The notes beneath the pieces were generated by a model, which saw only the letters and a list, made by a program, of their open reading frames with translations, did not search any database and was not told where the DNA came from. Of a DNA stretch of 34,677 bases, positions 1-34,677 are shown piece by piece; the stretch's first letter is position 1, and the number at the start of each line of letters is the position of its first letter. The stretch is from an uncultured Candidatus Berkelbacteria bacterium. Lineage in GTDB: Bacteria > Patescibacteriota > UBA1384 > 2-12-FULL-50-11. Where the stretch lies: assembly GCA_903839975.1 (NCBI GenBank), contig CAIMEH010000031.1, positions 1 through 34,677 on the forward strand, read 5' to 3'. The position numbers and the translations under genes were made by a program.

Positions 1-389
1 CTTTTAACTATTTATTTGGGAAAGATTTGCCGTTTGATGTAACTGTTTACCTAACTTTGAATGACCGGTGTGCCTATAATTACGCAGGGCACTACTTTTT
101 TACGACCTTAGGCAATCCAAAATATGCGATGAAGGTTATTTTGCACGAATTGTTACATTTTTATACCTATGAGTTTATTCAACCAGAGATGAAGGAGAAG
201 GGAGTCTCGAGGGAAAGATTCAATGACATCAAAGAGGCTTTGACAGTTTTATTGAATATTGAATTTAAGGAACTTCTCGATGGTGAAATTGACCAGGGTT
301 ACGAGAAGCAGAAAGAGCTAAGAGCGAAGGTTGTTGAGCTTTGGAATGACAATAAGGATGTTTACGAAGTTTGTCGGATTCTTGGCTAG
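1..389 (+). CDS. HExxH-motif putative metallopeptidase-like protein, 5'-truncated by the window edge
   Basis: Frame is open to the left edge (…FNYLFGKDLPFDVTVYLT…); motif HELLHFYTYEF. The ORF-track start at 27 is an internal TTG. Confidence 0.5.
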   Translation, partial: FNYLFGKDLPFDVTVYLTLNDRCAYNYAGHYFFTTLGNPKYAMKVILHELLHFYTYEFIQPEMKEKGVSRERFNDIKEALTVLLNIEFKELLDGEIDQGYEKQKELRAKVVELWNDNKDVYEVCRILG

Positions 390-420
390 AAAACGATTGA
401 AAGAACTGTAAGTTTGGCGC

Positions 421-449
421 TTGACACCGTATCACATATAGGTGATATT
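421..449 (+). promoter_or_regulatory. Putative promoter with operator palindrome for the XRE gene
   Basis: TTGACA at 421-426, 17-nt spacer, GATATT at 444-449; inverted repeat TATCAC-atatag-GTGATA (430-447) overlaps the -10 box; ATG follows at 456. Confidence 0.55.
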
Positions 450-455
450 AATCTT

Positions 456-728
456 ATGGAAACCTGGAAAAGTGTAAAAAAAGAATTGCTAAAAGACCCA
501 GAAGCCGCCAAAGAATATAGGCGGCTAGAACCGACTTACAGTGTTATTTCGCAGTTAATAAAACAACGAATAGATAGCGGCCTAACCCAAGCCCAGTTAG
601 CTAAGAAAATTGGCACCAAGCAGTCAGCCATTTCTAGACTAGAGTCTGGTGAAGCCAACCCAACTTTGCACCTGCTGGAAAAAATTGCCGCAGCAGTTGA
701 TAAAAAACTCGTGGTAACTATTGGTTGA
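456..728 (+). CDS. XRE/HigA-like helix-turn-helix protein (antitoxin-like)
   Basis: …GLTQAQLAKKIGTKQSAISRLESGEANPTLHLLEKIAAAV… is a typical HTH_3. Start moved from 414 to 456 because the 414 extension overlaps the TTGACA promoter. Confidence 0.8.
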   Translation: METWKSVKKELLKDPEAAKEYRRLEPTYSVISQLIKQRIDSGLTQAQLAKKIGTKQSAISRLESGEANPTLHLLEKIAAAVDKKLVVTIG

Positions 729-780
729 CCTTAAGTTTTCAGAAATTTCTTATTATTTAAATATTTGTTACGGTTAGCTA

Positions 781-1440
781 ATGGCAAGTGTTTGGGACAA
801 TAAAATTAACGACGACTCTTTTCCTGGCCAGGAGACAACGCCAAGTAATTTACCAGTCGAAGAGAAACCAGTGGAAGATCTGCCGGAAGGACTTAATAAA
901 ACCAGCTTCAACTGGGGCGCGTTTTTGCTGCCGTGTATTTGGGGGATCAGGCATAAATCGAAGCTGTCGTATGGGTTATTGGCTATATTGCTATTTTTTC
1001 AGGCATTGCCACTGATAGCATTTGCAGGAATTTTGTTTGGATTAAGTGGCAGGATATCCTTTATGTTATTAGCGCTGTTGCTGGTAGCTATGATGATAAT
1101 CATTCCTCTATGGCTCTATGTTGTTGTGACTGCAGCGGTAATCGTGTTGTTTGTTTTAGGCAATCTAATACCAAGTATTGGAGCGGCTGCATTAATTAGT
1201 ATCGTTCCAGACATTATTATTATCCTTATGGTGTTTAAGCTGGCAGCTAAGGGCGATGATATTGCTTGGAGTTCAGGCAGATATTCAGATGTAGATGGTT
1301 TAAGAAAGTCCCAAAGGCGTTGGACGATTTCAGGAATAGCCGTTTTGGTCGTCGCCGTGCTTATAACAGGAGTGTTTTGGGCCGCAGCTCTAGAGGCTAA
1401 TAGACAAACAGTACAAACATCCTCACAGTGTGATTGCTAG
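781..1440 (+). CDS. Multi-pass membrane protein of unknown function
   Basis: 219 aa, FNWGAFLLPCIWGI motif followed by several hydrophobic segments. Confidence 0.65.
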   Translation: MASVWDNKINDDSFPGQETTPSNLPVEEKPVEDLPEGLNKTSFNWGAFLLPCIWGIRHKSKLSYGLLAILLFFQALPLIAFAGILFGLSGRISFMLLALLLVAMMIIIPLWLYVVVTAAVIVLFVLGNLIPSIGAAALISIVPDIIIILMVFKLAAKGDDIAWSSGRYSDVDGLRKSQRRWTISGIAVLVVAVLITGVFWAAALEANRQTVQTSSQCDC

Positions 1441-1497
1441 CGAAATGTGGCGACTGAAACAGTTTGATAGGCGATAGGACAAAGTCCGTCTGCCAAC

Positions 1498-1515
1498 CAC
1501 GGTGGTATCACCGTG
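1498..1515. repeat. Short hairpin CACGGTG-gtat-CACCGTG
   Basis: Perfect 7-bp inverted repeat with 4-nt loop, next to the larger palindrome. Confidence 0.6.
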
Positions 1516-1520
1516 TATAG

Positions 1521-1573
1521 ATTGCTTCGTCGCGGTTTTATATGTTTAAACATATAAAACCGCTTCTCGCAAT
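1521..1573. repeat. Intergenic palindromic element with perfect 32-bp core (1532-1563)
   Basis: GCGGTTTTATATGTTTAAACATATAAAACCGC equals its own reverse complement; flanked by ATTGC…GCAAT. Confidence 0.85.
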
Positions 1574-1618
1574 GACAGAAAACAATTGTTAACACGCTTA
1601 TATCTGTAAATTTTAGTA

Positions 1619-1654
1619 TTGACAACATACAAGCTTTGTATTAAGTTAATACAA
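1619..1654 (+). promoter_or_regulatory. Putative promoter/operator of the RHH-PIN module
   Basis: TTGACA (1619-1624), 17-nt spacer, TAAGTT (1642-1647); perfect palindrome TTGTATTAA-g-TTAATACAA (1636-1654) plus an extra ATACAA half-site at 1627-1632. Confidence 0.65.
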
Positions 1655-1656
1655 GA

Positions 1657-1893
1657 ATGAAAACAAAAACTATTAACTTGTCTTTACCAAATGAGCTGCT
1701 AAAACAGGCAGACGAGGTGGCGAAAAAGGAGTTTCGTACTCGTAGTGAGCTGATGCGCGAGGTGTTGCGACGATATATTCTTAAAAATAAACTTGATGAG
1801 CTAGCCTCTAGTCTTCAAAAAGAGGCTAAGGAAAAAGGGTTCACGGAAAAAGACGTAGAGCGACTAATTAAAGAGTACCGGGCTGGTAAATAA
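1657..1893 (+). CDS. Ribbon-helix-helix antitoxin
   Basis: MKTKTINLSLPNELLKQADEVAKKEFRTRSELMREVLRRYI, CopG/Arc-type RHH; adjacent to a PIN-domain gene. Confidence 0.85.
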   Translation: MKTKTINLSLPNELLKQADEVAKKEFRTRSELMREVLRRYILKNKLDELASSLQKEAKEKGFTEKDVERLIKEYRAGK

Positions 1894-1896
1894 GGG

Positions 1897-2286
1897 ATGG
1901 ATGTTGTGGTTGATACTAATATTTTAGTATCAGGGCTACTTTTTGGCGGAAAGCCGGAAAAAATACTTAATGAAATCGCTAAGGGAAATGTTTGTGGGCA
2001 CTGTTCTGAATATCTTCTCGGGGAGTTAGCAAGAGTGGCCTCTCACAAATTTAAGGTTGGAAAAGAAAAAGTTGAAGGAATTGATAAATTAATGAGGGAA
2101 ATTTTAGTGATACACGACCCAAAGTCGATTCCTAATTTAGTTAGAGACGCAGCAGACAATAATGTTTTGGCAATTGCTGATGAAGCTAAAATGGATTACA
2201 TTATCTCGGGCGATAAAGACCTGCTTGTACTTAAGGGATACAAGAACGTTCCAATTGTTACGGCCGATGAATTTCTTAGTTCTTGA
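1897..2286 (+). CDS. PIN-domain toxin (putative RNase)
   Basis: MDVVVDTNILVSGLLFGG…DAADNNVLAIADEAKMDYIISGDKDLL: acidic residues of the PIN fold in the expected order; starts 3 nt after the antitoxin stop. Confidence 0.88.
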   Translation: MDVVVDTNILVSGLLFGGKPEKILNEIAKGNVCGHCSEYLLGELARVASHKFKVGKEKVEGIDKLMREILVIHDPKSIPNLVRDAADNNVLAIADEAKMDYIISGDKDLLVLKGYKNVPIVTADEFLSS

Positions 2287-2319
2287 AACGTATGCATTTA
2301 GTGATACATTTAAATTAAT

Positions 2320-2733
2320 ATGGCAGAAACAAGTAAAAGTATCTTATTGTGTGACGACGACCTGACGCTTCGCGAGATGTACGGCGAGCGCTTAAAGGCC
2401 GAGGGTTTTACGGTTGATTTGGCGAAGGATGGCGAAGAAGGCTTACAGAAAGCCACTAGCGATCATCCAAATGTTATTTTGTTGGACGTGATGATGCCGA
2501 AGATGAACGGTTTGGACGTGCTCAAAAAGCTCAAGGAGCAGCCAGAAACCAAAGACATCCCAGTTATTATCCTGACCGCTCTAATTCAGGATCGTGAAAA
2601 GATGGAGAGTATCACTCGTGGCGCCGACGACTATATTGTTAAATCGGAAGCTATGCCAGGTGATGTTATCGCCAAAATCCACAAAGTTCTCGAAAAGGGT
2701 GCTGCACCTGCCGAACCAACTCCCGCAGCTTAG
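2320..2733 (+). CDS. Stand-alone response regulator receiver-domain protein
   Basis: ILLCDDDLTLREMYGERL…VILLDVMMPKMNGLDVL…IPVIILTAL…DDYIVKSE: receiver Asp/Thr/Lys positions present; no output domain. Confidence 0.9.
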   Translation: MAETSKSILLCDDDLTLREMYGERLKAEGFTVDLAKDGEEGLQKATSDHPNVILLDVMMPKMNGLDVLKKLKEQPETKDIPVIILTALIQDREKMESITRGADDYIVKSEAMPGDVIAKIHKVLEKGAAPAEPTPAA

Positions 2734-2748
2734 GCCAAAGGTGTAAAA

Positions 2749-4083
2749 GTGTCAGAAACAGAAACCAAAATTGCCAGCTATTTGCGCCTCAACGGCGGAC
2801 AACCACTAAAAGGTGAGGTTGTTGTTCATGGAGCTAAAAACTCTGTTTCTAAACAGATGGTGGCTGCCTTATTAAGCGAAGAGACTTCCGTACTAGAAGA
2901 CGTTTCCTTGGTTGAGGACGTAGAGATTGTTTCCGAGATGATTCGGGCTTTTGGTGGCGAGGTGGAGATTGAAGACCGAAAAGTTACCATTAAAGCCCCG
3001 GAGCTAAAGTTCCCCGACGAGGCGACGATGATCGCTCTCGGTAAAAAAAGTCGTATCCCGCCGCTGGCTTGCGGTCCGATGTTGGCTAGAATCGGCCGGG
3101 CAATAATCCCGATGCCGGGCGGTTGTAATATTGGCCGACGACCGATTAATTTTCATATCGATGCCTTAAGATTGCTTGGGGCAACTATTACCGAGGAAGA
3201 GTGTAGCTTCCACCTTGATGCGCCAGAAGGTTTGAAGGGCGCCAAAATAGCCTTGGAGTATCCAAGCGTTGGTTCAACCGAGCAAGTACTACTTTCCAGT
3301 GTTCTGGCCGATGGCGTGACCGAACTCTCAAACGCCGCTGTTGAACCAGAGATTATCGATTTAATCGCCGTATTACAAAAAATGGGTGCTATTATTTCCG
3401 TAGATACCGACCGCGTTATTACAATTGTTGGCGTAAAGAAGCTGAAGGGCTATCATCACGTCGCTTTACCTGATCGAATCGAAGCCGCAAGTTGGGCCTG
3501 TGCCGCCGCCGTTACAAACGGGCGAATTAAGGTAGTAGGTGCCAGACAGCTGGATATGATGACATTTTTGAATAAATTCCGCCAAGTGGGCGGTGGATTC
3601 GACATTAACTCCGAAGGAATTACTTTTTACCGAGAAGCCGACGAACTAAAATCCATTTCACTCGAGACCGATGTTCACCCAGGTTTTATGACCGACTGGC
3701 AACAGCCGTTTGTTGTTATGCTCACCCAAGCTAAGGGCACGTCTGTGGTGCACGAGACGGTCTACGAAGAGCGTTTTGGTTACGTTGAGGCCCTGAATAC
3801 CATGGGCGCCCAAATACAGCTGTATAACCAATGTTTGGGTGGAAAAGAGTGCCGTTATGCCGGTACTAGCTATTTACATAGTGCCTCGATAACTGGTCCA
3901 ACAAAATTACACGGAGCTGAGATTAAAATTCCCGACCTGCGAGCTGGTTTTTCATACGTTGTAGCTGCCTTGGCGGCCGAAGGTGAATCTAAACTCGATA
4001 ACTTTGCCGTACTTTACCGCGGCTACGAAGACTTACCAGAGAAACTGAAAGATCTCGGCGCCGACATTGTTGAAGTCGGATAA
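2749..4083 (+). CDS. murA: UDP-N-acetylglucosamine 1-carboxyvinyltransferase
   Basis: HGAKNSVSKQ (K22/N23 region) and PGGCNIGRRPINFH (catalytic Cys loop) of the EPSP/MurA family. Confidence 0.85.
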   Translation: MSETETKIASYLRLNGGQPLKGEVVVHGAKNSVSKQMVAALLSEETSVLEDVSLVEDVEIVSEMIRAFGGEVEIEDRKVTIKAPELKFPDEATMIALGKKSRIPPLACGPMLARIGRAIIPMPGGCNIGRRPINFHIDALRLLGATITEEECSFHLDAPEGLKGAKIALEYPSVGSTEQVLLSSVLADGVTELSNAAVEPEIIDLIAVLQKMGAIISVDTDRVITIVGVKKLKGYHHVALPDRIEAASWACAAAVTNGRIKVVGARQLDMMTFLNKFRQVGGGFDINSEGITFYREADELKSISLETDVHPGFMTDWQQPFVVMLTQAKGTSVVHETVYEERFGYVEALNTMGAQIQLYNQCLGGKECRYAGTSYLHSASITGPTKLHGAEIKIPDLRAGFSYVVAALAAEGESKLDNFAVLYRGYEDLPEKLKDLGADIVEVG

Positions 4084-4089
4084 AAATTA

Positions 4090-4113
4090 GCCCCCACCTG
4101 GATAGGTGAGGGC
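4090..4113 (-). terminator. Hairpin between convergent murA and lipoprotein genes
   Basis: GCCC-c-CACCT-ggat-AGGTG-a-GGGC, followed on the minus strand by TAATTTTTA. Confidence 0.6.
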
Positions 4114-4134
4114 ATGAAGCCGATTAATGGGTCA

Positions 4135-4557
4135 TTATGGCCCCCAATATGCATCGTGAAGGGCGTAGAGTGAGTCTCCAACTTCTGGAACGTAACTCCC
4201 CGTTTTTAAGAAGTAGTCGATGCCCGATTTGTAGATTGAGCATGTACTAGCGCTTGGCATGAACACGTCCTTTGTAAAAACGAAGTTGTCGCCGTCGACC
4301 GACCGGCTAATTTGCCACCGGTTGCTTGAGTCGTTTGCTGGATGGAAGACCAGCAATAGCTTCGGATCTACCGATGACTTTATGTACGAGACGAACTCGT
4401 CTCTGGTCAAGGGCGTTCCAGCGCTGGTTTTATAAACCGGCGCCCCGCCGTTGTGATCAACGGCAAAGTAGATATAGGGGTTAGCTGGTTGATTTGGCAT
4501 TACGCCACCACAACCAATAAGACCCAAAACAACGAAAATCAAGATGGAAAACTTCAT
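4135..4557 (-). CDS. Small lipoprotein of unknown function
   Basis: MKFSILIFVVLGLIGCGG lipobox; SD AGGAGGTGG just upstream; start at 4557 preferred over 4596. TTGAAA-N17-TAAGAT (plus coordinates 4587-4615) upstream. Confidence 0.7.
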   Translation of the reverse strand: MKFSILIFVVLGLIGCGGVMPNQPANPYIYFAVDHNGGAPVYKTSAGTPLTRDEFVSYIKSSVDPKLLLVFHPANDSSNRWQISRSVDGDNFVFTKDVFMPSASTCSIYKSGIDYFLKTGSYVPEVGDSLYALHDAYWGP

Positions 4558-4623
4558 TGTGCCACCTCCTGGCAACTTACCGGCAAATCTTAGCACATTA
4601 TCAGTATTTTTTCAAGGGTATTA

Positions 4624-6678
4624 CTATCTATTTGTGGATCTTCTTGGCTGAGTGACGCCAACGGAGAATGTTTTACTAGTAACTTTGTTATTGGCCTGTA
4701 GAACTAAAGTTACGCCGTAGGTACCGCCAGCTAAAGGCGTAGCAAGCTTAAAATCTACAGTGCGGTTTGATCTGACGATAGCTGGAGCTGAAGTTGTAGA
4801 GCTAGTAAATAAGGTTTTTAAACTACTTCCAGATCCAGATGTAACGGTTATACCAACGCTAATCTGGTCTGGAATGTTAGTAGTAAAGCCAATTGTAAGT
4901 GTGCTAATTGGGGCAGTTAGCTTTCCTCTAGTAACATTATTACCGTTAACAGTATATCCATAAATGGCCGGTGCTGGATTTGGAATAACTGGTATGTTAA
5001 GTCCTGAGCTGTCTGGGAAAGAATACATTGATGAATCTCCATCATTGGCATCCTCAAGAATTGGAGATCCCGCAGGACAGGTAGATGGTTTCGAGCCAAG
5101 TCCCCAGAAATAGTAGCCGTCACCATCTCGGTCTGTGCAGGTTGCTTGGTGAGAAAGATCTCTTGGATAATATGGCTCAGTTGCAAAGCGAAACTCTAAT
5201 ACTGCCTGATCGTTTAGTACTAAATTTGCAAATCCGGCGTTGGAGCCAGTTCCGCCCCAATCAGTTCCCCAACTATTCTTAACGTGCCAGATTACGTTAT
5301 TGGAAGCGTCAAGCTCGTAGCCAACTATAGACAAGAAGTGATTTATCTGAGGTTTGACATAGACAGTAATCGGCCCTCTTTGAATAAGAAGTTTGATCAA
5401 AGTATCTGCTGAAACCTGACCAGGATAGCTACTGCCACCAGATATCCTAATATGATTAGCTGGGTCAGTAACAGAGCTTTTGTTGTCTCCGCCGACGCCA
5501 GTATTTGGGTCTTCAGCCTCTGTTAAAACATCGTTTCCCATAGCATAGTTATAGACATTATTTGAAAATCCCCCCTTGCAAGCACTGGCCCAGGTTATGC
5601 CAAATTCTCTGAATGAGAAGCTGCCAATCATCTGTTGTTCAGAGAGGTCTCTAGCTATTGGTTCGTTGAATTGAATGTTTGTAATGGCTTCGATTGAGGC
5701 GATTGAAGCGAATGCCCAACAGCTGGAGCATAAGTTTCCTTGATCTTTAACAGGTGTAATAAAGTTAGCTCCATCCCAATTTCTCCAGTCAAATGTTTTT
5801 GGTAATGTACTGGTCGTTGAAACTGAGTAGGAATTTTTAAATCCAAGATTCCAATCCTTCGCCCAATCGTTGCTGACTGGAAATATTCCGCCGTCGTAGT
5901 ACATAAAAGCGTTGGAAGTGGACGATAATGTAGGGTCGCCGCCGGTAGAATCTATTAACTGCTGATATGTTAGATCGGTTAAGCTTGTTCTACCAGCAGT
6001 AAAACCGGCAACAGAAGTGGAAGATGTGGTTGAAGTTGCTCGAGAAGAGGCAACTGCAGGAACAACCTTATTCATTACGTCATTAATGGCGCTAGCTGTC
6101 TTATTAGTGTAATCAACTTTTGTAGCTGAAAGAGCTAGCCCTAAAATACCGCCACCAACGGGCTTTAAGTCTTGGGCTTTTATTGCGGGTACGAGTGCTC
6201 TGGTAGCTTGTTCATTGATATGCTGCTTGGTGATTTGCACTGTACTGCCGTCAGCAGTTTCCCATCTTAAACCAATAGGCTGCACGTCTGGTAGTATGCT
6301 TGTTTCAATAGCTGAAGAATTAAAACTAAAGGTGGTTGAGCCCCCAGTTAGGTTGAAATTATTATAAACCAGATAATTCACCTGCTTTCCCTTTGAATAG
6401 CCCAATAATATAACTCTAACGGCGGAATCTGGTCCAGAAAATGTTCCGGTACCATCAACAGAAAAGCTTGTTAAATCGCTTGTTGTAGTCGTGAATGGAA
6501 CGTCGTGCTTAGTTATAGTTTGGGCAAGGTCATTTGTCTGGGCGTTGTTAGTGGTTTTCAAGGCGTTTACGGGATGTTTGTACAGATAGCAACCGCCACT
6601 AATTATAATAATAAAAGCCAGAATGCCAATTAGGAACTCGTATTTTTCTTTGACTGGGATATGTTTAAAATTCAGCAT
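4624..6678 (-). CDS. Membrane-anchored papain-like (C1A) cysteine peptidase with DxDGDG-type and C-terminal Ig-like regions
   Basis: N-terminal TM; DWRNW…VKDQGNLCSSCWAFASIASIEA (Cys), NHFLSIVGYELD (His), VKNSWGTDWGG (Asn); CTDRDGDGYYFWG…EDANDGD motif. Confidence 0.88.
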   Translation of the reverse strand: MLNFKHIPVKEKYEFLIGILAFIIIISGGCYLYKHPVNALKTTNNAQTNDLAQTITKHDVPFTTTTSDLTSFSVDGTGTFSGPDSAVRVILLGYSKGKQVNYLVYNNFNLTGGSTTFSFNSSAIETSILPDVQPIGLRWETADGSTVQITKQHINEQATRALVPAIKAQDLKPVGGGILGLALSATKVDYTNKTASAINDVMNKVVPAVASSRATSTTSSTSVAGFTAGRTSLTDLTYQQLIDSTGGDPTLSSTSNAFMYYDGGIFPVSNDWAKDWNLGFKNSYSVSTTSTLPKTFDWRNWDGANFITPVKDQGNLCSSCWAFASIASIEAITNIQFNEPIARDLSEQQMIGSFSFREFGITWASACKGGFSNNVYNYAMGNDVLTEAEDPNTGVGGDNKSSVTDPANHIRISGGSSYPGQVSADTLIKLLIQRGPITVYVKPQINHFLSIVGYELDASNNVIWHVKNSWGTDWGGTGSNAGFANLVLNDQAVLEFRFATEPYYPRDLSHQATCTDRDGDGYYFWGLGSKPSTCPAGSPILEDANDGDSSMYSFPDSSGLNIPVIPNPAPAIYGYTVNGNNVTRGKLTAPISTLTIGFTTNIPDQISVGITVTSGSGSSLKTLFTSSTTSAPAIVRSNRTVDFKLATPLAGGTYGVTLVLQANNKVTSKTFSVGVTQPRRSTNR

Positions 6679-6740
6679 AAATTATAGCTAAGCTTAAACT
6701 CAGCGTACTACTGTATAAACTAAAGTCAAATTTAGGAGTT

Positions 6741-7502
6741 TTACGGGGTGGCGAAGGGATTCACGCGGCCGTAAGTGCCCTGCTTGGTGGCATCTGGGGT
6801 AACGGCGTAACTCTGAACGGCAGCAAATAATTTGGTGGTTTTATCAAGGAAAGCCGGATCGCTGCCGGTGAATTCTGTTGATCCGGCGGCCTTAGAGAAT
6901 ATCTGGGCGGTTACCGAAGTTGTTGGTGCGCCACTAGTGCTAGTGATTGTAATGGTTGTAACTTTATTCCATCTGGCAAATGTCTTTAGCTTGGCTAATA
7001 AAGTTTGGGTGGTAGGGTAATCCATGGTGCCAGTTAAGGTAAATGTAATGGCGGCACCGGCGCTGCCGTTTACTATAGGTGCCGAACTGACTGTGCCAGT
7101 TTGGGTAATAGGCTGGGCTCCGTTGGCATTTGTTGCCGAGCTGGCCGATGAGGCTGCAGCAGCAGATTGGAATGGGGCAGTTATGGTTGCGCCCGTAAGT
7201 CCGATACTGTTAAGCATGCCACGCAGCTGCAGAACCAAATCTTCTGGGTCGGTGGTGGTTGGCAGGGCGATATTAGCCGATGAATACAGGCTAGCAACGG
7301 CATCTTTTTTACCATTTAACTGGTTCAGAATATTTAAATGCTGTTGCTGCTGATCGATTTGGGTATTTAATTCGGAAATCTGGCTGCGATTATCTTGAAA
7401 AGCGCTAAGTAATGGCGGATAGGCTAGCCAAATTGTACCGACACCAACAACCAAAAAGATAGAAGTGGTAATCCAGAAATAGGTATTTTTTAATAGGCTC
7501 AT
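6741..7502 (-). CDS. pilO: Type IV pilus PilO-like inner-membrane protein
   Basis: N-terminal TM then coiled coil (SQISELNTQIDQQQQHLNILNQL); position after pilN. Confidence 0.7.
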   Translation of the reverse strand: MSLLKNTYFWITTSIFLVVGVGTIWLAYPPLLSAFQDNRSQISELNTQIDQQQQHLNILNQLNGKKDAVASLYSSANIALPTTTDPEDLVLQLRGMLNSIGLTGATITAPFQSAAAASSASSATNANGAQPITQTGTVSSAPIVNGSAGAAITFTLTGTMDYPTTQTLLAKLKTFARWNKVTTITITSTSGAPTTSVTAQIFSKAAGSTEFTGSDPAFLDKTTKLFAAVQSYAVTPDATKQGTYGRVNPFATP

Positions 7503-8032
7503 TGTGTCTTAGATCCAAAAGTTATTGTGAAAGTGTAAACCAAGCCTTTGTCGCCCTTAGTCTCGGTTAGGGCGGTCATTGTTACGTTGGAGAAATTTTT
7601 CTCGGCTGTTAAGCGCTGTTTTAGCAGTATCGCCGAGAGCTGATCGGTCGTTTGACCGGAGAGTTCGAGGTTGCTGCTGTCGGTTAATTTAAGCGAAGTT
7701 AGCTGGACGTCGGTTGGTATATCGCCGGCGATTGTGCCTAGTGTTGCGCTCCAATCGGCTTTTTCTTGGTATCTAGTACTGGCAGTAAGCCTATCTTCCA
7801 AAAATGCCGCTTGCTTGGTGATGTCGGAGCCTTTCTGCTGCTGCGATACCAGGCTTTGCAGATCGCCCTGTTTGTTGCCGATATCCACCTGTTGCATATA
7901 GTTAAACGTGGCCAAACCGGCGGCGCCCAAACCAAGAACGGCGATAACTATTAAATAAATCACCGAAATACCGTAGGCCTTGGTTGAGGCGTGGTATTTT
8001 TCCTTAACTTCTTTAGGTAAAAGATTAAGCAT
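7499..8032 (-). CDS. pilN: Type IV pilus PilN-like protein
   Basis: MLNLLPKEVKEKY start, single TM, PilN-like LTSLKLTDSSNLELSGQT; overlaps pilM. Confidence 0.8.
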   Translation of the reverse strand: MLNLLPKEVKEKYHASTKAYGISVIYLIVIAVLGLGAAGLATFNYMQQVDIGNKQGDLQSLVSQQQKGSDITKQAAFLEDRLTASTRYQEKADWSATLGTIAGDIPTDVQLTSLKLTDSSNLELSGQTTDQLSAILLKQRLTAEKNFSNVTMTALTETKGDKGLVYTFTITFGSKTQ

Positions 8033-9212
8033 TTAGTCCCCTCATCGCTAATCCAATACTACCAGTAAATGTGCGGGCTAGATCGGGCTTGATGGGGTAG
8101 TGGTCGATATCAACGTTTTTCAGCGGGTTGCCCAAGCTAGTTGGCAGGCCCATTTGGGTTTGGAAAAGGTCGGCGATGCCTTCGATGTTAGAGCCACCAC
8201 CAGATAAGATCAGTTCCACGATCTTGTTGCCGGGGCAGATTCTGTTCTCGTAGAATTTGGTGACGTGCGAAAGCTCGTCGAAGATCGGGCCGGCCAAGCC
8301 CTTGAAATCTTCCAGTTTCATTAGTGGATGAGCACCGGGGGCGTGAACGCCGATCGGCACGGCTGAAGTTAAGCGAAGCGAATTTCCTTCTGTAACCATA
8401 ACAATAGTGGTGTTGGCGCTTAGCTCCACGATTAGGCGCATCTTGGCGTCACTCGGGGCGATAGCTCGGGCGATGGCACCAGATTTAATATCGATACCGG
8501 CAATCTCCAGGTGGGTTAATTCGCCTAGGTCTACAACAGAATCGATTAAAGTTTTCTTTGCAGCCACGGCAAAAACAGCGGTCTGTTCCATCTTGGTGCC
8601 GGTAGTTTGGGGTAGATCAAGATTTATCGGTACAGCTTTCGGTTTCTCCTTAACGATCCCGCTCTCGATTGGAGATTTTTCTTCTGAAACTGGTGGCATA
8701 CTAGCAACTGGTGGCTGACCGGATCTTATAGATGGTTTGGCATCGCCGTCGCCATCAGTGTCTTTAATCTCTTGGCCGCTACCGCTATCGACGCTCATCT
8801 TGTGTTCGGCGCCCAAAATTGGTCGGCAGGCGCTGTTAGTGAGCTCATAATCGATTGAGTACTCGTCTAAATCTATGGAAAGTTTCTCGGCGATCTCGAA
8901 GGGTAGCGACTGGGTCAGCTCTTTTTTGCTTAAATTTGGCACCGAAAATGTACCAGAGAAAACGGCGGATTCTGGCAGTGACATCATTACTTGCTTGCCG
9001 CTGATGGCGTGAGGTTTGGCGCCACGGAAAGCCTCGTGAATTACTTTGGAGATCTCTTCTTGGTTCTTCAGCTCGTCGGCGGACCAAGAAGCCTCGGGAA
9101 TTGAGGCGACATTTAAACCGATTAAATTAAATTTGTCCGCGCCCTTTTTCTCCAAGGCGATGACTTTTACCGCTTCATAGGCAATATCGATACCGACAAT
9201 TACTTTCCCCAA
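8025..9212 (-). CDS. pilM: Type IV pilus PilM-like ATPase with a long low-complexity insertion
   Basis: VGIDIAYEAVKVIALEK…ELILSGGGSNIEGIADLFQTQMGLPTSLGNPL actin-like fold motifs; TTG start preceded by AGGAGGG. Confidence 0.85.
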   Translation of the reverse strand: MGKVIVGIDIAYEAVKVIALEKKGADKFNLIGLNVASIPEASWSADELKNQEEISKVIHEAFRGAKPHAISGKQVMMSLPESAVFSGTFSVPNLSKKELTQSLPFEIAEKLSIDLDEYSIDYELTNSACRPILGAEHKMSVDSGSGQEIKDTDGDGDAKPSIRSGQPPVASMPPVSEEKSPIESGIVKEKPKAVPINLDLPQTTGTKMEQTAVFAVAAKKTLIDSVVDLGELTHLEIAGIDIKSGAIARAIAPSDAKMRLIVELSANTTIVMVTEGNSLRLTSAVPIGVHAPGAHPLMKLEDFKGLAGPIFDELSHVTKFYENRICPGNKIVELILSGGGSNIEGIADLFQTQMGLPTSLGNPLKNVDIDHYPIKPDLARTFTGSIGLAMRGLNA

Positions 9213-9248
9213 TTTCCCTCCTAATATTTAGCATAGCTCAAAAGCGGA

Positions 9249-10457
9249 CTAGCCGCCAAAGTTCTGGACCAGACCGTAGATTGGCTGTAGCACGGCGATG
9301 GCAACGAAGGCCACGCCGATGCCCATGATTATCAGCATTACAGGTTCAAGCAGAGTAGAAAGGTTCTTGGAGTTGGTGTCCACTTCTTTATCGTAGAAGT
9401 CGGCAATCTCAACAAACACACCTTCGAGTGAGCCGGATTCTTCACCCAGACTGGTAAGCTGCGAGACCATCGGCGGAAACAAAACTTCTTTTTCCAAGGC
9501 TGCGGATAATGCCTTGCCGGATTCAACTGCTTTCTCGATTCGATCAAAAGCCAAATCGTAGTGATAGTTGTTGATGGTTTTGCGAATTATTTTTATCGAG
9601 ACCAAAATCGGCAGACTGGCTTTGGTGAGCATTGCCATAGTTCGGGAGAAACGAGCCATATAGACTTTTTTGGTTAAGGTTCCGAAGACCGGAATTTTAA
9701 TCTTGAGCTTATCATAAAATGCTCGGCCACTTGGTTTAGCTACCCAATAACGGAAACCAATATAGGCACCTGCGAGCAAGGCGATAACTATTAAGAAATA
9801 ATGGCGGATAACGTCGCTAACACCGAGCAGTAGTCGAGTAGCGAACGGTAGTGTCGTGTTAGAGTCGGCGAAGACAGTTGTCAAATTTGGCAGAACGAAG
9901 AAGACGATCAAGATAACTACGCCAACCAGGGCTAGCAAGATGACAGCAGGGTAGATCATGGCTGATTTTACTTTCGAGATCAGGTCGGCATCCTTCTCTT
10001 GTTGTTCGGCCAAATTCATTAAAACTTCGGCTAACTGACCGGTTTGCTCACCTGCTTTAACGACGGCGATATAAATTTCCGGAAAAACTTTTGGATACTT
10101 GGCCAGGGCTTTTGATAAGGTTCGGCCGCCTTTTATCTGAACGATAATGTCGCGGATTACTTCTTTGAAGTACTGGCTCTCTGTTTGTTTGGCAAGAGCT
10201 TCCATAGCCTTAACGATCGGCAGGCCTGCTTTGGTCATAACTGAAAGCTCTCGGGTAAAAATAATCTTATCTTTGAACGGCACTTTTTTGGTGAAATTTT
10301 TTAGGCTAAATGGTAGGCCGTGTTCCTCGGTTAATTTGAGAATACTAAAGCCTTCCGCGTGAAGTTTTTTTGAGGCTTCGCCCAAGGTCTCAGCCTCGAT
10401 TTTGCCTGATTGTATCTTGCCGCCGTGCGGACGGACGGTGTAGCTAAATGTGGACAT
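9249..10457 (-). CDS. pilC: Type IV pilus PilC/GspF-family platform protein
   Basis: FTRELSVMTKAGLPIVKAMEALAKQ… and second T2SSF repeat MAMLTKASLPILVSIKII…LEPVMLIIMGIGVAFVAIAVLQPIYGL. Confidence 0.93.
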   Translation of the reverse strand: MSTFSYTVRPHGGKIQSGKIEAETLGEASKKLHAEGFSILKLTEEHGLPFSLKNFTKKVPFKDKIIFTRELSVMTKAGLPIVKAMEALAKQTESQYFKEVIRDIIVQIKGGRTLSKALAKYPKVFPEIYIAVVKAGEQTGQLAEVLMNLAEQQEKDADLISKVKSAMIYPAVILLALVGVVILIVFFVLPNLTTVFADSNTTLPFATRLLLGVSDVIRHYFLIVIALLAGAYIGFRYWVAKPSGRAFYDKLKIKIPVFGTLTKKVYMARFSRTMAMLTKASLPILVSIKIIRKTINNYHYDLAFDRIEKAVESGKALSAALEKEVLFPPMVSQLTSLGEESGSLEGVFVEIADFYDKEVDTNSKNLSTLLEPVMLIIMGIGVAFVAIAVLQPIYGLVQNFGG

Positions 10458-10471
10458 TGAGATTAATTCTC

Positions 10472-10542
10472 GCTGGAAACGTTATTGCTTTTCGACCGGG
10501 CTCGCGTTCGCTCCAAGTCATCAAAGCAACACCATTTCCAGC
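10472..10542. repeat. Long inverted repeat between pilB and pilC
   Basis: GCTGGAAACGTTATTGCTTT (10472-10491) pairs with AAAGCAACACCATTTCCAGC (10523-10542), 17/20 complementary. Confidence 0.65.
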
Positions 10543-10567
10543 TCTTAGAAACTTCAAAGTATTCATA

Positions 10568-12454
10568 TTAGTCTTTGGTTACTCGCCAGACTTCTTCCAG
10601 AGTGGTGAGGCCATCAAAAACTTTTAGTAGGCCGTCTTGGCGCATGGTAATAAAGCCTTCTTTCTGAGCCTCTGCGAAGATATCGCTGCTGGTGGCACGC
10701 TTGAGAGCGAGTTGTTTAATAGGTTCGGTAACGCCCAAAATCTCGAAGATACCGATTCGGCCTTTGTAACCGGTGTTGCCACAAGCACTACAGCCCTCGC
10801 CTTGGTAGAACTTAAAGTTTTGTTTGGCCTGGGTTTTTTCTGGCTCGGGCAAGGCATCTAAATCCTTAGCCAAAAGCGCAGTTTCTTCGTCTTTGAGAGT
10901 AATTTCTTTACGGCATTTGTCGCAAATCTGGCGGCAAAGACGTTGAGCAATAACGGCGTTGGTACTGGAGGTAATCAAGAACGGCTCGATACCCATATCG
11001 AGCAAACGGGGGATAGCGCCGGCGGCATCGTTGGTGTGCAAGCTGGAAACGACGATATGACCTGTTAGAGCGGCATTAATAGCGATATCAGCGGTTTCTT
11101 TGTCGCGAATCTCACCGACCATAATAACGTCTGGATCCTGACGCAAAATCGAGCGCAAACCGTTGGCGAATGTGTAGCCGATCTTAGAGTTTACCTGGCT
11201 CTGGTTGACGCCGGTCATACGGTACTCGACCGGGTCTTCCATAGTAATAATATTGATGCCGTCGCCCTTTATCTTACTGATAATGGCGTAGAGCGTTGTT
11301 GATTTACCCGAACCGGTTGGGCCGGTAACTAAGGTCATGCCGTGGGCTTTTTTGGTGTTGTCTTCAAGAATTTGCAGGGCGCGGCCACGCAAGCCAAGCT
11401 GTTCGAAAGTTAGCGTGCCCTTGGAGTGATCCAAGACACGAGCAACTACTTTTTCACCTGTAACAGTAGGAATCGTGGAGATACGAAAGTCCACGTTATT
11501 GCCGTCCATCAGAACCTGGATACGGCCGTCTTGAGGTAGGCGAGTCTCGTCGATTTTAAGGTTAGACAATATTTTTATACGAGAGATAAGGCTTGATTGA
11601 ATCTCTTTTGGCAGCGTTAAAACTTTGCGCAACACACCGTCAACACGGAAACGAACCAAAACAGCTTCTTCACTTGGTTCAATATGAATATCCGAGGCTT
11701 TCTCGCGGACAGCTCTTTTTAAAAGGGTGCTTATTACTTTGGCAGCTGGCGAGGCTTCGTCGGCATCTTCGTCACGAGTCTGTTGATCTTTCTCCTCGAC
11801 TGGAGTTATCTCCTCGGTGTCGTCGCTGGCAAGCATCTCTTTCATCTCTGATTGCAGGGCTGAGTACTGGTCTAGGGCATAAGACATATCTTCGTCAGTG
11901 GTAATAAACGGTTTCACAATCTTGCCGGTGATCTTGCGAATGGCGTTGAAGGCCTCTTCGTTTTCTGGGTCGGTCATAGCCACGGAAAGTGTTTTATCCT
12001 CGAGTAAAAATGGCACAGACTTGTATTTTCGGGCGATTGGCTCTGGAATCAAAGAAAGAATTGGCTTGGGGATGGTCTTACCGTTGAGCTCTATAAATTG
12101 GACGTTACTCTCGGTGTTTCTGAGTGTTCCAACGCGGAAGATGCTGCTTGAATTGTCAGTTTTGACCGGAGCTGGTTTAACGGCCTGGTTTGGGGCAGGA
12201 TAAGGCTGAAAATTTGGGACGACTGTTGGTTCAAGGTCGATATCTTGTTGTTTACCTCCCAGTTTGGCGGTAACTTCGCGCTCGGGGAGCTGGATTAACT
12301 GAAATTTGCCCAGCGGTTGAATATCTACAACTTTACCGTCCCGGATTCCCGAGGTAATCGAATCTGTTAGCGCTTTCAAATAAGCCCGACTTTTGTACGT
12401 TGGTACACCAGTTTTTTTGCTTATTTGTTTAATAACATCAATAGTAACGGCCAA
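10568..12454 (-). CDS. pilB: Type IV pilus assembly ATPase PilB/GspE with an N-terminal HU/IHF-like domain
   Basis: GPTGSGKSTTLYA, EDPVEYR, LRQDPDVIMVGEIRD, CRQICDKC…CSACG; residues 1-95 resemble HU; TTG start with AGGAGGG SD. Confidence 0.92.
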   Translation of the reverse strand: MAVTIDVIKQISKKTGVPTYKSRAYLKALTDSITSGIRDGKVVDIQPLGKFQLIQLPEREVTAKLGGKQQDIDLEPTVVPNFQPYPAPNQAVKPAPVKTDNSSSIFRVGTLRNTESNVQFIELNGKTIPKPILSLIPEPIARKYKSVPFLLEDKTLSVAMTDPENEEAFNAIRKITGKIVKPFITTDEDMSYALDQYSALQSEMKEMLASDDTEEITPVEEKDQQTRDEDADEASPAAKVISTLLKRAVREKASDIHIEPSEEAVLVRFRVDGVLRKVLTLPKEIQSSLISRIKILSNLKIDETRLPQDGRIQVLMDGNNVDFRISTIPTVTGEKVVARVLDHSKGTLTFEQLGLRGRALQILEDNTKKAHGMTLVTGPTGSGKSTTLYAIISKIKGDGINIITMEDPVEYRMTGVNQSQVNSKIGYTFANGLRSILRQDPDVIMVGEIRDKETADIAINAALTGHIVVSSLHTNDAAGAIPRLLDMGIEPFLITSSTNAVIAQRLCRQICDKCRKEITLKDEETALLAKDLDALPEPEKTQAKQNFKFYQGEGCSACGNTGYKGRIGIFEILGVTEPIKQLALKRATSSDIFAEAQKEGFITMRQDGLLKVFDGLTTLEEVWRVTKD

Positions 12455-12549
12455 TTTCCCTCCTATTATTTAGAATACCAAAATATCCAAGCTTGCGAGC
12501 AAAAATCTCGTGACAATTGGGGTTAATTGTGGCATGGTCAAAAACGAAG

Positions 12550-14091
12550 ATGAGTTCACTCTACCGCAAGTACCGTCCAGCCAATTTTACAGAGGTAATT
12601 GGCCAGGATCATATCAGTGAAAATATCAAAAATTCTTTGAAGAAAGGCACGGTCGGTCATGCCTATTTATTCTCTGGGCCGCGTGGAACAGGTAAAACAA
12701 CACTTGCTCGCTTGTTTGCTAAAGCAGTTAACTGCCAGAGCCCGATTGATGGCATCGAACCATGTGGCAAGTGCGAGATTTGTTTAGAGATGGCTAATGG
12801 CAGCTTAGTAGATATTATCGAGATTGATGCCGCTTCCAACCGAGGCATTGACGAGATTCGCGAGCTACGTGAACGCGTGGCTTATGCACCAAGTCGAGGA
12901 AAATACAAAGTTTATATTATCGACGAGGTTCATATGTTAACCAAAGAAGCCTTTAATGCATTATTAAAAACCCTGGAAGAGCCACCGGCGCATGTAATTT
13001 TTATTCTAGCCACAACCGAGCTCCATAAGGTTCCAGATACGATTATTTCCCGTTGCCAGCGCTACCAATTTCATCGAGCGGGTGACGAATCGCTGCGCGA
13101 GTTACTCAAGAAAGTTGTTAAACAAGAAAAAATTGGTCTCGATGACGAGGCGATAGAGGTAGTTGTCGCTAGGGCAGAGGGTTCGTTCCGCGACGCTTTA
13201 ACCCTGTTAGGCAACGTTGCCAGTCAAGATAAAAAACTTGATGCCGCTATGCTACGAGAACTGTTGGGAATGCCGGAAACGGCCACAATTGAGATTGTTC
13301 GCGCGTCATTAACAGGCAAGGATTCAGACAAACTTATGGCCACTCTGCGTGAATTTATTAACGGTGGTGGCGATATAATTGTTCTGGTAAAAACTTTAAC
13401 AGACCTTTTAAAGAAAGAGATATTGGATGGTAGCTCCAAGCAGCCATACGTCATATATGACGTATGGCTGCTTGAGCAGCTGCTTGTTGTTCTAGCACGT
13501 GTTCGTGGTTCGGCCGATCCGACAGCGTTACTACTAGCAAAGCTCTACGAGTTGGCTTCCATCGGCCAAACACCTCAACCGACTGAGGTGTTTAAGACCA
13601 TACCTGTAGTTGAACAGGCTAAGCTTTCTGCTCAAGAAGTAGTAAGGGCAGTACCCGTAGTAGAGCAAGTTCCAGAGCCACCAACAGTATCAGACATACA
13701 AAAGCCCGCCGAGATTAAAATTGAAGAAGCTCCGGTTGCTGTCGACGCTGTTTCACACCCAGTAAAATCGGAAGGTTCTGATGAATTCTGGAATTCGTTC
13801 TTGGTTGAAATTAAAGAAGTGAACCACGCAATCTATGCCGTTTTGCGCTCGGCCGAGCTGGAAAGCTTACTTGAAGACAAGATGATTACGGCCGTTAAAT
13901 TCCGTTTTTACTCGGAAAGACTTTACGAGCCAAAAAATCGTAAACAAATAGAAACAGCGGCCAGCAAGGTTGCTGGCCGAGCGATAAGTCTAGAGTGTCA
14001 CGTCCGAACCGACGTGAAGCTTTCACCCGAGGTGAAAGCCGAAGAAGATCTCGTAGGCGCAGTCGTCGACGTTTTTGAGATTGAGGGTTGA
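12550..14091 (+). CDS. dnaX: DNA polymerase III subunit gamma/tau
   Basis: MSSLYRKYRPANFTEVIGQDHI…GPRGTGKTTLARLFAKAVNC…CGKCEIC…EIDAASNRGIDEIRELRE. Start 12550 preferred over 12517. Confidence 0.93.
   Translation: MSSLYRKYRPANFTEVIGQDHISENIKNSLKKGTVGHAYLFSGPRGTGKTTLARLFAKAVNCQSPIDGIEPCGKCEICLEMANGSLVDIIEIDAASNRGIDEIRELRERVAYAPSRGKYKVYIIDEVHMLTKEAFNALLKTLEEPPAHVIFILATTELHKVPDTIISRCQRYQFHRAGDESLRELLKKVVKQEKIGLDDEAIEVVVARAEGSFRDALTLLGNVASQDKKLDAAMLRELLGMPETATIEIVRASLTGKDSDKLMATLREFINGGGDIIVLVKTLTDLLKKEILDGSSKQPYVIYDVWLLEQLLVVLARVRGSADPTALLLAKLYELASIGQTPQPTEVFKTIPVVEQAKLSAQEVVRAVPVVEQVPEPPTVSDIQKPAEIKIEEAPVAVDAVSHPVKSEGSDEFWNSFLVEIKEVNHAIYAVLRSAELESLLEDKMITAVKFRFYSERLYEPKNRKQIETAASKVAGRAISLECHVRTDVKLSPEVKAEEDLVGAVVDVFEIEG
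13437..13474. repeat. Perfect 38-bp palindrome inside dnaX
   Basis: CAAGCAGCCATACGTCATATATGACGTATGGCTGCTTG equals its reverse complement. Confidence 0.95.
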
Positions 14092-14094
14092 GTA

Positions 14095-14229
14095 GAGTCC
14101 CGAGAAATATCCTTTCGCAACCGGCCTCTCGCTCCTGCGGCTCAAGGCCTAATTCCGGTTATTTTCCCGCATGGCGGGGCCAAGCAAAATAACCTTCATA
14201 CGTTGCTGCAAGGATATTTCTCGGGACTC
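14095..14229. repeat. Nested inverted-repeat structure between dnaX and dnaB
   Basis: Outer perfect 20-bp arms GAGTCCCGAGAAATATCCTT (14095-14114) / AAGGATATTTCTCGGGACTC (14210-14229); inner hairpins GGTTATTTT/AAAATAACC and CCCGC/GCGGG. Confidence 0.88.
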
Positions 14230-14285
14230 GTGGAAGTGAGGAGAGGTGCTTGCTTCAACAATATTAAAACGTTAATAGTGAGACT

Positions 14286-15659
14286 ATGGCCAAAAGTGAA
14301 TTACTAGGGAAAATACCGCCGCAAAATATAGAAGCCGAGGCAGCTGTACTCGGTGCAATCTTGGTAAACAAAGAGGCTATGGATAAGGTTGCCGACGCTG
14401 TTGGCGATAAAGATTTTTACCGCTCTGATCACCAGATAATTTTCCGAGCCATTCTGCGACTCTACGACAAACGAGCGCCAATCGACTTAGTAACGCTCAC
14501 CAACGAGCTAGACGGTTTAAAACAGCTTGATCACGTTGGTGGGGCGGCCTATTTAGCAACTTTAGTTAACTCGGTGCCAACGGCCATTCACGTTACTCAT
14601 TATGCCGAGATTGTTAGGCAGAAAGCGGTGTTGCGCCGAATTTTGGCGGCCGGCCAAAAAATATCCCAACTTGGCTACGAAGAGGACAGGGAAGTTCAGC
14701 AGATTCTGGATGAAGCTGAAAAGGCAGTTTTTGAGGTCTCTCATGAATTGGTTAAAGACAACTTTATGCCAATCTCCGACATTCTGGCCACTAGCTTTGA
14801 TAGAATTGACCGTCTACACCGAGAAAAAGGTTTGCTTCGCGGTGTTACTACTGGCTTCAAACAGTTAGATAATCAACTGTCAGGTTTCCAAAATTCAGAC
14901 TTAATTATTTTGGCCGCCCGCCCTTCGATGGGAAAAACTACTTTTGCCTTGAATCTGGCCCTTAATGCTGCCACCAAAGGTAAGGTTCCGACCGGTTTCT
15001 TCTCGCTAGAGATGAGCAAAGAGCAGGTGGTGGATAAGCTTATCTGTGCCCAAGCGATGGTTGACGGTTGGAAGCTTCGCACCGGTAACCTGAGCGAGGA
15101 TGATTTTCCGGCCATCGGTATGGCGATGGGAACTCTGGCCGAGGCCCCGATATTTATCGACGATTCACCAGGTTTGACGATTTTAGAGATTCGTACTCGT
15201 GCTCGTCGCCTAAAAGCCGAACATAACTTGGGGCTAATGGTTGTAGATTATCTGCAGTTAATCGACGGTGGTTCTGGCGCTAATGCCGACAACCGTGTTC
15301 AACAGGTTTCTGAGATCTCTCGTAACTTGAAGGGTATCGCTCGTGAGCTGGATATACCTGTTATTGCCCTGTCACAGCTTTCTCGTAACGTGGAAAATCG
15401 CGATAAGAAAACGCCGCAGCTTTCCGATTTGCGCGAATCTGGTTCTATCGAGCAAGACGCTGATATTGTTATGTTCCTATTTCGAGAGGACTACTACGAC
15501 CGTGAAACAGAACGCAAAAATATTACTGATCTACTGATTAGAAAGCACCGTAACGGCCCGATAGGCGAGGTAGAGCTTCACTTCCGCCCAGAACAGAGCC
15601 GCTTCTTCGACATTGAGCGAAAAGCCAAACCAGCGTCCAAGGTTTCTCATGAGGAGTAG
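14286..15659 (+). CDS. dnaB: Replicative DNA helicase
   Basis: IPPQNIEAEAAVLGAILVNKEAMDKV…AARPSMGKTTFALNLAL…VVDYLQLI…SDLRESGSIEQDADIVMFLFRE. Confidence 0.97.
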   Translation: MAKSELLGKIPPQNIEAEAAVLGAILVNKEAMDKVADAVGDKDFYRSDHQIIFRAILRLYDKRAPIDLVTLTNELDGLKQLDHVGGAAYLATLVNSVPTAIHVTHYAEIVRQKAVLRRILAAGQKISQLGYEEDREVQQILDEAEKAVFEVSHELVKDNFMPISDILATSFDRIDRLHREKGLLRGVTTGFKQLDNQLSGFQNSDLIILAARPSMGKTTFALNLALNAATKGKVPTGFFSLEMSKEQVVDKLICAQAMVDGWKLRTGNLSEDDFPAIGMAMGTLAEAPIFIDDSPGLTILEIRTRARRLKAEHNLGLMVVDYLQLIDGGSGANADNRVQQVSEISRNLKGIARELDIPVIALSQLSRNVENRDKKTPQLSDLRESGSIEQDADIVMFLFREDYYDRETERKNITDLLIRKHRNGPIGEVELHFRPEQSRFFDIERKAKPASKVSHEE

Positions 15660-15684
15660 GCTCCTGGGCTTGTCTATGATTGTT

Positions 15685-15693
15685 TGATATAAT
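15685..15693 (+). promoter_or_regulatory. Extended -10 element TGaTATAAT
   Basis: TG-n-TATAAT upstream of the 15720 gene, followed by SD GGAGGTG. Confidence 0.5.
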
Positions 15694-15719
15694 CTTGCAA
15701 AGATCTTCTTGGAGGTGAA

Positions 15720-16403
15720 ATGAAGGTATTTTTGTTCCTTTACCCGTACCGTAGGTACTTTGAAACATGCATAGGTTATCCAGACTATCAACCAGATCTG
15801 GCGGACTTGGCTTTGGGTCACTATTCCAAAGCGATCGATCTTCGCTATAGACAGCGTGGTTTCCGTGTCTGTTGGCTGATGTTTCGATCTGAGGGCGGCG
15901 GACTTGAATATGAAGGGGTTGATCAACGCGTTGGAATACACTCGTCAGATTTACTGATAGATGCTGGGATGACTTTTAATCAGCATTGTCCACCAGAGTT
16001 ACAGGTTTTGGGAGCCGACAGAAGCAAGTGTCCAAAACCGATTTACGCCAATCTTCCTTATGTATTTTCTCAGTTTCCTGAGCCGATATGCGAACTGTGG
16101 ATTGGTGGGCATCGGCAACAGGACTGCGTTGATAAGGTTGCTCGCTTTGCCTACTTTAAGCAAATGCTTAAAGGTCGCGTTCATGTTGACGAAGACCTGA
16201 CGGAGATGGGGATGTTGGCAGCACGTTACTATTACTTGCCGAGAACAGATCCTCTTGAGCGTTTTAACAACTTCCCGCTGGTTAGAGATGTTTGGAGCTA
16301 TGAAAGCCTGGGCTTCTCTGCTGAGCAATGCTGGCAAACGGATTATCTATACAAGCGATTAAGACGGATTCGGAACCTGCATCCGTGGTTAGTGCACAAA
16401 TGA
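15720..16403 (+). CDS. Protein of unknown function (227 aa)
   Basis: Strong SD (TTGGAGGTGAAATG) and its own terminator; no family recognised. Confidence 0.75.
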   Translation: MKVFLFLYPYRRYFETCIGYPDYQPDLADLALGHYSKAIDLRYRQRGFRVCWLMFRSEGGGLEYEGVDQRVGIHSSDLLIDAGMTFNQHCPPELQVLGADRSKCPKPIYANLPYVFSQFPEPICELWIGGHRQQDCVDKVARFAYFKQMLKGRVHVDEDLTEMGMLAARYYYLPRTDPLERFNNFPLVRDVWSYESLGFSAEQCWQTDYLYKRLRRIRNLHPWLVHK

Positions 16404-16427
16404 GCGACAAGGATGTCGCTCTTTTTT
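16402..16427 (+). terminator. Rho-independent terminator
   Basis: GAGCGACA-agga-TGTCGCTC-TTTTTT; begins inside the stop codon of the upstream gene. Confidence 0.9.
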
Positions 16428-16459
16428 CATATGCTCTTTTCCGGTACGCTGAAAACCGC

Positions 16460-18334
16460 ATGTCAGAGACCCAAACTACAGATATTTTTGCCGGCCTAAA
16501 CGAGCCCCAGATTGAATCCGTAAAAGCGACCGAAGGACCGGTCCTAATATTGGCTGGCGCAGGTTCGGGAAAAACTAAATGCCTAACTCACCGTTTGGCT
16601 TATATAATTGACGAAAATAAGGCAAAGCTTGATGAGATCCTCTTAATAACTTTCACAAATAAGTCGAGCCAGGAAATGGCCAAGAGGGTTATGAAGATTC
16701 TTGGTTTGCCTTTGGCCGAATTTGAGAAGAACCCTGCTTTTGCAATGCGACGTTATTTGCCTTGGGTTGGTACGTTTCACTCGATTTGTGTGCGAATTTT
16801 GCGTGAACAGGCAGAGAATATTGGGCTGTCGAAGAACTTTACCATCTTCGACACCGATGACACTCTCTCGATAATTAAGGGAATTCTAAAGGACAAAAAT
16901 CTTGACCCGAAGATGTATAGCCCGCAGGCGATAAAATCGATTATCAGCAATAACAAAAATGAGCTGATGAGTGCTGATAAATATGAGCAGTACGTACAGG
17001 GGCATTTTCAACAGATTGCCTTGGAGGTTTTTCGTGAGTACGAAAAGCAGTTGAAAAAACTCTCGGCCTTAGATTTTGATGATCTTATCGGTATAACCGT
17101 AAAAATGCTCGAGGAGAACCCAGAGATTCAGCAGAAGTATTGGGAAAAATTTAAATACGTCATGATCGACGAGTATCAAGACACTAACCACGCCCAGTAT
17201 CGCCTAACCTTAGCGCTGACGAACAAACAGACCAAGAATCTTTGTGTAGTCGGTGATGATTTCCAGAGTATTTACGGCTGGCGTGGGGCTAATCTCCATA
17301 ATATTTTGCACTTCAACCGCGATTTTCCCACCGTTCAAACCATAAAACTGGAGCAGAACTATCGTTCGACTAAAACAATCCTCAAGGGCGCTTCGCAGAT
17401 TATGGATAAGGTAAAAAAGAAGTCTGATAAGAAGATCTGGACCGATAACGCCGAGGGAGTGCCAATTACTATTTTCGAAGCTCATAACGCTTATGCCGAG
17501 GCAGACTTTTTGGCAACCGAAACCAGAACACTTCAGAGTATGGAACACAGCTGGAACGGTTTCGCTGTTTTGTATCGAACCAACGCCCAGTCTCGTGTGA
17601 TTGAGGAAATTTTCCTAACTGAAGGCATACCTTACCGCTTGGTTGGAGCGCTTCGCTTCTACGAACGAAAAGAAATCAAAGATATGTTGGCCTATTTACG
17701 TTTTTTACTGAACCCAGACGACACTCATTCACTTTCCCGAATCATAAATACGCCGCCACGAGGTATCGGCCCTAAAACTTTTGCTGCCGGTGGTGAGAAG
17801 GTTAATGCCTTTCTGGAAACTATGGAAGAGATCCGCGGCAAGATGGCCGGCAACCCACCTCAGGTGGCACTAGAAGCAGTTATTAAGGCCACTAAGTACC
17901 AATTGTTCGTTGACGACGGAACTGAAGAGGGAGAGGGTCGTTGGGAGAACGTGGAGGAGCTTATCAATCTTTCGGCTGAGTTCGAACAGATGCCAGACTT
18001 TCTCGAGCACGTGGCTTTGGTTTCTGATGTCGATAACTTCGACGGCACTGCCGACGCTGTTACCATGATGTCGCTGCACGCCTCCAAGGGTCTGGAATTC
18101 AATACGGTATTTCTAACAGGTATGGAAGAGGGTCTTTTCCCTCACATGCGATCGCTGGATGACGAAGCTCAGATGGATGAGGAGCGTCGACTCTGTTATG
18201 TCGGTATGACCAGGGCGATGAAACGGCTATATATGACTTACGCTCGCCAAAGAATAATTCACGGCGGCCTGACAAATACTTTGCCCAGCAGGTTTATCTA
18301 CGAAATTGATAAAAGCCTCATTGATAGGGTGTAA
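16460..18334 (+). CDS. pcrA: UvrD/PcrA-family superfamily 1 DNA helicase
   Basis: LNEPQIESVKATEGPVLILAGAGSGKTKCLTHRLAYII…VMIDEYQDTNHAQY…VGDDFQSIYGWRGA…MSLHASKGLEF. Start 16460 preferred because upstream starts lie in or before the terminator. Confidence 0.92.
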   Translation: MSETQTTDIFAGLNEPQIESVKATEGPVLILAGAGSGKTKCLTHRLAYIIDENKAKLDEILLITFTNKSSQEMAKRVMKILGLPLAEFEKNPAFAMRRYLPWVGTFHSICVRILREQAENIGLSKNFTIFDTDDTLSIIKGILKDKNLDPKMYSPQAIKSIISNNKNELMSADKYEQYVQGHFQQIALEVFREYEKQLKKLSALDFDDLIGITVKMLEENPEIQQKYWEKFKYVMIDEYQDTNHAQYRLTLALTNKQTKNLCVVGDDFQSIYGWRGANLHNILHFNRDFPTVQTIKLEQNYRSTKTILKGASQIMDKVKKKSDKKIWTDNAEGVPITIFEAHNAYAEADFLATETRTLQSMEHSWNGFAVLYRTNAQSRVIEEIFLTEGIPYRLVGALRFYERKEIKDMLAYLRFLLNPDDTHSLSRIINTPPRGIGPKTFAAGGEKVNAFLETMEEIRGKMAGNPPQVALEAVIKATKYQLFVDDGTEEGEGRWENVEELINLSAEFEQMPDFLEHVALVSDVDNFDGTADAVTMMSLHASKGLEFNTVFLTGMEEGLFPHMRSLDDEAQMDEERRLCYVGMTRAMKRLYMTYARQRIIHGGLTNTLPSRFIYEIDKSLIDRV

Positions 18335-18335
18335 T
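18306..18335 (+). promoter_or_regulatory. Putative promoter inside the pcrA 3' end for the glycosyltransferase gene
   Basis: TTGATA (18306-18311)-N18-TGTAAT (18330-18335), 9 nt before ATG at 18345. Confidence 0.4.
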
Positions 18336-18344
18336 ATCTAGGTG

Positions 18345-19073
18345 ATGCCCAAAGTTTCGCTAATCCTGCGCCTGAAAAACGAGGAGAGATTTTTGCCACA
18401 AGTTTTAGAAGCGCTTTCTAAACAAACATTTAAGGACTTTGAAGTAATTGCCGTTGATGATAATTCAACCGATAAAACTGTTGAGTTTCTGAAAACTTTT
18501 CAAGATAAGCTCGATGTTAAAATCTATCAGTTACCCAAGAAATTCAGCTATGCCTACTCCTGTAATTTCGGCGCTGAAAAAGCCAGTGGAGAAATCATTG
18601 GTTATCTTTCGGGCCACAGCGTGCCAATCTTTAACGACTATATTAAATCTGGTCTAAAATATTTTGCCAGTCCTAAGATTGCAGGGGTTTTTGGTACCTG
18701 TATGACACTTGAAAACGCTAGCACGACTGAAAAGATATATTACAGCAGCCTGATGGGAAGAAAAATAAGAACATTTGTCATCGAACATTCGAAAGCAGTT
18801 GCAATATCAAAGCCCAGAATTGGTTTACTGGGAAACACCAACTCACTTATGCGACGGAAACTTTGGCAAGTATATAATTTTAGCGAAGAGATGGCTGAGG
18901 GCGGTGAGGATGTCGATTGGGCATTTCACTTTCTGAACAAAGGGTACGTCTTTGTTAAAGACCCGAGGATGACCGTTAAGCATTCTCATGGCATTGGTTT
19001 TAAAAAGTTCATCAAACAACATCAGCATTGGCTGAAAATCCACAGACAAGCCTTGAGACGTAACGGCTACTAA
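18345..19073 (+). CDS. Family 2 glycosyltransferase
   Basis: VSLILRLKNEERFLPQVLEALSKQTFKDFEVIAVDDNSTDKTVEFL…GEDVDWAFHFLNKG. Confidence 0.9.
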   Translation: MPKVSLILRLKNEERFLPQVLEALSKQTFKDFEVIAVDDNSTDKTVEFLKTFQDKLDVKIYQLPKKFSYAYSCNFGAEKASGEIIGYLSGHSVPIFNDYIKSGLKYFASPKIAGVFGTCMTLENASTTEKIYYSSLMGRKIRTFVIEHSKAVAISKPRIGLLGNTNSLMRRKLWQVYNFSEEMAEGGEDVDWAFHFLNKGYVFVKDPRMTVKHSHGIGFKKFIKQHQHWLKIHRQALRRNGY

Positions 19074-19080
19074 GAATATA

Positions 19081-19104
19081 GACCCGGGCTTGGAAGACCG
19101 GGTC
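19081..19104. terminator. Hairpin GACCCGG…CCGGGTC between convergent genes
   Basis: 7-bp perfect stem; modest T-rich stretch on the minus-strand side. Confidence 0.45.
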
Positions 19105-19116
19105 GTGGGTTGGTGC

Positions 19117-19329
19117 TCAGGACTGGCTATTTTTGTGGTAGCTGTACCTGTTACTGGATCTGATATTCTTTGGTGGCTGATACGACACCGGTTGGTGTTG
19201 TTCAACTCCTTGATTGTCCAAAGGCAGACACAGTTGTAGTGCCGAAGGTCTGAATAGCGTCAGCCCGGCGAGCCCTCGGGCGACTTCATATAGAAATCCG
19301 CTAGTAGCTAGGCGATGTGCATATGGCAT
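19117..19329 (-). CDS. Small protein of unknown function (70 aa)
   Basis: SD-like AAGGAGGA upstream on the minus strand, terminator-like hairpin downstream; no family recognised. Confidence 0.45.
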   Translation of the reverse strand: MPYAHRLATSGFLYEVARGLAGLTLFRPSALQLCLPLDNQGVEQHQPVSYQPPKNIRSSNRYSYHKNSQS

Positions 19330-19392
19330 AAAACCCTTCCTCCTTCTTCGAGCAGAACTATATTAATGTAGTTACGATAAGTTTTAAAGATT

Positions 19393-19413
19393 CGCCCCCG
19401 ACTAGCGGGGGCG
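19393..19413 (-). terminator. Hairpin CGCCCCCG-actag-CGGGGGCG
   Basis: 8-bp GC-only stem followed on the minus strand by AATCTTTAAA. Confidence 0.6.
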
Positions 19414-19426
19414 TTCTGGGTGCGCG

Positions 19427-19576
19427 TTAGCGCTTTTTGGATTTCAGCAATCGTTGCTCTCTAAGGCTTGAGCGCCTAACGATTACAATTGGTTTCTTAC
19501 GTGGCGTTAGTGTCTCTAAAATGTAGACACCGTTACCACAAGAGATGGCGAGCCTATTTGTAACGACAAGTCTCAT
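19427..19576 (-). CDS. Small basic protein (49 aa) not in the ORF track
   Basis: MRLVVTNRLAISCGNGVYILETLTPRKKPIVIVRRSSLREQRLLKSKKR; SD GGAGG before ATG, GGTAAAAT box upstream, hairpin downstream. Confidence 0.5.
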   Translation of the reverse strand: MRLVVTNRLAISCGNGVYILETLTPRKKPIVIVRRSSLREQRLLKSKKR

Positions 19577-19634
19577 ACAAACCTCCATGTTGAACAAGAA
19601 TATTTTACCTAAAATTTCTGTAGAAAAAAGACAT

Positions 19635-19654
19635 GTCCCCGGAGAACCGGGGAC
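19635..19654 (-). terminator. Rho-independent terminator
   Basis: GTCCCCGG-(4 nt)-CCGGGGAC followed on the minus strand by ATGTCTTTTTT. Confidence 0.85.
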
Positions 19655-19665
19655 GAAGTGGGTTG

Positions 19666-20001
19666 TTAGGCGGAGGCATATGCACCGCCGTAAGTTTTTG
19701 TCGCAAGCCTGGCTCGCTCGATTTTCTCGATATAACCCTTTTGGGTCAGTCGATAAACGGTTGTTGTCGAACGAAATACTGATACTCGCTCGTTTCTTTC
19801 GGCTTTCTCAACCAAATTGCCACGCCCCATCTGGTGAAGGGTTATAGCAATGTGGCCTTGAGTCAGAAGAATCTTCTCCAAGCGATCGCGACCGTAAAGT
19901 TGCCTTCTTTCAAGAGCCTCTTTAATCTGAGAGGTGTCTTGCCAGTTGTCGATGTCCAATACTTCGAGCAACGCGTGCTCGAGTTCGTAGTTGTTACCCA
20001 T
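19666..20001 (-). CDS. Putative winged-helix-like small protein (111 aa)
   Basis: SD AGGAGGG before ATG; helix-rich N-terminus and …STTTVYRLTQKGYIEKIERARLA typical of wHTH wings; terminator downstream. Confidence 0.6.
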   Translation of the reverse strand: MGNNYELEHALLEVLDIDNWQDTSQIKEALERRQLYGRDRLEKILLTQGHIAITLHQMGRGNLVEKAERNERVSVFRSTTTVYRLTQKGYIEKIERARLATKTYGGAYASA

Positions 20002-20108
20002 TCTTCCCTCCTACGAAAAGAGTAAAGAAATTTTACCACCAACAGCAGTTTTTCAACATAGCTGCCGACTTGAAGTTTTTGGTCTAAATGTTAGTGTGAA
20101 AGGCAGTC

Positions 20109-21107
20109 ATGTCATCCGGGATTAAGTGGGCAGTATCAGTGGTAGTTATAGCGGCAATCGGCATTGGGGCTTACCGCCTCATTTTTCCGGCGCCGCAAGG
20201 CGAGCTTTTTGCTCAAGCTTCAGATGGAACCGACTCAACTTTGCACCCGAGCATAAAATTCTCATACCCAGCTTCTGCCAAGACAGTGCCGGCGGCATTT
20301 GCTGCGGCCAACCAACCATATTATCTCGAAGATCATGTAACTGCTTTTCCAGACCCTTCTTTTGGGATAGGGGGTGTGATAATTGTCGAGCGGGCCCTGC
20401 CGATTACAGTGATAGATGGCAAGAAATCTTCCACTGAAAGAACTTGGCAGGGAACAGTTGGGGACTTACTAACCGAGAAGAATATCGATTTGGGTAATGA
20501 CGACAAAATTTCGCCGGCGCTGGCTACGCCGCTTACGCCCGCTACTACAATTAAAATCACTCGAGTTGCCCGGACAAACGTCACTGAAACTAGTCCAGTG
20601 TCTTTCACGACAATTACCCAACTTGATTACACTCAATTCGTCGGCAACCAGACAATTGTTCAGCCGGGAATTGATGGCCAAGTCCAAAAAACCTATTTGG
20701 TAATTCGCCAAGACGGTGAACAGATCAGCAAGACACTTATTTCTACGGTAACTACCAAGCCAACCCAGAATCAGATAGTTAAAGCGGGCGGGCTTGAGAC
20801 TTCAATCAAGGATCACACCTCGTGCTCTCAGTATATTTCGACCGTCGTTGCCGCTGCCACCAAGTACAAAATTGACCCAAATAGCCTGTTTAATAGTATG
20901 ATCGCCGAAAGTAACTGTCACGCAAATTCTATCTCTGGTGATGGCTATTCCGGGCTGTTCCAGTACGACCCGGGCTGGTGGCCATCTGCCTCGGCCCAGG
21001 CAGGTTACTCGGGTGCTTCAATATTTGACGCTAATGCCCAGATCTACACCACCGCCTATCAATGGGCTCACGGACAGTGCCGTCGCTGGCCAACTTGCCA
21101 CCTCTAG
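20109..21107 (+). CDS. RpfB/YabE-like secreted protein: DUF348, G5 and lysozyme-like transglycosylase domains
   Basis: TM, ITVIDGKKSSTERTWQGTVGDLLTEKNIDL (DUF348), G5-like FTTITQLDYTQFVGNQTIVQPGIDGQVQKTYLVI, C-terminal KIDPNSLFNSMIAESNCHANSISGDGYSGLFQYDPGWW; next to ksgA. Confidence 0.85.
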   Translation: MSSGIKWAVSVVVIAAIGIGAYRLIFPAPQGELFAQASDGTDSTLHPSIKFSYPASAKTVPAAFAAANQPYYLEDHVTAFPDPSFGIGGVIIVERALPITVIDGKKSSTERTWQGTVGDLLTEKNIDLGNDDKISPALATPLTPATTIKITRVARTNVTETSPVSFTTITQLDYTQFVGNQTIVQPGIDGQVQKTYLVIRQDGEQISKTLISTVTTKPTQNQIVKAGGLETSIKDHTSCSQYISTVVAAATKYKIDPNSLFNSMIAESNCHANSISGDGYSGLFQYDPGWWPSASAQAGYSGASIFDANAQIYTTAYQWAHGQCRRWPTCHL

Positions 21108-21216
21108 AAATCTCGAGCGAAAATTCCTAAAAATTTTTGTTGGCCGTCAGTTCAATGTTAAAAATTTTTAATGAATTTTCACATCACGCCTGTGGCAGCG
21201 ATTCGGGGTAGGGAGT

Positions 21217-21261
21217 GTGAGGGCCTAGGGGCCGGCTCGCAAAAAGGCCCCTGGCCTTCAC
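21217..21261. repeat. GC-rich long stem-loop between the rpfB-like gene and ksgA
   Basis: GTGAGGGCCTAGGGGCC (21217-21233) pairs with GGCCCCTGGCCTTCAC (21246-21261) with one wobble and one bulge. Confidence 0.75.
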
Positions 21262-21303
21262 AAAAAATGGTGCTAAAAAGAATTATTTTGTTCTGTTTCA
21301 AGG

Positions 21304-21309
21304 TATAAT
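21304..21309 (+). promoter_or_regulatory. -10 box TATAAT of ksgA
   Basis: AAGGTATAATGG, 8 nt before the ATG at 21318. Confidence 0.55.
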
Positions 21310-21317
21310 GGCTTTAT

Positions 21318-22121
21318 ATGAATCCGAGCGACATTCTCAAAAATATTAATACCCTCCCAAAAAAGTGGTTCGGCCAGAATTTTTTGCATAACGATGCAAT
21401 TTTGGACGAAATTGTTGCCGCCGGTGAGATTAAGGACGATGAGACCGTTGTCGAGATTGGTCCAGGCTTGGGCGCCTTAACGGAAAGGCTTCTTAGAGTG
21501 GCTGGTAAGGTAATTGCCATTGAGGCCGATCGCGAGCTTGCCGACTACCTTCGTGGCCGAAGATTACCTCGTTTTACTCTTATAACTGGCGATGCTTTGC
21601 ATATCGACTGGACCATAGACATCCCCGGCAAATACAAGATTGTGGCCAATATTCCTTATTCAATTACCTCGCCACTTTTGCGCAAAATTTATCATTTAGA
21701 GAAGAAACCAGAGAGAGTTGTTTTATTAGTGCAGAAAGAAGTGGCAGAGCGCTTAACGGCCGAGGCTGGCGATAATAGTCGCGGCTTTCTAACACTTTTA
21801 ACCGAGGCTAACGCCAACGTAAAAATACTGCGCCATGTTAAACCTGGTAACTTTTTTCCAGCTCCGAAAGTAGATTCTTCTGTTATTATCCTTGAGCTAA
21901 AAGAAACCCGCGAAGAACAAATATTTTGGCCGGCGGTTGAAGCGGCTTTTTCCCATAAGCGTCAGACTCTAGTAAACGGTCTAAAAATTATGCCAATCTC
22001 CCGAAATATTCTTAATGTTATTCTGGAGGACATGAAATTATCGCCAATGGTTCGCCCGGCAGAACTAACATTTGAGGAGTGGATGGTATTATCTAAGCGT
22101 ATCAAGGAGCAGGTAGAGTAA
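21318..22121 (+). CDS. ksgA: 16S rRNA (adenine(1518)-N(6)/adenine(1519)-N(6))-dimethyltransferase
   Basis: KKWFGQNFLHNDAILDEIV…VVEIGPGLGALTERLL…VANIPYSITSPLLRK. Confidence 0.95.
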   Translation: MNPSDILKNINTLPKKWFGQNFLHNDAILDEIVAAGEIKDDETVVEIGPGLGALTERLLRVAGKVIAIEADRELADYLRGRRLPRFTLITGDALHIDWTIDIPGKYKIVANIPYSITSPLLRKIYHLEKKPERVVLLVQKEVAERLTAEAGDNSRGFLTLLTEANANVKILRHVKPGNFFPAPKVDSSVIILELKETREEQIFWPAVEAAFSHKRQTLVNGLKIMPISRNILNVILEDMKLSPMVRPAELTFEEWMVLSKRIKEQVE

Positions 22122-22777
22122 TGCTTTACGTTGTGGCCACCCCTATTGGAAATTTGGGCGATATTACTTTTAGGGCCGTTGAAACACTAAAAAACGTCGA
22201 CAAAATTTACTGCGAAGATACTCGCCGTACTCGAGTGCTACTCGATCATTACGATATTAAAAAGCCGTACGAAAGTTTTCATCACCACAGCTCAGACGAG
22301 AGAATCGAACAGATTGTTCGTGGTCTAAAAAATGGCGACGAGATTGCTTATGTTAGTGATGCCGGCACGCCCGGTGTCGCCGACCCAGCTGGCAAGTTAG
22401 TTGAGCGCTGCCATCAAGAGGGAATTAAAGTTTCACCGTTGCCAGGTCCGTCGGCCGTAACTTCGCTTCTGTCGGTGGCCGGTATTTATGCCAACGAGTA
22501 TACGTTCTCAGGTTACGTTCCTACCAAGAAAGGACGCCAAACATTTGTTAAAACTATGCTCAAAAGCGAGATACCAGTTGTCTTTTTTGAAACCGCCCCA
22601 CGGCTAATTAAGTTACTAGACCAGATTATGGAATTCGGTGGCGAGAACCGAAAACTTATTGTTGGCCGTGAGTTAACCAAGCAGTTTGAGCAGATAGAAG
22701 TTGGTAAACCAACCGAGCTGAAAGATAAAATTAAAGAAATTCGTGGCGAGTTCGTATTGGTCTTATCTACAGAGTAA
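22121..22777 (+). CDS. rsmI: 16S rRNA (cytidine(1402)-2'-O)-methyltransferase
   Basis: MLYVVATPIGNLGDITFRAVETLKNVDKIYCEDTRRTRVLLDHY…YVSDAGTPGVADPAGKLV; TAATG overlap with ksgA. Confidence 0.95.
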   Translation: MLYVVATPIGNLGDITFRAVETLKNVDKIYCEDTRRTRVLLDHYDIKKPYESFHHHSSDERIEQIVRGLKNGDEIAYVSDAGTPGVADPAGKLVERCHQEGIKVSPLPGPSAVTSLLSVAGIYANEYTFSGYVPTKKGRQTFVKTMLKSEIPVVFFETAPRLIKLLDQIMEFGGENRKLIVGRELTKQFEQIEVGKPTELKDKIKEIRGEFVLVLSTE

Positions 22778-22821
22778 TTCCAGCTCTTGCGCAGCAAAGA
22801 ATTAGTACTACAATTATTTTA

Positions 22822-22985
22822 ACTCTCAGTTGAGAGTACAATCGCGCTTCGGCGCAGGCTACGAATGTTTCGTCGTTGAAAGCCCTGTGGCTTTTGGGAC
22901 TCGTCCGTTGGGATGGTTCGTCCGGATTATCCTGGCAACAACTCGTGTAGCGAAGTGGGGAGACAGCGCTTACAAGTGTCTCCCC
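22822..22985 (+). other. Candidate structured RNA/leader region upstream of metG
   Basis: Successive hairpins ACTCTCA/TGAGAGT-like (22822-22837), GCGC-UUCG-GCGC (22844-22855), AAAGCC-CTGT-GGCTTT (22879-22894), GGGGAGACA/TGTCTCCCC (22957-22985). Confidence 0.4.
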
Positions 22986-23026
22986 CTAATTCTTTTACCC
23001 AGAAAAATTGCTAGAATATGGAAACA

Positions 23027-24442
23027 ATGCAGAAGTATTACATCTCAACCTCAATAGCTTACATCAACGCCGAACCACATATCGGTTTTTTACTCGAGCT
23101 TGTCTCGGCCGATATTTTGGCTCGTTATCACCAGCAGCTTGGTGAAGAAGTTTTCTTTTTAACAGGTACGGATGAGCACGGCGCCAAAGTTGCCCAGGCC
23201 GCCGAGAAAGCTGGCCAAGAAACCCAGAAGTACGCCGACCAAGTCTCGGAGAAGTTCCGCGAGCTAACCAAAGAATATAACATTGGCATCAGCGAATTTA
23301 TTCGCACTACCGACCCAAAACACATCGAGTACGTCCAGAACGCTTGGAAAAAATTGGCGGAGAAGAAAGTTCTGGAAAAGCGTTCTTATACCGGCCATTA
23401 CTGTACCGGCTGCGAGGCCTTCAAAACCGAGCGCGAGATCGTCGACGGCAAATGCACAATTCACGAGACACCGGTTGAGAAGATCGTCGAAGAGAACTGG
23501 TTCTTGGTAATCTCGCCAGAAGTAAAAGCCAAAATTAAAGAGTGGCTACCGGCTGTATACCCAGCCCACAAGCAGAACGAAATTTTAAATATTCTTGATG
23601 AATACGATTCTATTAGCGTATCCCGACCAAAGGAAACCCTGAAATGGGGGATCGAAGTTCCGAACGACCCGGATCAGGTGATGTACGTCTGGGTTGATGC
23701 TTTATTAAACTATGTCACCGGTATTCTGGTGGCCGGCAAGAAGATCGAAGATGTCTGGCAGAATCAGACTCAGATTATCGGCAAAGATATCTTAAAATTC
23801 CACGCCATCATCTGGCCAGCATTATTAATTGCCTTAGATCTCCCTTTACCAAAACAGCTTTTGGTTCACGGTTTTGTGAACGTTGAGGGCAAGAAGATGT
23901 CCAAGAGCTTGGGCAACGTGATTACACCAACCCAATTAAGGGAACGTTACGGAGTAGATGCAACGCGCTACCTACTTTTCCGCCAGCTCAATTTTTACGA
24001 TGATAGCTCGTTCTCTTGGAGTGAATTCGACGCCATCTATAATGGCGAGCTTGCCAACGGTATTGGTAACTTAACAGCTAGGCTTATTGGGTTATTAAAT
24101 AGACTGCCAAACGGCCAAGAAAAAGTTGTTCAATATCTAAAAAGCTTAGATAGCGAACCGATAAAAAATATCTCGCCGCTCAAACAGGTTGATTACTCGG
24201 CCACATTACAACAGGTTAACGAATTGCTTAAAGAAGGCGATGGCTGGATCAGTGATCAGAAACCATGGACCTGGACCGAAGAAGACTGGTCTAAATACGA
24301 CGTTGCCAGTTTTAAGCCACTGACCAAATTATTTGAAGCCAGTGTATTGCTACACCCATTTATTCCCAATACTGTCGAATCGATTCGCGATCAACTTCAC
24401 TCCCTAAAATCCGACCCATTGTTTCCACGATTAACTAAATAG
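23027..24442 (+). CDS. metG: Methionyl-tRNA synthetase
   Basis: YYISTSIAYINAEPHIGFLLELVSADILARYHQQLGEEVFFLTGTDEHGAKV…KMSKSLGNVITP. ATG 23027 preferred over 23018, which directly abuts a TAGAAT box. Confidence 0.95.
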   Translation: MQKYYISTSIAYINAEPHIGFLLELVSADILARYHQQLGEEVFFLTGTDEHGAKVAQAAEKAGQETQKYADQVSEKFRELTKEYNIGISEFIRTTDPKHIEYVQNAWKKLAEKKVLEKRSYTGHYCTGCEAFKTEREIVDGKCTIHETPVEKIVEENWFLVISPEVKAKIKEWLPAVYPAHKQNEILNILDEYDSISVSRPKETLKWGIEVPNDPDQVMYVWVDALLNYVTGILVAGKKIEDVWQNQTQIIGKDILKFHAIIWPALLIALDLPLPKQLLVHGFVNVEGKKMSKSLGNVITPTQLRERYGVDATRYLLFRQLNFYDDSSFSWSEFDAIYNGELANGIGNLTARLIGLLNRLPNGQEKVVQYLKSLDSEPIKNISPLKQVDYSATLQQVNELLKEGDGWISDQKPWTWTEEDWSKYDVASFKPLTKLFEASVLLHPFIPNTVESIRDQLHSLKSDPLFPRLTK

Positions 24443-24482
24443 GTGCTTGCGTTCGACGATAAAGTCCGCCAACATTAAATTA

Positions 24483-25328
24483 ATGTTAGCTGCGATAATA
24501 TCGTCAATCGCCAATGCCGGCAGTCTGATTACAGACAAGATTGCTCTTTCGAGAGAGCAGATTAGCTTAAAGGTCTTTTTGCCAATTTTGTTCATATTCT
24601 TGTTCGGCTTCACCCTAATACTAGTGCCGATGCTCGGCCGATTTGATACTTCGGTAGCCTTACTTCCTAGTACGTTATTCTTGGTATTTTTAATGATAAT
24701 TTTGGCAGTTGCATCTAACGCGCTCTACTACGAGGGCGTCCAAAAGAACAAGATTCATCATCACGAAATAATGATGATGTTGTTACCACTGTTTACCGTT
24801 GTTCTAGCAGCCATCTTTTTCCCAGAAAACTTTGATCTGCGAATTTTTGGCTTAGCTTTTGTTGCTAGCTTGGCGCTAATTTTTGCCAAAGGCTCGAAGG
24901 AACACTTCTTTATCGACAAAGACTCGTACAATACATTTCTGGCGGTAATCTTAATGGCTGCAGAGGCAATCGTGGCCAAAGAGCTGCTATACAGCTTCTC
25001 GCCGGTGGCGCTCTACGCCATCCGCACATTGTTCATAGCTGTCTTCTTCATTTTCTATTATCAACCTCGTTACTCAACTGTGAAACTTGGCCATTGGTGG
25101 ATAATTGCTGGCTGCGCTGTAATCGGCGTTGTAACTGTTATAGCGCAGTATTATGCCTACTCGTCGCTCGGAATTATTTACACCACCTTGGTGGCCGCTC
25201 TTGCTCCGATAATTGTATTCTTAGCCTCTTGGGAGATATTACACGAGAAAATTAAACCTCGCGTTGTTATCGCCGCCATGGTTATTTTGGCCTGTGTTGT
25301 GGTAGCCACGGTACTTCAGTTCGGTTAA
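24483..25328 (+). CDS. EamA/DMT-like multi-pass transporter
   Basis: About 8-10 hydrophobic helices, C-terminal YAYSSLGIIYTTLVAALAPIIVFLASWEILHEKIKPRVVIAAMVILACVVV typical of EamA. ATG at 24483 chosen over upstream 24447. Confidence 0.75.
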   Translation: MLAAIISSIANAGSLITDKIALSREQISLKVFLPILFIFLFGFTLILVPMLGRFDTSVALLPSTLFLVFLMIILAVASNALYYEGVQKNKIHHHEIMMMLLPLFTVVLAAIFFPENFDLRIFGLAFVASLALIFAKGSKEHFFIDKDSYNTFLAVILMAAEAIVAKELLYSFSPVALYAIRTLFIAVFFIFYYQPRYSTVKLGHWWIIAGCAVIGVVTVIAQYYAYSSLGIIYTTLVAALAPIIVFLASWEILHEKIKPRVVIAAMVILACVVVATVLQFG

Positions 25329-25341
25329 TTTATATAGGTGT

Positions 25342-26127
25342 ATGCGCTTAATCGACACCCACGCTCATCTGGATTTTCCAGAGTATAACGCCGATAGGAC
25401 GGCGCTAATTGCCAATTTGAAGAAGTTGGAAATTGGAGTGGTGAATATTTCTACGTCACTAGAGTCAATTCCCGAGGTAGTAAAACTTGCAACAGAAAAT
25501 GAACTAATTTGGGGAATGATAGGAATCCACCCAACCGATATTACCTCGGATATCTTGCTGAAATTGCCCGAATTAATCAAAAGCTGGGAGAAAATATTTG
25601 AAGAAAACCACAAGATTGTGGGTATCGGAGAGATTGGCCTGGATTACTTTCACGACCGTTCAACCGAAGCGGCCAATCGCCAGAAAGCGGCCTTGAGGCA
25701 ATTTCTAACATTCTCTCAGGAGAAAAACCTGCCAGTCTCATTTCATTGCCGCGATGCCTACGGCGATTTAATTACAATTCTGCGAGATTACGACGGCTTA
25801 CGTGGCGTAATCCACTGTTTTAGTGGCAGCGTATCTAACGCCGAGGCATTTATAGAAGCTGGAATGATGATTTCATTTACTGGCATGATAACTTACCCGA
25901 AGAACGAAGAGTTACGAGCAGTCGTTGAAAAAATTCCACTCGAGAAAATAATGCTTGAAACCGATTCGCCGTTCTTGTCACCGCAAGATAACCGAGGTAA
26001 TCGTAACGATCCCCGCAGTGTAGAAAATATCGCTTCATTGGTGGCGCAATTAAAACATGTTAGTGTTGAAGAAGCAGGGAAACAAACCACCATGAACGCA
26101 ATAAACTTTTTTAATCATAAAGAATGA
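25342..26127 (+). CDS. tatD: TatD-family metal-dependent hydrolase
   Basis: MRLIDTHAHLDFPEYNADR…GIGEIGLDYFHD…FHCRDAYGDL…VIHCFSGS…LETDSPFLSPQ. Confidence 0.95.
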   Translation: MRLIDTHAHLDFPEYNADRTALIANLKKLEIGVVNISTSLESIPEVVKLATENELIWGMIGIHPTDITSDILLKLPELIKSWEKIFEENHKIVGIGEIGLDYFHDRSTEAANRQKAALRQFLTFSQEKNLPVSFHCRDAYGDLITILRDYDGLRGVIHCFSGSVSNAEAFIEAGMMISFTGMITYPKNEELRAVVEKIPLEKIMLETDSPFLSPQDNRGNRNDPRSVENIASLVAQLKHVSVEEAGKQTTMNAINFFNHKE

Positions 26128-27098
26128 ACTGGGTAGACGGCCTAATTATTGTCACGTTCGTAATCTACCTGGCCGAAGGACTTAGGAGGGGATTTTTTGA
26201 ACAAATTTTAGAGTTGTTTGGTTTTTTCTTAACGATATTCTTGGCGCTTTGGACCTATCCACCGCTGGCCAGCTGGATTGTGCCGCATTTCGGTGTTCAA
26301 CAGGTTATGGCCGAGCCGATAGCTTTTTTAATCACCTGGATAATTCTGCAGGCCCTCTATTCGCTGGTTCTGCATCTGGTTTACCCACTATTTCCTAAAA
26401 GAGCCGTCAATAATAATCCAAACCATATCGCCGGGTTAATACCGGCTCTACTTAAGGCATATGTAATCGTTTCCCTATTAGTCACGTTAGTGGCGATATT
26501 GCCAGTTACCCCAGAGCTAAAGACGGCCATGAGCGAATCAACTATCGGTGGTCGCTTCTTGTCGCAATCCGGCACTGTCGAGAATTATATGAACAAATTG
26601 TTCGGCCGTAACGTCGGCCAGAGTTTAACTTTCCTTACCGTGCCATCGCAGAACGAACAGATAATCGAACCGGATCAACGAGTTACTTTGGATTTCAAAA
26701 CCACTAACGTCACTATCGACCACGAAGCCGAGCAAAAGATGCTTACAATGGTAAACCAGGAGCGTGCCAAGGTCGGTCTGCCAGCGCTAGTATGGGACGA
26801 GAACTTGGCCAATATTGCCAGGGCTCACTCGGCCGATATGCTGGCACAGGGTTACTTTGGCCACAAAGACCTGAACGATAAATCGCCTTTTGATCGTATG
26901 ACAGCCGCCGGAATTACCTATAAATCGGCCGGCGAGAACTTGGCCTTTGCTGCCAACGTTCAACTTGCTCACAACGGCTTAATGAACTCACCAGGACACC
27001 GTGCTAATATTCTTGAGACCAACTTCGGTCATGTCGGAATCGGTGTTATCAACGGCGGCATCTACGGTGAGATGTTCACCCAGGACTTCACTAACTAA
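26124..27098 (+). CDS. CvpA-like membrane domain fused to an extracellular CAP/SCP domain
   Basis: MNWVDGLIIVTFVIYLAEGLRRGFFEQILELFGFF (CvpA) then MLTMVNQERAKVGLPALVWDENLANIARAHSADMLAQGYFGH…AGENLAFA…HNGLMNSPGHRANIL (CAP). Confidence 0.92.
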   Translation: MNWVDGLIIVTFVIYLAEGLRRGFFEQILELFGFFLTIFLALWTYPPLASWIVPHFGVQQVMAEPIAFLITWIILQALYSLVLHLVYPLFPKRAVNNNPNHIAGLIPALLKAYVIVSLLVTLVAILPVTPELKTAMSESTIGGRFLSQSGTVENYMNKLFGRNVGQSLTFLTVPSQNEQIIEPDQRVTLDFKTTNVTIDHEAEQKMLTMVNQERAKVGLPALVWDENLANIARAHSADMLAQGYFGHKDLNDKSPFDRMTAAGITYKSAGENLAFAANVQLAHNGLMNSPGHRANILETNFGHVGIGVINGGIYGEMFTQDFTN

Positions 27099-27120
27099 CG
27101 ACTTTCAGTCTGATTCCTGG

Positions 27121-27126
27121 TAAAAT
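27121..27126 (+). promoter_or_regulatory. -10 box TAAAAT of mnmA
   Basis: CTGGTAAAATATCC, 6 nt before ATG. Confidence 0.5.
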
Positions 27127-27132
27127 ATCCGC

Positions 27133-28254
27133 ATGAACAAGCGGGTAATTGTTGGTTTGTCTGGTGGCGTGGATTCTTCTGTTGCCGCCGCATTACTAAA
27201 GGAACAAAACTACGACGTTATTGGCGTCTACATTTTGGGCTGGACTGGAACCGACAAATTCCCGTGCAACTGGCAGAAAGAAGAAGGAGACGCCCGCGCC
27301 GTGGCAGAGAAGTTACAAATTCCTTTTTACACAATCAACCTCTCGAAAGAGTACGAAAAAGCCGTTATCGACGAGTTTTTTGTCGTTTATAAGGCTGGCG
27401 GTACCCCAAATCCTGATATTTTATGCAATAGCCAGATAAAATTCAAAGCTCTTTGGCAGGCTGTTCGTCAGTTCGAGCCAGATTTTATTGCTACTGGTCA
27501 CTACTCAATCTCTAAAGACGGTAAAATATACAAAGGCGCCGACAATAATAAAGATCAAAGTTACTTCCTTTGGGCAATCGATCCCGAGATTTTGCCACAC
27601 ATATTATTCCCAATTGGCCATCTGGAGAAACCAGAAGTTCGCAAGCTAGCCAAGAATTACAATCTTCCAACTTCAACCAAGAAAGATAGTATGGGCATCT
27701 GTTTTGTTGGGCCGCTTAAGGTTCGCGAATTTTTGGCAAGTCACCTTAAGGCCGAGAAGGGTGAGGCGGTTATGAAAGATGGTCGTGTTTTGGCCACTCA
27801 CCGAGGTTTGCCGTTCTATACTATTGGTCAGCGCCTAGGTGCCGGCTCGGTAGACTGGACGGGCGATGTGCCGCCTCTTTTCGTAATTGCTAAAGACATT
27901 GAGAAGAACAAGCTTATAATCGGCACTGAAGCAGACACTTACGCAACTGAACTTTTGGCCATCAAACCAAATTGGCTTTCACCAGACGCCCAAAAGCTTG
28001 TGGCCACGGCCAAAATTAGGTACCGTCAGATAGATGTTGCTGTTAAAGTAACCGAGACCGAAACTGGTTTGCAGGTAACATTTAAAGATAAGGTTCGGGC
28101 CATTACACCCGGTCAGTCGATAGTTTTTTACAGTGCGGACAACCAACTACTGGGAGGAGCGATAATCGCTTCAAGTCCAGATTTAGACAATATAATTAAG
28201 AATGCCAACACCAAGAATAGACCTAAAGAAACTTCTAGAAATTCTAAAAAGTAA
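27133..28254 (+). CDS. mnmA: tRNA-specific 2-thiouridylase
   Basis: VIVGLSGGVDSSVAAALLKEQNYDVIGVYI…NPDILCNSQIKF…MGICFVG catalytic Cys pair. Confidence 0.96.
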   Translation: MNKRVIVGLSGGVDSSVAAALLKEQNYDVIGVYILGWTGTDKFPCNWQKEEGDARAVAEKLQIPFYTINLSKEYEKAVIDEFFVVYKAGGTPNPDILCNSQIKFKALWQAVRQFEPDFIATGHYSISKDGKIYKGADNNKDQSYFLWAIDPEILPHILFPIGHLEKPEVRKLAKNYNLPTSTKKDSMGICFVGPLKVREFLASHLKAEKGEAVMKDGRVLATHRGLPFYTIGQRLGAGSVDWTGDVPPLFVIAKDIEKNKLIIGTEADTYATELLAIKPNWLSPDAQKLVATAKIRYRQIDVAVKVTETETGLQVTFKDKVRAITPGQSIVFYSADNQLLGGAIIASSPDLDNIIKNANTKNRPKETSRNSKK

Positions 28255-29383
28255 GCGTTTTCTGTCGAAATTTTTTGTTGGGGTAGCAGTTGTCTTAGTC
28301 TTTACCGCCGGCTCATTCGCCGGTATTTTTTATGATCAACACGGCCGTGGCGCTGACATGTCCAAATTCTGGAACGTCTATAACCTAATACACGAGAACT
28401 ATGTTGGTTCGGTTGATAATTCAAAACTTATCGATGGCGCAATCTCGGGGATGGTCTCAGGTTTGGGCGATCCGTTCAGCTCGTATCTGCCGCCAACCGA
28501 CAAAACTAATTTAAACACTGAATTATCAGGCCAATTCGAAGGCATCGGAGCTGAATTAGTAGAGAAGGACAATGTAATTACGGTGGTTGCGCCGCTTCCA
28601 AGCACTCCAGCTGAAAAAGCCGGCCTTAAAGCCAAGGATGTAATCGTTAAAATCGACGGCACCTCAACCGAGGGGATGACCGTTGATGACGCTGTTAATA
28701 AGATTCGCGGACCAAAAGGCACAAAAGTAACTTTAACCGTGCTTCACGAAGGTGCCTCGGCCACATCCGATATTGCCATTACTCGCGACTCGATTACAGT
28801 GGCCAGTGTCTCCTCGAAGATGATCGGCAACGTTGGCTATATCGAGGTTGATCAGTTTGGCGAGGATACCATAACCGGTATGCAGAACGCCGTTAACGAC
28901 CTCTCAGCCAAGAATCCAAAAGCAATTGTTATCGATCTGCGAAATAACCCAGGCGGATACCTTAACGACGTGCCACCGATGGCCGGACTTTTCTTGCCAC
29001 CGTCAGTTGTAGTAAAAGAGCAGTATAAAGATGGCAAGTCCGACGAGCTGCGTTCAACTGGTTTGCCGGTGATGCCAAACACGCCAATGTATATTTTAAT
29101 TAACGGCGGTTCTGCCTCTGCGGCCGAGATATTTGCCGGCGCCATGCAGGACTACAAGCGAGCCACAATCATCGGTGAGAAATCATTTGGTAAAGGTTCG
29201 GTTCAGGATCTAATCGATCTACCGGGTAATAGCGCTTTGCGTGTTACTATTGCCGAGTGGCTAACGCCTAACGGCCGCAGTATCTCTAAAGTTGGTATTA
29301 CACCTGACGTGGTCGTTACCGACAATAAAACCGACAGCTCTGACCCAGTTCTAAATAAAGCGCTCGAGCTTGCCAACAAGTAA
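28202..29383 (+). CDS. ctpA: S41-family carboxy-terminal processing protease with PDZ domain
   Basis: TM, FEGIGAELVEKDNVITVVAPLPSTPAEKAGLKAKDVIVKIDG (PDZ), VIDLRNNPGGYL, NGGSASAAEIFAGAMQDYKRATIIGEKSFGKGSVQ. Confidence 0.93.
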   Translation: MPTPRIDLKKLLEILKSKRFLSKFFVGVAVVLVFTAGSFAGIFYDQHGRGADMSKFWNVYNLIHENYVGSVDNSKLIDGAISGMVSGLGDPFSSYLPPTDKTNLNTELSGQFEGIGAELVEKDNVITVVAPLPSTPAEKAGLKAKDVIVKIDGTSTEGMTVDDAVNKIRGPKGTKVTLTVLHEGASATSDIAITRDSITVASVSSKMIGNVGYIEVDQFGEDTITGMQNAVNDLSAKNPKAIVIDLRNNPGGYLNDVPPMAGLFLPPSVVVKEQYKDGKSDELRSTGLPVMPNTPMYILINGGSASAAEIFAGAMQDYKRATIIGEKSFGKGSVQDLIDLPGNSALRVTIAEWLTPNGRSISKVGITPDVVVTDNKTDSSDPVLNKALELANK

Positions 29384-29391
29384 CATTGAAA

Positions 29392-29420
29392 TTGTCTGAT
29401 TTCTGGCATAGGCTTGTAAT
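29392..29420 (+). promoter_or_regulatory. Putative lemA promoter
   Basis: TTGTCT-N17-TGTAAT, followed by SD AAAGGAG. Confidence 0.5.
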
Positions 29421-29437
29421 AACAAAGGAGAATTTAA

Positions 29438-29986
29438 ATGACACTATGGATAATTATTGGAATCGTTGTCTTGATCGTCTTGTGGCTAATTGTCACTTAT
29501 AATGGATTGGTTCATCTTAAAAATCAGACTGATGAGGCCTGGAGCGATATTGATGTTCAACTCAAGCGTCGTTATGACTTAATTCCAAACTTGGTTGAGA
29601 CAGTTAAAGGTATTACCAAACAGGAACAGACTGTTTTCCTGCAGGTAACACAGGCTCGCTCGGCTGCCATGGGTGCCCAAAGCATTGAAGATAAAGCCAA
29701 GGCTGAAAATGCTCTTTCGAGCACCTTGAAGTCGTTGTTTGCCGTAGCTGAAGCCTACCCAGACCTTAAATCTTCCCAGAACTTCTTGCAGCTACAGGGT
29801 GAAATTACCGACACGGAAGATAAAATCGAGGCAGCAAGACGCTTCTACAACGCCAACGTTCGCGATATCAACATCAAGATCGAAGTTTTCCCAACCAGTT
29901 TAATAGCTGGCATGCTCGGCTATGTTAAGAGAGCTTTCTTCGAGACTGCCGCTAGCGAAAAAGAACCGGTCAAGGTTCAGTTCTAA
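29438..29986 (+). CDS. lemA: LemA family protein
   Basis: YNGLVHLKNQTDEAWSDIDVQLKRRYDLIPNLVETVKGI…YPDLKSSQNFLQLQGEITDTEDKIEAARRFYNANVRDIN. Confidence 0.96.
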   Translation: MTLWIIIGIVVLIVLWLIVTYNGLVHLKNQTDEAWSDIDVQLKRRYDLIPNLVETVKGITKQEQTVFLQVTQARSAAMGAQSIEDKAKAENALSSTLKSLFAVAEAYPDLKSSQNFLQLQGEITDTEDKIEAARRFYNANVRDINIKIEVFPTSLIAGMLGYVKRAFFETAASEKEPVKVQF

Positions 29987-30006
29987 AAGTTAAATAAAAA
30001 GAATGA

Positions 30007-30031
30007 GGTGGCGAGCCGTTGGCTCGCCACC
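30007..30031. terminator. Bidirectional hairpin between lemA and the DUF4177-like gene
   Basis: GGTGGCGAGCC-gtt-GGCTCGCCACC, 11-bp perfect stem, T-rich stretch on the minus-strand side. Confidence 0.75.
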
Positions 30032-30041
30032 ATTGTGGTTA

Positions 30042-30233
30042 TTAGTCCACTACCTCTCGCTCGAGAATTATTCTCGGTTCTTGAGATGACCATGAGCCAT
30101 CATCAAAAGTTTGGCGATAGGACTGAATTATATTACATATTCTCCAGCCCTCTTTGGCAAGGGCATTCACTTTATCCTCGGGCGTAGCCACTGGACCAGC
30201 GTAGTAAACAAATTGATATTCATATTTTGGCAT
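30042..30233 (-). CDS. DUF4177-like small protein
   Basis: MPKYEYQFVYYAGPVATPEDKVNALAKEGWRICNII…RIILEREV; SD AAGGAG upstream. Confidence 0.7.
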   Translation of the reverse strand: MPKYEYQFVYYAGPVATPEDKVNALAKEGWRICNIIQSYRQTFDDGSWSSQEPRIILEREVVD

Positions 30234-30296
30234 CGAGTTGCGCTCCTTGTGGGAAGATTAAAGAAATTCTAGGCTTTTTGGTGTAATATTTCAACT

Positions 30297-31217
30297 ATGT
30301 ACGACCAAATATCCACTAACAAACGCCGAACCGCATACTTATTTATTATATTTGCCGTGGTTATTATCGGCCTTGGTTACGTGCTGAGCTACTACTACAA
30401 CAGCATGCTAATTCTTTATATCGCTGTCTTCATCGCCGTTTTTCAGAGCTGGATTAGCTACTTTTTCTCTGATTCCATCGCCTTGGCCACCTCAAAAGCC
30501 CAGGAAGCTCCTCGAGAACAATTTACCGAATTACACCGAATTGTCGAGAACCTAGCCATCACCGCTGGTTTACCCAAGCCAAAGGTTTACGTTATTGCCG
30601 ACCCAGCGCCGAATGCTTTTGCTACCGGTCGCGATGCAAAACACGCGTCAATCGCCGTCACAACAGGTTTATTGCAGATTATGGACAAGAACGAGCTTCA
30701 AGGAGTAATTGCTCACGAGATGTCGCATATCGGCAACCGAGACATCTTGGTTATGACAGTGGTTGTTACTCTTGTTGGTACGATAGTTTTGGTGGCTGAT
30801 ATCTTTACTCGTTCAATGTTCTGGGGCGGAATGGGTCGCCGTAATAGCAATAATAACAATAACGACGGCGGTCAGTGGGTTCTGATAATAGGGATTATTT
30901 TGGCTATTTTGGCGCCAATATTTGCCCAGTTAATTCAGTTGGCCATCTCTCGAAAGAGGGAATACTTGGCTGATGCTTCTGGCGCACTTCTAACCCGTTA
31001 TCCAGAAGGCCTAGCCTCTGCTCTGGAGAAGCTGGAACAGTACGAACGGCCAATGATCTCGGCTAACCGCGCCACCGCTCACTTATTTATCAACGAACCG
31101 TACGGCCGTAAAGACGACGAAAACAAACGTTCTTGGTTTGCAACCGTTACATCAACCCATCCACCGCTCTCCGACCGCATCAAGAAATTACGTGAAATGG
31201 GCGGGCTTGGAAATTAA
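30297..31217 (+). CDS. htpX: HtpX-family membrane zinc metalloprotease
   Basis: YVIADPAPNAFATGRDAKHASIAVTTGLL…GVIAHEMSHIGNRDI…SRKREYLADASGA…STHPPLSDRIKKL. Confidence 0.96.
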   Translation: MYDQISTNKRRTAYLFIIFAVVIIGLGYVLSYYYNSMLILYIAVFIAVFQSWISYFFSDSIALATSKAQEAPREQFTELHRIVENLAITAGLPKPKVYVIADPAPNAFATGRDAKHASIAVTTGLLQIMDKNELQGVIAHEMSHIGNRDILVMTVVVTLVGTIVLVADIFTRSMFWGGMGRRNSNNNNNDGGQWVLIIGIILAILAPIFAQLIQLAISRKREYLADASGALLTRYPEGLASALEKLEQYERPMISANRATAHLFINEPYGRKDDENKRSWFATVTSTHPPLSDRIKKLREMGGLGN

Positions 31218-33226
<2,009 letters not shown>

Positions 33227-33227
<1 letters not shown>

Positions 33228-33736
33228 TGCCCGCTAAAGAGATCTCGCTGAAAGAAGCTAAAACCAACAAGTTATTTTACTTTGTGGCTAATGTAGTGGT
33301 TTACAGAGAAAAAGACGGTCGTTGTTTGATAATGAAGCGCGACGAACGCGAGAAAGTTCACCCGGGACGTTGGTCGGTTTTGGGTGGCAAGCTCGAGTGG
33401 GAGGATCTAGATTTGAAGAATCCAACCAGAATGAACGGCGATGTTTTCGATTTCGAAGATAAAATCGACGAACTACTGCAACGCGAAGTTAAAGAAGAGG
33501 CCAATATCGAGATTAAAAAAGGCCTGAAATATATCAATAACGTGGTTTTTGTTCGACCTGATGCTGTGCCGGTTGTTTTAATGAAGTTCGCCGCCAGGTA
33601 CAAAGCTGGTAAAGTAGTACCGGAAAAAGGTGGTTTTACCGATTTTGCCTGGGTGGACGCTAAAGAGATTAAAAAGTATGCCTGTATCGACGGTATTCCA
33701 GCCGAAGTTTCAGAGACAATTAAGCTTTACAGTTAA
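33227..33736 (+). CDS. Nudix hydrolase-like protein with an expanded Nudix box loop
   Basis: HPGRWSVLGGKLEWED…insert…LLQREVKEEANIEI; TAATG overlap with ligA. Confidence 0.85.
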
Positions 33737-34137
33737 TGAAGGTATATATCGCTAGTCGGGTTCGGGACGCGAATACTGTAGTAAAAACACTTCGAGAAAA
33801 ACTTAGTGGTTTAGGTTATGAAATTTCTTTTGACTGGGCTCTTGGTAGAAAGATTCCTGAACCATACACGGAATATAAAGACGAAGCTATGAAACTGGCC
33901 GAGAACGCCAAGCAAGGTGCGCTTGACGCAGATATATTTATTCTAATTTGGGATGAAAATCTTTATGGTGCTTTGATTGAACTCGGGATATTTTTAGCTG
34001 GAAGCACCAAGAAAAAACCAAAACCCGTTTATATTCTCGGGAAAAAAGATCGGGTTTGTGTTTTTGAGATGTTGCCAGAATTTAAATGCGTTGAAACTAT
34101 TCCAGGGCTGCTTGAGCTGATGAAATCTCATCGTTGA
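33736..34137 (+). CDS. Nucleoside 2-deoxyribosyltransferase-like protein
   Basis: MKVYIASRVRDANTVVKTLREKLSGLGYEISFDW…ADIFILIWDENLYGALIELGIFLA; overlaps the Nudix stop. Confidence 0.65.
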   Translation: MKVYIASRVRDANTVVKTLREKLSGLGYEISFDWALGRKIPEPYTEYKDEAMKLAENAKQGALDADIFILIWDENLYGALIELGIFLAGSTKKKPKPVYILGKKDRVCVFEMLPEFKCVETIPGLLELMKSHR

Positions 34138-34162
34138 GATAGTTTGGGCTGGTTGGTATACT
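34134..34162 (+). promoter_or_regulatory. gatC promoter
   Basis: TTGAGA (34134-34139)-N17-TATACT (34157-34162), 11 nt before ATG at 34174. Confidence 0.65.
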
Positions 34163-34173
34163 CAGACCTAGAC

Positions 34174-34491
34174 ATGACAGAAGTTACGCTCGGCGACATC
34201 CAGCATCTGGCCGATCTTTCCAGGCTAAGCTTGAGCGACGAGGAGAAAAGAAAGTTTTCTTCGCAGTTGCCCAAGATTGTTGAGTTTGTGGAAGAGCTCG
34301 GTAAGGCTAAAATTTCTGAGAACAAAGACGAGCAGCCAACTATTGCTCTGAATGATCTGCGCCAGGACGAGATTTCTAGTGAGCATCTGAGCCTGGAGCA
34401 ACTAAAAGAGTTAGCTCCGAAATGGACTAATAACCACGTGGAAGTGCCAGCCATTTTTGGGGTTACTGTTGACGGGGGCGACGATGATTAA
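34174..34491 (+). CDS. gatC: Asp-tRNA(Asn)/Glu-tRNA(Gln) amidotransferase subunit C
   Basis: MTEVTLGDIQHLADLSRLSLSDEEKRKFSSQLPKIVEFVEEL; ORF-track start 34144 overlaps the promoter. Confidence 0.93.
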   Translation: MTEVTLGDIQHLADLSRLSLSDEEKRKFSSQLPKIVEFVEELGKAKISENKDEQPTIALNDLRQDEISSEHLSLEQLKELAPKWTNNHVEVPAIFGVTVDGGDDD

Positions 34492-34677
34492 AACAGCTGA
34501 GTATATTACCCGTATTACAGATAAGAACCCCGATCTTAACGCATTTTTGTTCACGGATTGATAGTGGTAATACCATTTGCCCAAATTATTTTTGATCGTC
34601 ACCCCGGCAGGTTCCTTGGTGTAGTAATCATCTGCCCACCAGCGACCCTCAGTAAAGTCAACACCATATTTAAACTC
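34411..34677 (-). CDS. Antisense open frame entering from the right edge; only about the last 115 bp are likely foreign to gatCA
   Basis: Minus frame open to the edge: EFKYGVDFTEGRWWADDYYTKEPAGVTIKNNLGKWYYHYQSVNKN…. Confidence 0.35.
   Translation of the reverse strand, partial: EFKYGVDFTEGRWWADDYYTKEPAGVTIKNNLGKWYYHYQSVNKNALRSGFLSVIRVIYSAVLIIVAPVNSNPKNGWHFHVVISPFRS
34484..34561 (+). pseudogene. gatA: gatA 5' fragment, open frame stops after 25 codons
   Basis: MIKTAEYITRITDKNPDLNAFLFTD then TGA TAG; overlaps the gatC stop as in gatCA operons. Confidence 0.6.

Follow-up and report, generated by a model that had tools for sequence, protein, structure and literature searches.

The type IV pilus extension ATPase (PilB) encoded in the analysed window, a 34,677-nucleotide stretch of DNA from an uncultured Candidatus Berkelbacteria bacterium, carries, as judged from its sequence, a genuine N-terminal HU domain. 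HU is the bacterial histone-like DNA-bending protein. Subdomain matches indicate that the HU domain replaces ND0, the sensor subdomain of the motor, and a PilB tree indicates that the fusion (hereafter HU-PilB) is of single origin. Its carriers are tiny uncultured bacteria, Candidatus Berkelbacteria and relatives among the Patescibacteria. Many bacteria of the CPR depend on hosts, which they hold by means of pili. ND0 is an input port of the pilus motor, where the known inputs are c-di-GMP and partner proteins. No report of HU-PilB, or of a histone-like domain of single origin placed at this port in 16 families, was found in the open literature searched. HU-PilB offers a link between nucleoid and pilus that can be put to the test in CPR bacteria.

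The PilB gene spans positions 10568-12454 of the minus strand in the ORF list of the window, starts with TTG (12454-12452) and encodes 628 residues (Table 1; families, genomes, contigs and loci are cited below by f, G, C and L labels). The initial annotation had described the N-terminus of PilB as HU/IHF-like, and profile and structure searches confirm this. The Pfam HU model PF00216 matches residues 6-86 with 32.9 bits (7.5e-8) when the domain is isolated and with 28.4 bits in the full protein, and both scores exceed the gathering cut-off of 22.4 bits. A phmmer search of the PDB with the HU domain retrieved HU/IHF chains only (best E 0.012). Two AlphaFold2 models of the head, which are of low confidence (pLDDT 56-59) and derive from a thin 6-row alignment, feature the element order H-H-E-E-E-E-E. 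Every match that Foldseek listed for these models in the PDB (best E 2e-5) is a member of the HU/IHF superfamily. HU domains are also built into larger proteins in the HU-HIG/HU-CCDC81 group (PF18291, PF18174 and PF18175), but the window domain scores 24.3 bits against HU-HIG (PF18291), below the cut-off of 26.2. The partner domains of these families are, to our knowledge, unrelated to pilus motors; no relevant paper was found on HU-CCDC81.

Table 1. Coordinates of the PilB domains and of the neighbouring genes in the window.
Feature	Position	Strand	Basis
Start codon TTG (12452-12454); Shine-Dalgarno AGGAGGG (12458-12464)	12452..12464	-	kept in seven family members
HU domain, PilB residues 6-87	12194..12439	-	PF00216 above cut-off; PDB and Foldseek matches HU/IHF only
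ND1 subdomain (MshEN match, residues 117-201), PilM-docking part in homologues	11852..12106	-	PF05157, 63.1 bits; PMC8389850
N2D and ATPase (T2SSE), residues 231-624	10583..11764	-	PF00437, 443.4 bits
pilC (platform), next operon gene	9249..10457	-	PF00482; GspF/PilC models
pilM	8025..9212	-	PF11104
pilN	7499..8032	-	PF05137
pilO-like gene	6741..7502	-	position; weak GspM similarity (NF040576, 22.5 bits, cut-off 60); syntenic in L137
dnaX, divergent neighbour kept across the clade	12517..14091	+	TIGR02397, 399.9 bits; synteny
dnaB-like replicative helicase, conserved next neighbour	14286..15659	+	named from its sequence; ORF, synteny

A mis-set start or an unconserved head would have undermined the HU assignment. 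All seven HU-PilB members of the family share a Shine-Dalgarno sequence directly before the start and an N-terminal (M)AVT, so the PilB start is not mis-set. The head is conserved too, as mean pairwise identity within the family is 59% in the HU domain and 30% in the linker behind it, with 72% in ND1 and 77% in the motor. An artefact, be it a mis-set start, an assembly join or a chance resemblance, is further contradicted by the recurrence of the fusion in independently assembled genomes that span many genera and families, by the single HU-PilB clade and by the score above the Pfam cut-off, and we consider its probability negligible.

Behind the HU domain, the initial annotation had seen a normal PilB. 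This holds for ND1 (MshEN), the Walker motifs and the zinc cysteines, but ND0 (MshEN_N) is absent. In the T2SSE domain, Walker A, Walker B, the catalytic Glu, the His box and the zinc CxxC pairs are all intact. HU-PilB thus resembles PilB/MshE/GspE extension ATPases (PF00437, TIGR02538, TIGR02533) in having ND1, N2D and an ATPase with these motifs, as well as an operon with pilC, pilM and pilN, and differs from them in the HU domain that stands in place of the ND0 sensor. The window protein scores below the cut-offs of the PilB and GspE equivalog models (TIGR02538 and TIGR02533). ND0, a helical subdomain, is missing in every HU-PilB, and every PilB examined from outside the HU clade carries it, including the sister row (L185) and rows left out of model building (L119, L120, G005, L190 and L208), HU-less class members among them. 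Vibrio GspE likewise has no ND0 (PMC8389850), and the absence of ND0 is therefore no bar to PilB/GspE membership. In MshE, ND0 binds c-di-GMP, and in related structures a PilM homologue binds ND1 (PMC8389850, PMC11656802). Since HU-PilBs have lost ND0 and kept ND1, HU has stepped into the ND0 position, and the docking subdomain has stayed. The head may serve as an assembly module, as the annotation had also suggested, but hardly as a simple PilM dock, since the PilM-docking ND1 is separately retained.

HU-pilB is followed in the operon by pilC, pilM, pilN and a pilO-like gene. In other families, pilin-like ORFs are often found between pilC and pilM. Throughout the clade, HU-pilB is divergent from dnaX-dnaB. 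The fusion occurs in 7/8 genomes of the window's family. In the exception (G005, locus L213, G005:C3), an EPSP-synthase-like gene adjoins dnaX directly, and the whole intervening pilus operon is therefore missing.

The presence of HU-PilB in relatives, raised as a question by the initial annotation, was borne out within the class, in which an HU domain is found at the pilB gene in 38 of the 56 genomes and 16 of the 25 families. Working HU-PilBs are present in 22 of the 38 genomes. The arm is gone in three (f11 and f21), the motor is dead in three (f22), HU is joined to a presumed motor relic in eight (f18, f19 and f23), and the gene is split in two. The split gene forms two overlapping frames in G029 (L206) and lies at a contig end in G010 (L225). 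Most HU-PilBs of the class, the window protein included, score above the PF00216 cut-off. Searches with a domain profile and a full-length profile revealed no HU-PilB outside the class among the matches listed for 389 genomes of the phylum, although rare divergent cases may have escaped these lists. The HU matches listed there lie in ORFs of about 90-185 aa, and none of the PilBs listed there carries HU. The three outside candidates of broadest coverage (G214, G367 and G180) were inspected and turned out not to be HU.

Family f4 has the same operon and a PilB without HU. In a PilB-core tree, obtained by a quick search and in which dead-motor rows form long branches, HU-PilBs, dead-motor forms and f4 make up one clade (SH-aLRT 95). 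On this tree, the distribution of HU takes two changes: the domain was gained once and was lost once, completely, in f4.

A free HU-like protein of the window family (G000:C19:12750-12917, with homologues in G001-G004, G006 and G007) is armless, as are those in G043, G044 and G027. The frames are 68-90 aa long and match PF00216 positions 1-56 or similar. No other free HU-like protein turned up in these genomes, and the sole full-length HU of the window family sits on PilB.

HU-PilB heads resemble HU/IHF proteins (PF00216) in their core pattern, in an arm of HU length in most lineages and, as far as the low-confidence models of the window head go, in their fold. They differ in being fused to a pilus motor, and the window arm has neither the NP tip nor a positive charge. 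The observation in the initial annotation that the arm is less basic than in classic HU is thus correct, as the window arm has a net charge of -2, the tip LGGKQQ and no intercalating proline. Mean arm net charge is +8.3 in free HU proteins of the class, +7.1 in the HU proteins with presumed motor relics (orphans), +4.0 in dead-motor forms, +2.4 in working and armless HU-PilBs taken together and +2.1 in the window family. Individual orphan arms (f18, f19 and f23) range from +5 to +12. The proline tip is kept in f14-f17 and f22-f25, with arm charges of +4 to +9 in f14-f17, f22, f24 and f25, and is lost in the window's family. The f2 arms are acidic (-3 to -6), and in f11 and f21 the arm is absent from proteins whose motors look intact. 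The two-helix core and the GxGxF turn are kept in all HU-PilBs while the arm varies. DNA contact is therefore no universal function of the working motor, given the acidic f2 arms, the armless f11 and f21 and the net charge of -2 in the window. The simplest reading of these data is that the head probably had a DNA-contacting origin, and that affinity was lost or weakened in some lineages, including that of the window, and kept in the orphans.

In the reading that we propose, and to which we assign even chances, the ND0 slot would be filled by a dimeric HU module through which the motor can hold on to chromosomal DNA or sense it, and in the window family the module would act mainly at the protein level. 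An ancestor within this CPR class would have swapped the ND0 of a type IV pilus extension ATPase for HU. Because the ND0 slot binds c-di-GMP in some other PilBs, HU would sit where regulatory input enters, at the flexible N-terminal end of the hexamer. As HU proteins are dimers, neighbouring subunits could pair, giving up to three HU dimers per hexamer. At its origin, the head probably contacted DNA, so that the motor could hold or sense the chromosome. In the window family, a weak affinity for DNA would be expected because the intercalating proline is gone from the arm together with most of the charge, and the head may mainly dimerise or bind a partner. Dimerisation, DNA contact and the regulatory role are all inferred. 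As far as its sequence shows, the f4 motor works without HU, which speaks against the proposed reading.

A possible but less probable alternative is that the HU fold is purely a protein module, whose function is to join PilB subunits in pairs or to engage another protein of the pilus (PilM, PilN or the free armless HU), with no DNA bound in any working HU-PilB. The constant core and turn favour this alternative, as do the variable arm, acidic in f2 and missing in f11 and f21, and the role of ND0 in other PilBs as a protein- or c-di-GMP-binding part (PMC8389850, PMC11656802). It accounts poorly for the basic arms with a proline tip that seven or more families carry, for the strongly basic arms of the orphans and for the separate retention of ND1 as the PilM dock.

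Proteins in which the motor is dead or lost form, together with working HU-PilBs, a natural experiment on the use of the HU head. In f22, neither the two Walker motifs nor the His box nor the catalytic Glu region survives in G045 and G046; in the third protein (G048), Walker A remains in part and the Glu region is still present, and Walker B and the His motifs are lost. In f18, f19 and f23, the gene product is reduced to 250-320 aa, consisting of HU and a C-terminal part. PF00216 scores are over the cut-off, at 31-48 bits, in these proteins (seven scanned of eight). When whole orphan proteins were compared with the HU-PilB profile, only HU aligned. The C-terminal part aligned colinearly with PilB N2D in f23 (P about 1e-5 to 1e-7, one comparison) and weakly in f18 and f19 (P about 3e-4 to 2e-3, probability 10-17%), and column-shuffled controls yielded no alignments. 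There are good indications of an N2D relic, clear in f23 only; f18 and f19 look like relics on the grounds of synteny and the HU head. No pilC was found beside the relics at the 8 loci inspected. PilC copies in the relic genomes, some of which are incomplete, are 28-37% identical to the window PilC, and those of working operons are 39-48% identical. With no adjacent pilC, and no PilC above 37% in relic genomes, the HU head therefore outlives the pilus machine at this locus. The series from working motor to dead motor to motor gone suggests that the HU head may be useful apart from pilus extension. A further step, which we put forward only tentatively and hold to be rather doubtful, is that the head is an envelope-chromosome link on the motor and was freed in four families into a new chromosomal protein, composed of HU and a dead or truncated motor and mostly encoded beside dnaX.

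The position of the gene has led us to weigh another explanation, in which HU-PilB and the orphans bind and control the short divergent dnaX-pilB region and the orphans are kept for that purpose. The divergent arrangement is kept across the clade, and 7/8 relics are still divergent from dnaX. However, HU usually does not read sequence, and the synteny may be plain inheritance, as it is kept in f4, which has no HU, and the relic of G039 is some 11 kb away from dnaX. We deem this local regulation unlikely.

Type IV pili drive DNA uptake in many bacteria, and the head could conceivably handle incoming transforming DNA at the pilus base, a link to uptake that the initial annotation had put forward. 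However, profile search and synteny revealed no pilT in the HU-pilB operon, and the orphans have HU without a pilus platform. In Nanosynbacter lyticus TM7x (Saccharibacteria), which has two pili, the one without pilT (T4P-2) is used for binding the host and contributes to neither motility nor competence (PMC12206443). A role in uptake is thus not supported and appears very improbable. The two loci look alike in gene content, since T4P-2 too is the second pilus locus of a CPR bacterium, has the genes pilB-C-M-N-O and lacks pilT. Both also lie next to DNA genes, recAX in TM7x and dnaX-dnaB here. No mention of an HU head was found for T4P-2 (PMC12206443).

Another pilus machine is encoded in the window genome on contig C27, with a 784-aa PilB, a PilT (TIGR01420, 458 bits, cut-off 319) and a PilC, and a third PilB/GspE-like ATPase is encoded on C20. 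The presence of two machines recalls the two pili of TM7x. The C27 PilB (L121:6026-8377, G000:C27) features a long pre-motor region with weak matches to PilB profiles. Directly downstream of the pilO-like gene and in the direction of the operon, the window encodes a membrane-anchored papain-like cysteine protease (4624-6678, minus strand; PF00112, 101 bits).
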